From assembly GCA_028289545.1 (NCBI GenBank), contig JANQPG010000030.1, positions 1 to 64,000 on the forward strand: a DNA stretch of 64,000 nt. Direction: 5' to 3'. Of the stretch, positions 1 to 64,000 are shown in pieces. The first letter of the stretch is position 1; every line of letters starts with the position of its first letter. The notes beneath the pieces were generated by a model. It saw only the letters and a program-made list of their open reading frames with translations, made no database searches and was not told the origin of the DNA. The stretch comes from Woeseiaceae bacterium (GTDB lineage Bacteria; Pseudomonadota; Gammaproteobacteria; Steroidobacterales; Woeseiaceae). A program made the translations under genes and the position numbers.

Positions 1-156
1 TCGATTGCTCAAATCGGGCGCCTCACCGGCAAACAAACCATTGCCGAGTTTGCGGAAAACGAAGAGATCATTACGATGCTCCGGGGCATGGATATCGACT
101 ATGCCCAGGGCTACGGAGTATCCGAACCCAAGCGTGTGACCCGCGCCGTCGCCTAG
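1..156 (+). CDS. EAL-domain protein (c-di-GMP phosphodiesterase-like), C-terminal fragment, truncated by window start
   Basis: Frame 1 reads SIAQIGRLTGKQTIAEFAENEEIITMLRGMDIDYAQGYGVSEPKRVTRAVA*, matching the end of EAL domains (TIAEFVE..E....L...G.DYAQGYG...P). Confidence 0.85.
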   Translation, partial: SIAQIGRLTGKQTIAEFAENEEIITMLRGMDIDYAQGYGVSEPKRVTRAVA

Positions 157-181
157 CGACGCGAAGGTTTCACCAGGTTCT

Positions 182-1039
182 TCAGCCGATGCTGAACAGC
201 ATCGAAAGGTCGATTGCCCTCACGTTTTTGGTCAGCGCGCCGCTGGAGATGTAGTCCACGCCGGTGTCGGCGATTGCTCGCAGCGTGTCGAGGTCGACGT
301 TACCGGACGCCTCCAGTTCGGCGGCCACGTAGCCGTAGTTGCTGTTGATCGCGACGGCTTCGCGGAGGTCTTCGAGCGAAAAGTTATCCAGCAGGATGCG
401 GGTGGCGCCGGCATCCAGAGCGAGCCTGAGTTCGGCGATCGATTCGACTTCGACTTCGATGAGCACGTCGCCGTTGCCAGCCGCCGCCGCTTCCAGCGCA
501 TTGCCGAGGCCGCCCGCGCTCTTGATGTGGTTTTCCTTGATGAGGATTGCGTCGAACAGTCCGCGCCGATGATTTTCTCCACCACCGAGCCTGACGGCAT
601 ACTTCTGCGCCGTTCTCAGCCCCGGCAGCGTCTTGCGTGTATCGAGCAGCGTTGTGCGGCTGCCCTCCAGCTCTTTGACGTAGCGCGCGGTCTCGGTGGC
701 CGTCGCCGACAGCGTCTGCAGGAAGTTGAGCGCTGTGCGTTCACCGGACAGGAGCGCGCGCGCCGGGCCCACGAGCTTGCAGAGAACGTCGCCGGGTTCC
801 GCGGTTTCGCCGTCGTGAATGTACCAGTCGACAATGACCGATTCGTCGAGCTCGCGAAACACGGCGTCGACCCAGGGCTGGCCGGCGACGATGCAGGCTT
901 CGCGCGCGACGATCTGGGCGCCGGCGACGGCATCGCCGGGAACGAGGGCCGCGGTCAGGTCGCCGCTGCCGATGTCTTCGTTCAGCGCAGTCGCGACGTT
1001 GCGGGTCACGGCGTCGGCAAATTGCTCGGCATCGCTCAT
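182..1039 (-). CDS. nadC: Nicotinate-nucleotide (quinolinate) pyrophosphorylase
   Basis: ORF 182..1081 with likely start at MSDAEQF; motifs DIGSGDLTAALV, LSGERTALNFLQTLSA, TRKTLPGLR, KYAVRLGGGENHRRGLFDAILIKENHI. Confidence 0.95.
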   Translation of the reverse strand: MSDAEQFADAVTRNVATALNEDIGSGDLTAALVPGDAVAGAQIVAREACIVAGQPWVDAVFRELDESVIVDWYIHDGETAEPGDVLCKLVGPARALLSGERTALNFLQTLSATATETARYVKELEGSRTTLLDTRKTLPGLRTAQKYAVRLGGGENHRRGLFDAILIKENHIKSAGGLGNALEAAAAGNGDVLIEVEVESIAELRLALDAGATRILLDNFSLEDLREAVAINSNYGYVAAELEASGNVDLDTLRAIADTGVDYISSGALTKNVRAIDLSMLFSIG

Positions 1040-1074
1040 TTGAGCCTCCAGGAATCGCCCGGAAATCGGGCCGG

Positions 1075-1106
1075 AAAACAAGAAACCCGGCGCTGTGGCC
1101 GGGTTT
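1075..1106 (-). terminator. Rho-independent terminator downstream of the PuuD-like gene
   Basis: Perfect 9-bp stem AAACCCGGC (1083-1091) / GCCGGGTTT (1098-1106), 6-nt loop; on the minus strand followed by CTTGTTTT. Confidence 0.82.
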
Positions 1107-1130
1107 CCGGGTTTACTGCCTTGTGTCCGG

Positions 1131-1736
1131 CTACATGATGAAGCCGTGCCCGGCGCCGACCATGCTCATGACCATGGGGATCGACATGAGTGTGTTCGAG
1201 CGCGAGGCCAGAAACGCAATGTTCTTCGCCTTGGCAATTTCCTCGGGAGTGGCTTCCACGATGCCCAGCACTTTTTTCTGGTTTGGCCAGATCAGCACCC
1301 AGACGTTGAATAGCATGATTGTGCCCAGCCAGGCGCCGATGCCGATCGTCAGCGCGTAGGTGTTCACGGTGTCGCCCATCAGGCCCAGGGTAAAGGCGTC
1401 GTGCAGCTGGCCCCGGTGCAGCAGGTAAGCCGCGCCCGACAGCCAGGTCAGCGCCGCCCCCCAGCGAAACCACCACAACGCGCGTGGCGCTACGTACTTG
1501 GTGATCCCGGCGCCGCCGGGACCGCCTTCGTCGCTGGCGGCCTCGCCGAGCGCGGGTACCTGGACGAAGTTGAAATAGTAGAGAAGGCCGATCCACGTGA
1601 TACCGGCAAGCACATGCAGCCAGATGATGGCGGACGCCGCATTGGCGAGGGTGTTGTCGCCGGTCAGGAAAACGATAATCAAGGCCAGCACAACGCCGCT
1701 GACGATGGTACCGGCTACGCTCTTCAGGGGATTCAT
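1131..1736 (-). CDS. Urate hydroxylase PuuD-like multi-TM membrane protein
   Basis: ORF 1131..1787, likely start MNPLKSVAG; IIWLHVLAGITWIGLLYYFNFVQVPAL and RWGAALTWLSGAAYLL resemble the PuuD N-terminal membrane domain; no cytochrome c CxxCH tail. Confidence 0.65.
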   Translation of the reverse strand: MNPLKSVAGTIVSGVVLALIIVFLTGDNTLANAASAIIWLHVLAGITWIGLLYYFNFVQVPALGEAASDEGGPGGAGITKYVAPRALWWFRWGAALTWLSGAAYLLHRGQLHDAFTLGLMGDTVNTYALTIGIGAWLGTIMLFNVWVLIWPNQKKVLGIVEATPEEIAKAKNIAFLASRSNTLMSIPMVMSMVGAGHGFIM

Positions 1737-1892
1737 TAGGACGCTTCTCCAGAACTTGGCATTATTGTATCTTTCGGTTTCCGGCAACCTGCCGGAGCCT
1801 GAGCGCCGGTATTATAGATCAGCTGCTAGAGCAAGTCTCGACGCGTTTGCCTCGACTTGAAATCCATACTTGAAAGCCATGAGTTCGTACCC

Positions 1893-2129
1893 ATGTCCCA
1901 ACCCGCCTCCCGCTCCCGATTTCGCCTCGAGGCCGTGTCGCGCGGCAATCGTGAGCTGTATCCGGCATCGCCCTGCGTGTCGATCTGCACGCTCGACGAC
2001 GATCAGGCTTGCCTGGGCTGCAGCCGGACGCTGGAGGAAATCACCCACTGGTCGGCGTATTCGAAGGAAAAACAGTGGCAAATCATCGACGATTTGCGAC
2101 GCCGGACAGGCCTTTCGGAGGTAGACTAA
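1893..2129 (+). CDS. DUF1289 family protein
   Basis: SPCVSICTLDDDQACLGCSRTLEEITHWSAYSKEKQWQIIDDLRRR has the Cys-rich DUF1289 pattern (PCVxxCxxD....CxGCxRTxxEIxxW). Confidence 0.85.
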   Translation: MSQPASRSRFRLEAVSRGNRELYPASPCVSICTLDDDQACLGCSRTLEEITHWSAYSKEKQWQIIDDLRRRTGLSEVD

Positions 2130-2130
2130 T

Positions 2131-2499
2131 ATGATGACCATGCGCACAACGTCGAACCACGCGCTTCGCGGCGTAGTGGCCCTGGTGATGGCCAGTGTGC
2201 TGCTTGGCGGCTGCACGTCGATGATGCTGAGCGGCGGTGGTGTCACGCGCAGCGCCGGCAGCGAGACCAGCCAGGATACGAGTGACAAGGGTATCAGCGC
2301 CGAGATCAGAACCCTTTACCGTCGCGCCCCGGAAATCGACGTGTTCAACGTCGACGTCAGAACCGTCGACGGCAAGGTGACGCTCAGCGGGATGGTGGAC
2401 AGCTACGAGGCGCGCAACGAAGCCTACCGGCTGGCGCGACAAGTCGCAGGCGTACACACCGTAGTCAATCAGATACGCGTAGTGGACAGAAGCAGATAA
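2131..2499 (+). CDS. BON-domain lipoprotein (OsmY/DolP-like)
   Basis: Lipobox-like LLGGC then BON pattern VDVRTVDGKVTLSGMVDSYEARNEAYRLARQVAGVHTVVNQIRV. Confidence 0.85.
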   Translation: MMTMRTTSNHALRGVVALVMASVLLGGCTSMMLSGGGVTRSAGSETSQDTSDKGISAEIRTLYRRAPEIDVFNVDVRTVDGKVTLSGMVDSYEARNEAYRLARQVAGVHTVVNQIRVVDRSR

Positions 2500-2547
2500 T
2501 CTCGAAGACAGTTTCAAAGACAGTCTCTAAGGAAATGGAAACAAGCG

Positions 2548-2877
2548 ATGAGTGACGACATCAACGCCCGAATCGAAGAGCAGCTCGGTTCACACGACAT
2601 CCTTTTGTACATGAAGGGATCCCCGGACTTCCCGCAGTGCGGTTTTTCCGGACAAGCGGTGGCGGCGCTGAACGCCGTTGGCCAGCCCTACGCCTACGTC
2701 AACATCTTCGAGGATCAGGAGATCCGTGAGGGGCTCAAGGTCTACTCGAATTGGCCGACGTTTCCGCAGCTGTACGTCAAAGGTGAGCTGATCGGCGGCT
2801 CCGATATTGTCATCGAGATGTACAACTCGGGCGAACTCAAAACCCTGCTGGACGAAGCCAAGGGGCAGGCGGCGTAA
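2548..2877 (+). CDS. grxD: Monothiol glutaredoxin, Grx4 family
   Basis: MKGSPDFPQCGFSGQAV (CGFS active site), NWPTFPQLYVKGELIGGSDIV. Confidence 0.95.
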   Translation: MSDDINARIEEQLGSHDILLYMKGSPDFPQCGFSGQAVAALNAVGQPYAYVNIFEDQEIREGLKVYSNWPTFPQLYVKGELIGGSDIVIEMYNSGELKTLLDEAKGQAA

Positions 2878-2904
2878 GCCTGGCCCGGACCACCGCTCAG
2901 GCTT
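2876..2904. terminator. Possible bidirectional hairpin between convergent grxD and rnt
   Basis: AAGCCTG (2876-2882) / CAGGCTT (2898-2904) inverted repeat in the intergenic gap; no long T-tract. Confidence 0.4.
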
Positions 2905-3546
2905 TCAGCTCGGGAGCGGCTCCGCTTTCCCGGTCAGCATCTCGTAGATAGGCGCGAAGCGGTTGACGATCTCGCAGAAGATGTCGGCCGTCACCTCGGC
3001 GTCGTAAGCGGCGGAGTGCGCCGCGTCATCGTCCCATTCAAAGCCCGCCGCTTTGACGGCCCGTGACAGCACGGTTTGCCCAAACGCGACGCCCGACAGC
3101 GTCGCCGTGTCGAAGCAAGAGAACGGGTGAAACGGGTTTCTGCGGATGCCGGCGCGCTCGACCGCGCGATTCAGAAACCCAAGGTCGAACGCCGCATTGT
3201 GTCCGACGAGGATGGCGCGGCTGCAGTTGTTTTCGCGGACCGAGCGCCGTACTTCACGGAACACCCGGCCGAGGGCGTCGCGCTCGTCGATCGCCGGACG
3301 CAGCGGATGGTCGGGGTCGATGCCGTTGACGGCGAGTGAGGCGGGCTCGATGTTGGCGCCTTCAAACGGCCGGACGTGGTAGCGCACCGTCTGCTTGCGT
3401 TTCAGGTCGCCGTCGTCGCCGAAGCCCACGAGTACGGCCGCGATCTCCAGCAGTGCGTCGGTCTCGGCATTGAAGCCGCCCGTTTCCACATCGACGACAA
3501 CCGGCAGGAAACCGCGAAAGCGGTCCGACATTCTGATTTCGTCCAT
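2905..3546 (-). CDS. rnt: Ribonuclease T
   Basis: ORF 2905..3675; likely start MDEIRMSDRFRGFLPVVVDVETGGFNAETDALLEIAAV; DEDD exonuclease motifs, VGHNAAFDLGFLNRAVER, AHSAAYDAEVTADIF. Confidence 0.92.
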   Translation of the reverse strand: MDEIRMSDRFRGFLPVVVDVETGGFNAETDALLEIAAVLVGFGDDGDLKRKQTVRYHVRPFEGANIEPASLAVNGIDPDHPLRPAIDERDALGRVFREVRRSVRENNCSRAILVGHNAAFDLGFLNRAVERAGIRRNPFHPFSCFDTATLSGVAFGQTVLSRAVKAAGFEWDDDAAHSAAYDAEVTADIFCEIVNRFAPIYEMLTGKAEPLPS

Positions 3547-3550
3547 GTCG

Positions 3551-5089
3551 TTAACTCGCGGCGCCGGCTGCCGTGTTGTCGCCAAGCTGCGTATCCAGAA
3601 GCAGCGACAGCGTATACCGGACTCCAAAGCCGGTGACCTTGCCCGGTATGGCGCCCAGACCCCCCTCGTGTTCACCCGAGGAAAGGTCGATGTGCACCCA
3701 CGGCGTGTCGTTCTCCACGAACTCGTTCAGGAAACTCGCCGCGAGGATGTGATCGCCAGTGCCTTTGACCGAACACTGCATCAAGTCGGCAACCTCACTT
3801 TCGAGTTCGGCGAGGAACTCTTGGCCCATCGGAAACGGCCAGACGCGCTCTCCGCACGCCGCGCCCGTGCGCTTCAGGGCGGGATGCCACTCCGGGCGGT
3901 TGCTGAAGATGCCTGAGTAGCGCGTGGTAATGGCGTCCACGCAGGAGCCGGTCAGTGTCGCGTAGTCGACGATCAATTGCGGCTGCTCACGGCTGGCGAG
4001 CGTCAGCGTATCCGCAAGCGCCATCCGGCCTTCCGCGTCCGTGTGTATCGTCTGTATTGTCTTGCCGTTCAGAGCTCGAATGAGATCCTGCGATTTGTAC
4101 GCCGTCGGTCCGGTGCGGTTTTCCGTGATCGCAAGCCAGCAGTCCACGGCAAAACGGGTTTCGACTTCCGTGAGCGCCAGCAGCGTGCCGAGCGCCACGG
4201 CGCTGCCCTGCATGTCGCCGTGCATGCCGAGCATCGACTGAAAGGGTTTCAGGTTGGTGCCGCCCGTGTCGAATATGATGCCCTTACCGACCAGCGACAC
4301 GCGCGCGTTTGAAACGGACTTGTCCGGCCGGAAGCGCAGCCGGATGATGCCGGCGGTCTTGTCGGCGTTACCTTGAGCCACCGCCAGGAACGCGCCCGCG
4401 TCGAGACGTTCGAGTTCGTCGATCGAATAGCGCTTGAACTCCCAGCCGTGGTCCTTTGCGAGTGAGCGCACGAGATCGGTGTAGTGTTTGGCGTCCAGCC
4501 GGTTGGGCGGCATTGCGGTCAACCAACGGGCAAGATGGTTGCCGTGGGCCTCGGCGACAATGCGCCGCAGCGGTTCGGCGCGCGGCGACCAGTGTTCACC
4601 CAGTCCGAGCAGGCGAATACTGCGTATCGGCGGCTTCTTCGGCTTCTCGCGCCAGGAGGGCATGGGGAGAGCCGCGGCGAGCGCGGCGGTGATGAACGGT
4701 TCGAATAGTTCGCCATAGGTCTTGCTGTCGAAACCGATCGCGGCTATACCTACAGTTCCTGGCGATTCGTCGGTTACCGCCGAAACCAGTTTTGCGGCAA
4801 GCGAAAGCCGATCAAACGTCGAATCAGCAGTTTTTAGTTTGCCGGCGACGACTCGCGTCTGACGCGAATTGTCGAGTCTGGCGAGCAGTGCCGGCACGCT
4901 GCCGGCAGGGCGCTTGGCCATGAGCTTTTTGAGCTTCGGTCCGCCGGGGATTTGTTTCCAGGTTTTTTCGCCGATGCGTTCCGGCAGCAGCAGGATGAGC
5001 TGGTCCACCGAGGCGAGCGCCTTTGAATCCAGGCGACCGGCACGCGCCACGACACGTGTCCGCGCAGCCGGGGGCAATAGAGAGTGCAT
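3551..5089 (-). CDS. M17 leucyl aminopeptidase family protein (paralog 1)
   Basis: VGKGIIFDTGGTNLKP, HTDAEGRMALADTLTLAS, DYATLTGSCVDAI: M17 metal-binding/catalytic signatures. Confidence 0.88.
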   Translation of the reverse strand: MHSLLPPAARTRVVARAGRLDSKALASVDQLILLLPERIGEKTWKQIPGGPKLKKLMAKRPAGSVPALLARLDNSRQTRVVAGKLKTADSTFDRLSLAAKLVSAVTDESPGTVGIAAIGFDSKTYGELFEPFITAALAAALPMPSWREKPKKPPIRSIRLLGLGEHWSPRAEPLRRIVAEAHGNHLARWLTAMPPNRLDAKHYTDLVRSLAKDHGWEFKRYSIDELERLDAGAFLAVAQGNADKTAGIIRLRFRPDKSVSNARVSLVGKGIIFDTGGTNLKPFQSMLGMHGDMQGSAVALGTLLALTEVETRFAVDCWLAITENRTGPTAYKSQDLIRALNGKTIQTIHTDAEGRMALADTLTLASREQPQLIVDYATLTGSCVDAITTRYSGIFSNRPEWHPALKRTGAACGERVWPFPMGQEFLAELESEVADLMQCSVKGTGDHILAASFLNEFVENDTPWVHIDLSSGEHEGGLGAIPGKVTGFGVRYTLSLLLDTQLGDNTAAGAAS

Positions 5090-5250
5090 ACGTATGAATT
5101 CCCGCTACTTGGCTTGACCGGATCAGCGCAAACGCCGAATATGGCGCCCCGAAACCCTTGGCGCTCGGTCGACCCATCGAGCGCTGATCCTAGCAGGCAC
5201 GACCGGCGAATTCACGCGGCAAGCGGCTTGTTAAACCAATCGGACTGTCT

Positions 5251-7917
5251 ATGACCAGCTTCAATCCTTTCGACGATCTGGATCCCGTTGAAACTAATGA
5301 GTGGCTCGAATCCATCGATTCGGTGCTGACCCATCACGGACCGGAGCGGGCACACTTCCTGCTCAATCGAATGATCGATTTTGCGCGCCGTTCGGGCGCC
5401 TATCTCCCCTACAGCCCGAACACGGCGTATCTCAATACGATCGCCACGGGGCGCCAGCCCGAGTACCCGGGAGACCGGTCACTGGAGCGGCGAATCGAAG
5501 CGATCATTCGCTGGAACGCCATGGCAATGGTTGTCCAGGCGAACCGCAAAAGTACCGAGTACGGCGGACACATCTCGAGCTATGCGTCGTCCGCGACGAT
5601 GTACGAAGTGGGTTTCAATCACTTCTGGCGTGGCGCAACCGACGAGCAGGGCGGCGACATGATCTTCGTACAGGGTCACTCCGCGCCGGGAATCTATGCG
5701 CGCGCGTACCTCGAGGGGCGCCTGAACGAGTCGCGGCTGGCGCGTTTTCGCCAGGAGGTCGGTGGACACGGCCTGTCCTCTTATCCGCACCCGTGGCTGA
5801 TGCCGAACTTCTGGCAGTTCCCCACAGTGTCGATGGGACTCGGGCCAATGATGGCGATCTACCAGGCGCGCTTCATGCGCTACATGGAGCATCGCGAAAT
5901 GCAGCCATCGTCGGACCGCAAGGTGTGGGCGTTTCTCGGCGACGGGGAAATGGACGAGCCCGAATCGATGGGCGCCATTACGATGCCGGTACGAGAGGGG
6001 CTCGACAACCTCGTGTTTGTCGTCAATTGCAACCTGCAGCGGCTGGACGGTCCCGTACGCGGCAACGGCAAGATCATTCAGGAACTCGAGGCGGCGTTCA
6101 GCGGCGCGGGTTGGAACGTCATCAAGGTCGTCTGGGGTTCGCGCTGGGATCCGCTACTGGCCAAGGATCACAAAGGGCTCCTGCGGCGGATCATGGAAGA
6201 GACCGTCGACGGTGAATACCAGACTTACAAGGCGCGTTCCGGCGCCTACGTGCGCGAGAAGTTCTTCGGCAAGTATCCCGAGACGCTGGCCATGGTCGCC
6301 AACATGTCGGACGAGGAAATCTGGCGGCTGAACCGGGGCGGGCACGATCCGCTCAAGGTGTACGCCGCCTACGATGCGGCAATGCAGTCCAACGGCAAGC
6401 CGACGATCATTCTCGTCAAGACCGTCAAAGGCTACGGCATGGGTGCGGCCGGAGAAGGGCAAAACACGGCGCACCAGCAGAAGAAAATGAACGAGGATGC
6501 GCTGCGCGAGTTCCGCGACCGCTTCAACATTCCGGTATCGGACAAGGAGCTCGATGACGTTCCTTTCTATAAGCCGGCCGCGGACAGCGCTGAACTCGAG
6601 TACCTGCACGAACGGCGCAATGCGCTCGGCGGTTACCTGCCGAAGCGCCGGCGCCTGACCAACGTCAAGCTGCCGGTGCCGCCGCTCGAGATCTTCAAGA
6701 CTCAGCTGGACGGCACTGGCGAGCGCGAAGCGTCGACGACAATGGCGTTCGTGCGCATGCTCACGGCGCTGGCGCGCGACAAGCAGATCGGCAAGCACGT
6801 CGTTCCCATCGTGCCCGACGAAGCGCGAACGTTCGGCATGGAGGGCATGTTCCGGCAGATCGGCATCTACGCGTCCAAGGGCCAGCTCTACGAACCGGAG
6901 GATGCCGGCGAGCTGATGTACTACCGCGAGGACAAGAAAGGACAAATCCTCGAGGAGGGCATCAACGAAGGCGGCGCGTTCTGCTCCTGGCTGGCGGCGG
7001 CGACGTCGTACTCCAATCACAATGTGCCGATGATCCCGTTCTACATCTATTACTCGATGTTCGGTTTCCAGCGCATTGGCGATTTCATCTGGGCCGGCGG
7101 CGACCTGCAGTCCCGCGGTTTTCTGATCGGCGGCACCGCCGGGCGCACGACGCTTGCCGGCGAGGGTCTGCAGCACCAGGACGGCCATAGTCTCGTGCAG
7201 GCGTCGACCGTGCCGAACTGTATATCCTATGACCCGACCTACGCCTACGAGCTCGCCGTCATCATTCAGGACGGCCTGCGGCGCATGCTGGGCGAGCAGG
7301 AAAACGTGTTCTACTACATCACCTGCATGAACGAGAATTACGTGCATCCTCCGATGCCGGCCGGCACCGAGGACGGCATCATCAAGGGCATGTATCTGCT
7401 GCAGGTCGGTGGACAGGGCAAGATCCGCGCGCAGCTCATGGGCTCGGGCACAATCCTTCGCGAAGTGATCGGCGCCGGCGAACTGCTCGAGAAGGATTTT
7501 GGTATTCCGAGCGACGTCTGGTCCGTCACGAGCTTCAACGAGCTGCGCCGCGATGCGCTGGAAGTCGAGCGATGGAATCAACTGCATCCGACCGAGGAGC
7601 CGCGTACCTGCTATATCGAGGAATGCCTCGCCGAGAGGCCGGGTCCCTACATAGCGGCGACGGACTACATGAAGATAGTGCCGGACCAGATTCAACGCTG
7701 GGTCCCCGGACGTTTTATTACCCTCGGTACCGACGGTTACGGTCGCAGCGACTCGCGGGCGGCGCTCAGGCAGCACTTCGAAGTTGATCGGCGCTACATT
7801 GCGATTACTGCGCTGAAGGCGCTCGCTGACGACGGCGTGCTCGATCAGAAGACTGTGCAGGCGGCGATAGAGAAGTACGGCGTGGATCCCGACAAGCCGG
7901 ATCCGGTCAAGCTTTGA
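5251..7917 (+). CDS. aceE: Pyruvate dehydrogenase E1 component (homodimeric)
   Basis: 888 aa; GDGEMDEPESMGAI ThDP motif, DDLDPVETNEWLESIDSVL N-terminus, full-length AceE architecture. Confidence 0.97.
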   Translation: MTSFNPFDDLDPVETNEWLESIDSVLTHHGPERAHFLLNRMIDFARRSGAYLPYSPNTAYLNTIATGRQPEYPGDRSLERRIEAIIRWNAMAMVVQANRKSTEYGGHISSYASSATMYEVGFNHFWRGATDEQGGDMIFVQGHSAPGIYARAYLEGRLNESRLARFRQEVGGHGLSSYPHPWLMPNFWQFPTVSMGLGPMMAIYQARFMRYMEHREMQPSSDRKVWAFLGDGEMDEPESMGAITMPVREGLDNLVFVVNCNLQRLDGPVRGNGKIIQELEAAFSGAGWNVIKVVWGSRWDPLLAKDHKGLLRRIMEETVDGEYQTYKARSGAYVREKFFGKYPETLAMVANMSDEEIWRLNRGGHDPLKVYAAYDAAMQSNGKPTIILVKTVKGYGMGAAGEGQNTAHQQKKMNEDALREFRDRFNIPVSDKELDDVPFYKPAADSAELEYLHERRNALGGYLPKRRRLTNVKLPVPPLEIFKTQLDGTGEREASTTMAFVRMLTALARDKQIGKHVVPIVPDEARTFGMEGMFRQIGIYASKGQLYEPEDAGELMYYREDKKGQILEEGINEGGAFCSWLAAATSYSNHNVPMIPFYIYYSMFGFQRIGDFIWAGGDLQSRGFLIGGTAGRTTLAGEGLQHQDGHSLVQASTVPNCISYDPTYAYELAVIIQDGLRRMLGEQENVFYYITCMNENYVHPPMPAGTEDGIIKGMYLLQVGGQGKIRAQLMGSGTILREVIGAGELLEKDFGIPSDVWSVTSFNELRRDALEVERWNQLHPTEEPRTCYIEECLAERPGPYIAATDYMKIVPDQIQRWVPGRFITLGTDGYGRSDSRAALRQHFEVDRRYIAITALKALADDGVLDQKTVQAAIEKYGVDPDKPDPVKL

Positions 7918-7936
7918 GCACGTAAGGAGAGCAAGC

Positions 7937-9583
7937 TTGGCAAACAGCATTGAAATCAGCGTTCCCGACCTGGGCGACTTCGCCGATGTCGAGGTTATCG
8001 AGGTTCTGGTAGCGGCCGGCGATACCGTGGCGCGCGAGGACGGACTCGTCACGCTCGAGACCGACAAGGCGGCCATGGACGTTCCGGCGCCAGAGGACGG
8101 AGTCATCGAGGCTCTCGACATTGCCGTGGGCGACAAGGTCAACAGCGGCGACGTCATAGGCCGAATGCAGGTAGCGGAGTCCGACGGGGATTCCGCCGCG
8201 GCGGATGAGCCGGCGGCGCCTGCCGATACGGCGGCACCCGAACCGCAACCGGCCGCCGAAGCGCCGGCTGCTGCGGGCGGCCAGCAAACCCTCGTCGTGC
8301 CGGATCTCGGCGACTTCGAGGACGTCGAGGTCATCGAGGTACACGTTGCCGCCGGCGACGACATTGCGGTGGACGACTCGCTCGTAACGCTCGAGACCGA
8401 CAAAGCCGCAATGGACGTGCCCGCTCTGACGGCTGGCAAGATCGAATCCGTCAGTGTTGCGGTGGGCGACAAGGTGTCCGAAGGGAGCGCACTCGCCGTA
8501 ATCGAGGCAGCCGCAGGTACTCCCGCCGCAGAGCCTGCTGCGACACCCACGGCGCCAGCCGCTGAGAAAACAGCGCCTCCGGCGCCGAGTGCGCCCGAAA
8601 AGCCAGCGGCGCCGAAGCCGGCGGCTGCGGCCGCGTCTGCCACAGGCACGGTCAACGAAGCGGGCTTTGCCCGCGCCCATGCGAGCCCTTCGGTGCGCAA
8701 GCTGGCGCGGGAGCTGGGCGTCGATCTGACCCACGTCAAGGGCAGCGGGCAGAAGTCGCGCATCCTTCACGACGACGTAAAAGCCTACGTCAAGGCTGTG
8801 CTTGAAGGCGGCAAGGCGGCCCCGGCGGCGGCAGGTGGCGGCCTGCCGAAAACACCGGTGGTGGATTTCAGCAAGTTCGGCGAAACCGAACTCGAAGCGC
8901 TGAGCCGTATACAGAAGATCTCGGGGCCGCGGCTCCAGGCCAGCTGGGTGAATCTGCCGCACGTCACCCAGCACGATCTCGCCGACATTACGGATATGGA
9001 AGCGAAGCGCAACGAACTCAAAGGCCCGGCCCGCGAACGCGGAATCCGGCTGACGCCGCTCGCGTTTGTCCTCAAGGCATGCGTTGCGGCGCTCAAGGAG
9101 TTTCCGAAGGTCAACTCATCGCTGGCCGAAGACGGTGAAAACCTCGTCCTTAAAAAGTACTGCCATTTGGGTTTTGCGGCCGATACCGACCAGGGGCTCG
9201 TCGTGCCGGTCATCCGCGACGCCGATCAGAAGGACGTCTACGAGCTTGCCGAGGAGCTGGCTGAGCTCTCGATGCTGGCCCGGGAGGGTAAGCTCAAGGC
9301 GCCGCAGCTGCAGGGCGCGACGTTTACGATCTCGAGCCTCGGCGGCATCGGCGGCACGGCGTTTACGCCGATTGTTAACGCGCCGGAAGTGGCCATCCTG
9401 GGTGTGTCGCGCTCCAGCATGCAGCCCGTGTGGGACGGCGAGAAGTTTGTCCCGCGCCTGATGCTGCCGCTGTCGTTTTCTTATGATCATCGCGTGATCG
9501 ACGGCGCAATGGCCGTGCGCTTTACGACCTACCTGAGTGCAGCGCTCGGCGACGTCGATCAGCTGCTGCAGGCGATCCCGTAA
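7937..9583 (+). CDS. aceF: Dihydrolipoamide acetyltransferase (PDH E2) with two N-terminal lipoyl domains
   Basis: Two lipoyl motifs LETDKAAMDVPA, Ala/Pro linkers, peripheral-subunit-binding domain (ASPSVRKLARELGVDL), catalytic SYDHRVIDGA. Confidence 0.96.
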   Translation: MANSIEISVPDLGDFADVEVIEVLVAAGDTVAREDGLVTLETDKAAMDVPAPEDGVIEALDIAVGDKVNSGDVIGRMQVAESDGDSAAADEPAAPADTAAPEPQPAAEAPAAAGGQQTLVVPDLGDFEDVEVIEVHVAAGDDIAVDDSLVTLETDKAAMDVPALTAGKIESVSVAVGDKVSEGSALAVIEAAAGTPAAEPAATPTAPAAEKTAPPAPSAPEKPAAPKPAAAAASATGTVNEAGFARAHASPSVRKLARELGVDLTHVKGSGQKSRILHDDVKAYVKAVLEGGKAAPAAAGGGLPKTPVVDFSKFGETELEALSRIQKISGPRLQASWVNLPHVTQHDLADITDMEAKRNELKGPARERGIRLTPLAFVLKACVAALKEFPKVNSSLAEDGENLVLKKYCHLGFAADTDQGLVVPVIRDADQKDVYELAEELAELSMLAREGKLKAPQLQGATFTISSLGGIGGTAFTPIVNAPEVAILGVSRSSMQPVWDGEKFVPRLMLPLSFSYDHRVIDGAMAVRFTTYLSAALGDVDQLLQAIP

Positions 9584-11361
9584 TGTCGACGCAAGTGGAG
9601 CTCAAGGTCCCGGAACTCGGCGAGTTCTCCGATGTGGAAGTGATCGAGGTGCTGGTAAAGCCCGGCGACGTCGTTGCGGTCGAGGATCCGCTCGTGACGT
9701 TGGAGACCGACAAGGCCTCAATGGACGTGCCGGCATCACACGCCGGCCGTATCGTTTCGGTGACCGCGGCCATGGGCGACCGGGTCAACTCAGGCGATAC
9801 CGTCGCCGTGGTCGAGGCGGAGGCCGGTGATGCGCCCGTCGAGGAGGCGGAAGACACGATATCCACGCGGGTCATGACCGAGGACGAAATTGCTCTCGCG
9901 ACCGGCAAGGTGCCGGATACCAAGGTGCCGGATACTGAGGAGACCGCTGCCGCCGCCGACGCGACACATCGTGCGGAGCTGGTGGTCATCGGGTCCGGCC
10001 CGGGCGGCTACACGGCGGCATTCCGAGCCGCTGACCTGGGACTCGACGTCATATTGATCGAGCGTTATCCGACGCTTGGAGGCGTTTGTCTGAACGTCGG
10101 CTGCATACCGTCCAAAGCCTTGCTGCACGCTGCCAAGGTCATCGACGACGCAAAGGCGATGGCGGAGCATGGCGTCAGTTTTGGCGAGCCTGACATCGAC
10201 GCCGCAAAACTCGGGGGCTGGAAAGACCAGGTGGTCGGACGCCTGACGGGCGGCATCGAACAGCTCGCCAAACAGCGTAAGGTCCGTGTGCTGACGGCGA
10301 CCGCACAATTTGCATCGTCCAGACAGCTTGAGCTCGACAACGGCGAGACCGTTGCGTTCGACAAGTGCATCATCGCCGCGGGTTCGGAATCGATCATGCT
10401 TCCCGGTTTGCCCGACGATCCGCGTATTGTCGATTCGACCGGCGCGCTCGAGCTGCATCCGCTGCCGCAGCGGCTGCTCGTTGTCGGCGGTGGCATCATT
10501 GGCCTGGAGATGGCGTGCGTCTACGCGGCTCTGGGCACCGAAGTCAGCGTCGTCGAGCTGATGGATACCTTGATGCCGGGAACGGACACGGATCTGGTAC
10601 GGCCGTTTCTGAAGGTCGTCAAGGAGCGGTACGCCGCGATCATGACGTCTACGAAGGTGACCGGGATGCGGGCAACAACGCCCGGCATCGAAGTGAGCTT
10701 CGAAGGCAAGGACGCGCCGTCGGTCGGCGTTTACGACCGTGTTCTGGTGGCGATTGGCCGCCGGGCCAACGGGGGTCGCCTGGCCGCGGACAAGGCGGGC
10801 GTCGAAGTGGACGAGCGCGGTATCGTCAAAGTTGACAAGCAGATGCGCACGAACGTCCCGCACATCTTTGCCATCGGGGACCTGGCCGGCGGCCCCATGC
10901 TGGCGCATAAGGCGACGCACGAGGCGAAGGTGGCCGCCGAGGTGGCCGCGGGCGAGAAGAGCTACTTCGACGCGCGAACCATTCCATCAGTAGCCTACAC
11001 GGATCCGGAGGTCGCCTGGGTTGGCCTCACGGAAATCGAGGCGAAAGAAAAGGGCATCGAGTACGAAAAGGCGCGTTTCCCCTGGGCAGCCAGCGGTCGT
11101 GCGCTGGCGCTCGGGCGCGACGAAGGCTTCACCAAGCTCTTGTTCGACAAAAACAGCGGCCAGGTACTCGGTGGCGCAATGGTGGGCCCGACAGCCGGCG
11201 ATCTGATTGCAGAAGTGGGGCTGGCAGTGGAGATGGGGGCCGACGCGGCGGACATTGGCCTGACGATACATCCGCACCCGACCTTGTCCGAAACGGTCGC
11301 GTTTACCGCCGAGGCCTTCGAAGGGACGCTCACCGATCTGTACATGCCGAAGCGCAAGTAA
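9583..11361 (+). CDS. lpdA: Dihydrolipoamide dehydrogenase (E3) with N-terminal lipoyl domain
   Basis: Lipoyl domain LETDKASMDVPA, then FAD-binding VIGSGPGGYTAAFRAADLG, redox disulfide GGVCLNVGCIPSKALL, C-terminal HPHPTLSE. Confidence 0.96.
   Translation: MSTQVELKVPELGEFSDVEVIEVLVKPGDVVAVEDPLVTLETDKASMDVPASHAGRIVSVTAAMGDRVNSGDTVAVVEAEAGDAPVEEAEDTISTRVMTEDEIALATGKVPDTKVPDTEETAAAADATHRAELVVIGSGPGGYTAAFRAADLGLDVILIERYPTLGGVCLNVGCIPSKALLHAAKVIDDAKAMAEHGVSFGEPDIDAAKLGGWKDQVVGRLTGGIEQLAKQRKVRVLTATAQFASSRQLELDNGETVAFDKCIIAAGSESIMLPGLPDDPRIVDSTGALELHPLPQRLLVVGGGIIGLEMACVYAALGTEVSVVELMDTLMPGTDTDLVRPFLKVVKERYAAIMTSTKVTGMRATTPGIEVSFEGKDAPSVGVYDRVLVAIGRRANGGRLAADKAGVEVDERGIVKVDKQMRTNVPHIFAIGDLAGGPMLAHKATHEAKVAAEVAAGEKSYFDARTIPSVAYTDPEVAWVGLTEIEAKEKGIEYEKARFPWAASGRALALGRDEGFTKLLFDKNSGQVLGGAMVGPTAGDLIAEVGLAVEMGADAADIGLTIHPHPTLSETVAFTAEAFEGTLTDLYMPKRK
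9906..9935 (+). repeat. Perfect 15-bp tandem duplication in lpdA linker
   Basis: CAAGGTGCCGGATAC at 9906-9920 repeated at 9921-9935; gives ..KVPDTKVPDTEE.. in frame. Confidence 0.95.
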
Positions 11362-11393
11362 GCGCACCAGTAGACAGACGGAGGAGTTTCATC

Positions 11394-11831
11394 GTGCACG
11401 AATTTCCGCATCACTATACGGTAAGCGCATCCGGCCAGCCCGATGCCGAGGTCATTCTGACGAGTGACGGCGTGCCGGCGCTTCCGTCCGACGCGCCCGT
11501 AGAGTTTGGTGGTCCCGGCGGGCACTGGTCACCGGAGTCGTTACTCGTCGCGGCTGTTGCCGACTGTTTTGTGTTGTCGTTTCGGGCCATCGCAAGGGCT
11601 TCACGTTTCGAGTGGCTGGACATTGCGTGTGACGTGACGGGCGATCTTGACCGTGTCGAACGTGTCACTCAATTCACGTCGTTCCACATCCGGGCATCGC
11701 TGACGATTCCCGCCGGCGCTGACGCGGTCAAGGCGGAGCGTCTGTTGGAAAAGTCCGAAGCGGCCTGCCTGATCACCAACTCGCTGAAAGCCGACAGTCA
11801 TCTGAAAACGGAGATCCGGGAGCCGTCCTGA
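11394..11831 (+). CDS. OsmC/Ohr family protein
   Basis: GGPGGHWSPESLLVAAVADCFVLSFRAIA and C-terminal SEAACLITNSLKAD match the OsmC fold cysteines. Confidence 0.88.
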   Translation: MHEFPHHYTVSASGQPDAEVILTSDGVPALPSDAPVEFGGPGGHWSPESLLVAAVADCFVLSFRAIARASRFEWLDIACDVTGDLDRVERVTQFTSFHIRASLTIPAGADAVKAERLLEKSEAACLITNSLKADSHLKTEIREPS

Positions 11832-11913
11832 TATTGCGTTCGCCGGTCTCGTTGCCAGCAGATTTTACTTCAGGTTATATTTGTAAGCCGTTGTTTATAA
11901 ATGGGTAGACGGC

Positions 11914-12588
11914 CTATTGCCGACGGCTCAACAACAGCGCCGCCAGCTCGCCAGCAGACCTGACTACTGCAGCGGCGCCGGCCGCGGCGAGTTCACCGTC
12001 CTCCGCAAATCCCCAGCTCACGCCAATCGCGGGGATGCCGTTGTGGCGGGCCCCCTCAACGTCGTAGCGCCGGTCTCCCACCATGGCGGCGGACTCACCC
12101 TCTGAGCGGGCCAGGGCAAACGCCAGCAGTTCACGCTTATCGCTGCGTGTGCCGTCGAGTTCGGAACCGAATACGTCCGTGACGTGGCGATCGAAGCCGA
12201 AGTGCGCGGCAATCCTGTGCGCATACACGTGCGGCTTGCTGGTGGCGATGGCCAGCGACAGTCCTCCGGCAACGAGCGAGTCGAGCGTCTCGGGAATGCC
12301 CGGGTAGACAGTGCATTCTCTCCAGCCGGTATCGGCATAGCGCTGGCGATACAACGCGAGCGCACGGTCGGCGAGTTTCTCACCGACGTGTTGCGCAAAA
12401 CTGTTTCGGAGCGGCGGCCCAATCCAGCGCCGCAGCGCGGCCTCGTCGGGAACCGGCTCGCTCAGTTCCCCAAGCGCGTAGCGGATCGATTGGCCAATAC
12501 CCTCGGCGGGATCGATCAGCGTGCCGTCGAGGTCCAGGAACAGCCGGGTAATTCCCTCGAGCTTCGGCGGCGCGCTGTTTTTCCTCAC
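11914..12588 (-). CDS. HAD-superfamily hydrolase (phosphoglycolate phosphatase-like)
   Basis: LFLDLDGTLIDPAEGI, LAIATSKPHVYAHRI, MVGDRRYDVEGARHNGIPAIGVSWGF. Confidence 0.9.
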   Translation of the reverse strand: MRKNSAPPKLEGITRLFLDLDGTLIDPAEGIGQSIRYALGELSEPVPDEAALRRWIGPPLRNSFAQHVGEKLADRALALYRQRYADTGWRECTVYPGIPETLDSLVAGGLSLAIATSKPHVYAHRIAAHFGFDRHVTDVFGSELDGTRSDKRELLAFALARSEGESAAMVGDRRYDVEGARHNGIPAIGVSWGFAEDGELAAAGAAAVVRSAGELAALLLSRRQ

Positions 12589-12604
12589 CGGCGGCGCATA
12601 GCCG

Positions 12605-14113
12605 TCATGCGGCGAGGTCTTCGGGCGTGGGGTCCGGATACAGTTCGTTCAGCGGTATCGAGCGGCCGTCGTCCTGCACGATGCGGCAGTGGTAGCGTCG
12701 CAGCTGGCGGGGCTCAGACACGCCGCAAGAATGCGCAATGATGCCGATCTCCTTGAGCATCGTCTGCGTGTAGCGCGCGACACGCTCCGCCTTGTCGGCG
12801 GGTACGAGGCCGCGCTGCAAACGCCTGTCGTGGGTCGTGACGCCGGTGGGACACGTATTCTTGTTGCACTGCAGGGCCTGGATGCACCCCAGCGCCAGCA
12901 TGTAGCCGCGCGCCGAGTTGACAAAATCGGCGCCGACGCACAGCGCCCATGCCGCATCGGCGGGGTTGATGAGTTTGCCGCTCGAAATGACCCGGATGCG
13001 TTCTTTCAGGCCGTGGCGCTTCAGTATGTCGACTACGAGGGGCAGGCTCTCCTTGATCGGCAGCCCTACGTTATCCATGAGGCTCATTGGGGCCGCGCCC
13101 GTACCGCCGTCTCCGCTGTCCACGGTAATGAAGTCGGGCGCACTCTCGATGCCGCGCTTTTTGATCTCCTCGCAGAGTTCGTCGAGCCAGCCGTAAGCGC
13201 CAATGACGGATTTGAAGCCAACCGGCTTGCCCGTGACTTCGCGGATATGCGCAATCATGTCGAGCAGGTCGTCGGCCGAGTCGATGTCGGGGTGCCGGTT
13301 CGGGCTGATCGAGTCCTCGCCCTCACGTATGCCGCGGATTTTTGCAATCTCCGCGGTCACTTTTTCGCCGGGGAGTATGCCGCCTTTACCCGGCTTGGCG
13401 CCCTGGCTGAGCTTGAGTTCGAACATACGCACCTGTTCGGTGTCGCCGAGTTCGCTGAGCTTTGCGTCGCTGAGCGAACCGTCTTCGTCGCGGACACCGT
13501 ACTTGGCCGTGCCGATCTGGAACACAATGTCGCAACCGCCTTCGAGGTGCCACGGCGACAGACCGCCTTCGCCCGTGTTAAGCCAGTTGCCCGCTATGGC
13601 GGAGCCGCGCGACAGCGCCTGCACCGCCGGCTTCGACAGCGCGCCGAAGCTCATGGCCGAGACGTTGAAGAGCGATTTGGCCTCGAAAGGCTTACGCGCG
13701 TAGGGGCCGATCTCGAGCGGTGCCGTGGCCGCTACGTCCTGCTCGAGTTTCGGGTACGGGCAGTTGACGAAAATGCGTGTGCCGGGCGGCGTAAGGCTGA
13801 GCGACGAGCCGAACGCCACGGTGTTGTCCACGCCTTTTGCCGCACGGTACACCCAGGAGCGCTGCGCGCGGTTGAAGGGCATTTCTTCGCGGTCGTTGGC
13901 AAAGAAATACTGGCGGAAGAACTCGCCCAGGTGCTCGAACCAGTAGCGGAAGCGGCCGATAACGGGAAAGTTGCGGCGGATCGCATGCTTCGTCTGGGTG
14001 ATGTCAATAATGTAGATGACGATGACGGCCAGCAGTCCCAGTCCGATGAGGAAGACCAGGATGGATGACAGTATCTGCAGAATGCCGATAGCATCGAAGA
14101 ACGATTCGCGCAT
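12605..14113 (-). CDS. Membrane-anchored FMN-binding glutamate synthase-family protein
   Basis: N-terminal TM segment, then KLSQGAKPGKGGILPGEKVTAEIAKIRGI, ITVDSGDGGTGAAPMSLMDNVGLP, CNKNTCPTGVTTHD. Confidence 0.9.
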   Translation of the reverse strand: MRESFFDAIGILQILSSILVFLIGLGLLAVIVIYIIDITQTKHAIRRNFPVIGRFRYWFEHLGEFFRQYFFANDREEMPFNRAQRSWVYRAAKGVDNTVAFGSSLSLTPPGTRIFVNCPYPKLEQDVAATAPLEIGPYARKPFEAKSLFNVSAMSFGALSKPAVQALSRGSAIAGNWLNTGEGGLSPWHLEGGCDIVFQIGTAKYGVRDEDGSLSDAKLSELGDTEQVRMFELKLSQGAKPGKGGILPGEKVTAEIAKIRGIREGEDSISPNRHPDIDSADDLLDMIAHIREVTGKPVGFKSVIGAYGWLDELCEEIKKRGIESAPDFITVDSGDGGTGAAPMSLMDNVGLPIKESLPLVVDILKRHGLKERIRVISSGKLINPADAAWALCVGADFVNSARGYMLALGCIQALQCNKNTCPTGVTTHDRRLQRGLVPADKAERVARYTQTMLKEIGIIAHSCGVSEPRQLRRYHCRIVQDDGRSIPLNELYPDPTPEDLAA

Positions 14114-14199
14114 CTTAAATCCCCTGTACCGATTGCTATTGTAGTCTTGTTCGGTCGCCGGCCCTGTGAAACATTGGCGTCAGTGAAAGGACGCTTGAA

Positions 14200-14227
14200 G
14201 GGACGCCGCGCCGGAATGCGGCGTCCC
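14200..14227 (-). terminator. Strong hairpin downstream of DoxX gene
   Basis: Perfect 10-bp stem GGGACGCCGC (14200-14209) / GCGGCGTCCC (14218-14227), 8-nt loop, between the DoxX stop and the next start. Confidence 0.6.
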
Positions 14228-14241
14228 CTAAACATTGTCGC

Positions 14242-14757
14242 TCAGCTTTTGAAGACGTGCTTGCGCAGCAGGTTATCGAGGCTCAGTTTGCCCGGGCCGA
14301 TGAAGATCAGCGGCAGCAGCATGGCGACGAACAGCAGCGGTATGCGGTAGTTGCCGAAACCGTTGTTGGTGACGCTGTAGCCCTGCCAGAGTTCGGCCAG
14401 CGTGTTCCACTCGTCGGGCCAGTGGACGCCGAAGATGGCCACGATGCTGACAATCAAAAGGCTGAATGCCCAGAAGCGCGTAAACAGTCCGAGGATGAGG
14501 GCCAGTGCTCCCAGAAGTTCGGCGTAAGTCACCAGGTACCAGTTGAGTCCGGCCGGCAGCACGTTGAACGGAAACGGGAAATCGCCCTGCGTGTTGACAA
14601 ACCATTGCGGCACGCCGCCTTCCACCGAAGCCTTGCGGAGGCCGGCGCTGCCGAATTCGTAGGCGAGAAGCACGCGGATGAGCAGCAGGCCAACCCAGTG
14701 ACCGGCACCGTCAAGTTTGCCGCGAATGTTATTGAGTAAAGGGATGATGCTGTTCAT
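14242..14757 (-). CDS. DoxX family membrane protein
   Basis: LLIRVLLAYEFGSAGLRKA, NWYLVTYAELLGALALILGLFTRFWAFSLLIVSIVAI. Confidence 0.88.
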   Translation of the reverse strand: MNSIIPLLNNIRGKLDGAGHWVGLLLIRVLLAYEFGSAGLRKASVEGGVPQWFVNTQGDFPFPFNVLPAGLNWYLVTYAELLGALALILGLFTRFWAFSLLIVSIVAIFGVHWPDEWNTLAELWQGYSVTNNGFGNYRIPLLFVAMLLPLIFIGPGKLSLDNLLRKHVFKS

Positions 14758-14780
14758 CGGAGCTGCTCCGTCGGTTGTTG

Positions 14781-15557
14781 TTAGCGTGTCTGCACTCGTG
14801 TGCCGATGAGAATATTGAGGTCGCGCATTTGCTGCATAGCCGTATGGCCGTGCGCCACGAGGTTATCGATATCCGGGTAGCCCGTTCGCTCGCCGAGCTC
14901 ACGAAGCAGGTTTTCCCCGGTCTTGTTGTCCGTGTTGTTGTCGATGGCATCGAGCAGACCGGCCGTCAGCGGATTCAGCTCCATGAAACCGAGTTTCTGC
15001 TCCGCGTTGCGGTACACGGCCAGGTAGATGGGCTGTTCTGCCGGCGCGTCGGGCAGGAAGTCCTTGTTGATCTGGTGCACCGGGTAGTGATACGCAAACG
15101 CCCATGCATGCACCGACTTGGCCGGTACTCCCGAGAGCAAATGCCCGTCGGGATCGATGCCGTCCAGTATGTCTTCCTCGACCGATGTGTTGAGCGCCAG
15201 CTCGATGTATTCGTAGTGCGCCAGTTCGTTGAGAAACGGGAAGTCGTCCTCTTCGCGTTCGTATTCGTGCTCGAGAAAGGACAACATTTCTTCGGGCAGT
15301 TTCAGGAAGTACGGCGTCTCGGCGCGGTGCTTCTGCATGAATTGCCGAATCAGCCGGCGCCACTTGCGATCACCCATGAGCTCGGACAACACCGGGAACG
15401 TCGTCGACAAGAGGCTTCTGAGGTTGTTGAAGAACAACTCACGGTAGACCGCCATGCGCCGGTCTTCTATACCCTCGGGAGCCGGCACGTTTTCCGGATC
15501 GCGTATGTGCGCGGCGAACGCGAACTGCTTTTCCTGGAAATCGGAGCGCTCAGCCAT
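14781..15557 (-). CDS. HvfC/BufC family protein (DUF2063-type MNIO partner)
   Basis: Start MAERSDFQEKQFAFAAHIRDPENVPAPEGIEDRRMAVYRELFFNNLRSLLSTTFPVLSELMGD; overlaps the upstream MNIO gene by 8 bp. Confidence 0.85.
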   Translation of the reverse strand: MAERSDFQEKQFAFAAHIRDPENVPAPEGIEDRRMAVYRELFFNNLRSLLSTTFPVLSELMGDRKWRRLIRQFMQKHRAETPYFLKLPEEMLSFLEHEYEREEDDFPFLNELAHYEYIELALNTSVEEDILDGIDPDGHLLSGVPAKSVHAWAFAYHYPVHQINKDFLPDAPAEQPIYLAVYRNAEQKLGFMELNPLTAGLLDAIDNNTDNKTGENLLRELGERTGYPDIDNLVAHGHTAMQQMRDLNILIGTRVQTR

Positions 15558-16404
15558 TGCCCACTTCCTTGAGCGTCGTTTCCTGCTGCAGGCGCTTGAT
15601 CTTCCGGACTTCCTCCAGCAACTCCTCGATCGGCGGGAAGTTGAAGTCGCGCTCGAGCAGTGTCGGGACCGGGCCAAAGTGCAGATACGCTTCGCGCAGG
15701 AGCTGCCAGCTCTGTTCGTCGACGGCGTCACCATGGGTGTCGATGCGCAGATCTTCCGCCTCGACGTAGTGACCCGCCAGGTGGAAATAGCGAATGCGCT
15801 CGGCAGGCATGCTGCGGAGGAACTCGCTGGCGTCGTAGCTGTGGTTGATGCTGTTGACGACAATATTGTTGATGTCGAGCATCAGGTCGCAATCGGATTC
15901 TTCGAGCACGGCGTTGACGAAGTCGGCCTCCGGCATGCTGGCGTCCGTAGGCGCATAAAAGGAGACGTTCTCCAGCGCAATGCGTTGTTCGAGGATGTCC
16001 TGGACGCGCCGCACCCGCGCCGCGACCCAGCTGACGGCCTCTTCCGTAAACGGGATGGGCATCAGGTCGTACAGCTGGCCGTCGTCGCTCGTGTAGCTCA
16101 GGTGTTCCGAGTACATCAGGATGCCGTGCTCTTTCATGAAGTCCTTGATGTCGTGGACCAGCGCTTCGTTGAGCGGAGCGGGTGAGCCTATGGACAAGGA
16201 CAGGCCGTGAATGAGAAACGGATAGCGTTCGGTAAAAAACCGAAACTTGCGGCCCAGCACGCCGCCGACCTTGATCCAGTTTTCCGGCGCCACTTCCATG
16301 AAGTCCACCTCCGACGGCGGGTTCTCCATCAGGGTATTCAGTAGCGCGCGGCGCAGTCCGAGACCGGCGCCGGATACGGGATAAGCTGTCGTATTGGTAT
16401 TCAT
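15550..16404 (-). CDS. MNIO family (DUF692) multinuclear non-heme iron oxygenase, HvfB/BufB-like
   Basis: GAGLGLRRAL, FLIHGLSLSIGSPAPLN, YSEHLSYT, LMLDINNIVVNSINH, RYFHLAGHY, PTLLERDFNFPP. Confidence 0.92.
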   Translation of the reverse strand: MNTNTTAYPVSGAGLGLRRALLNTLMENPPSEVDFMEVAPENWIKVGGVLGRKFRFFTERYPFLIHGLSLSIGSPAPLNEALVHDIKDFMKEHGILMYSEHLSYTSDDGQLYDLMPIPFTEEAVSWVAARVRRVQDILEQRIALENVSFYAPTDASMPEADFVNAVLEESDCDLMLDINNIVVNSINHSYDASEFLRSMPAERIRYFHLAGHYVEAEDLRIDTHGDAVDEQSWQLLREAYLHFGPVPTLLERDFNFPPIEELLEEVRKIKRLQQETTLKEVGNG

Positions 16405-16536
16405 TCAGCGTCCACCTTTCGGTTATCGGATAAGACCAGCGACCCCCGGACTTTATTACATTCTCCGTGGTGGCTTAAGCGGGAACGCATCGGTTGGGCG
16501 CTGCGGGCCAGGCGTCATGCGGCGCCACCGTACTGT

Positions 16537-16956
16537 CTACAGCCTGTTGAGGCGCTCCAGATAGCGGGCTTCGTCGGGCATGGCGTTGGCGCTCTGCGCT
16601 TCCCAAAGCGTCTCCGCAAGGCACTCGATCATGCGATGCTCGATGTCGTGCGGATCGCCTCCGCGCAGACTGAGCTGCCGCCAGATCGCGCCAATACCCG
16701 CCGGTCGGTCGGTCGCAATCTGCTCGCGAAGGCCAAGATGCAGGCCCATGTGCAGGTAGGGATTGCTCTGCCCGGCTTCGGGCGGAAAATCCGCGTCGAC
16801 GTCGCCGGACGTGATTGTCGACCAGTATTCGGGGTGCAGCTTGACGACGTCCGCGATTTGCTGCTCCAGGGCGCTGAGCGGCAGACCGTCCTCGTGTTTT
16901 CGCCACGCGTCGCTGTACATCCGGCGAAGCTCGGCGCGATCCTGTCCAAAGATCAT
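16537..16956 (-). CDS. DUF1841 family protein
   Basis: Start MIFGQDRAELRRMYSDAWRKHEDGLPLSALEQQIADVVKLHPEYW...NPYLHMGLHLGLREQ, typical neighbour of nth. Confidence 0.88.
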   Translation of the reverse strand: MIFGQDRAELRRMYSDAWRKHEDGLPLSALEQQIADVVKLHPEYWSTITSGDVDADFPPEAGQSNPYLHMGLHLGLREQIATDRPAGIGAIWRQLSLRGGDPHDIEHRMIECLAETLWEAQSANAMPDEARYLERLNRL

Positions 16957-17588
16957 GTGAATTCCTTTGCACGGTATTCGCACCATGGTTCGATGATGCA
17001 GTCGCCGCAAGCCGGCTTGCGGGCTTTGCAGGTGTAGCGTCCGTGCAGGATCAGCCAGTGGTGAGCGTCTTTCAGGAATTCATCGGGTATCAGGCGCACG
17101 AGGCTTTTCTCCACCGCGAGCGGCGTCTTGCCCTTTGCGATTCCGGTTCGGTTCGATACACGGAAGATGTGCGTGTCGACGGCCATTGTCGGCTCGCCGA
17201 AGGCGGTATTGAGCACAACGTTGGCCGTCTTGCGGCCAACACCCGGCAAAGCCTCCAGCGCCTCCCTTGTCCGCGGGACCTGGCTTTCATGCTGTTCGAT
17301 CAGTATGGCGCAGGTTTTGATGATGTTTTCCGCTTTGCTGTTGTAGAGCCCGATTGTCTTGATATAGCGCTTGAGCCCTTCGACGCCGAGGGCGTGGATT
17401 GCTTCCGGCGTATTGGCGACGGGATACAGTTTGCGGGTTGCCTTGTTAACGCCGACGTCCGTTGCCTGCGCGGAGAGTATTACCGCAATCAGAAGCTCGA
17501 ACGGCGTGTCGTATTCGAGTTCCGTCGTGGGCTCGGGGTTCGCGTGGCGCAGCGCGCTGAAAATGGCAGTACGTTTTTCCCTGTTCAT
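16953..17588 (-). CDS. nth: Endonuclease III
   Basis: LPGVGRKTANVVLNTAFG HhH motif, C-terminal 4Fe-4S cysteines CKARKPACGDCIIEPWC. Confidence 0.96.
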   Translation of the reverse strand: MNREKRTAIFSALRHANPEPTTELEYDTPFELLIAVILSAQATDVGVNKATRKLYPVANTPEAIHALGVEGLKRYIKTIGLYNSKAENIIKTCAILIEQHESQVPRTREALEALPGVGRKTANVVLNTAFGEPTMAVDTHIFRVSNRTGIAKGKTPLAVEKSLVRLIPDEFLKDAHHWLILHGRYTCKARKPACGDCIIEPWCEYRAKEFT

Positions 17589-17612
17589 TGTTTCGTCGCG
17601 ACGTCGGAGCGC

Positions 17613-18281
17613 TCAGCGAGGCTCCGGATTTGCCCGTCGCAGACCGTGCGCGCGGCGGCTGCGGAGATCGAGCGCGTTCTTTGCGGCGACGGCCAGCGCC
17701 AGGCAAAAGAAGGCGCCTGGAGGCAGTAGCGCAAGCAGGAAACCGCCGTCGAACAACTCGAGTCCGGGGCTGCCGTCGAGGCCGGCAAGCATGCCGAGAT
17801 CGGCAAACAGCGTGCCGTGGCCCACGAGCTCGCGGACCGCGCCGATGCCGGTCAACAGTAGGGCAAAACCCGAGCCCATCGCGAAGCCGTCCAGAATGCT
17901 CAAGCCCACGGGGTTCTTCGACGCAAACACTTCAGCCCTGGCGACAATGGCGCAGTTGGTGACGATCAACGGGATGAAGATGCCGAGCGAGCGGTCCATG
18001 GCCGGGAACCAGGCCTCGAACATCAGCTCGACCGACGTGACGAGCGAAGCAATGATGATCACGTAAACGGGTACGCGAATTTCCGCGCTCAAGAGACTGC
18101 GAGTTGCGGATACCAGGGCGTTGCTCGCCGTCAGCACAAACAAGGTTGCGAGGCCGAGCCCGAGGCCGTTGGCAAAGCTTGTCGTGACCGCGAGCAGCGG
18201 GCAAAGGCCCAGCAGCTGCACGAGGCCCGGGTTGTCGGTCCACAGGCCTTCCGCGAATTGTTGTTTAAGTGTCTTCATCAC
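17613..18281 (-). CDS. rsxE: Rsx/Rnf electron transport complex subunit E
   Basis: GLWTDNPGLVQLLGLCPLLAVTTSFANGLGLGLATLFVLTASN; operon position. Confidence 0.95.
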   Translation of the reverse strand: MMKTLKQQFAEGLWTDNPGLVQLLGLCPLLAVTTSFANGLGLGLATLFVLTASNALVSATRSLLSAEIRVPVYVIIIASLVTSVELMFEAWFPAMDRSLGIFIPLIVTNCAIVARAEVFASKNPVGLSILDGFAMGSGFALLLTGIGAVRELVGHGTLFADLGMLAGLDGSPGLELFDGGFLLALLPPGAFFCLALAVAAKNALDLRSRRAHGLRRANPEPR

Positions 18282-18303
18282 TGCTGAACTTCATTAACCG
18301 TTT

Positions 18304-18948
18304 TCATTGACGATTTTCATCGTCGGTTTTCAGGGCTTCGCCCGTACCGAGTACCGCGTCACGGTTGTCGGCGAAGTATAGCAATGTGTCGCGTACGGCC
18401 TTTAGCACCGCCCGCGAGCTCACGCTGGCGCCGGTGATCTGGTCGAAGTCGCCGCCATCCGCGCGAATGGCCCAGTCAGTCGGCGCCGGGTCGACAAGCG
18501 ACTTGCCGTCGAATTGCAAGATCCAGTCCGTGCGTCGGCTTTCGATCTGATCCCCCAGTCCCGGCGTTTCGTCGTGCGAGACTACGCGGACGCCGCTTAG
18601 CCGGCCGTCGGCCCGGACGCCGATCAGCAAACGGATCGGGCCGGCGTAACCGTCCATTGCGGTGACAGCGAACAGCACGGCGACCGTCCTGCCGTTCAGC
18701 TCGGCCCGATAAATGTCGGCGGCGTCGTCGCCGGGCAGGCCGTGTGGCGCCGGCAGCGTGCGCCGGCTGTCGGTCAGGCTGCTGTCGTAGCCGATATCGC
18801 CGAGCGCCGCCGCCAGCAACGCTTCGGCATGTGCCTTGCGGTTTTCTTCAATACGCTCGGCCGTCAGCTCGTAAGTGAGCGCTACAATGCCCGTGCAGAC
18901 GACGGCAATACCCGCCAGCGTGAGGCCACTTTTACCGATGCGGTTCAC
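18304..18948 (-). CDS. rsxG: Rsx/Rnf electron transport complex subunit G
   Basis: GTG start VNRIGKSGLTLAG, FMN site region DQITGASVSSRAVLKAV, RVVSHDETPGLGDQIE; start overlaps the rsxD stop. Confidence 0.94.
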   Translation of the reverse strand: MNRIGKSGLTLAGIAVVCTGIVALTYELTAERIEENRKAHAEALLAAALGDIGYDSSLTDSRRTLPAPHGLPGDDAADIYRAELNGRTVAVLFAVTAMDGYAGPIRLLIGVRADGRLSGVRVVSHDETPGLGDQIESRRTDWILQFDGKSLVDPAPTDWAIRADGGDFDQITGASVSSRAVLKAVRDTLLYFADNRDAVLGTGEALKTDDENRQ

Positions 18949-19994
18949 CCGGGCTGCTCCGGGCCGTGGCCGACGATGGGGGGCCGCGTGTAGCGATCGA
19001 TGAGCGGTACGAGCATATTCATCGTCAATACGGCAAAAGCGACGCCGTCGGCGTAGGCGCCAAAACGGCGGATGGCATAAATCAGCAGGCCAATGCCGAT
19101 ACCGTATATGAGCCTGCCGGTTGTGCTCGTAGCGGCGGACACCGGGTCGGTGGCAATAAAGAATGCGCACAACAGCGTTGCGCCGCTAAACAGATGAAAT
19201 CCGGGACTGGCGTGGCTGCCTGCGTCGATCATGTACATGATCGTCGCGGGTACCAGCAGGCCGATGCCAACGCCGACGGGTATGTGCCAGCGAATGACCT
19301 TGCGCAACATCAGACCGATGCCGCCGATGGCAATGAAGTTGCCGATCCACTCCCAGCCGCGCCCGCCAAAGTCGCCCATGAGCGGTTCGGCGCGGATTTC
19401 GGCTGCGGTTTGCATGCCGGCGAGACCGGTCTTCATGAGATCCAGCGGCGTTGCCCGGCTGACCGTATCAAAGGACATGGCGGACGGTAGCTCCCCGCTC
19501 AATGTGAACCACAGAGTCTGCAGGGCGTTGAGGTGCTGATAGTCGAGGTCCCCCATACGAGGCGCAACCCACAGCGCCATATCGGCGGGGAATGCAATGA
19601 GGATGACGACGTACCCCGCCATTGCGGGGTTGAACAGGTTGTAGCCGAGGCCGCCGTACAAGTGCTTGGCAACCACCATGGCAAAGACGGCGCCTGTTGC
19701 CGTCACCCACCACGGCGTCAGCGACGGTAGCGCGAACGCCAACAGCACGGCGGCGACGATGGCGCTGCCGTCGGCGAGTGCTTCAGCGGGGGCTCTGCCG
19801 CGCGCGCGCATGACGAGCGCCTCGGCGCCGGCGCAGAATATGACGGCAACGACGATGTTGTAGAGTATTCCCGCACCAAAAAACCAGACGTGCGCGGCGA
19901 CAGCCGGTACCAGCGCCACCAGCACCTGCAGCATTACGAGCGACACGCTGTTAGCGGGCCGTATGTAAGGCGCTTCGCGTCTCTCGAACTTCAC
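18945..19994 (-). CDS. rsxD: Rsx/Rnf electron transport complex subunit D
   Basis: YIRPANSVSLVMLQVLVALVPA, LYGGLGYNLFNPAMAGYVVILIAFP, TDPVSAATSTTGRLIYGIGIG. Confidence 0.95.
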   Translation of the reverse strand: MKFERREAPYIRPANSVSLVMLQVLVALVPAVAAHVWFFGAGILYNIVVAVIFCAGAEALVMRARGRAPAEALADGSAIVAAVLLAFALPSLTPWWVTATGAVFAMVVAKHLYGGLGYNLFNPAMAGYVVILIAFPADMALWVAPRMGDLDYQHLNALQTLWFTLSGELPSAMSFDTVSRATPLDLMKTGLAGMQTAAEIRAEPLMGDFGGRGWEWIGNFIAIGGIGLMLRKVIRWHIPVGVGIGLLVPATIMYMIDAGSHASPGFHLFSGATLLCAFFIATDPVSAATSTTGRLIYGIGIGLLIYAIRRFGAYADGVAFAVLTMNMLVPLIDRYTRPPIVGHGPEQPG

Positions 19995-21556
19995 GGCTTG
20001 GGATCCCTGTTGTCATTGGGATCGTCATCAAGATCGTCTTTACGATCGTCGGTTGTGCGCTGCTTCCTCTGCATGATTTCGGCAATGGCGTCCGGACCGG
20101 CCCGTTTTGCGTTGTCTTTCTGCCGGCGAAGCTCAGCGTTGCGCTCTTCACGTTCGGTGGCCAGCCGCTGCTGACGGTTTTCGAAACGCCGCCTCGCCCG
20201 CGCCGCCCGTGCTTTTTCGTCTTCGAGCTCGCGAATCCGGCCCTTGGCGCGGCGGAAGCTGGCGGTCAGCGGAATTGCGCTCGGGCAAACGAGATCGCAG
20301 CAGCCGCACTCGATGCAGTCGAGCAGTCCGTGTTCCCTCAACTGGGCCTCGTCGTCCGCGGCGTAGTACCAGTGCAGTTGTTGCGGCAGCAGCCGCACCG
20401 GGCACACACTCGCGCAGTCGCCGCAGCGAATGCACGGCAGCTCAGGGCCCTGCGGCGGTGGCGCGGGCAGCAGCAGTATGCAGTTGCTGGCCTTGACGAT
20501 CGGCACCTCGTCGGTCGACATCGATTTGCCGGTCATGGCGCCGCCAATGATCAGTTGCGCGGCCTGGTCCGTGTAGCCGCCCGCAAAAGCGGCGAGATCC
20601 GCCACGCGCGTGCCGATGCGCACCTCGACGTTCATCGGCTGGGCGATGCCCGGACCCGTGATTGTCGTCACTCGCGAAATCAGCGGCTCCTGCCGGCTTA
20701 CCCAGTCGTCGACCGCAGCGGCGGTGCCGACGTTTTGTACGACGCAGCCGACGTCCGACGGCAGTCCGCCCGTCGGCACCTCGCGATTGGTGACGAGCTG
20801 AACCAGCTGATCCTCGCCGCCCGACGGATAGATCGTTGGTACCTGCTTGAGAATCAGCCGTTCATCAGCGGCGCGGCCCAGCGCCTCCGCCATCGCGAGC
20901 AGTGCCTCGGGCTTATCGCTCTCGACGGCAATGAAACAGCGTTCGACGTCGATGGCGTGCAGCAGTATTCTCGCGCCGGATACGACACGGTCCGCATGCT
21001 CCCGCATGAGCATGTCGTCGCAGCTAATATAAGGCTCGCATTCGACGCCGTTGAGTATCAGCATGTCGAGCGGTCCGCTGACAGCCTGAGCCAGTTTCTG
21101 GGCGGTCGGGAACACGGCGCCCCCGAGGCCCACGATACCGCCGTCCAGGATATGGGCTCTCAATGCTTCGGGCGAATACTCCTGATAGGACAGTGCCCCG
21201 GGGATAATGGGCATGGCCTGATCGAGTCCGTCACTCTCGATGACGATGGCCGGCGCCGGATCGCCATGGCGGCGCGATACGGGCCAGGGTTCGATCGCAA
21301 GCACTCGGCCTGAGGTAGGGGCGTGGACCGGCGCGCCCAGCGCGGTGCCCGCTGCCGCGATTGGCTGTCCTTTCAGCACGACATCGCCGGCGCCGACGAG
21401 CGGTTGGGCGGGTTCGCCGACGTGTTGCGTCAGCGGCAGAACCAGCTGCGCGGGCACCGGCATTTGCTGCAGGCGAGCGGCGGTCGACTCGGTCTTATGC
21501 GGATCGAGCCGCAGCCCGCCGTGTAGTGTGCCGAGGTCGTAAGTCGGGGCCGTCAC
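19991..21556 (-). CDS. rsxC: Rsx/Rnf electron transport complex subunit C
   Basis: GTG start VTAPTYDLGTLHGGLRLDPHK; CIRCGDCASVCPVRLLPQQL and CIECGCCDLVCPSAIPLTASFRRAKG ferredoxin motifs. Confidence 0.95.
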   Translation of the reverse strand: MTAPTYDLGTLHGGLRLDPHKTESTAARLQQMPVPAQLVLPLTQHVGEPAQPLVGAGDVVLKGQPIAAAGTALGAPVHAPTSGRVLAIEPWPVSRRHGDPAPAIVIESDGLDQAMPIIPGALSYQEYSPEALRAHILDGGIVGLGGAVFPTAQKLAQAVSGPLDMLILNGVECEPYISCDDMLMREHADRVVSGARILLHAIDVERCFIAVESDKPEALLAMAEALGRAADERLILKQVPTIYPSGGEDQLVQLVTNREVPTGGLPSDVGCVVQNVGTAAAVDDWVSRQEPLISRVTTITGPGIAQPMNVEVRIGTRVADLAAFAGGYTDQAAQLIIGGAMTGKSMSTDEVPIVKASNCILLLPAPPPQGPELPCIRCGDCASVCPVRLLPQQLHWYYAADDEAQLREHGLLDCIECGCCDLVCPSAIPLTASFRRAKGRIRELEDEKARAARARRRFENRQQRLATEREERNAELRRQKDNAKRAGPDAIAEIMQRKQRTTDDRKDDLDDDPNDNRDPKP

Positions 21557-22038
21557 GACGCCGCCTTGAGTTCGATGCAGTCGACCGGGCAGGGCGCAAT
21601 ACACAGCTCGCAGCCGGTGCACTCCGCTTCGATGACGGTGTGCAGCGTGTTCTGCGCACCGACGATGGCGTCAACGGGGCAGGCGTTTCTGCAGTGCAGG
21701 CAACCGATGCAGCGGTCTTCGTCGATAAACGCCACGGCCGGGGGCGGCCTCAAGTCTTTGAGAGGGGCCGGATCGCGGCCCAGTCGCCTGGCGAGTTTTT
21801 GTACGGTCGCCTCACCACCCGGTGGACAAAGGTTGATGGCCTCGCCGCGATCGACGATGGCCTCGGCGTAAGGTCGGCATCCGGCGTAACCGCACTGGGC
21901 GCACTGCGTCTGCGGCAGCAGCGCGTTGATTTCCTCAACGAGACTGCTGTCCGCGGCGGGAAGCTTCCTCGCGGCGAGTGCGAGTCCGGTGCCTGCAACC
22001 AGCGCAAGCGTACCGATCGCAAGAACGGCCAGCAGCAC
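21553..22038 (-). CDS. rsxB: Rsx/Rnf electron transport complex subunit B
   Basis: ALLPQTQCAQCGYAGCRPYAEAI, two ferredoxin clusters CIGCLHCRNACPVDAI and CTGCELCIAPCPVDCI. Confidence 0.96.
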   Translation of the reverse strand: MLLAVLAIGTLALVAGTGLALAARKLPAADSSLVEEINALLPQTQCAQCGYAGCRPYAEAIVDRGEAINLCPPGGEATVQKLARRLGRDPAPLKDLRPPPAVAFIDEDRCIGCLHCRNACPVDAIVGAQNTLHTVIEAECTGCELCIAPCPVDCIELKAAS

Positions 22039-22040
22039 GG

Positions 22041-22622
22041 CTATGGCCTTGCCATGCCGGCGAAACCCATGAACGCGAGTGACATGATGCCGGCGGTCAT
22101 GAGCGCAATGGCCGTGCCGCGGAACGCCAGCGGAACGTCAGCCGCCGCAATGCGCTCGCGCAGCGCGGCAAACGCCAGCAGGACGAGCGTAAAGCCAACG
22201 GCGGCGCCGAAGCCGAAGAACAGGGATTGCACGAAGCTATGGCTCGCTTGAACGTTGAGCAGCGCAACGCCCAGTACGGCGCAATTGGTCGCAATCAGCG
22301 GGATGTAGATTCCGAGTATCTGATGCAGCTCGGGGCTCAGGCGGCGCACCATGATCTCCGTGAACTGCACGCTGGCCGCGATGGCGAGTATGAAGCCGAT
22401 GGTCCGAAGGTAGCCGATATCCAGCGGCAGCAACACGAATTTGTTGATCAGGTACGCCAGCGCGGAGGACAGTGTGAGCACAAATGCCGTCGCCAGCGAC
22501 ATCCCGAAGGCGACGTCCAGATTCTTGGAGACGCCGAGGAACGGGCACAGCCCCAAGAACCGTGTGAGCACAAAGTTGTTGACCAGCACGGTGCCGACAA
22601 GAATGAGAATGAGCTCAGTCAT
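22041..22622 (-). CDS. rsxA: Rsx/Rnf electron transport complex subunit A
   Basis: [53 protein letters not shown]. Confidence 0.95.
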
Positions 22623-22645
22623 TGCAAGCCCAGTCATTGCAGGCC
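22616..22645 (-). repeat. 15-bp tandem repeat (1 mismatch) over the rsxA start codon
   Basis: CAGTCATTGCAAGCC (22616-22630) / CAGTCATTGCAGGCC (22631-22645); minus strand encodes in-frame MTGLAMTEL. Confidence 0.92.
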
Positions 22646-22723
22646 AATCGCAGCATGTCGATATTGTAGCGGGAGCGACGGTTGCCCGCACAGGGTTAAC
22701 AGGCCCTTGTCTGTTTCATCCGG

Positions 22724-24736
22724 CTATTTCACGCGCATGCCTGCCTTCGCGCCCGTGTCGGGGGACAGCAGGAAAATCTCGCGACCCCCGTCTCCCGCGG
22801 CAAGCACCATGCCTTCCGACAGCCCGAAACGCATTTTCCTCGGCTTGAGGTTGGCAACGACAACCACCTGGCGGCCGACCAGCGTTGCGGGCTCGTACGC
22901 CGATTTGATGCCCGCAAAGACCTGGCGGGTCTCACCGTCGAGGTCGAGCGTGAGCCTGAGCAGCTTGTCCGCTCCGTCGACGGCTTCCGCGGCCGTCACC
23001 GTGGCGATCCTCAAGTCGACCTTCATGAAATCGTCGATACTGATATGTGGATCCTCGTCGTCGTCCTGAGAGCCTGCGGTTTCCTCGAGGGACTCTCTCG
23101 ACTGTTCGAGCATTTTGGCCACGGCATCCGCTTCGACCCGTGTCAGCAACGGCTTGAAACGCTCGATCGAACGGCCGAGCAGCGGTGTGCCGGCGTCGTC
23201 CCAGCGCCACGCGGTCTCGTTGAGAAAGGCGCGGCTCCTGGCGGCCAGGTCCGGCACCACAGGCTCGAGGTAGATCATCAGGCTGCGAAACAGGTTGATG
23301 CCCTGCGTGCAGACCGCCTGCACGGCGGGGGCATTGGCATCGTCTTTGATCATCTGCCAGGGCTTGTGCTCGTCGATGTAGCGGTTCGCTTCGTCCGCCA
23401 GGGTCATGACGATACGCATCGCCTTGGAGAATTCCCGGCGCTCGTAGTGCTCGGCAATCTTTTCTGCGGCGGCCGCCACTTTGTCGAAGCCTTGCGGTTC
23501 GGGCAAGGCGCTTGCGAGCTGCCCGTCGAAGCGTTTGCTGATAAAGCCGGCGCAGCGGCTGGCGATGTTGACGAGTTTGCCGACGAGGTCGGCGTTTACG
23601 CGGGCCACAAAATCGTCCAGGTTCAGGTCGATGTCTTCGATTGTCGGCCCGAGTTTGGCGGCGTAGTAGTAGCGCAGGTAGTTCGGGTCCAGATGGTCGA
23701 GATAGGTCCGCGCATTGATAAACGTGCCGCGCGCCTTGGACATTTTCTGCCCGTTTACGGTCAGGAAGCCGTGTGCGAATACGCTGCTCGGCGTGCGGAA
23801 ACCGGCGCCGTGCAGCACGGCCGGCCAGAACAGCGTGTGAAAGTACATGATGTCCTTGCCGATGAAATGGTAGACCTCCGTATCGTGGCCGGGCCTCCAG
23901 TACTCGTCGAAGTCGAGGTCGGGCCGGCGTGCGCAGAGATTCCTGAAACTCGCGGGATAACCGACCGGCGCGTCGAGCCAGACGTAGAAGTATTTGTCTT
24001 CGGTGCCGGGAATCCGGAAGCCGAAGTAAGGAGCGTCTCGGGAAATGTCCCAGTCACGCAGGCCCGCTTCGAACCATTCCTCGAGTTTGGCAACCATGTT
24101 CGGGTCGAGCGCGGCATCCCGCATCCACTGCCGAAGCATGCTTTCGTAATTGCCGAGCCGGAAGAAGTAGTGCTCCGACTTGCGCTTGACGGGTGTGGCG
24201 CCGGAGATGACGGAGACCGGATCGATGAGTTCCGCCGGCGTGTAGGTCTTGCCGCAGTTCTCACAGGCGTCGCCGTATTGATCCAGTGCCCCGCAGAACG
24301 GGCAGGTGCCCCGAACAAAGCGGTCCGGGAGGAACATGCCTTCCTTCTCGTCGTAGGCCTGCTCGATCTCCTGCGTGTGGATGTCGCCGCGCTCTCTGAG
24401 CGCTTCGAACATCTCGATCGTCAGCGCCTCGTTTTCCGGTGAATGGGTTGTATGGTAGTTGTCGAAGTCCACGCCGAAGTCCGCGAAGTCGCGCACGAAC
24501 TCCTGGCTGACCGCTTCGGTCAGTGCCTCGGGAGTCACACCTTGTTCGCGGGCCTTGATCATGATGGGCGTGCCGTGCGCGTCGGTGGCGCAGACATAGG
24601 TGCACTGGTGGCCGCGGCTTTTCTGGAACCGCACCCAGATGTCCGTTTGCAGGTACTCGACCAGATGCCCCATATGGATGGAGCCGTTGGCGTACGGCAG
24701 GGCGCTCGTGACGAGAATTTTGCGCGTCTGGTTCAT
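22724..24736 (-). CDS. metG: Methionyl-tRNA synthetase with C-terminal tRNA-binding domain
   Basis: [38 protein letters not shown]-terminal Trbp111-like [28 protein letters not shown]. Confidence 0.97.
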
Positions 24737-24826
24737 TGCGGCGGTAGCTGGAAGCGGTCTCAAAGGCGCGCATTATGCCACGCGCGTCGTCGCGACAAGC
24801 CGCTTTTTTGGGGTCTTTGCGGGCCC

Positions 24827-25894
24827 TCAGGCCTCGTCGCGCATGCGCTCGAACTTGCTCTTGTTGTTCGCCTGCTGATAGGCCTCCCGGCCGGCAACCT
24901 GGCCTTCCGAGACGAGCTTCATGAGCGCGCTGTCCATGGTCTGCATGCCGAGATTGCCGCCCGCCTGCATGGCCGTCTCCAGCTGGTCGAGCTTGCCCTG
25001 GCGAATCAGGTTGGATACGGCGGGCGTATTGACGAGGATCTCGAGCGCCGCAACCCGGCCGGGTTTGCCTTTAGTCGGCAATAGCTGCTGCGATATGACG
25101 CCGCGCAGCGAGGTCGAAATCATCGTGCGGATGTGACTTTGTTTGTCGGCCGGGAACGAATTGACGATGCGGTCAACGGTTTGCCCGGCGCCGTTGGTGT
25201 GCAGCGTTCCCATCACGAGAATACCCATTTCGGCGGCCGTCACGGCAATGCTGATGGTCTCGAGATCGCGCATTTCACCGACCAGGATGACGTCGGGGTC
25301 CTCGCGCAGAGCCGAATGCAGCGCGTCTGCGAAACTGTTGCTGTGGACGCCGACTTCGCGCTGGCTGATGAGACAACCCTGTGCTTTGTGAACAAACTCA
25401 ACGGGGTCCTCGATGGTCAGTATGTGTCCTTTGAGCCGCCGGTTCATCGAGTCGATCATTGCGGCCAGGGTCGTCGACTTGCCCGAACCGGTCTTTCCGG
25501 TCACGAGGATCATGCCCTGCGTATGGCGGCAGAGTTCGTGGACAATCTTGGGCATGTTGAGGGTTTCGAGGGTCAGGGCCTGCGAGGGTATGGCGCGAAA
25601 CACGGCGCCCAGCCCGTTGAGATGCCGGAACGCATTGACGCGAAACCGCGAGACGTCCGGGATCTCGTACGCAAAGTCGGCGGCGTCGTATTCCTCGAAG
25701 CTGCGCTTCGTCGTGCCGTCCATGATTTCCTTCAGACAGATGTCGACGCGGTCCGTCGTCAGTTTCTCGTCCATGAGCGGCCGCAGGTTGCCGTGGATGC
25801 GTGCGCGGACCGGGTCGCCGGAGATAAAGTGCAGATCGGATGCGCTCTGTTTCAGCATCTCTTCGAGGTAGCTATCTATCTGGCGCATGCTCAA
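24827..25894 (-). CDS. PilT/PilU-family type IV pilus retraction ATPase (paralog 2)
   Basis: Walker A GKTGSGKSTT, IEDPVEFVH, REDPDVILVGEMRD, GTLHTNGAGQTVDRIV. Confidence 0.93.
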   Translation of the reverse strand: MSMRQIDSYLEEMLKQSASDLHFISGDPVRARIHGNLRPLMDEKLTTDRVDICLKEIMDGTTKRSFEEYDAADFAYEIPDVSRFRVNAFRHLNGLGAVFRAIPSQALTLETLNMPKIVHELCRHTQGMILVTGKTGSGKSTTLAAMIDSMNRRLKGHILTIEDPVEFVHKAQGCLISQREVGVHSNSFADALHSALREDPDVILVGEMRDLETISIAVTAAEMGILVMGTLHTNGAGQTVDRIVNSFPADKQSHIRTMISTSLRGVISQQLLPTKGKPGRVAALEILVNTPAVSNLIRQGKLDQLETAMQAGGNLGMQTMDSALMKLVSEGQVAGREAYQQANNKSKFERMRDEA

Positions 25895-26991
25895 CCCTGG
25901 CCTCCGCTAATTTCCAAAGCCGGGACCATATCCGTGTCGGTAACGAAGCGATGGAACTTCCTCTTGTCGTTGGCGAACCGGTAGGCGTCGTCCGGGTCGA
26001 TTTCCTTGCGCTGGATGGCATCCAGCAGCGCCTGATCCATGAGCTGCATACCGACATCTTTACCCGTCTGCAGCTGCGAGGGAATCTGGTGCGTCTGGTC
26101 GGTGGTGATCAGCTTGGCTATGGCCCGGTTGCTGACGAGGATCTCCTGAATAGCCCGCCGGCCGCGCCCATCGGGCGTTTTTACGAGCACCTGCGTGACA
26201 ACGGCTTTCAGGCTCATCGACAGGAACGCCTTGGTTTGTTCGCGGAGTTCACCGGGAAGGGCGTCGATGACGCGGTCGATGGTTTTTACGGCCCCTGTCG
26301 TATGCAGCGTGCCGAACACGAGGTGCCCGGTTTCAGCGGCCGTCATCGCCATCATGATGGTTTCGGCATCGCGCATCTCGCCGACCAGGATCACGTCGGG
26401 GTCTTCGCGCATCGCCGAGCGGACGCCGTCCGCGAAACTCTGCACGTGTGTACCCACCTCCCGTTGAATGACCTGTGAGTGTTTGCTGGGGTGGACGAAC
26501 TCGATCGGGTCTTCGAGGCTAATAATGTTGAGGCTGCGATTCTCGTTCAGATAGTTGATCATGGCGGCGAGCGTCGTGGACTTGCCGGTGCCGGTTGCCC
26601 CCGTCACCAGGACCATGCCCTGGTGGTAGTCGCAGAAGTCGCGTAGAACCTCCGGCGAATTGAGCTGCTCCAGCGTGGGGACGTTGCTCGGAATGTGTCG
26701 CAGGACGGCCCCGATGCCCGTGACCTTGCGAAACACGTTGACCCGGAATCGACCGCCTTCTTCCGCCACGTAGCTGAAATCGAGATCGCGACCCGAGTGC
26801 AGTCGCTCTTTTTGCTTGCTCGTCAGGATTTCGAGGATGTAGGCCTCGAGCTCGGTGTCCGAGAGTTCACGAAACTTGATGGGAAGGAGGTCGCCGTTCA
26901 TCCGCAGCATCGGCGGCACACCAACGGCGAGATGGACGTCGGAGCAGCCTTGCGCGAGGCCAAGCTTCAGAAATGCGTCAATACGGGCCAT
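25891..26991 (-). CDS. PilT-family type IV pilus retraction ATPase (paralog 1)
   Basis: CSDVHLAVGVPPMLRMNGDL, Walker A GATGTGKSTT, REDPDVILVGEMRDAETI, GTLHTTGAVKTIDRV; ATGA overlap with the next gene. Confidence 0.93.
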   Translation of the reverse strand: MARIDAFLKLGLAQGCSDVHLAVGVPPMLRMNGDLLPIKFRELSDTELEAYILEILTSKQKERLHSGRDLDFSYVAEEGGRFRVNVFRKVTGIGAVLRHIPSNVPTLEQLNSPEVLRDFCDYHQGMVLVTGATGTGKSTTLAAMINYLNENRSLNIISLEDPIEFVHPSKHSQVIQREVGTHVQSFADGVRSAMREDPDVILVGEMRDAETIMMAMTAAETGHLVFGTLHTTGAVKTIDRVIDALPGELREQTKAFLSMSLKAVVTQVLVKTPDGRGRRAIQEILVSNRAIAKLITTDQTHQIPSQLQTGKDVGMQLMDQALLDAIQRKEIDPDDAYRFANDKRKFHRFVTDTDMVPALEISGGQG

Positions 26992-27097
26992 GAATCGCCG
27001 TCCGCTATCAAATCAGTGAGTTAGCGTTATCCTAGGCGGATTATGTCCGGCGCGCCAGAGCGAGGTCACATTTTGGGGAATTGGGCGCGGGAGGGCG

Positions 27098-29545
27098 CTA
27101 GTTGGTCAGCCGGACGGAATCCAGGGCGTCCGTCAGCTCATCCATCGACTGGAAGCGCTTGGTTTTGTCGACCGACATTGCGCGGGCAATGATGTCGGCG
27201 TAGTCCTCGGGGATGTCCGGGTTGATCTCGGCGACGGGCTTGGCCTTGCCCTGCACGTGCTGATACATCACCGACATGTGGTCGCCGCGCGAGTAAGGCG
27301 GAATGCCGGTCGCCATCTCGTACATGATGACGCCCACGCTGTAGATGTCCGCTGTTTCGTCGACCTTCTTGCCGAGGATCTGCTCGGGGGCCATGTATTT
27401 GGGCGAGCCGATAACGTAACCGGTCTTCGTGAGCTGGGTATCGCCGCTCGACGCGGCGGCCGCGACGCCGAAATCCACAATTTTGAGTAGCCCGTCGTCG
27501 TTGACCAGGATGTTGGCCGGCTTCAGGTCGCGATGGATGACGCCGGCCTGGTGGGCGACGGTCATCCCGGTGGCAATGTCGCGCGAATACTTGAGTGCCT
27601 TGCGCGCGTCCATCGGTTTGCCGTCGGGGATCTCCCCGGACAGCGTGTGTGAGGGGAAATACTCCATCGAAATCGCATAGCAGCCCTGCAGGTGCAGAAA
27701 GTCGTAGATCCGGATGACGTTACGATGGGTGATCTTTCGCGAATACCTGAGCTCGTGCACGAAGCGTTTCATCATCTCTTCGTCCGAGGAGACGTTCGGA
27801 TTCAAGAATTTGAGGATCAGCTGCTCGTCGACGACCTCGTCCTCCATCAGCAGTACCGTGCCGAACGCGCCCTTGCCGATTTTCTCGATGTATCGGTAAC
27901 GGCCGTCAAGGACGTCACCGGCATTGAGTTTGGAGATATCGAGCACCGGCGGCGCCGAAGGCGCAACCGGGGTGCCGCCGGTCGTTTCCTCGTCCGACTC
28001 CTCGAGTGCGGCAGCCTGGCTCTGTAGCAGCTTGTCGAGGTCCTGATCGTCGAGCAGCAGCGTTTGCGTATGTTCGCCGATCTTCTCGGCGCGACGGTTT
28101 TCCTCGAGGACGGTGTGTGAGAAGCGGGCGTCCAGGTCCTTGAGCGCGTTCTCGGCACTGTTGATGATCGTCGGCTCGTCGGAGGTTTTGATTTTCTCGA
28201 GCACCGCACGGATGTTTCCGGCCTGATTCTCGTCAGCAAGCGAGGAGAGCGCCTTGATGGCTTCGATCTGAATCTCGCGCTCGGGGCGCTTGAGCATCGG
28301 AACAATCTTCGTAATGTGCTTCTCGTTACCGAGTTTGGCGAGTGCCCGCAGCACCACGGCGTCCGTTTTCGGATCCTGCCCGAGCATGCTCTCGAGCTTG
28401 GGTATTGCCGCGTCACCGCCGATCTTGGCGAGCGCGTCCACCGCCCGTTCGCGCACCCACCAATCCTTGTGGTCCGTGGCATTGATCAAGTGTTTGACGG
28501 CCCGTTCGTCTTTCATCGAGTTGAGGATTTCCACCGCGGTACGGCAGATTTCCTCGTCCTCGTCGTTGATCAGGCTGACGACCGAATCGACCACTTTCGG
28601 TCCGCCGATCTCGGCGAGCGCGTCGCCCGCGCGGGACCGCACCCACCAGTCGTCGTCTTTGAGCACGGCCAGAAGGTCCTTGACGGACTCCACGCTGCCC
28701 ACTTCGTTCAGTACCTCGACGGCGGCCCGCCTTGCATATTCCGATTCGTCCTTGAGCGCGGGCGCAAGGTATTCAACGGTGTTCGGGTGCTTGAGCTGAA
28801 TGAGCATCTCGACGGCCTTGTTGAGCACGTCAAGGTCCTGATCCAACAGCAGTTTCGCAACGGCTTCGATGTTGATGCCGTCCTTGCGATTGCCGAGCGC
28901 GCTGAGGGCGGCGCTGCGGACCATCTTGTTGTTGTCCTTGAGCTGAGCCTCGAGCGCACGGTTGACCTCGGTGCGGTCGTACTTGGCGAGGAGGTTGATC
29001 AGGTGGATCTTGACGATCGGATCCTTGCCGCCCATGCGGGCAATCAGATCCGGCAGCATCTCCGGCTTGACCATGTCCTCGATGATGCGAAACAGGGCCG
29101 CTTTTTCCTTGGTGTCGAGCTCATACGCCCGCTGCAGCAGCTCGTGCACCGACAGATCGTCCTTGTGCACGCGCAGGATTTCGATGAGCGCCGGTTTGGA
29201 GACCTCGGGGTCGTCGAAGAAATCGAGCAGCTTGTTGGCGTTGTAGTCGGTGGAACTGGATAGCGCCCAGGCCGTTCCGGAGACGACGCGCTCGTTGCCG
29301 TCAGCAAGACCCTCGCGGAAGAATTCGATGGACTTGTCGGACACGAGTGCCGACAGGATGTCGACGAACATCATGGTGTGCGACTTGTCGGACAGAGCCA
29401 GCGCGTCGATGATCTTGGGGATCGACTTCGCGCCCGCGTTCTTGAGCTTCTGGGTAAGTTTGCGAGCGTTTGCGGAGTCTGGGTCCTGTTCCGCAATGAG
29501 CGCGTTGATCTGCTGATCCGCTCTGAACCCGCCCAGCAGGCTCAT
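27098..29545 (-). CDS. HEAT-repeat array fused to C-terminal Hanks-type Ser/Thr protein kinase
   Basis: N-terminal HEAT/PBS-like helices including DDWWVRSRAGDALAEIGG and KDWWVRERAVDALAKIGG; kinase motifs IGKGAFGTV, LILKFL, HRDLKPANILV, DFGVA, GSPKYMAPEQ, DIYSVGVIMYEMATG. Confidence 0.93.
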   Translation of the reverse strand: MSLLGGFRADQQINALIAEQDPDSANARKLTQKLKNAGAKSIPKIIDALALSDKSHTMMFVDILSALVSDKSIEFFREGLADGNERVVSGTAWALSSSTDYNANKLLDFFDDPEVSKPALIEILRVHKDDLSVHELLQRAYELDTKEKAALFRIIEDMVKPEMLPDLIARMGGKDPIVKIHLINLLAKYDRTEVNRALEAQLKDNNKMVRSAALSALGNRKDGINIEAVAKLLLDQDLDVLNKAVEMLIQLKHPNTVEYLAPALKDESEYARRAAVEVLNEVGSVESVKDLLAVLKDDDWWVRSRAGDALAEIGGPKVVDSVVSLINDEDEEICRTAVEILNSMKDERAVKHLINATDHKDWWVRERAVDALAKIGGDAAIPKLESMLGQDPKTDAVVLRALAKLGNEKHITKIVPMLKRPEREIQIEAIKALSSLADENQAGNIRAVLEKIKTSDEPTIINSAENALKDLDARFSHTVLEENRRAEKIGEHTQTLLLDDQDLDKLLQSQAAALEESDEETTGGTPVAPSAPPVLDISKLNAGDVLDGRYRYIEKIGKGAFGTVLLMEDEVVDEQLILKFLNPNVSSDEEMMKRFVHELRYSRKITHRNVIRIYDFLHLQGCYAISMEYFPSHTLSGEIPDGKPMDARKALKYSRDIATGMTVAHQAGVIHRDLKPANILVNDDGLLKIVDFGVAAAASSGDTQLTKTGYVIGSPKYMAPEQILGKKVDETADIYSVGVIMYEMATGIPPYSRGDHMSVMYQHVQGKAKPVAEINPDIPEDYADIIARAMSVDKTKRFQSMDELTDALDSVRLTN

Positions 29546-29856
29546 TGGCAGGGCTCCGGCCACTCACGGCGAACACCCGGTCTGGGGTCTGCGGCGCCCC
29601 TGTCCGTGTTCAACGTGGTGTTCGCTATTAACCCTGCCAATTGACTCGCTCTTAAAGTCGTCTGCGATCCGGACGCCGGACCGCGATTCTCACGCCGAGC
29701 CATGTGGCCACTGCCGCCGGGACGCGGCATTATGCCACATCGACCGCAAAGGTCCCGCTGGCGTCTTGTTACAACCGGTTCCATCAGAGTGTTGAAGCGA
29801 AAGGAAAAGCTGTTATGGGTTCTGCCTGAAGCTCCGCTACAATGATCAACCCGAAA

Positions 29857-29879
29857 CGGCCGGAATTCAGTCCCGGCCG
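29857..29879. other. Hairpin in leader region upstream of mrp/apbC
   Basis: CGGCCGG (29857-29863) / CCGGCCG (29873-29879), 9-nt loop, 35 nt before the GTG start. Confidence 0.5.
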
Positions 29880-29913
29880 GAAATAAATTTTACCTAATAC
29901 CTACCCCGGAAGT

Positions 29914-31005
29914 GTGACGGTGTCATCAGATTCGGTTGTGAAGAGCGCCCTGGAAGCGCACCCCCTCGAGGGTTACGGCCGCCCGCTCGGCGAGATGGCG
30001 CGCGTAACGGTCAGCGGCGATGCCGGGAGCCCGGTTGTCGGCGTGGAGTTCGGTTTCCCCGTGGCGGGTGCCGAAGACGCCATTGCGGCGGAGCTGGCCG
30101 CCGTCGTCGAGGCGGCCTCGGGCAGCCCGCCGGAGTCGCTGAGTGTAACCAGCCGAATCGTGGCGCACGGGGTGCAGAGAAACCTGTCTCCGCTGCCGGG
30201 CGTAAAAAACGTGATTGCGGTCGCCTCGGGCAAGGGCGGTGTCGGCAAATCCACCGTGGCGGTGAATCTCGCGCTGGCAATTGCGGCCGACGGAGGCCGG
30301 GCGGGCCTCCTGGACGCCGACATCTACGGCCCGAGTCAGCCGCATATGCTTGGGCTTCAGGGCGAGCGACCCGTGAGCGAAGACGGCAAGACCATGCAAC
30401 CGCTCCGGGCGCACGATCTCCAGGTGATGTCCATCGGCTTTCTGATCGACCCCGACCAGCCGATGGTCTGGCGCGGTCCGATGGTGACGTCCGCGCTGAA
30501 TCAGATGCTCATGCAGACGCTCTGGCAGGATCTCGACTACCTGATCGTGGATATGCCGCCGGGAACCGGCGACATCCAGCTCACGTTGTCGCAGCAGGTG
30601 CCCGTATCCGGCGCCGTCATCGTTACGACGCCGCAGGATATTGCCGCTATCGACGCCCGCAAGGGGCTCGAGATGTTTCGCAAGGTGTCGATTCCGGTGC
30701 TGGGCGTCATCGAGAATATGAGCACCCATGTCTGCACGAAGTGCGGTCACGAATCCGCCATCTTCGGCGCCGGCGGCGCTCAGAAGATGTCGGAGGACTT
30801 CGATGTCGAGCTGCTCGGCCAGCTGCCGCTGGACGCCGGTATTCGAGAGACCACCGACGCGGGTCGGCCCACCGTGGTTGCCGAGCCCGAATCGCCGGGC
30901 GGCGCCGCGTTCTTCAGGGCAGCGCGCCGCATGACGGCCGCGCTGGCAGGGCGCGGCAAGGACTACAGCTCGGTGTTTCCGAAAATTGTGGTCGAGGACA
31001 GCTAG
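29914..31005 (+). CDS. apbC: Mrp/ApbC/NBP35-family Fe-S cluster carrier ATPase
   Basis: VIAVASGKGGVGKSTVAVNLA deviant Walker A, DADIYGPSQPHMLG, DMPPGTGDIQLTL, CTKCGHESAIFG CxxC. Confidence 0.95.
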   Translation: MTVSSDSVVKSALEAHPLEGYGRPLGEMARVTVSGDAGSPVVGVEFGFPVAGAEDAIAAELAAVVEAASGSPPESLSVTSRIVAHGVQRNLSPLPGVKNVIAVASGKGGVGKSTVAVNLALAIAADGGRAGLLDADIYGPSQPHMLGLQGERPVSEDGKTMQPLRAHDLQVMSIGFLIDPDQPMVWRGPMVTSALNQMLMQTLWQDLDYLIVDMPPGTGDIQLTLSQQVPVSGAVIVTTPQDIAAIDARKGLEMFRKVSIPVLGVIENMSTHVCTKCGHESAIFGAGGAQKMSEDFDVELLGQLPLDAGIRETTDAGRPTVVAEPESPGGAAFFRAARRMTAALAGRGKDYSSVFPKIVVEDS

Positions 31006-31017
31006 AACAAGAGAGAT

Positions 31018-31590
31018 GTGTCTGTGAGCATTAAAGCGGATCGATGGATTCGGCGCATGGCCGCCGAAGAGGGAATGATCGAGCCTTTCGAACCGGGGCA
31101 GGTGCGCGAGGTCGACGGCACGCGGATCGTGTCTTACGGCACTTCGAGCTACGGCTACGACGTGCGCTGCTCGGACGAGTTCAAGATCTTCACGAACATC
31201 AATTCAGCCGTTGTGGACCCCAAAGCCTTCGACGCGACGAGTTTTGTCGACGTGAAGAGTAAGGTGTGCGTAATTCCGCCGAATTCTTTTGCGCTGGCGC
31301 GGACGGTGGAATACTTTCGGATTCCTCGCAACGTCCTGACGATCTGTCTCGGCAAGTCGACCTACGCACGCTGCGGGATCATCGTCAACGTCACTCCGCT
31401 CGAACCCGAGTGGGAAGGCCACGTTACCCTCGAGTTTTCCAACACGACGCCGCTCCCGGCCAAGATCTACGCGAACGAGGGTGTCGCACAGATGTTGTTC
31501 CTCGAGTCCGACGAAGAATGCGAAACCTCGTATCGCGACCGGGGCGGCAAATACCAGGGTCAGACCGGGGTTACGCTCCCCAGGGCCTGA
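31018..31590 (+). CDS. dcd: dCTP deaminase
   Basis: [91 protein letters not shown]. Confidence 0.97.
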
Positions 31591-31602
31591 GAGGCGAGCG
31601 CC

Positions 31603-32271
31603 TCAGTCGAAGTCGCGGACGATCGGTTCGTGCAGCGGCCGGCCGTCGAGCACCGCCAGACCGTCCTCGAGAGCCAGTCGACCGGTTGCGAACCAGTTCA
31701 ACACGTCCGGATAAATGTGGTGTTCGGCCCGCTGCACGCGGGCCATGAGCCGTTGGGCATCGTCGTCCGTCAGCACCTCAACCCGGCCCTGCAGAATGCG
31801 CGGTCCCGCGTCCAGTTCTTCGGTGACAAAATGTACGGTACTGCCGTGGTGGCTGTCGCCGGCCTCGAGTACCCGCCGATAGGTATCGAGACCCGGATAC
31901 AGCGGCAGCAGTGCCGGATGTACGTTGAATGCCCGGCCGAGGTAGCGGCGCACGAACCAGGGGCTCAGGATCCGCATGAAGCCCGCGAGCACGATGGCGT
32001 CGATGTCCGTGGCATCGAGGTGCGCGGCGATGCCGCGGTCGAAGGCTTCGCGAGTGTCGAAGTCTCGATGGTCGACCACGACCGTCGGTATGCCGGCCTG
32101 TCTGGCGCGGGTCAAACCGTAGGCGTCCGGCCGGTTTGCGATTACGAGTTCGAGCGTCGCTTCGAGTGTCCCGGCGTCCGCTCGGTCGATGAATGCCTGC
32201 AGGTTGCTGCCGGAGCCGGAAATCAGAATGGCCGTACGGCTTTTCTCAGCCGTCAGGTTCTCCGCAGTCAA
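31603..32271 (-). CDS. purN: Phosphoribosylglycinamide formyltransferase
   Basis: [69 protein letters not shown]. Confidence 0.96.
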
Positions 32272-33284
32272 ACGAATCGCACTCCGTTGTCGCCGCGTTC
32301 GATTTGACCCATCTGCCAGGCCCGCTCTCCCGCCGCGTCGAGGCGCTGGAGCGCTTCGTCGCGATCGGCGCTCGGGACGACAAGTACCATACCGACGCCG
32401 CAGTTGAAGGTTCGGCGCATTTCGCCCTCGTCGATGTTGCCGACGGATGCCAGCCAGTCGAATACCGGGCCGCGCGACCAGCTCGAAGTGTCCACGGCGG
32501 CGCCGAGTCCGTCGGGCAGGATGCGCGGAATGTTCTCGGTCAGCCCGCCTCCGGTGATGTGCGCAATCCCCCGGACGGACACGTGGCGGAGTAGCTCCAG
32601 TACGGGTTTGACGTAGATGCGCGTCGGTTCCAGCAACAGCTCGGCGGCCGGTTTGCCGTCGATCTTCGCAGCGGGCTCCCGTTCAAGTACGCGGCGAATC
32701 AGCGAGTAGCCGTTCGAGTGCGGGCCGCTCGATCCGAGCGCAATGATCACGTCGCCCTCGGCGATTGTGCTGCCGTCGAGTAGTGCGTCCTTTTCCACAA
32801 CCCCAACGGTAAAACCCGCCAGGTCATATTCACCCGCAGGGTACATATCGGGCATTTCGGCCGTTTCACCGCCAATCAGCGCGGCCCCGGCCTGACGGCA
32901 ACCCTCGGCAATACCCTCGACAACGACGCTCGCCACCTCGACGTCGAGTTGTCCGCAGGCAAAATAGTCGAGAAAAAACAACGGTTCAGCGCCCTGAACC
33001 AGGACGTCGTTGACGCACATCGCCACCAGATCGATGCCGATGCTGTTGTGCTTGCCGATCGCCTGCGCAAGTTTCAGCTTGGTGCCGACGCCATCCGTGC
33101 CGGACACGAGCACGGGCTCCCGGTAGTCCGTCCTGAGCGCAAACAGGCCGCCAAAACCGCCGATCCCGGCAAGGACCTCGGGGCGGCGGGTAGCGGCAAC
33201 GAGCGGCTTGATGCGCTCGACCAGGGCATTGCCCGCGTCGATATCGACGCCGGCGTCTTTATAAGTCAGTTTGGAATGGGCCAT
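32268..33284 (-). CDS. purM: Phosphoribosylformylglycinamidine cyclo-ligase
   Basis: Start [76 protein letters not shown]. Confidence 0.97.
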
Positions 33285-33409
33285 CCGGCGTCCCGGGAAA
33301 TGAACGGGTTGATCGAGAGATGCCCGAAGCCGACAACAACTTAAGGCGTGGCAAAAGCTCTCGGGGCGATATAATAATCCGTCGACAGGTTTCGGGGAAA
33401 CCACCCTTG

Positions 33410-34501
33410 CAAAATAAGAGTCTGAGCCTCGGCTTGCTGCCGGCTGCGCTGCTGCTGTTTTTTCTGCCGCCGGCCGCAGCGGTCGAAGTCGTCTCGCTGT
33501 ACACGGCGGAGGTGCCGCTCGACGCACGGGCAGAGAACCCGCGCGAGGACGCCTATCGCATGGCGCTGTATGACGTGTTGCTGCGCGTGTCGGGACCGGT
33601 GGTCGCCAACGATACCGAGCTCGTCGACGAGCTGTTTCCCTCTCCCACGGCCTATGTGGTGCAGTTCAGTCCGGGGGCTGACGAGACGCTGATCGTGACG
33701 TTCGATGGCGAAGCGGTCGAACGTGTGCTCAAGGCCAACGGCCAAACCGTGTGGGGCAGCGACCGTCCGCTGACCCTGGTCTGGCTGGCCGTTGATTGGG
33801 GCCAGGGCGAGCGTGAGATCCTTGGCGTCGACAATCCGCTGCGCGAGGAAGACGATGCGCGCTCGATCGACCGCAACCAGCTGCTCCGCGAGCGTATCCT
33901 GTCGCTCGCCGAACGCCACGGTTTGCCGCTGTTGTTGCCGCTCCTGGACGCGGAAGATCTGGAAAGAGTGAATTATGCCGACATTCGCGGCGGCTTCGAC
34001 GACGTAGTGCTGGAGGCCTCCGAGCGCTACGCGGCGCCGTCGGTGCTCATCGGCGTGGTCGACGCCAACGCCGTGAGACCCAATCGCTGGAGGCACTACC
34101 TGGCCGGCTCACAGCGGGACTGGCGCGGCGAACCCGAGCAGGTTGTGCCCTTCGTGGCGGAGACGCTGGCCGCCGAGTTTGCCGTACGCGGCGACATTCC
34201 CGTTCGTTCCGTGCGGCTTGCGGTTTCCGGCGTGCAAACCGTCGACGCGTACGGCGATTTGCAGCGGCGGCTTCGCGAGATCGAACTGATCGAGCGGCTG
34301 GTTGTCGAGCGTGTCGAGGGCGACCGGATTACCTATCGGGTGGACGTGCGCGGCGGCGGCGACAGGCTCGCGAGGGCGCTCAGGTTTGCGGGCCTGCTCG
34401 AGAGCGACCGGCTCGATCGCGTCGACGACCCGCTGTCGATCGACGACTCGCTGATCGATCAACCTATGGACTCCCTGGGATTTTTCTACGAGCCGCGCTG
34501 A
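33410..34501 (+). CDS. DUF2066 domain-containing secreted/periplasmic protein
   Basis: Signal-peptide-like start ([25 protein letters not shown], start codon uncertain), [16 protein letters not shown] and [18 protein letters not shown]. Confidence 0.8.
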
Positions 34502-34529
34502 GCGTCTCGAGTCGTGTGCGAAAAACGCT

Positions 34530-35084
34530 ATGAATCTCGCCTGGATACCCAATGCGATTACCGGTGTGCGCATCCTGCTCATCGGTCCCGTGCTGCTGCT
34601 GATTCTTGCCGGGCAGTACTCGATGGCGTTGTTCCTGTTTGTGCTGGCCGGGTTTTCCGACGGTCTCGACGGATATCTCGCGAAGCGGTTTGGCTGGCAT
34701 ACCCGGCTCGGCGCGCTACTCGACCCCATTGCGGACAAGCTGCTGATCGCCGGGCTCTTCCTTACACTAACGTCGGTTGGCCACATACCGTTGTGGCTGA
34801 CAGCCGTTGTCGTTGGCCGCGACCTCGTCATCCTTGGCGGAGCGGCTGCATACAATTTCCTGATTGGACCGGTACCGGGTGAACCTACGATGATCAGCAA
34901 GATAAACACGGCTCTGATGCTGTTGTTCGTTACCCTGGTGTTGTGTCGCCTGAGCTTCGGCTGGCCCGACCCCGTGATCGTGACCGTCGTCGGGGCGGCG
35001 ACCTTCGTCACGGTGGTCGTCAGCGGCGTCGACTACGTCCTTGCCTGGTCGCGACGGGCGCGGCAACAGCAGGTGCGCTCGTGA
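34530..35084 (+). CDS. CDP-alcohol phosphatidyltransferase family protein
   Basis: FSDGLDGYLAKRFGWHTRLGALLDPIADKLL, i.e. DG..AR..G..D.G...D motif (variant) with TM helices. Confidence 0.88.
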   Translation: MNLAWIPNAITGVRILLIGPVLLLILAGQYSMALFLFVLAGFSDGLDGYLAKRFGWHTRLGALLDPIADKLLIAGLFLTLTSVGHIPLWLTAVVVGRDLVILGGAAAYNFLIGPVPGEPTMISKINTALMLLFVTLVLCRLSFGWPDPVIVTVVGAATFVTVVVSGVDYVLAWSRRARQQQVRS

Positions 35085-36165
35085 GCGGCAGTCTGCGTAC
35101 CAACTGGCTGATCGCCATTGCGCTGCTCGGCTGGTTGCTGTACCTGCTGGCCCCGATATTGACGCCGTTTATTGCGGCAGCCTTGTTTGCCTACGTTGGC
35201 GACCCGCTGGCGGATCGCCTGGAGCGCCTGCGGCTGCCGCGTTCCATAGCGGTCGTGGCGGTGTTTCTCCTGACGTTCCTGTTTGTCGGCCTGTTGGTGC
35301 TGCTGGTTGGCCCGCTCATCCAGAAACAGGTGGCGGCGCTCGTCGACGCGCTGCCCGGGCTGGTTCGACAGCTCGAGCAGAACTGGCTTCCCAGGCTGGC
35401 GCCGCTGCTGGGCGCCGAGCCGGATGCCGACATTGGGTTAGGCGCGTTCCTTACCCGCTACAGTGAAATGGCCGGCGAGTGGGGCGGCAAGCTGCTCATG
35501 TCGGTCACTCGAAGTGGTGGCGCGCTCGCCACGGCCGTCGTGAGCCTGTTTCTGATTCCGATTCTGACTTTCTATCTGCTGCGCGACTGGGATCACATTG
35601 TGCTCAGGCTCGGTTCGCTGATCCCGGAAAGCCAGCAGCAGACCGTGTTTACGCTCGCGCGCGAAACCGACGAAGTGCTGGGTGCTTTCCTGCGCGGTCA
35701 GCTGCTGGTGATGTTTGCACTCGCCTTCATGTATTCGCTGGGGTTGAGTCTCGTCGGCATTGAGTTTGCGCTGGCCATTGGCGTGGTTGCGGGCCTCGTG
35801 AGTTTTGTCCCCTACCTGGGGTTGGTGTTTGGGATTGCGCTGGCGTCCCTGACGGTGTTGCTTGAGCCCGAACCGCTGTGGCCGTTGCTGGGAGTTATTG
35901 CCACTTTTACGATTGCCCAGATGCTCGAGGGCACGGTATTGACGCCCAAGCTCGTGGGCGACCGGATTGGCCTGCATCCGGTGCTCGTGATCTTTGCGAT
36001 TGCCGCGGGTGGACAGCTGTTTGGTTTCTTCGGCATTCTGCTCGCGTTGCCGGCGGCCGCGGTGCTGTCGGTACTGTCCCGATTCGCGTTTGATCGCTAC
36101 CTGAAGGAGCATCCCGAAGCGGCGTCCCGAATCCGGGAGCGCGAGCGGGAAGAGCAGGCCAACAC

Positions 36166-36169
<4 letters not shown>
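35081..36169 (+). CDS. AI-2E family transporter (PerM-like)
   Basis: GTG start overlapping upstream stop; VVAGLVSFVPYLGLVFGIALA, LEGTVLTPKLVGDRIGLHPVLVIFAIAAGGQLFGFFGILLALPAAAVL. Confidence 0.9.
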
Positions 36170-37821
<1,652 letters not shown>

Positions 37822-37892
37822 AGCGGTGCTTTAGCAACAGTTTGCAGTCGGGAAAATGGGGTAGGGGGCGGCTTGACGGCGGTTGCCCGGAG

Positions 37893-37922
37893 TTGATAGT
37901 TTCTTGGGCTACCTTCGATAAA
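37893..37922 (+). promoter_or_regulatory. Putative sigma70-like promoter for DUF4398 gene
   Basis: TTGATA (37893-37898), 18-bp spacer, GATAAA (37917-37922), upstream of start at 37935. Confidence 0.35.
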
Positions 37923-37934
37923 CGTCGAGTATAT

Positions 37935-38252
37935 ATGCCTTTGTCCGCCGCGCGTATCCTGTTGCCTCTCCTGGCATTTGCCGGATTTGTCGGGCTGAGC
38001 GCCTGCGAGACAGCGCCGCCCGTGCAGGAGATGAGTGATGCCCGTCAGGCCATCGCCGTCGCCAAGGCGGCTGAGGTTGGGGAAGAGGCGGCTGTAGAAC
38101 TTGCCAGTGCGGAAACCTACCTCGAATCGGCCGAGAAGAAGCTCGGAGAGCGCGATTTCTCGAGGGCGCGCAACGACGCGATCGAAGCGAAGCTCAGAGC
38201 CATACGGGCTTTGAAGCTCAGTGAGTCGGGCAGCAGCACACCTTATCGCTAG
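37935..38252 (+). CDS. DUF4398-like lipoprotein
   Basis: MPLSAARILLPLLAFAGFVGLSACETAPP lipobox; helical ARQAIAVAKAAEVGEEAAVELASAETYLESAEKKLGERDFSRARNDAIEAKLRAIRA. Confidence 0.8.
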   Translation: MPLSAARILLPLLAFAGFVGLSACETAPPVQEMSDARQAIAVAKAAEVGEEAAVELASAETYLESAEKKLGERDFSRARNDAIEAKLRAIRALKLSESGSSTPYR

Positions 38253-38316
38253 CCGTGCTGCTCGCAAGCCCCGGTTGATCTGCCGCATCGCGTGCTGACG
38301 GCTCGATTCTGTTCTC

Positions 38317-38610
38317 ATGAATGGCGGTAACGTCGCCGAAATCCGATCGGCGCGGCTGTTTTCGGTAACGGGCCGTGTTCAGGGTGTGTGGTTTCGCGAC
38401 AGCACCCGAACCGAAGCGCTCCGCCTTGGACTTCGCGGCTACGCGATCAATCTCGACGACGGCTCGGTGGAAGTCTACGCGGTCGGTTCGAGCGCCGAAC
38501 TGGACACGCTCGAGTCGTGGCTCGGCAAAGGTCCCCCGCTTGCCCGGGTCGAACGTGTGGTCGCGAAGCTGGCTGCCGTCGAGCACTGCGAGGGCTTCGT
38601 CATCGGCTGA
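38317..38610 (+). CDS. Acylphosphatase
   Basis: [56 protein letters not shown] signature and N residue. Confidence 0.94.
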
Positions 38611-38652
38611 TTGCGCGGCTTGCAGGCTGTCGTTCGGCAGCGGTCGTTTAAT

Positions 38653-39243
38653 CTAGACTTTGAACCACTTGCGCGTTAGCCGATCGATGACCTTGTTGGG
38701 GTATTTGCGCTGACCGAGACTGCCGTTGTATCGCCCGAGGGCGCGTCGCAGGTCGCCGTTTTCCTTGTTCAGGTAGTGTCGAAGTATCGTGCAGCCGTAG
38801 CGCAGGTTGGTGTCCACGTGCAGCAGGTTGTCGCCCGGGCGGCCAATTTCGTCGAGCCAGAACGGCATGACCTGCATCAGGCCTAGCGCCCCTGCAACCG
38901 AAACGGCATAGCGGTCGAAGTTGCTTTCAACTTCGATAACCGCGAGCACGAGTTCCGGTTCGAGTTCGGCACGCTGCGCTTCATAGTGCACGTGGGTCAG
39001 TATTTCGATGCGCTCGTCGGGGTTTTTGACCTGGCGTGCGAGCCGGCGCGACATGTCGGTGAGCCAGACTTCGGCGTGAAAGCGATCGGTGAAGCTGTCG
39101 CTGGCACTCGCCGCTTCGAGCAGGATGCGCCGCAGCTCGTCGTCTGGCCGCTCCTGGGTGGCCGCCACGGCTATCGAAGGCAGCACTGCGGCGCCCGCAA
39201 GCCATACACTGATCTGTCTTCGCTTAGCGTCCATAGCCGTCAT
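38653..39243 (-). CDS. Lytic transglycosylase, SLT domain
   Basis: LVLAVIEVESNFDRYAVSVAGALGLMQVMPFW, YGCTILRHYLNKENGDLRRALGRYNGS. Confidence 0.9.
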   Translation of the reverse strand: MTAMDAKRRQISVWLAGAAVLPSIAVAATQERPDDELRRILLEAASASDSFTDRFHAEVWLTDMSRRLARQVKNPDERIEILTHVHYEAQRAELEPELVLAVIEVESNFDRYAVSVAGALGLMQVMPFWLDEIGRPGDNLLHVDTNLRYGCTILRHYLNKENGDLRRALGRYNGSLGQRKYPNKVIDRLTRKWFKV

Positions 39244-39288
39244 AGCCGTTTCTGTCGAGCGGGGAACATCGACCCCAATACAGCATAG

Positions 39289-40986
39289 CTAGCCGTTTGG
39301 AAGCAGGTCGAGAGCCTCGTCACGTTTCAAGTTGCGCGATTCGCCGTCGCGCCGGTGCCGGTATTCGAGCTCCCCGGCGTCGAGATTTCGTTCGCTGACG
39401 ACCAGCCGGTGAGGGATCCCGATCAACTCGGCGTCGGCAAACTTGACGCCGGGGCGAGCGGCCCGGTCGTCGAGCAATACGTCGATATTGCGTGCCTCGA
39501 GTTCACGGTACAGTTCTTCCGCGGCCGTCCTGACACGTTCCGATTTGTCCATATTGATCGGCACAATGACGACGTCGAACGGCGCCAGCGCCGCTGGCCA
39601 AACGATGCCTTGCTCATCGTGATTCTGCTCGATGGCTGCGCCAACGATCCGGGTAATGCCGATGCCGTAGCAGCCCATGGCCATGGCGCGTTCGCGGCCG
39701 TTGCTGTCGAGTACGGTTGCGTTCATGGCTCGACTGTATTTATCGCCGAGCTGGAAGATGTGGCCTACCTCGATGCCGCGCGCGATCGACAGCGTGCCGT
39801 TGCCGCCGGGCGTCGGATCGCCGGCGACCACGTTGCGCAGGTCGACGGTATCCGTTTCCTCGATGTCGCGGCCGAAGTTCACGCCCGTCAGGTGCCGGTC
39901 TTCCTCGTTGGCGCCCGCAACGCAGTCCGCCATGGTGGCTGTCGCGTGGTCGAAATAGGTTTTCATGTCGAGGCCAACAGGGCCGACGAACCCGGGGCTC
40001 ACACCGGTGGCTGCACGGACGCTGTCGGCGCCGGCCATCGTTAGCGGCGAACGAACGCCGGGCAGCTTCTGCGCCTTGACGGCGTTCAGCTCGTGGTCGC
40101 CGCGCAGGACCAGCGCGACAGGACCTTCGTCGCCTTCGACGATCAGGGTTTTGAGCGTGTCCGCGGGGCGCACGTTGAGGAATTGTGTCAACGCTTCGAT
40201 CGAGCGCACGTCCGGCGTATCGACGGATTCGAGCGGTTGCTTGGCGGGCGGTCGCGCCTCTGCCGGACGCTCGATCGCCGCGGATTCGATATTGGCGGCG
40301 TAGTTGTCGTCGTCGCAGTAGGCGATCGCGTCTTCTCCCGAATCGGCGATTACGTGGAACTCCTGCGAGCGGCTGCCGCCAATTTCGCCGCTGTCCGCAT
40401 CGACGACACGAAAACTCAAGCCCAGACGCTCGAATATGGCCGTATACGCTTCGAACATCTTTTGGTAGGAAGCCTGCAGGCCCTCCTGGTCCATATCGAA
40501 GGAATACGCATCTTTCATGACAAACTCGCGCGAGCGCATGACGCCGAAGCGCGGCCGGATCTCGTCGCGGAATTTTGTCTGAATCTGGTAGTAGTTGACG
40601 GGCAGCTGCCGGTAACTCCTCAGTTCGCGTCGCGCGACGTCCGTAATCACTTCCTCGTGTGTGGGACCGAAGCAAAACTCACGATCGTGGCGGTCCGACA
40701 TGCGCAGCAACAGCGGGCCGTATTGCTCCCAGCGGCCGGTTTCCTGCCAGAGCTCGGCGGGCTGCACGGCGGGCATCAGGAGTTCCAGGGCGCCGGCGCG
40801 GTCCATTTCCTCCCTGACGACGGCTTCCACTTTGCGCAACACCTTGAGACCCAGCGGCATCCAGGTAAACAAACCGGAAGCGAGCCGTCGAATCAGCCCG
40901 GCGCGCAGCATGAGCTGATGGCTCACGATCTCGGCCTCGGCAGGGGTTTCCTTGAGCGTGGTCAAGGGGAACTGGGAGTAGCGCAT
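39289..40986 (-). CDS. proS: Prolyl-tRNA synthetase (bacterial type with editing domain)
   Basis: MRYSQFPLTTLKETPAEAEIVSHQLMLRAGLIRRLASGLFTWMPLG, FCFGPTHEEVITDV, MGCYGIGITRIVGAAIEQNHDEQGI. Confidence 0.97.
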   Translation of the reverse strand: MRYSQFPLTTLKETPAEAEIVSHQLMLRAGLIRRLASGLFTWMPLGLKVLRKVEAVVREEMDRAGALELLMPAVQPAELWQETGRWEQYGPLLLRMSDRHDREFCFGPTHEEVITDVARRELRSYRQLPVNYYQIQTKFRDEIRPRFGVMRSREFVMKDAYSFDMDQEGLQASYQKMFEAYTAIFERLGLSFRVVDADSGEIGGSRSQEFHVIADSGEDAIAYCDDDNYAANIESAAIERPAEARPPAKQPLESVDTPDVRSIEALTQFLNVRPADTLKTLIVEGDEGPVALVLRGDHELNAVKAQKLPGVRSPLTMAGADSVRAATGVSPGFVGPVGLDMKTYFDHATATMADCVAGANEEDRHLTGVNFGRDIEETDTVDLRNVVAGDPTPGGNGTLSIARGIEVGHIFQLGDKYSRAMNATVLDSNGRERAMAMGCYGIGITRIVGAAIEQNHDEQGIVWPAALAPFDVVIVPINMDKSERVRTAAEELYRELEARNIDVLLDDRAARPGVKFADAELIGIPHRLVVSERNLDAGELEYRHRRDGESRNLKRDEALDLLPNG

Positions 40987-41128
40987 TAACGCAGGGTCCT
41001 TAAGAGATACTCGAACAGAAGCCGGGCATTCTATCGGCTTTTGCGGGATCTGTGGATCAAAACGGGTTGACGCGACCGCGGTACCGCGCCATCGTCCCTA
41101 GGCTTCCGGCCTAGAGGTTTTGGTGTCC

Positions 41129-41776
41129 ATGCAGGGTCGTCGCTACCCGTTTATCGCCAGGGAGGGGCTCTTACTCATTGCGGCCGCTGTGTTGCTGGCC
41201 GCCTGGTTCGGGTATTCGGGTGACTATCCGTTGTCACTGGCCGCGGCAATGGCGGCCGTCTTGTTGTACTTCGTGTTTCGCGACCCCGAGCGCCGGGTTC
41301 CCGCATCGGCGCTCGGCGTTGTGAGCCCGGTCGACGGTATCGTCACGGAACTCGAAACCGTGGACTCAGGCGCGCTGCAGGGTGACGCGCACCGGCTGGT
41401 CATACGCGTGAGCGTGTTCGGCACTTACACGGCGCGCTCGCCGGTCGAGGGCACCGTTCGTAGTCTTGCAAGTGCCGCGGCGGAGGACGGCGGAGACTAT
41501 GCCACCAACGCCCTGTGGGTTCAGACGGATGAAGGCGACGACGTGGTGATGGGGTTTCGCCGCTTCCTCCTGGGGCTGCCGCCGAAGTCTTTTGCGCGCT
41601 ACGGCGAACGGCTCGGGCAGGGTCAGCGTTGCGCGTACCTGCGGCTGGCTGGCCACGTTGTGCTACACCTGCCGATCGGGAGCCGGGTGAGCGTCCGTGT
41701 CAGGCAAAGGGTGAAAGCCGGATCCGATCTGCTCGCGACGTTGCCGTCGCATCAGCGACAGCTTGGCGACGGCTGA
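41129..41776 (+). CDS. Phosphatidylserine decarboxylase-like protein, probably lacking the catalytic residues
   Basis: PVEGTV, SPVDGIVTELE and C-terminal VSVRVRQRVKAGSDLLATLP follow the Psd fold; the expected LGST(V) reads LAGHVV and the expected H in SPLDVHVNR-SP reads VFGTYTAR-SP. Confidence 0.75.
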   Translation: MQGRRYPFIAREGLLLIAAAVLLAAWFGYSGDYPLSLAAAMAAVLLYFVFRDPERRVPASALGVVSPVDGIVTELETVDSGALQGDAHRLVIRVSVFGTYTARSPVEGTVRSLASAAAEDGGDYATNALWVQTDEGDDVVMGFRRFLLGLPPKSFARYGERLGQGQRCAYLRLAGHVVLHLPIGSRVSVRVRQRVKAGSDLLATLPSHQRQLGDG

Positions 41777-41863
41777 CGGGTCTGCCAAAACCATTTTCGT
41801 CATGGCACACTAAAGAACCTGTTTATAGATAGGTTCCAGCCGCATTCAGGGCTTTTCCAACAA

Positions 41864-42631
41864 GTGACCGCAAGCCGCGAACAACAGCGCCGCGCGTACC
41901 TGGACGCGCTCGGCATCGACGTTTTCCTGAGCCGCGCCGGGCAGGAGACTGGAGACGTGATGGCGTCGCCGGACAGCCCGGTTGATAGTGTCGGTTCGGC
42001 GTCGGCGGTGTCCGGTGGTTCCGCCGACTATGGTCGCGAGGCAGCGGCGGTTGCCGAGGCGACACTCTCGTCCGAAGTCGACTTCTCGGCGCTGCGAAGC
42101 GCCGTGGCGAACTGCACGCGCTGTCCGCTGCACGAAACGCGCACCCAGACCGTTTTTGGTGTGGGTAACGCCCGTGCGGACTGGATGATCATCGGCGAGG
42201 CGCCGGGTGCCGAGGAAGATCGCGTCGGCGAACCGTTTGTCGGCCGGGCCGGGAAGCTGCTCGACGAAATGCTGCGGGCGGTGGGTTTGTCGCGAGAGAC
42301 GGTATTCATCGCCAACGTCCTGAAGTGCCGTCCTCCGAACAATCGCGATCCCGGCAAGGCCGAGATTGCGTCCTGTCGTTCGTATCTCGAGCAGCAGATC
42401 GCGGCGGTAGCACCGCGCCTGATACTCGTTGTCGGTCGAATAGCGGCCCAGGAGCTGTTGTCGAGCGATGCACCCGTGGGCCGTCTGCGCGGTCGCGAAC
42501 ATGACTACAACGGCACACCGCTGGTCGTGACCTATCACCCGGCCTACCTGCTCAGGAGTCCCTCCCAGAAGTCGAAGGCGTGGGACGATTTGCGACTTGC
42601 GCTGCGCTGCCTCGCGAGAGCAGCGGCGTGA
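41864..42631 (+). CDS. Family 4 (Fe-S) uracil-DNA glycosylase
   Basis: [97 protein letters not shown]. Confidence 0.95.
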
Positions 42632-43101
42632 TTACGCCCGTCCGCGAAGTGCCGGTCGCGGTGCGCCGCATGGTGCACGAAGATCTGATCGACGTATCGG
42701 ACATCGAGCGCCGCAGCTACGACTTTCCCTGGAGCCACGGCGTGTTTCGCGACTGCCTGCTGGCCGGCTACCAGTGCCTCGTGCTGGTTCGCGAGGAAAG
42801 GCCCATCGGCTACGCGATTCTCTCGGTTGCGGCGGGGGAGGCGCACGTGCTGAATCTTTGCGTCGACCCCGGTTTTCGCTCCATGGGCTACGGCGAGCGG
42901 CTGCTGGACGAAATGCTCAGGCTCGCCCGCACGGCAAACGTGCATCAGGTATTTCTCGAGGTGAGGCCGTCCAACTCGACGGCGTTGAGCCTGTATCGCA
43001 AGAAGGGCTTTCATCAGATCGCCAACCGGCCCTCCTACTACCAGGCGACCGATGGCCGCGAAGATGCGTCGGTGCTGGTGAAAAAGATGAATCTGGGATA
43101 A
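42628..43101 (+). CDS. rimI: Ribosomal protein S18-alanine N-acetyltransferase
   Basis: GTG start overlapping UDG stop; FPWSHGVFRDCLLAGYQCLVL, LNLCVDPGFRSMGYGERLLDEML, LEVRPSNSTALSLYRKKGF. Confidence 0.92.
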   Translation: MITPVREVPVAVRRMVHEDLIDVSDIERRSYDFPWSHGVFRDCLLAGYQCLVLVREERPIGYAILSVAAGEAHVLNLCVDPGFRSMGYGERLLDEMLRLARTANVHQVFLEVRPSNSTALSLYRKKGFHQIANRPSYYQATDGREDASVLVKKMNLG

Positions 43102-43191
43102 AACCCGATTCGACCGGACCGCCGCGTCGCGAATGGCGCTTCGCGCCGTCAAACGCTAGACTGCGCGCCCGTTTTGGCAGCTTCGAATATC

Positions 43192-44772
43192 ATGAGCAGT
43201 ATCCTGGAACAGACGACCAGGCGTCGTACGTTTGCGATTATTTCGCACCCCGATGCGGGCAAGACGACGCTGACCGAAAAACTGTTGCTCTACGGTGGTG
43301 CAATCCAACTCGCCGGCACGGTGAAGGGCCGCAAGGCCAGCCGGCACGCGCGCTCCGACTGGATGGCCCTGGAGCAGCAGCGCGGTATTTCCGTGACCTC
43401 GTCGGTCATGCAGTTTCCCTATGCGGAACACGTCGTCAACCTGCTCGACACGCCGGGACACGAGGATTTCTCCGAAGACACTTATCGCACGCTGACTGCC
43501 GTGGATTCAGCCCTGATGGTCATCGACTGCGCAAAGGGTGTCGAGCAACGCACGATCAAACTCATGGAGGTCTGCAGGCTTCGCGACACGGCGATCATGA
43601 CCTTCATCAACAAACTCGACCGGGAGGGGCGGGAGCCGATCGAACTGCTTGACGAAATCGAATCGGTGCTCGGTATTGCGTGCGCACCCGTGACCTGGCC
43701 TATCGGCATGGGTCGTTCGCTCGTCGGCGTCTACCATCTCGAGAAGGACGAAATCTTTATCTACAAGAGTGAGGGACGGGAGAAAGCCGCGGACCGCGAA
43801 CGCATTGTTGGCCTCGAGTCGGAGGCCGCTCGAGCGCTGCTCGGCGAGCGGCACGCCGAGTTTTGCGAGGAAGTGGAGCTCGTCAGAGGCGCTTGTCCCG
43901 AGTTCGATGTGGAAGAGTACCTGGCTGCGCGGCAAACACCGGTGTTTTTCGGCTCGGCGCTCGCTAATTTTGGTATCAAGGAGCTACTCGACGAGTTCGT
44001 TGGTCATGCGCCGCAGCCTTTGCCGCGCGAAGCGGAGTCGCGCTCCGTTCGCCCCGACGAGGACAAGCTGAGCGGTTTCGTTTTCAAAATTCAGGCAAAC
44101 ATGGACCCGGCGCATCGCGACCGGATCGCTTTCATGCGCATCTGCTCGGGCGAGTACCGCAAAGGCATGCGCGTGACGCACGTTCGTTCAGGTAAGGAAA
44201 TGAAGTTGCCGGACGCCATTACCTTTATGGCGGCGGATCGGCAGCACGCCGAAACGGCGTACGCCGGCGATATCATCGGCATCCATAACCACGGCACGAT
44301 CAACATTGGCGACAGTTTTTCGGAGGGCGAGGTGTTGGCTTTTACGGGCATACCCAATTTTGCGCCCGAGATCTTTCGACGCGCCGTGCTCAAGGACCCG
44401 TTGCGGCTCAAGGCGCTCAAGAAAGGGCTGGCACAGCTCTGCGAGGAAGGCGCAACGCAGCTATTTAAACCCATGCGTAACAATGACCTGATTCTGGGCG
44501 CCGTAGGCCCGCTGCAGTTTGACGTCGTGGCGCATCGCCTGCGAGACGAGTACAAAGTCGAGTGCCAGTTCGAGGCCGTAAACGTGGCGACAGCGCGCTG
44601 GGTGGAGTGTGATGACGAGCGCATGCTGGACGACTTCGGGCGCAAGGCGGCGGACAACCTGGCCGTCGATCACGGGGACAGTCTGGTATACATTGCCCCC
44701 ACTCGTGTCAATCTCTCGCTGACCGAGGAGCGCTGGCCCGAGATTCGCTTCAGAAACACGCGCGAATTCTGA
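43192..44772 (+). CDS. prfC: Peptide chain release factor 3
   Basis: [82 protein letters not shown]. Confidence 0.98.
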
Positions 44773-44803
44773 ATCGGTAGTCACACATACGTAGCGGAGA
44801 TCT

Positions 44804-46096
44804 ATGGACGGCGCCAGAACGGTGACGAGCTCGATGCCAAAAGGAGTATGGAACCGACGGGTTCTGGCGTGGGCGTTCTACGACTGGGCCAACTCGGCGT
44901 TTGCGCTGTCGGTTCTCGCCGTGCTGTTTCCGCTGTTTCTCGGCGCCTACTGGAGCGCCGGTGATCCGGAGTCGGTCGTTACCTCGCGGCTGGCGTGGGT
45001 GAACGCGGCGGCCAGCGCCGTGATTTGTCTACTGGCGCCCGTGTTTGGGACGATCGCCGACGCGGGCGGTTACCGCAAGCGTTTCCTCTTCGTGCTTGCG
45101 CTTCTCGGTGCGGCTTCGACCGCATTGCTGGGCGCCGTCGGCGAGGGCGGCTGGCTTGCCGCCTGCACGCTTTTCCTGCTGGCGTCGCTGGGCTACTACG
45201 GATCGACGATCTTCTACGACTCGCTGATTGTCGATGTTACCGAGTCGCGAAACTACAGCTTCGTCTCGTCGCTCGGCTTTTCGATCGGCTACCTCGGCGG
45301 CGCTGTCCTTCTGGCCCTGCACGTTGTCATGCTGACAAACCCGCCGGCGTTCGGATTTGCGTCGGCAAGCGACGTGATTCGCTTCGCGTTCGTGTCGGTC
45401 GGCATATGGTGGGCCGGTTTTGCGCTGCCGCTGTTGTTTTTTGTTCACGAGCGCAAGCGGCCTGCGGCCGGTCCCGACGGAAGTGTCGTCCGGCGCGCCT
45501 ACCGGGAGCTCAGATCGACCATGCGGCGCGTCGGTCAGTATCGCAACGTCGTGATCTTCCTGGCGGCCTATTGCCTGTACATCGGCGGCGTCTTTACGGT
45601 CATTTCGATGGCGGCGAACTACGGTCAGCGGCTCGGCTTCGGCCAGCAGGATCTGGTGACGGCGTTTCTGGTCACCAATTTTGCGGGTTTTCCGGCGACG
45701 CTGCTGTACGGCATGCTGGGTCAGAAGCTGGGCGCAAAGGCGGGCATTTACCTCGCGATAGTCGTCTACGTCGTGACCGCTGCACTTGCCGTGTTCATGA
45801 GTGAGGTCTGGCATTTCTACGCCATGGCGATCGTGGTGGGCTGTGTGCAGGGTGGCATACAGAGCCTGTCGCGATCGCTGTACGCGGCCTTGATTCCGCC
45901 GGAGCAGCCCGGAGAGTTCTTCGGTTTCTACAATACGCTGACGAAATTCGCCCACGTCATCGGGCTGTCGCTGGTCGGCATTACCACCGGATTGTCCACG
46001 GAACCCAGCGCGCTGCTGTTCACGCTGCTGCCTTTGTTCATCATCGGCGGGCTGTTGCTGACCGCGGTCAAGGAGCGTCCGGCCGCTACGCCCTGA
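44804..46096 (+). CDS. MFS transporter, UMF1/Atg22-like
   Basis: VLAWAFYDWANSAFALSVLAVLFPLFLGAYW; FNTL-like FFGFYNTLTKFAHVIGLSL; about 12 TM segments. Confidence 0.88.
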   Translation: MDGARTVTSSMPKGVWNRRVLAWAFYDWANSAFALSVLAVLFPLFLGAYWSAGDPESVVTSRLAWVNAAASAVICLLAPVFGTIADAGGYRKRFLFVLALLGAASTALLGAVGEGGWLAACTLFLLASLGYYGSTIFYDSLIVDVTESRNYSFVSSLGFSIGYLGGAVLLALHVVMLTNPPAFGFASASDVIRFAFVSVGIWWAGFALPLLFFVHERKRPAAGPDGSVVRRAYRELRSTMRRVGQYRNVVIFLAAYCLYIGGVFTVISMAANYGQRLGFGQQDLVTAFLVTNFAGFPATLLYGMLGQKLGAKAGIYLAIVVYVVTAALAVFMSEVWHFYAMAIVVGCVQGGIQSLSRSLYAALIPPEQPGEFFGFYNTLTKFAHVIGLSLVGITTGLSTEPSALLFTLLPLFIIGGLLLTAVKERPAATP

Positions 46097-48056
46097 ATGC
46101 GTTGACTCGGGATCGAAGGTCGGCGAGGCCGTCCTCCCCGGCGCCGCCGTAACGTACGTCGAGATAAAGCGACACAATGTCGCCGACTTGGTTGTGTCTC
46201 CCCCTGGCCTCCGTCAAGCGCGCGGCATAGGCGAGTGGCGACTCGCCGCGGGCCGGCTCGAACCCCGTCTTGCGGGTAAACCTCTCGAAGATCTGTTTTG
46301 CCTGATCCGCCGCAGGCGGGCGGAAGCGCAGCATCAAGAGCCCGTGCACGGCCAGCGTAAGCCCGACGACAACCGCCAACAGCGTGAGCAACAGCGTGCG
46401 CCAGCCGGGGTTGTTCAGGCCCAGGTGCTGCATGAGGCGCTGCTGGCCTTCCGGTCCGTAGCCGAGCACCAGTTCGTTCCAGCGTGCGTTGAGCGCGTCC
46501 CAGGTCATGCCGAGTTGGTACCGCCAGCGCGACGGCGCCGTCAGCCCCCAGGCTGCTCCCGCGCCGGCGAACATTGCGCCGGAACGGCCGGCCTCGATGC
46601 GCTCCGGCGCAACCGCAGCGGTTGGATCGATGCGCGTCCACCCTTCGCCTTCCAGCCAGACCTCGGTCCAGGCGTGCGCGTCTGCCTGTCGCACGAGCAG
46701 ATAGTTGCCCAGCGGGTTGAGTTCGCCGCCCTGATAGCCGAGAACAATTCGCGCCGGGATGCCGGCAGCTCGCATCAGGACGGCAAACGCCGAGGCATAG
46801 TGCTCGCAGAACCCCTGGCGCGTCGAAAACAGGAATCCGTCGACCGGATTACGGCCCAGCGCCGGCGGCTCGAGCGTGTAGAAGTATTCCTCCCGGTTGA
46901 ATTTGCCGAGCACGGCGGTAATGAAAGCGCGATCGGAGCCCGCGTCGCGGCGCATTGACTCCGCCAGCCGCAGGGTTCTGGGATTACGTCCTTCGGGAAG
47001 GTTCAGGTACCAGGTGCGTGAGAAACCCGCCAGGGTCTCGTCGATCGTGTAGTCGGGGAACGAGCGAACGCGGTAGACGATGCGCTGATCCACCGGCTGC
47101 TGCCGCCAGAGGCTCTGCGTACGGCCCATGTTGACGTTGTCGAGGCTCCAGCTTTCCGCCACGTCCAGGGCCATGATCCACTGATTGCGCGTGGCTTCCA
47201 GGGTGACTTCGTAGTCGACCGGCTCACCTCGATAGCGAATACGGTCCCGGTAGCGGGTGTCGAGGGCGGGTTCGCTGCCCGACCACGACCTGCCGTTGAA
47301 GCGATGCAGAACGATTGCACGCCAATACCGCTCGCGTGGCGCCGGTGCGGCTCCGTCGAAGCGAACGCGAAACGCCACGGCGTCCGACTGAGACAACGAG
47401 CTGACATCGCCCGGGCTCATGGTGTCGGAAAGGCCCGTGACGCCGGAGCTGGTGTCGATCGGTACCGACCAGAAGGGCGAGGAAATACGGGGGAAAAAAA
47501 TCCACATCGCCACCGCAAGCGGCAGCGCGTAGCCCATGAGGCGGGTTGCGGCGAACACGCTTTGGCGAGGTGTCTGCGTCGGAGCCGCACTCATGCGCAG
47601 CCAGGCCGAGAGCGTCACGACAAGGCTCAGGAGCATGTACGGCAGCGACCAGAGGTATTGTTCGCGAAGCAACGCCGACATCGTGAGAAAAACGGCAATG
47701 AACAGCAGGACGAACTGATCGCGTCGTTTGCGGGTTTCGAGTAGCTTGAGCGCCGCCATAACGACCAGCAGGGCGGTGCCCGGCCCCACGCCGCTGATCG
47801 TGTCGTAGGTGGTGAGGACACCCAGGAAACAGCCCAGGGCCAGGGCCCCCCGAAACCAGACGGAGGGCAGCGGTCTGCGACGTTTTTCGATCGCCAGCCG
47901 GAACACGGCGCAGGCAATGCTGGCCGCCGAGATCCATATTGGCAGGTGCGGCAGATGTACGAGGACGGCAACACCCAGCGCGGTCAGCGTCCACGGCAGG
48001 CTGTCGAGCAGTGAACCGTCAGTGCCGCGCGCCCCTCGCTTACTCATCGGGCTCAC
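46086..48056 (-). CDS. TgpA-like transglutaminase-domain membrane protein (DUF3488)
   Basis: N-terminal TM cluster; transglutaminase core TRQGFCEHYASAFAVLMRAAGIPARIVLGYQGGELNPLGNYLLVRQADAHAWTEVWLEGEGWTRIDPTAAVAPERI. Confidence 0.93.
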   Translation of the reverse strand: MSPMSKRGARGTDGSLLDSLPWTLTALGVAVLVHLPHLPIWISAASIACAVFRLAIEKRRRPLPSVWFRGALALGCFLGVLTTYDTISGVGPGTALLVVMAALKLLETRKRRDQFVLLFIAVFLTMSALLREQYLWSLPYMLLSLVVTLSAWLRMSAAPTQTPRQSVFAATRLMGYALPLAVAMWIFFPRISSPFWSVPIDTSSGVTGLSDTMSPGDVSSLSQSDAVAFRVRFDGAAPAPRERYWRAIVLHRFNGRSWSGSEPALDTRYRDRIRYRGEPVDYEVTLEATRNQWIMALDVAESWSLDNVNMGRTQSLWRQQPVDQRIVYRVRSFPDYTIDETLAGFSRTWYLNLPEGRNPRTLRLAESMRRDAGSDRAFITAVLGKFNREEYFYTLEPPALGRNPVDGFLFSTRQGFCEHYASAFAVLMRAAGIPARIVLGYQGGELNPLGNYLLVRQADAHAWTEVWLEGEGWTRIDPTAAVAPERIEAGRSGAMFAGAGAAWGLTAPSRWRYQLGMTWDALNARWNELVLGYGPEGQQRLMQHLGLNNPGWRTLLLTLLAVVVGLTLAVHGLLMLRFRPPAADQAKQIFERFTRKTGFEPARGESPLAYAARLTEARGRHNQVGDIVSLYLDVRYGGAGEDGLADLRSRVNAFRA

Positions 48057-49075
48057 TCATCGTCACGCTGATCCACGTGTTCGGGATCGAGACCAAAAAG
48101 CGCCAGCGCCTCGAGACAGTTCTGACGTTGGGCCGGGCCATGAGCCGGCGAAAACGTTTGTCCCGGCAGACGCAGTCCGTAATCCTCTCCGCGGCGGTCG
48201 GCGTCGACGATCCAGCGGCAAAGAGTCGATAGACGCTCCTCGATATTGGCGACTGGGATGTCGTCGAAGTCGAACCACTGGCTGCTCGTGTCGGCGCCCG
48301 AGAACTGTTTGGCCAGAAGTTGGCCGCCGCGGGCGTAAGCTTTCCACGCGACCTGTCGCGGCGAGTCGCCGCGGTGGAATTTCCTCAAGCCGGCAAAGTC
48401 CTCTTCGCCGCGCGCATCGTGCTGCCGGTGGCCCAGAGCGGTTACCGAGGCTGGCGGCTGTATGACCTCTGCCGGCAGGGCGGGGTAGACGATGCCCTCG
48501 AGCTTCATGTGCAGCCACGCCCAGGCGCGAAACAGTTCGAAGGGATAACGTGTGCGTATGGCAAACCGCGGCAGGCCGATGCGGCCGCGCTGGCGGCTGT
48601 CTACCGGCAGCTGCACCACCTTGCTGTCACCCGGCAGCAAATCGACAGTCTCGCTTCGCGTGCCGTCGCCCTCGAGGTAGATCTGCAGCCGCGCCGCGCG
48701 CGACCGGTTGTTCAGCGCAATGGCGAAGACGGCCTGGTCGCCGGCGAACACCGGGTCGACCCCGGCAAACGAGATTTCGAGCCCAACGAGGTTGCGCTGG
48801 CAGCTGTGCATGCTGACGAAGCCGAGGCCGACGAGCAGGAAGGTCAGGAGGAACGACAGGTTGTTGTTGTAGTTCATGGAGCCCAGCAGCATGGCGAAGG
48901 CCATGACGCCGAAAACCAGGCCAACGCCGGTAGGCAGGATATAAACCCGGCGAGGCTTCAGAACCGTAAGGTCGGCATCCAGCCCCTGCCGTTTCCGTGC
49001 CCAGCGGCGGATACGTGCGCCGGCAGCGTTGCGCACTGCCGGAAGAACGCTGGAAACTGACAGTGCCCGCGCCAT
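48053..49075 (-). CDS. DUF58 domain-containing protein
   Basis: GEEDFAGLRKFHRGDSPRQVAWKAYARGGQLLAKQF (DUF58 motif), two N-terminal TM segments. Confidence 0.93.
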   Translation of the reverse strand: MARALSVSSVLPAVRNAAGARIRRWARKRQGLDADLTVLKPRRVYILPTGVGLVFGVMAFAMLLGSMNYNNNLSFLLTFLLVGLGFVSMHSCQRNLVGLEISFAGVDPVFAGDQAVFAIALNNRSRAARLQIYLEGDGTRSETVDLLPGDSKVVQLPVDSRQRGRIGLPRFAIRTRYPFELFRAWAWLHMKLEGIVYPALPAEVIQPPASVTALGHRQHDARGEEDFAGLRKFHRGDSPRQVAWKAYARGGQLLAKQFSGADTSSQWFDFDDIPVANIEERLSTLCRWIVDADRRGEDYGLRLPGQTFSPAHGPAQRQNCLEALALFGLDPEHVDQRDDE

Positions 49076-49080
49076 CGTCC

Positions 49081-50034
49081 CTACGGGATGGCGACTGCGC
49101 TCAATACGTGTCGAGCCAGTTCCTGCGGAGCATGATGCGACGCGTTGGCCGCCGGTTTCAGCCGATGCGCCACAACCGCTTCAAACACAGCCTGGACATC
49201 GTCCGGGAAAACGCCCGAATGCCGTTCGACGTAGGCATGCGCCCGGGCGGCGGCAGCCAGCGCCTGCGCCCCGCGCGGCGACAGGCCGACAGCGATATCG
49301 GGCGATTCCCGTGTATGGCGCACGAGGGCTTGAATGTAGTCGACCAGGGGTTCGTTCATTCGCAGCTTTCTCACGTCGCGCTGCAGAGCGACGATGTCGG
49401 CGGGCCCGGCTGTCGCTTCCAGGCCCGCGAGCAATGTCCGGCGGTCCTCGCCGGTAATGAGCTCACGTTCGCTGGCTTCGTCCGGGTAGCCGATTTCGAT
49501 GCGCATCAAAAACCGATCGAGCTGGGATTCCGGGAGAGGAAACGTGCCGATCTGATCGGCCGGGTTCTGGGTGGCGACGACAAAAAACGGACTGGGCAGC
49601 TGGCGGGTTGTGCCGTCGACCGACACCTGCTGCTCCTCCATCGCTTCAAGCAGTGCGCTCTGCGCTTTCGGCGTGGCCCGGTTTACTTCGTCCGCGAGCA
49701 CGAGTTCAGCGAACACCGGGCCTTGTTGAAACTCGAAGGTGCCGGTTTGCTGACGGAAGACGGACACACCGAGTATGTCGGCGGGCAGCAGGTCGCTTGT
49801 GAACTGAATACGGTTGAACGACAGGCCGAGCACCTGTGCGAGCGCCTGCGCCAGCGTCGTCTTGCCCAGTCCCGGGAGGTCTTCGATCAGCAGGTGGCCG
49901 CGCGCCAGCAGACAGGAAAGAGCCAGCGATACCTGCGCCTCCTTGCCGAGGATGATCTCGTTCAGCGCGTTGCGGGCAATATCCAGAGCATCACGCGCGC
50001 TGCCCGTCGTCCCGGTGGAAAGGGGGTTTTGCAT
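49081..50034 (-). CDS. MoxR-family AAA ATPase
   Basis: GHLLIEDLPGLGKTTLAQALAQ, GPVFAELVLADEVNRATPKAQSALLEAMEEQQVSVDG, FFVVATQNPADQIGTFPLPESQLDRFLMRI. Confidence 0.95.
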   Translation of the reverse strand: MQNPLSTGTTGSARDALDIARNALNEIILGKEAQVSLALSCLLARGHLLIEDLPGLGKTTLAQALAQVLGLSFNRIQFTSDLLPADILGVSVFRQQTGTFEFQQGPVFAELVLADEVNRATPKAQSALLEAMEEQQVSVDGTTRQLPSPFFVVATQNPADQIGTFPLPESQLDRFLMRIEIGYPDEASERELITGEDRRTLLAGLEATAGPADIVALQRDVRKLRMNEPLVDYIQALVRHTRESPDIAVGLSPRGAQALAAAARAHAYVERHSGVFPDDVQAVFEAVVAHRLKPAANASHHAPQELARHVLSAVAIP

Positions 50035-50147
50035 CAGTTCGCCTCGCCGGTATCCGTGGTTTCAGACCACAATCGTCGCGAATGTTGCAGCTAATTGCAC
50101 TTCGGTGGCCGCCAGACTGTGATGCAGTCCTCAGTCGGCGTCCCAGC

Positions 50148-52904
50148 TCAGTCGAGTGCGTCGAGTCTCGCGAGCCGCTCGCCCAGTTGATCGAGCTGCC
50201 GGTCGAAATCGGCCAGGCGGTCGCGCTCCTGCTGGACCACGGCGGCCGGCGCATTGTTCACGAAGCGTTCATTGTCGAGTTTTGCGCTGCTTTGAGCGCG
50301 CTCGGCCCGAAGTTTGCCGATCTGCTTTTCGAGCCGTTTGCGTTCCGCGTCGACGTCGATCAGCCCTTTCATGGGTACCTGCAGAGTCAGGTCACCGAGC
50401 AGGGCGGTTGCCGATGCGGGGGGCTTGTCTCCGGGTTCGAGGGCAGTGACCGACTCGATCCGCCCGACCCGTGCGAGCAGATGCGCATAGCGGCTTGCCC
50501 GTTTGCGGTCGTCGTCGGATGCGCCGTCCATCAGGACGGGTAACGGTTTGCCCGGGGAGACGTCCATCTCGCCGCGAATCTGCCGGATGCCGAGAATAAA
50601 CTCGCGCACCCACTCGATGTCGGCAACGGCATCTTCGGAAGCTTCTGTGCCGCCCGCTTCCGGGAAGCGTCTGTGCATGATCGTACTACCGTCGACACCG
50701 GCAACCGGCGCCACCTGCAGCCAGATTTCTTCGGTAATGAACGGCATGATCGGGTGCAGCAGGCAAAGCAGCGCTTCGAGCGTATCGATCAGCGTGCGCC
50801 GGGTTGCGCGCTGTTCGGCGGCGCTGGACGCGTCCGACTGCAACACGGGTTTCGATAGCTCGAGATACCAGTCGCAGAACTCGTGCCAGGTGAACTCGTA
50901 GAGAGCCTGCGCCGCAAGGTCCAGGCGGTAGTTGCCGAAGTGTCTGTGCACGGCTTCCGTTGTGTGCTCGAGCCGCGACTCGATCCAGCGGTCTGCGGCC
51001 GAGTATTCGAGTTCTCCCTCGTCGAGATCCTTGGTGTTCATGAGCACGTAGCGGGCGGCGTTCCAGAGCTTGTTGCAGAAGTTCTTGTAGCCCTCGATGC
51101 GACCCAGATCGAACCGAATGTCGCGGCCCGTGGTTGCGAGCGCCGCGAACGTGAAGCGCAGGGCGTCTGTGCCGTATTCGTCGATGCCGTCGGGGAACTG
51201 CTTCCGGGTCGCCTTCTCGATTTTCGTTTTCAGGTGATCCTGCATGAGCCCGGTCAGGCGCTTGTCGAGCAGTTCGTCGAGGCTAACGCCATCGATCAGG
51301 TCGAGGGGGTCGAGCGTATTGCCCTTCGTCTTCGACATTTTTTCGCCTTCCGCATCGCGGATCAGGCCGTGTATGTAAACCTCACGAAATGGCACGTCAC
51401 CCATGAAGCGCAAGCCGAACATGATCATCCGCGCCACCCAGAAAAAGATGATGTCGAATCCCGTGACAAGCACGCTGCCGGGATAGAAATCCTCGAGCGC
51501 CTTGTTCTTTTCCGGCCAGCCGAGCGTGCTGAATGGCCAGAGTGCCGACGAGAACCACGTATCCAGCACGTCTTCGTCCTGGCGGAGCGGCAGATCGTCG
51601 GCGAGCCCGTACTTCTCGCGGACTGCCGCTTCCGACTCGGCGACATAGACCTGCCCGTCCTCGTCGTACCATGCAGGGATGCGGTGCCCCCACCAGAGCT
51701 GCCGGCTAATGCACCAGTCCTGGATGTTGTGCATCCACTCGAAGTAGGTTTTCGACCAGTTTTCGGGAACGAAGCGAATGTCGCCGTCTTCCACGGCTTT
51801 GATCGCGGGTTCCGCAAGCGGTTTGATGTCCACGTACCACTGGTCGGTGAGATACGGCTCGACCACGGCGCCCGTCCGGTCGCCGCGCGGGATCTTGAGC
51901 GTGTGCTCCTCGATTTTTTCCAGGAGACCCAGTGCCTCGAATTCCGCCACTATTTTCTTGCGTGCGTCGAACCGGTCGAGGCCCCGGTAGTGTTCCGGGC
52001 ACGCGTCGTTCATCGACGCGTCGTCGGTCAGAACGTTGATCATCGGCAGGTCGTGACGCTTGCCGATCTCGTAGTCGTTGAAATCGTGCGCGGGTGTGAT
52101 TTTCACGCAACCCGTGCCGAATTCAGGATCCACGTAGTCATCCGCAACGATCGGGATCAGCCGGCCGCTGATCGGCAGTTCGATCGTCTGGCCGACGAGT
52201 TGGCTGTACCGTTCGTCATCCGGATGTACGGCCACGGCCGTGTCGCCCAGCATTGTCTCGGGCCGGGTGGTAGCGACGACCACGTAACCGTCACCCGAAC
52301 TCAGCGGGTAGCGGAAGTGCCACATCGAGCCCGCCTCGTCCGCCGAAAGCACCTCGAGGTCGGAGAGCGCCGTGTGCAGCACGGGATCCCAGTTGACCAG
52401 TCGCTTACCCCGATAGATCAGCTTGTCGTCGTACAGAGCCGTGAACACTTTGCGCACGGCTGCCGACAGTCCCTCGTCCATCGTAAAGCGTTCGCGCTGC
52501 CAGTCGACGGATGCACCGAGCCGGCGCAGTTGCTGGGAGATACGGTCGCCGCTTTGTTCTTTCCATTCCCATACGCGGCTGACGAAAGCTTCGCGGCCCA
52601 GGTCTCTGCGCGATTTGCCCTCGGCGTTCAGCAGGCGCTCGACGACCATCTGTGTGGCGATGCCAGCGTGATCCGTGCCGGGCTGCCATAACACCCGGCC
52701 GCCGCGCATACGGTGGTAGCGGGTCAGGGCATCCATGATCGTGTCCTGGAACGCATGCCCCATGTGCAGCGTTCCCGTCACGTTCGGGGGCGGGATCATG
52801 ATGCAGTAACGCTCGCCGTCGCCGCTCGGCGCAAAATATTTGTTCGATTCCCAGCGCGCGTAGATCCGCTGTTCGATATCGCCCGGTTGGTAGGACTTGT
52901 CCAT
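50148..52904 (-). CDS. valS: Valyl-tRNA synthetase
   Basis: [51 protein letters not shown]-terminal coiled coil. Confidence 0.98.
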
Positions 52905-52918
52905 AGTGTCGTTTCAGT

Positions 52919-53347
52919 TCAGACGGTGTGGGTCTCGAGTTCGTGCCCCTGGTCACGATAGTCGGCGAAGCGCCGGCGTCCCGCGGCGCGTGCATCGTCG
53001 TCGGAGGTTACTAGTTCCGCGATGCGCGGCAAAGTGCCGGCGCTGGCGGGCAGGCTCCAGGTCAGATTGATCAGCAGGTCCGGCTTTTGCGCCAGGTTCT
53101 CGCGTGTGCTGATGAGCACCGGCGATTCCACGAGGTCGTCCTCGTTGGAAACCAGTTCATGCGGCACAAAACTGCCGTCGCGAAACGTCCAGAGCAACTC
53201 GTCCAGTTGCCGGGCTTCCTGCTCGCTCTCGGTGAAGAGCTGCACGGTGTTGGCCAGCCGATAGACTTTTTCGGCGAGCCGGCAGGCGAAGTGTAGCTGG
53301 GCGCTACGTCCGGCCTGCGAGAGAACGTAGAAGTCGACCCGTGCCAT
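52919..53347 (-). CDS. holC: DNA polymerase III chi subunit
   Basis: MARVDFYVLSQAGRSAQLHFACRLAEKVYRLANTVQLFTESEQEARQLDELLWTFRDGSFVPHEL; between valS and pepA. Confidence 0.93.
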   Translation of the reverse strand: MARVDFYVLSQAGRSAQLHFACRLAEKVYRLANTVQLFTESEQEARQLDELLWTFRDGSFVPHELVSNEDDLVESPVLISTRENLAQKPDLLINLTWSLPASAGTLPRIAELVTSDDDARAAGRRRFADYRDQGHELETHTV

Positions 53348-53372
53348 TAGCGTTCAGGACCTGTCTCTAGCG

Positions 53373-54875
53373 TCAGGTTTTGGGCAGTTCACCGGCATGC
53401 TTGAGCAACAGCTCGGTGAGCATCGGTACCGGCCTGCCCGTCGCCCCTTTCGCAGCTCCCGATCGCCAGGCCGTGCCAGCGATGTCGAGATGCGCCCAGT
53501 TGAGCCCCTCGGTGAACTTGGCGAGGAAACAGCCGGCCGTTATCGCGCCGCCTTCGCGGCCGCCGATATTGGCGAAGTCGGCGAAGTTGCTCTTCAGTTG
53601 ATCCGCGTAGTCGACGGTCAGGGGCAGCGGCCAGCCGCGATCGTCAGCGGCTCGTCCAGCGGCAAGGATGTCCTCCGAGAGTGCCTCGTCATGACTCATG
53701 ACGGCCGTGTGATGGTGGCCGAGGGCAATGACGCAAGCGCCGGTCAGCGTCGCAACGTCAATGACCCTGGCGGGCTTGAAGCGCCGGGCGTAGGTCAGGG
53801 CGTCACACAATATCAGGCGGCCCTCGGCGTCCGTGTTGAGAATCTCGATCGTCTGTCCGGACATGCTTGTCACAATGTCACCCGGTACCGTGGCGTGGCT
53901 GCCGGGCAGGTTCTCCACGGCGGGAACCAGGACGTTGAGGTTGATGGGGAGCTTGAGCGTGACTGCGGTCAGCATCGTGCCCAGAACACCGGCCGCACCG
54001 CACATGTCGAACTTCATCTCGTCCATTGCAGGGCCGGGTTTGAGTGATATGCCGCCCGAGTCGAAAGTCACCCCTTTGCCGACCAGCACCACGGGGGCAT
54101 CGGCCCCGGCTCCCTTGTATTGCATGACAATCAGTTTGGCGGGTTCGGCCGTTCCGGCAGTGACCGACAGTAACGAGTGCATACCCAGGCGCTTCATCTC
54201 CGTCTCGTTGAGCGCCCGCGCGGTCAGGTTCTTGTGCTTCTTCGCCATTGCGGTGGCTTGTCGAGCGAGATAGGAGGGCGTGCAGACGTTTGGCGGCAGG
54301 TTGCCGAGATCGCGCGCCAGGTTTTTGCCCGCGACGATAGCGTCAGCGTGCTCCGCGCCGCGCAGCGTGCGGGCTGCGTCACCGCGGCTCGCAACGACGA
54401 AACCGAGCTTGCGCAGCGCAAGGCCCTTCGGCTTGCGGCCGCTCTTCATTGCCGTGAATCGATACAGTGCATCGCCCACGGTTTCCGCCGTGTAGCGCGC
54501 AAGGTAGTAGCTACTGGCGCCGGCGACATCTTCGAGGTTGAGAGTCGACAACAGCTGGCCGACTCGATTTTTGTCGAGTGCTCTGATCACGGCAGCCAGC
54601 GCCCGGCGAAAGGTTCTGACATCGAGTTTTGCCGGACTGCCCAGGCCTACGACCGCAACACGTGCCGCGCTGACCCCGGCAACGTCCCGGAGCAGGGCCA
54701 CGCTGCCGACGTCGCCGCTGACATCGCCGCTCTTCATGAGTTTCGTGAGCTGGCCCCGGCTGGCCCGGTCGATATCCTGGGCGCCGATACCGAGTCGATT
54801 GCGCCCGTAAACGCCAACGATGACACAATCGACGGCACGTCGAGACGGTTTTGCGGTCGTAGTGAAGTAGTCCAT
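53373..54875 (-). CDS. pepA: Leucyl aminopeptidase (M17, paralog 2)
   Basis: VGKGVTFDSGGISLKPGPAMDEMKFDMCGAAGVLGT, NTDAEGRLILCDALTYA, divergent from lptF. Confidence 0.97.
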   Translation of the reverse strand: MDYFTTTAKPSRRAVDCVIVGVYGRNRLGIGAQDIDRASRGQLTKLMKSGDVSGDVGSVALLRDVAGVSAARVAVVGLGSPAKLDVRTFRRALAAVIRALDKNRVGQLLSTLNLEDVAGASSYYLARYTAETVGDALYRFTAMKSGRKPKGLALRKLGFVVASRGDAARTLRGAEHADAIVAGKNLARDLGNLPPNVCTPSYLARQATAMAKKHKNLTARALNETEMKRLGMHSLLSVTAGTAEPAKLIVMQYKGAGADAPVVLVGKGVTFDSGGISLKPGPAMDEMKFDMCGAAGVLGTMLTAVTLKLPINLNVLVPAVENLPGSHATVPGDIVTSMSGQTIEILNTDAEGRLILCDALTYARRFKPARVIDVATLTGACVIALGHHHTAVMSHDEALSEDILAAGRAADDRGWPLPLTVDYADQLKSNFADFANIGGREGGAITAGCFLAKFTEGLNWAHLDIAGTAWRSGAAKGATGRPVPMLTELLLKHAGELPKT

Positions 54876-55173
54876 TTTGTTAAGCGCACCTTGAAGTTAG
54901 TGCACACAAATCAACCCCGCCAGCCGCCATACGGCGGGCTGCCATTGCGCCGACTCGGGCGCGAACGGGAGATGAATTCGTGCGGTTTTGTTCTGTTGGA
55001 TACGTGCTTCTTTGCTGCCGGCGAAGCCCCGGAGTGGCCATGTTCAAAGCCTACGATGAGCTGTCTTGCCGAGCGCAAAACCGGTAGTCTAACGCATTCT
55101 TGGCGAATTCGTTACAAAGCCCTTGAAATCACACGACAAAGCGGCGCCGGCGGAGCCAGCACCAGAGTGAGCC

Positions 55174-56247
55174 ATGCGCATACTTGATCGCTACATACTG
55201 CGCGAAATGGCCGCCACCTGGTTCGGGGTTACGCTTGTGCTTCTCCTGATACTGCTGACCAACCAGTTTGCGCGAGTGCTCGGTGACGTTGCCAAAGGCA
55301 AGTTGCCGAAGTATGCGGTATTCGACGTCATTGGCCTGTCCGCCCTGCAATACCTGAGCATCCTTGTGCCGGTCGGTCTGTTTTTGTCGGTCATGCTGGC
55401 GATGGGGCGCCTGTACCGGGACAGCGAACTGCCGGCTATGACGGCCTGCCGCGTCGGGCCCGGCGGAATTTACCGCCCGCTCACGTTGTTGCTGTTGCCG
55501 GTCACGCTGGCGGTTGCCTGGATTGCGCTCGAGGGCGGGCCGCGCGCGCTGACCGGTATCGAGCGGATCGGCGCCGAAGCCAGGCGGGAGGCGGACCTTG
55601 CCAGTATCGAGGCAGGCCGCTTTACCAGCCTCGGTTCCGGAGAAGCCGTCGTTTACGGAGAGCGGGTGTCCGACGACGGCTCCCTCGAAAAGGTCTTTCT
55701 GCAGCGCCGGGCCGAGAACGGCGTGATCGAAGTTGTCGTCGCCGCTCGAGGTGAGCAGCGCGAGACGGCGGACAGCCGGATTCTCGTCCTGCACGATGGC
55801 CGTCGCTACGAAGGCATTCCGGGAACGGCGCGGTTTCGCGTGGTTGAGTTCGCCGAACACGGCATTCCTTATCCGCTGCCGAGCGTCGAAACGCCCGAGC
55901 CCGAACCCCGCTCGCAGCCGTTCATGAATTTGATCGGCAGCGATACGCTCGAGAACCGGGCCGAGCTGCAATGGCGAATCAGTATTCCGCTCGCGACCGT
56001 GCTGCTCGGATTCCTGGCCGTGCCGTTGGCGAAGAGCCGGCCGCGCGCGGGCCGCTACGGGCGCATTGCAATTGGTCTGCTCGTGTTCATCATCTATCTC
56101 AACATGCTGAATGCAGCAAAAGCCTGGATCGAACAGGGCCGGGTTTCGCCCGATATTGGTCTTTGGTGGGTGCACGGAGGTGTGCTGTTGTTCGGGCTGG
56201 TGCTGTTCGGCCTGCAGAACAACTGGCATCGTCGGTGGCTGCCTTGA
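55174..56247 (+). CDS. lptF: LPS export ABC transporter permease LptF
   Basis: MRILDRYILREMAATWFGVTLVLLLILLTNQFARVLGDVAKGKL; YjgP/YjgQ family, upstream of lptG. Confidence 0.96.
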   Translation: MRILDRYILREMAATWFGVTLVLLLILLTNQFARVLGDVAKGKLPKYAVFDVIGLSALQYLSILVPVGLFLSVMLAMGRLYRDSELPAMTACRVGPGGIYRPLTLLLLPVTLAVAWIALEGGPRALTGIERIGAEARREADLASIEAGRFTSLGSGEAVVYGERVSDDGSLEKVFLQRRAENGVIEVVVAARGEQRETADSRILVLHDGRRYEGIPGTARFRVVEFAEHGIPYPLPSVETPEPEPRSQPFMNLIGSDTLENRAELQWRISIPLATVLLGFLAVPLAKSRPRAGRYGRIAIGLLVFIIYLNMLNAAKAWIEQGRVSPDIGLWWVHGGVLLFGLVLFGLQNNWHRRWLP

Positions 56248-57311
56248 ACGCCATCCTGACGGCATACCTGACCCGCACCGTACTCGCCAGTTCGGCAATG
56301 GTGCTCGTCGTGCTGCTTGCGCTGGCGGGACTGTTCGAGCTGATCGCTGAGCTCGACGACGTTCAGAACAGCTACCAGACGCCGCAGGCCATTCAGTTCT
56401 CGCTGTTGCGGCTGCCGATCCTGGCCTTCGAGCTCCTGCCCGTGGCCGTGCTCATCGGCTCGCTGCTGGGGCTGGGCGGTATAGCGGCCAACAGCGAAAT
56501 TATCGTCATGCGCGCAGCGGGCATGTCGGTCAAGAAGCTCGCCGGCATGGTCTCCGTGTCCGGCATGATTCTCGTTGTGTTGACCGGGCTGCTTGGCGAG
56601 TTCATCGGCCCGCCGTTGGACTTTTACGCGCGCAACATGCGGGTTGAGGCCCGGCTTGGGCAGGACGACGATCGCCTCGGCAATGCCACCTGGGTCAAAG
56701 ACGGCTCCGCCTATCTGCACCTCGAGCGGGTCAACACCGAGTTCGAGTTCGGCACGCTGTACCTGTACCGCTTCAACGAGTACGACGAACTCGAGTCCAT
56801 CGCCCTGGCCGACAACGCGGGCATCAACAGCGACGATACCTGGCGCCTCGAAAACGTTCGGGAAACCCGCTTTTTCGACAACCGTGTCCAGGTCAGCGAA
56901 GAGGTCCTCACGACCGAGGAGTTCGAGGTCAACGCCGAACTCCTGGGCAGCGGGCTTGCCAAGCCGCTGAGCCTGTCGCTGCGCGGCCTGCTGAGCTACA
57001 TCGATTACTTGAATCGCAACGAGCTGGACGCCGACCAGTACGAGACGGAGTTCTGGTACCGGATATCGAGAACGGCTACGGTGCTGATCATGCCTATTCT
57101 TGCGCTTGCGTTCGTGTTCGGCTCGCTGCGCACGGGCGGCGCAGGGGGGCGCCTGATGATTGGTGTCGTTATTGGCCTTGCGTATTACCTGGCGAGCGAA
57201 ATGCTGGCCAATTCCGGCCAGGTCTTCGATCTCAACCCGGCAACCATTTCGTGGTTGCCGTCCGTTGTGCTGCTTGTCGTAACGCTGATTGCGCTGACGC
57301 GTATACGCTGA
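56244..57311 (+). CDS. lptG: LPS export ABC transporter permease LptG
   Basis: TTG start overlapping lptF stop; LNAILTAYLTRTVLASSAMVLVVLLALAGLFELIAELDDVQNSYQTPQAIQFSLLRLP. Confidence 0.94.
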   Translation: MNAILTAYLTRTVLASSAMVLVVLLALAGLFELIAELDDVQNSYQTPQAIQFSLLRLPILAFELLPVAVLIGSLLGLGGIAANSEIIVMRAAGMSVKKLAGMVSVSGMILVVLTGLLGEFIGPPLDFYARNMRVEARLGQDDDRLGNATWVKDGSAYLHLERVNTEFEFGTLYLYRFNEYDELESIALADNAGINSDDTWRLENVRETRFFDNRVQVSEEVLTTEEFEVNAELLGSGLAKPLSLSLRGLLSYIDYLNRNELDADQYETEFWYRISRTATVLIMPILALAFVFGSLRTGGAGGRLMIGVVIGLAYYLASEMLANSGQVFDLNPATISWLPSVVLLVVTLIALTRIR

Positions 57312-57337
57312 AGCCCGGGTCCGTCAGCCTGTCGCCG

Positions 57338-57784
57338 TCAGCTTTCCGCCTTGACGGCTTTCTTCTTCTGCTTCGGATAGTGCATCAGCCGAGTGCCGCT
57401 CAGGCGGTCGTGCCAGCTAATCTTGTCGCGATCGACGAGTTGCCACAGGAAACCCAGCCCCAGCGTGGCAAACGAAAGGATGGCGGCGGCAAACCGCAGG
57501 CTGGCTCTTGCCGCGCCCGGCACACGCCCGTTCTCGTCTTCGAGCTGCAGTCCCCAGGACTGCATGCCCAGCGTGCGGCCGCGTGTCGTCCAGAAGCCCA
57601 CGAAAAAGACGTAGATCACCAGGATGAGGCTGAGCTGGTAGGCGGGGCTGTCCAGCACCGCCTCACCGCGCCGCAGCGCAATGAACGGCACCGTCGCGAG
57701 CATCAACAGCGCCAGCACGAGGAGGCTGTCGTAGAGCATTGCGGCTACACGGCGCAAGAGACCGCTGGATCGTTTGTCGGGCAT
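57338..57784 (-). CDS. RDD family membrane protein
   Basis: LLRRVAAMLYDSLLVLALLMLATVPFIA, YVFFVGFWTTRGRTLGMQSWGLQLEDENG. Confidence 0.92.
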   Translation of the reverse strand: MPDKRSSGLLRRVAAMLYDSLLVLALLMLATVPFIALRRGEAVLDSPAYQLSLILVIYVFFVGFWTTRGRTLGMQSWGLQLEDENGRVPGAARASLRFAAAILSFATLGLGFLWQLVDRDKISWHDRLSGTRLMHYPKQKKKAVKAES

Positions 57785-57786
57785 GG

Positions 57787-59151
57787 TCAGCTATCTGTTT
57801 TTACTGGCGAGAGGTGCTCGTTCGCGTCTTCGCGGGCCAGTTTCACGCGTCGGTGATAGTCGCGGCCGAGCCAAAGGGCAAGCCCCGTCCACACCAGGGC
57901 GAATGGCAGCATGATAATCGAGATCCCGGAGATGCCAAGCCCGAGGATGCTTTTGAAGAACTGGATCGACCAGGTGCCGATGAGGTCGCCGCCGCGGTAG
58001 ACGGCCGTGTCGATGAAGTTCTTGCTCTTGTACTTGTCTTCAGGCGAGACCACGGAGTAAAGCATGTCGGAGGTGGGTTTGCTGAAGGAAAAGCCGAGTG
58101 CGCGGCGCACAACCGTCAGCGCCGTAACGAAGGCAAGGACCGGATCGAAGGCCAGCAGAATGAAGCCCGCGATCGACACGACCGGCAGGAGCGACAGCGA
58201 GATCCCGATGCCGTAGCGGCTGACGACGTGCTTGACGATCAGCATCTGACCAACGATCGTCAGGGCGTTTTGAATGACGTTGACGTTGGAAAAAAACCGC
58301 GCTTGGGCGTTCGTGTCGGGAATTGACTGCTGAACGAGATCCGCCATGAACATGTAGAGTGCGGTGCCCAGCAGGTTGGCGATAATCGAAGCAATCGCGA
58401 TAGCACGGAAGTACGGTGATCGCATGACGTGCGTGAAACCGCTGAACGCACTGCCGCCGAGCGCTCGCTCGCTGGCGGCGCTCTGTTCTATGTCTTCGTC
58501 TTGTGTGTGCTCCACCCAGCGCCGCAAACGCTGGATGCACAGAATGCAGATCGCAAGCAGCGCGGCGGAAATCGGAAACAGGTTTTCGAAACCGACGCTC
58601 TCCACCAACAGGCTTGTGCTGATGCCGCCGAGCAATGCGCCGATGCTGCCGCCGGCCGAGATCAGTCCGAACAAGCGCCGACCCTGCTCGCGCGACCAGA
58701 TATCGGCCATAAAGCTCCAGAATACGGAGACGACGAACAGGTTGAAGACGCTGAGCCAGACGAAGAACACCCGGCCGAGCCAGACGAATTCCCGATCGTT
58801 GTCGACGGCGTAGTCGAACACGGCCCCGAAGATCAGGATGTTGGTAAGGAAGAACAGGTAGACCCAGGGTAGAAACTGCTTGCGCGGGAACCGCGCGGCC
58901 ACCCATCCGAACAGGCTGGTCGCGACGAGCATCGCAAAGAACGTACCGGTAAACAGCAACGGAATGGTGTTGGGTCCACTGCCCACCGCCATGGTCTCGC
59001 GCACCGGCCGCAGGATGTAGTAGGCCGACAGCACACAGAAGAAGTAGACAAACGACCAGATGGCGGCTTCATATTCACCCCGTTGCGGGCCGAACACGCG
59101 CGACAGCCAAGCCTGCCAGGTGTTTTGAAGGGGGGGTGCCGGGTCGATCAT
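57787..59151 (-). CDS. MFS/NTT (ATP:ADP translocase)-like transporter
   Basis: SAYYILRPVRETMAVGSGPNTIPLLFTGTFFAMLVATSLFGWVAARFPR, FWSFMADIWSREQGRRLFGLISAGGSIGALLGG; about 12 TM. Confidence 0.8.
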   Translation of the reverse strand: MIDPAPPLQNTWQAWLSRVFGPQRGEYEAAIWSFVYFFCVLSAYYILRPVRETMAVGSGPNTIPLLFTGTFFAMLVATSLFGWVAARFPRKQFLPWVYLFFLTNILIFGAVFDYAVDNDREFVWLGRVFFVWLSVFNLFVVSVFWSFMADIWSREQGRRLFGLISAGGSIGALLGGISTSLLVESVGFENLFPISAALLAICILCIQRLRRWVEHTQDEDIEQSAASERALGGSAFSGFTHVMRSPYFRAIAIASIIANLLGTALYMFMADLVQQSIPDTNAQARFFSNVNVIQNALTIVGQMLIVKHVVSRYGIGISLSLLPVVSIAGFILLAFDPVLAFVTALTVVRRALGFSFSKPTSDMLYSVVSPEDKYKSKNFIDTAVYRGGDLIGTWSIQFFKSILGLGISGISIIMLPFALVWTGLALWLGRDYHRRVKLAREDANEHLSPVKTDS

Positions 59152-59282
59152 CGGCGCATCATAACTGCGCTTTGTACAATTTGCTGCTCCGGACCCAGGC
59201 GGCGCCCCGGCGGGCACGCCGCTTCTCCCGGTCGATGCCGCGAATCCGATGCCGGAGGTGCGGCCGGGAAGGGCAGGCTGGT

Positions 59283-60650
59283 ATGATCCCGGCCTTTACG
59301 GCTCAGAGCACAGGCGTCTCTTTGGAAAACCGCGCGAGTCCCACCGCTACAGAACCCGAGATCATTCCCCGCAGCGCACACAACGTTTCGCGCGAAGAAA
59401 TCTCCAAAAGCGCTCTTAAGGTACTGTATAGGTTGCACAAATCCGGCTACCAGGCGTTCCTGGTCGGCGGCTGTATTCGTGATGCAATGATTGGCCTGCA
59501 CCCGAAGGACTTCGACGTCGCCACGGACGCAACACCCGATGAAGTCAAGGCGCTGTTCAGCAACTGCCGCTTGATCGGCCGCCGCTTTCGGCTGGCTCAC
59601 GTCCGCTTCGGTCGCGAGATTATCGAGGTCGCCACGTTTCGGGCGTCCGCCAATCACGACGGCGACGATGCCGAACAGGATGTCGAAGGGCGCATCATCC
59701 GCGACAACGTGTACGGCAGCATCGAGGAAGACGTCTGGCGGCGCGACTTCACCTGCAACGCGCTGTACTACAATATTGCCGACTTCAGTATCTGGGACTA
59801 TGCCGGCGGTGCTGCCGATATTCGCGACCGCGTGCTGCGTCTGATCGGCGATCCGGGACAGCGGCTGCGCGAGGATCCCGTCAGAATGCTGCGCGCCGTG
59901 CGTTTTGCCGCAAAACTCGGTTTCGATATCGCCGACGATGTCGTCAACGCCATCGCCGGCAATACCCAGCTGTTGACCAATGTGCCGGCGGCCAGGCTGT
60001 TCGACGAGTTTCTCAAGCTGTTTCAGGCCGGCCATGCCGAGAAGACCTTCGAACTGCTGCGGCACTACGATTTGTTTGCGGAACTCTTCCCCGCGACCGA
60101 AGCGGCGATACGCGACGACGACGGCTTCCTGCCCTTCATCATGGCGGCGCTGAGAAACACCGATCGGCGGGTCGCCGCCGGCAAGTCGGTGACGCCAATG
60201 TTCCTGCTTGGCGTGTTCATGTGGTCACCGACGCGCCGGCTTGCGGACGAGATCCGCCGCGAAGAAAAAATGTCGGAAGGTCAGGCGCTGAGCCTGGCGT
60301 CTTATCAACTGGTTGCCGATCAGCAGCGCCGCGTGGCGATTCCCCGCCGCTTCACCGTGCCGATGCGGGAAATGCTCGCGCTGCAGCCGCGCTTCGCGAC
60401 CACGCGCGGCAAGCGTGCGATGAACTTTCTCGAGCACCGGCGCTTTCGTGCCGCCTATGATTTTATGGTGCTCCTGACCGAAGTGGGGCAATTTGACGAG
60501 CAGCTGATGGCCTTCTGGACGGACGCGCAATGTCAGTCTCGTGAAGATCGCGCGGCGAGTTTCCAGATTCACGGTAAACCGCGCGGGCGCCGCCGCAACC
60601 GTCGCCGCGGCAGGCGGCGCTCCGGCTCGGGCAGCCCCGGCTCGTCGTGA
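59283..60650 (+). CDS. pcnB: Poly(A) polymerase I
   Basis: KVLYRLHKSGYQAFLVGGCIRDAMIGLHPKDFDVATDATPDEVKALFSNCRLIGRRFRLAHVRFG; Arg-rich C-terminal tail. Confidence 0.96.
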   Translation: MIPAFTAQSTGVSLENRASPTATEPEIIPRSAHNVSREEISKSALKVLYRLHKSGYQAFLVGGCIRDAMIGLHPKDFDVATDATPDEVKALFSNCRLIGRRFRLAHVRFGREIIEVATFRASANHDGDDAEQDVEGRIIRDNVYGSIEEDVWRRDFTCNALYYNIADFSIWDYAGGAADIRDRVLRLIGDPGQRLREDPVRMLRAVRFAAKLGFDIADDVVNAIAGNTQLLTNVPAARLFDEFLKLFQAGHAEKTFELLRHYDLFAELFPATEAAIRDDDGFLPFIMAALRNTDRRVAAGKSVTPMFLLGVFMWSPTRRLADEIRREEKMSEGQALSLASYQLVADQQRRVAIPRRFTVPMREMLALQPRFATTRGKRAMNFLEHRRFRAAYDFMVLLTEVGQFDEQLMAFWTDAQCQSREDRAASFQIHGKPRGRRRNRRRGRRRSGSGSPGSS

Positions 60651-61210
60651 CGGCACACGCTGCTCTTTGGATGCCGGCATACGTGGGGCTCGGCAGCAAT
60701 CTGTCGCAACCGAGCCGGCAACTACGCGCCGCGCTGGAGTGTCTATCGGCGACCGAAGGCGTTCGCGTGTATTCCGTCTCCGGTACCTATCGGTCCGCAC
60801 CCCTGGGCGGTATCGAGCAGCCCGATTTCCTGAACGCATGCGCGGCACTCATGACTCGCCTGTCGGCCCGGGCGCTGTTGGAGACGTTCAAAAGCATAGA
60901 AGGGAAATTGGGCCGTGACACGAGTGCAAAGCGCTGGGGGCCGAGGACTATCGATCTCGACCTGCTTGTGTTCGGCTCCCACCGTATCGACGAGCCGGGT
61001 CTTTCGGTACCCCATCCGGGCATTGCCTCGAGAAATTTTGTACTGTTGCCGCTCAGGGACATAGCGCCCGAGCTTGAGATTCCTGGCGTTGGGCGAGTGG
61101 CGGACCTGCCGGTGCCTTCGGAGCCGGACATTGCTCCTGTGGGTGACAAGGGCTCGGATTACAAGGGCGACAGGCTTTTGCGCTCAGTCGTCCACGTCGA
61201 CGACAATTGA
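60647..61210 (+). CDS. folK: 2-amino-4-hydroxy-6-hydroxymethyldihydropteridine pyrophosphokinase
   Basis: AYVGLGSNLSQPSRQLRAALECL, RWGPRTIDLDLLVFGSHRIDEPGLSVPHPGIASRNFVLLPLRDIAPEL. Confidence 0.96.
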   Translation: MTAHAALWMPAYVGLGSNLSQPSRQLRAALECLSATEGVRVYSVSGTYRSAPLGGIEQPDFLNACAALMTRLSARALLETFKSIEGKLGRDTSAKRWGPRTIDLDLLVFGSHRIDEPGLSVPHPGIASRNFVLLPLRDIAPELEIPGVGRVADLPVPSEPDIAPVGDKGSDYKGDRLLRSVVHVDDN

Positions 61211-61227
61211 TCTGTGCGGGGGAGAAC

Positions 61228-61896
61228 GTGTCAGTTAGCGCCATAGACGGCGGCAATACCCGCTTCATCGCAGTTGAAGGGCCCATTGGCGTCGGCAAGA
61301 CGGCGCTGGCGCTTCGACTCGCGGAAAGCCTGGGCGCCGATCTGTTGCTTGAGAACGATGCCGAGAACCCGTTCCTCGATCGCTTCTACCGCGACGGTCG
61401 ATCGGCCGCGCTGCCGGCGCAGATGTTTTTCTTGTTTGCGCGCGCGAGACAACTTGAGTCTTTGCGGCAATCGGATCTCTTCACGCGGGTCCGTGTGTCG
61501 GACTACCTGTTTGCGAAGGACCGTTTGTTTGCCGAACTGAACCTCGATGCGGACGAGCTGTCGCTCTACGATCAGGTTGCGGCGAAGCTGGATGTGGAGC
61601 CGCCCGTACCTGACCTCGTCATCTATCTTCAGGCGCGGGTCGACGTGCTGCTCGAGCGGATCGCCCGGCGCGGCCAGTTCAGGGACAGAGGCATCGACCG
61701 CGCCTATCTCGAGCGTCTCACCGAGGCGTACGCACGTTACTTTCACGCCTACGACGAGGGACCGCTGCTGATTGTCAACGCATCGGATATCGACCCGGTG
61801 AACAGCGAAGAAGACTACAATCAGCTGTTCCGACAAATCGAACGCACGACCGGCGGTCGGCACTTCTTCAACCCGGTGGCGGCCGCGCTGGCCTGA
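61228..61896 (+). CDS. Deoxynucleoside kinase family protein
   Basis: FIAVEGPIGVGKTALALRLAESLGADLLLENDAENPFLDRFYRD, DLVIYLQARVDVLLERIARRGQFRDRGID; start uncertain (TTG 61207 or GTG 61228). Confidence 0.9.
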   Translation: MSVSAIDGGNTRFIAVEGPIGVGKTALALRLAESLGADLLLENDAENPFLDRFYRDGRSAALPAQMFFLFARARQLESLRQSDLFTRVRVSDYLFAKDRLFAELNLDADELSLYDQVAAKLDVEPPVPDLVIYLQARVDVLLERIARRGQFRDRGIDRAYLERLTEAYARYFHAYDEGPLLIVNASDIDPVNSEEDYNQLFRQIERTTGGRHFFNPVAAALA

Positions 61897-61911
61897 CGAA
61901 CGGATCACATC

Positions 61912-62742
61912 ATGTACACACAGCTCGAGCAACGCGGGATGCCGAAGCCTCCCGTCAACGTGGCAACGCTTGCGAAGATGAAGGCGGAAAAGGAGCCGAT
62001 CGCCTGTATTACGGCTTACGATGCGAGCTACGCCGTGCTGGTCGACGCCGCAGGTGCGGATCTCGTCCTGGTTGGTGATTCACTGGGCATGGTCATTCAG
62101 GGGCACGATACGACCGTGCCCGTGACGGTCGACGACATCGTGTATCACACGCGCGCCGTCGCGCGTGGTTTACGGCGAGCTTTCCTTGTTGCCGACATGC
62201 CCTTCATGAGCTACACAAATCCTGCACAGGCGCTCGACAACTCCGTGCGGCTCATGCAGGAGGGCGGCGCCATGATGATCAAACTCGAGGGTGGTGAAGG
62301 CCAGCTGGAAATTGTCGAGCACCTTGCGCGACATGACATACCGGTATGTGCGCATCTCGGTCTCAAGCCGCAGTCGGTGCACAAGATCGGCGGTTTCAAG
62401 GTGCAGGGCCGCGACGAGCACAAGGCCAAGGAAATGATTGTGACGGCGGAGCGCCTGCAGAACGCCGGCGCCGATATTGTGCTGCTCGAATGTGTACCCA
62501 ACGAACTTGGAGAGGACATCAGCCGGGCGCTCGAAGTGCCGGTCATCGGCATCGGCGCCGGACCCGCCACCGACGGGCAGATACTCGTGCTGTATGACAT
62601 CCTGGACATTACCCAGGGTCGCACGCCGCGTTTCGTACGCAATTTTCAGCAGGACCACCATTCGCCCCTGGCGGCCATCGAGGCCTACGTCGCAGCCGTC
62701 AAAGATCAGAGCTACCCTGCGCCCGAGCACTGCTTTTCCTAG
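61912..62742 (+). CDS. panB: 3-methyl-2-oxobutanoate hydroxymethyltransferase
   Basis: ITAYDASYAVLVDAAGADLVLVGDSLGMVIQGHDTTVPVTVDDIVYHTRAVARG, GIGAGPATDGQILVLYD. Confidence 0.97.
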   Translation: MYTQLEQRGMPKPPVNVATLAKMKAEKEPIACITAYDASYAVLVDAAGADLVLVGDSLGMVIQGHDTTVPVTVDDIVYHTRAVARGLRRAFLVADMPFMSYTNPAQALDNSVRLMQEGGAMMIKLEGGEGQLEIVEHLARHDIPVCAHLGLKPQSVHKIGGFKVQGRDEHKAKEMIVTAERLQNAGADIVLLECVPNELGEDISRALEVPVIGIGAGPATDGQILVLYDILDITQGRTPRFVRNFQQDHHSPLAAIEAYVAAVKDQSYPAPEHCFS

Positions 62743-62831
62743 GGACGACAGGTCCTTAAAAAACCTCACCAGATCCTGCGCACAACCTGTTGCCATTGCC
62801 CAATTGCCATTATTCAAGGGATGACTGACGC

Positions 62832-63680
62832 TTGTTAACCGTAGACAACAAAGAAGACCTGCGTGCCCAGCTCAACGAATGGCGCCACCAGAACGACCAC
62901 ATTGCGCTGGTCGCAACGATGGGCAATCTGCACAAGGGCCATATTGCATTGGTCAAGGAGGCTCGCGAACATGCCGAGCGTGTCGTGGTGTCGATTTACG
63001 TAAATCCAACCCAGTTCGGTCCGGGCGAAGACTTCGAGGAATATCCGAGAACGCTGGAACGCGACGTCAGGCGTCTGAAGTCGGCGGGCGCCGATCTGCT
63101 GTTCGCGCCGACCGACCTGACCATGTATCCGTTCGGCATCGAAAACGCGACCGTGATTTCGGTGCCGGGTTTAAGCCAGAATTTTTGCGGCGCTTCGCGC
63201 CCCGGACACTTCGACGGTGTGACGACCGTGGTCGCCAGGCTGTTCTCGCTGCTGGTCCCGGACGTGGCCGTGTTCGGCCAAAAGGATTATCAGCAGCAGC
63301 TCTTGATTCGCCACATGACCGAAGACCTGAGCCTGCCGGTGCGAATCGTCACCTCGCCGACCGTGCGCGAGGATGACGGCCTGGCGATGAGTTCGCGCAA
63401 CAGTTACCTGAGCGCGGACGAGCGGCAACGCGCGCCCGAGCTGTACGCCGCGCTGTCTGCCGCGGGTGAGGCTTTGCAGAACGGCAACAGAGACTTCGAG
63501 GCGCTCGAGGAGGGTGCCGCCGATCGTCTCCGCGAGGCCGGTTTCGACGTCGAATACTTCGCCGTTCGCCGGGCTCAAAACCTCGAGGTGCCGGACAGGG
63601 ACTGTGACGAGCTGGTTGTGCTTGCCGCGGCACGGCTCGGCCGTGCCCGACTGATCGACAACGTCGTGGTGACCGTGTAG
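62832..63680 (+). CDS. panC: Pantoate--beta-alanine ligase
   Basis: LVATMGNLHKGHIALVKEAREHAERVVVSIYVNPTQFGPGEDFEEYPRTLERD, FGQKDYQQQLLIRHM, DGLAMSSRNSYLS; TTG start. Confidence 0.97.
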   Translation: MLTVDNKEDLRAQLNEWRHQNDHIALVATMGNLHKGHIALVKEAREHAERVVVSIYVNPTQFGPGEDFEEYPRTLERDVRRLKSAGADLLFAPTDLTMYPFGIENATVISVPGLSQNFCGASRPGHFDGVTTVVARLFSLLVPDVAVFGQKDYQQQLLIRHMTEDLSLPVRIVTSPTVREDDGLAMSSRNSYLSADERQRAPELYAALSAAGEALQNGNRDFEALEEGAADRLREAGFDVEYFAVRRAQNLEVPDRDCDELVVLAAARLGRARLIDNVVVTV

Positions 63681-63703
63681 GGGCTGTATCCGGGCAGGCG
63701 GCT

Positions 63704-64000
63704 CTAGCCGGAAACGGCGTCCCGGCCGGCTTTCTTCGCGCTGTAGAGAGCGTCGTCAGCGGCGTGCAGCAGGGCTTCGAGGCTTTCTCCGCTCTTGAGT
63801 TCGGCGACGCCAATCGAGACCGTGACGGGGATGGTACCCGCGCCGCTGGACGTGCTGATCCGGGTTTGCCGAACGGTTTGCCGGACACGTTCGGCAATCC
63901 TTTTGGCCTGTTCCAGGCTGACCGTCGGCAGCAGCACGGCAAATTCGTCCCCGCCGTAGCGAACGAGTATGTCGCCGGGGTGCACCTGCGTTCTCAACAC
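63704..64000 (-). CDS. GGDEF-domain protein (diguanylate cyclase-like), truncated by window end
   Basis: DILVRYGGDEFAVLLPTVSLEQAKRIAERVRQTV...VTVSIGVAELKSGESLEALLHAADDALYSAKKAGRDAV. Confidence 0.93.
   Translation of the reverse strand: MLRTQVHPGDILVRYGGDEFAVLLPTVSLEQAKRIAERVRQTVRQTRISTSSGAGTIPVTVSIGVAELKSGESLEALLHAADDALYSAKKAGRDAVSG

Follow-up and report, generated by a model that had tools for sequence, protein, structure and literature searches.

A Woeseiaceae MNIO-HvfC-DoxX operon and a distant HvfA-type precursor gene share a promoter-like dyad

The captophorins oxazolin, gonophorin and fontiphorin come from the hvf, ngo and fon clusters of Haemophilus influenzae, Neisseria and Fontimonas, respectively (PMC13097082), and in H. 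influenzae and N. meningitidis the hvf/DoxX cluster is already known to be controlled by an ECF sigma factor (PMC7907618). We analyzed a window of 64,000 nucleotides (the whole stretch, positions 1 to 64,000 of contig JANQPG010000030.1) from the genome of a Woeseiaceae bacterium (GCA_028289545.1). The system found here resembles the hvf, ngo and fon clusters in its HvfB-type MNIO, PME1 partner, DoxX protein and Sec-exported repeat precursor, and the Haemophilus and Neisseria clusters in its ECF sigma control, predicted here from sequence. It differs from the hvf, ngo and fon clusters in that the precursor is encoded at a separate locus inside a sigma operon and has a mostly EGSCG core, and in that the presumed anti-sigma factor is a DUF3379 protein instead of the small ZAS type. 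The BufA1 (DUF2282) bufferin operons likewise have sigma and anti-sigma (NrsF) genes beside the metallophore precursor, but they have another precursor family, another anti-sigma factor and their enzymes in the same cluster (PMC12452194). Precursors of the bufferin and EGKCG types that stand alone, with no MNIO gene nearby, have already been reported (PMC12452194); that survey could not assign a modifying MNIO to them, if there is one, whereas the pair described here is linked by a shared promoter-like dyad, co-occurrence and synteny.

The genes lie on the minus strand of the window in the order nth, DUF1841, MNIO, HvfC, DoxX, hairpin and glutamate-synthase-domain protein. The MNIO gene (15550 to 16404; PF05114/DUF692) encodes an HvfB-type RiPP maturase of 284 aa; its reading frame is intact, and it scored 419 bits with the NCBIfam HvfB model NF003818 (cut-off 360) and 257.5 bits with the BufB model, under the cut-off of 310. 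The HvfC gene (14781 to 15557), overlapping the MNIO stop by 8 nt, encodes a PME type 1 partner with DUF2063 and NGO1945_C domains (PF09836 and PF22106), which is a homologue of 3DEE and scored 279.7 bits with NF050145 (cut-off 142). After a gap of 23 bp follows a DoxX-family membrane protein of the HvfX type (14242 to 14757; PF07681), with 137.5 bits for NF050144 against a cut-off of 80. These scores bear out the intact MNIO, overlapping HvfC and DoxX of a first-pass annotation made from the letters of the window, all of whose coordinates were correct. The strong hairpin by which it had the cluster closed is also real (14200 to 14227, minus strand; a 10-bp GC stem; −34.7 kcal/mol for the stretch, z −4.5), but it is followed by no T run and thus is not a canonical intrinsic terminator. 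Both flanks are conserved: upstream lie DUF1841 (16537 to 16956, minus strand; PF08897 and synteny, start set at the methionine of MIFGQD) and an nth-like endonuclease III (16953 to 17588, minus strand; named by sequence and synteny), and past the hairpin lies the glutamate-synthase-domain protein (12605 to 14113, minus strand; PF01645 and synteny). The latter has an N-terminal membrane segment and adjoins the hvfBCX genes in many lineages. The 132-bp gap between DUF1841 and MNIO (16405 to 16536) contains a promoter-like dyad overlooked in the first-pass annotation, GTAATAAAGTCCGGGGGTCGCTGGTCT (16433 to 16459, minus strand), which is predicted to serve the MNIO operon as an ECF sigma promoter.

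The MNIO is homologous to 3BWW (E 4e-72) and is 70 to 85% identical across the family. Among 79 aligned homologues, the iron-site candidates H66, H101, E145, D177, N179, H208, D222, H224 and E251 were invariant, as were the proposed catalytic base D253 and the substrate-contact positions R19 and F254; R18 was kept in 78. The roles given to these residues follow published work (PMC13097082) and, in part, what is known of MbnB. In FonB, the equivalents of R18/R19 and F254 are features tied to the Lys-Cys substrate class (PMC13097082).

No precursor gene was found at the locus, in agreement with the first-pass annotation: six-frame ORFs including GTG and TTG starts, with both gaps covered, contained no Cys-rich open reading frame with a signal peptide, which rules out a precursor missed there. 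Exactly one MNIO is encoded in the genome of the window, and searches of this genome returned no DUF2282 (BufA1-type) precursor, no BufA2 precursor and no exact EGKCG core. Membership in a BufA1 or BufA2 bufferin operon was ruled out, since neither precursor is present and the MNIO falls under the BufB cut-off; BufA2 occurs only in those family genomes having a second, distinct MNIO. DNA coding for EGKCGEGKCG was found in 11 genomes of the family, on other contigs or megabases away from the MNIO gene, and these matches revealed Woeseiaceae HvfA proteins with mostly EGSCG units, which were used as a profile. The profile matched 86 of 107 family genomes, among them that of the window, where it identified a single HvfA-like gene (E 8e-28) on another contig (C5:36597-36980, minus strand). 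Searches for DUF2282 and exact EGKCG alone would have led to a wrong orphan label.

The encoded precursor has 127 aa, a signal peptide (judged by eye) and nine repeats, all of them Ser-Cys units, with EGSCG in place of the usual EGKCG. It scored 39.5 bits with the HvfA family repeat-domain model NF050137 (cut-off 19.5) and fell below the stricter HvfA equivalog model NF050188 (43 vs 95 bits). Ser preceded the Cys in 280 of 371 cases among 42 precursors of the family. FonBC accepts A, R or T in place of Lys, making Ser plausible there; EGSCG is absent from the core variants tested as substrates (PMC13097082), and we found no published account of it in the open literature. At one further locus (L236), an HvfA-like protein has an EF-hand-like stretch between two EGKCGEGKCGG blocks. 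With one MNIO and one HvfA-family precursor in the genome, the distant precursor suggested by the first-pass annotation is corroborated and its "orphan" cassette is not; its other proposal, a non-canonical substrate, gives way to the usual HvfBC substrate class with Ser for Lys before Cys. In nearly complete relatives, more than 1 Mb separates the two loci, the distance being 2.1 Mb in G011 and about 1.7 Mb in G105 (the shorter arc, assuming a circular contig).

We searched 107 genomes of the family Woeseiaceae, 87 of which encode an MNIO; public loci bear the names Woeseiaceae and Woeseia. Both MNIO and HvfA were present in 83, neither in 17, MNIO only in 4 and HvfA only in 3 (Fisher p 3e-13, which is only indicative because related species are not independent). 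Six of the seven genomes with one partner are 62 to 86% complete; the seventh (G063) is rated 100% complete and is in about 470 contigs. The order nth-DUF1841-MNIO-HvfC was kept in almost all Woeseiaceae loci with enough flank, and a Cys-repeat precursor was present at none of the Woeseiaceae loci examined. A strongly divergent DoxX (28 to 33% identity) occupies the same position in one subgroup of the family (L020, L026, L029-L033, L035, L039 and L040).

Comparison of homologous loci for a moved precursor, a test set beforehand, showed the precursor to lie away from the MNIO locus throughout the family, and likewise in some lineages related to it. In less close gammaproteobacterial loci (L042-L081), hvfA lies mostly 6 to 30 bp upstream of hvfB and encodes a signal peptide, an NPFAM.ELSSGYM segment and EGKCG repeats; this local hvfA of the sister lineages sits at the same nth-DUF1841 chromosomal site as hvfBCX of Woeseiaceae. 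Two sister genomes without a local hvfA (G110 and G111) have the order sigma-DUF3379-hvfA-tag elsewhere, and a third (G108) has a non-local hvfA without sigma, DUF3379 or tag neighbours. In the MNIO tree, Woeseiaceae with their split forms make up one group, and four further split forms fall between this group and the local forms. A gammaproteobacterial hvfABCX locus was also found on one contig labelled as a Halobacteria archaeon (L045), which has probably been misbinned. A true orphan cassette, in which the substrate of HvfBC is something other than the distant EGSCG peptide, either unrelated to it or not a peptide at all, would agree with the missing local precursor and with a core unlike EGKCG. 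However, the co-occurrence of MNIO and HvfA, the common dyad, the leader homology and the presence of the same precursor type beside hvfB in sister lineages make such a cassette highly improbable. Our pairing of the MNIO with the distant HvfA precursor is based on co-occurrence, the shared dyad and synteny.

In the genome of the window, hvfA is preceded by an ECF sigma factor gene and then a DUF3379 gene. The usual surroundings are a divergent hemB and a downstream tag; here, a di-haem oxidoreductase gene separates hvfA from tag, and a hairpin with a T run, resembling an intrinsic terminator by eye, lies 3' of hvfA. DUF3379 was detected in 87 of the 107 family genomes, and most matches lie directly before hvfA. 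From its gene position and a weak anti-sigma match, the DUF3379 protein is presumed to be the anti-sigma factor of the ECF sigma factor; we found no paper in the open literature joining DUF3379 to a sigma factor. Contamination is an unlikely origin for contig C5, as the sigma-DUF3379-hvfA order and the dyad recur throughout the family.

The upstream regions of Woeseiaceae MNIO genes (55/55) and of sigma-DUF3379-hvfA operons (29/29) all contained the dyad GTAATA-N16-GGTC with the same spacing, and it never appeared when these regions were shuffled in 100 rounds. The copy before the sigma operon in the genome of the window (C5:38343-38369, minus strand) is the same dyad as that at 16433 to 16459. 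With a stricter pattern (exact dyads), this genome contains five: those of the MNIO and sigma-hvfA operons and only three others (L191, L194 and L195; C3:16880-16906, C91:132434-132460 and C101:41887-41913), which precede a TlpA-like thioredoxin with DUF1223, an exported AhpC/TSA peroxiredoxin, and DsbC. The position of these dyads suggests an envelope thiol-stress regulon. Across 73 congeneric genomes, 231 dyads were counted against 35 for the reversed control pattern (3.2 vs about 0.5 per genome), and in nine genomes of the genus g10, without MNIO, HvfA or DUF3379, there was no excess (3 vs 15 for the control). The exported peroxiredoxin is preceded by the dyad in 12 genomes including that of the window (mostly by eye), and dyads of relatives also precede TlpA-like proteins, DUF3179, a YHS-domain protein and DoxX; some others stand before unrelated genes and probably arose by chance. 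In G011, a dyad (C1:213440-213466; L196) precedes a BufA2 bufferin precursor adjoining a second, distinct MNIO; a single sigma factor may thus govern both kinds of metallophore. The dyad as a general trait of clusters with a local hvfA was rejected, as 0 of 33 sister loci with hvfA have it.

The dyad is probably the ECF sigma promoter that switches on both operons. In 28 of 29 genomes, the −10-like GGTC ends 7 nt before the start codon of the sigma operon (for example, L161, ~8337-8370, minus strand), implying a nearly leaderless message. This short distance, together with a GGTC unlike the textbook ECF element, would suit a split pathway whose two halves are joined not by the ECF sigma factor but by a different regulator, with the dyad as its operator or promoter. 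Such an arrangement is unlikely, though, given that the spacing is fixed, that the dyad stands before the sigma gene itself, that ECF sigma factors are usually autoregulated, and that genomes without DUF3379 have no dyad excess. The separate loci and the Lys-to-Ser change in the core could also be read in another way, in which the Cys-rich product of the distant hvfA serves unmodified as a thiol buffer in the periplasm, and the HvfBC operon is a remnant in decay. This reading has very little chance of being right, in view of an MNIO whose active-site residues are all invariant and which is so well conserved in the family, a promoter-like dyad retained at every one of the 55 MNIO genes and an MNIO-hvfA pair nearly always kept together.

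We therefore consider it very likely that the locus provides the maturation functions of an HvfA-type pathway for a captophorin (a copper-binding thiooxazole peptide), with hvfA in a distant ECF sigma operon and both operons fired by one promoter. The action of HvfBC on the distant peptide, its chemistry and metal binding, the sigma specificity and the inducing signal are what we infer. Leader binding, Cys conversion and buffering are modelled on work with FonABC, HvfABC and NgoABC (PMC13097082): HvfC would recognize the conserved leader (NPF/SPF..L..GYM) of the exported precursor, and HvfB would oxidize the Cys residues of the EG(S/K)CG repeats, with 5-thiooxazole as the probable product. The modified peptide would reach the periplasm via Sec and buffer copper or other soft metals (or thiols), and HvfX/DoxX may help at the membrane. 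Under thiol or metal stress in the envelope, the sigma factor would be released and could then activate both operons and the periplasmic thiol redox genes from GTAATA-N16-GGTC.

Compared with the open literature, the following appear to be new: two distant loci paired via a predicted sigma promoter that they share, an operon of the order sigma-DUF3379-hvfA, and a core with Ser before Cys. For many MNIO gene sets and solitary Cys-rich precursors no partner has been assigned, and a shared regulatory element combined with co-occurrence can pair them; this case supplies a concrete candidate enzyme-substrate pair, in a group from marine sediments, and a natural EGSCG substrate series for the study of MNIO specificity. 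Thiooxazole metallophores would thereby be tied to an envelope thiol-redox regulon. More tentatively, and with somewhat less than an even chance, a sigma regulon may hold together a RiPP pathway that is scattered along the chromosome, with the precursor in the sigma operon, the enzymes far from it and the same promoter before the periplasmic peroxiredoxin, thioredoxin and DsbC genes. The thiooxazole peptide would then act as one of the effectors in a general response to envelope thiol stress, and precursors with the EGSCG core would form a subclass distinct in chemistry or metal preference.
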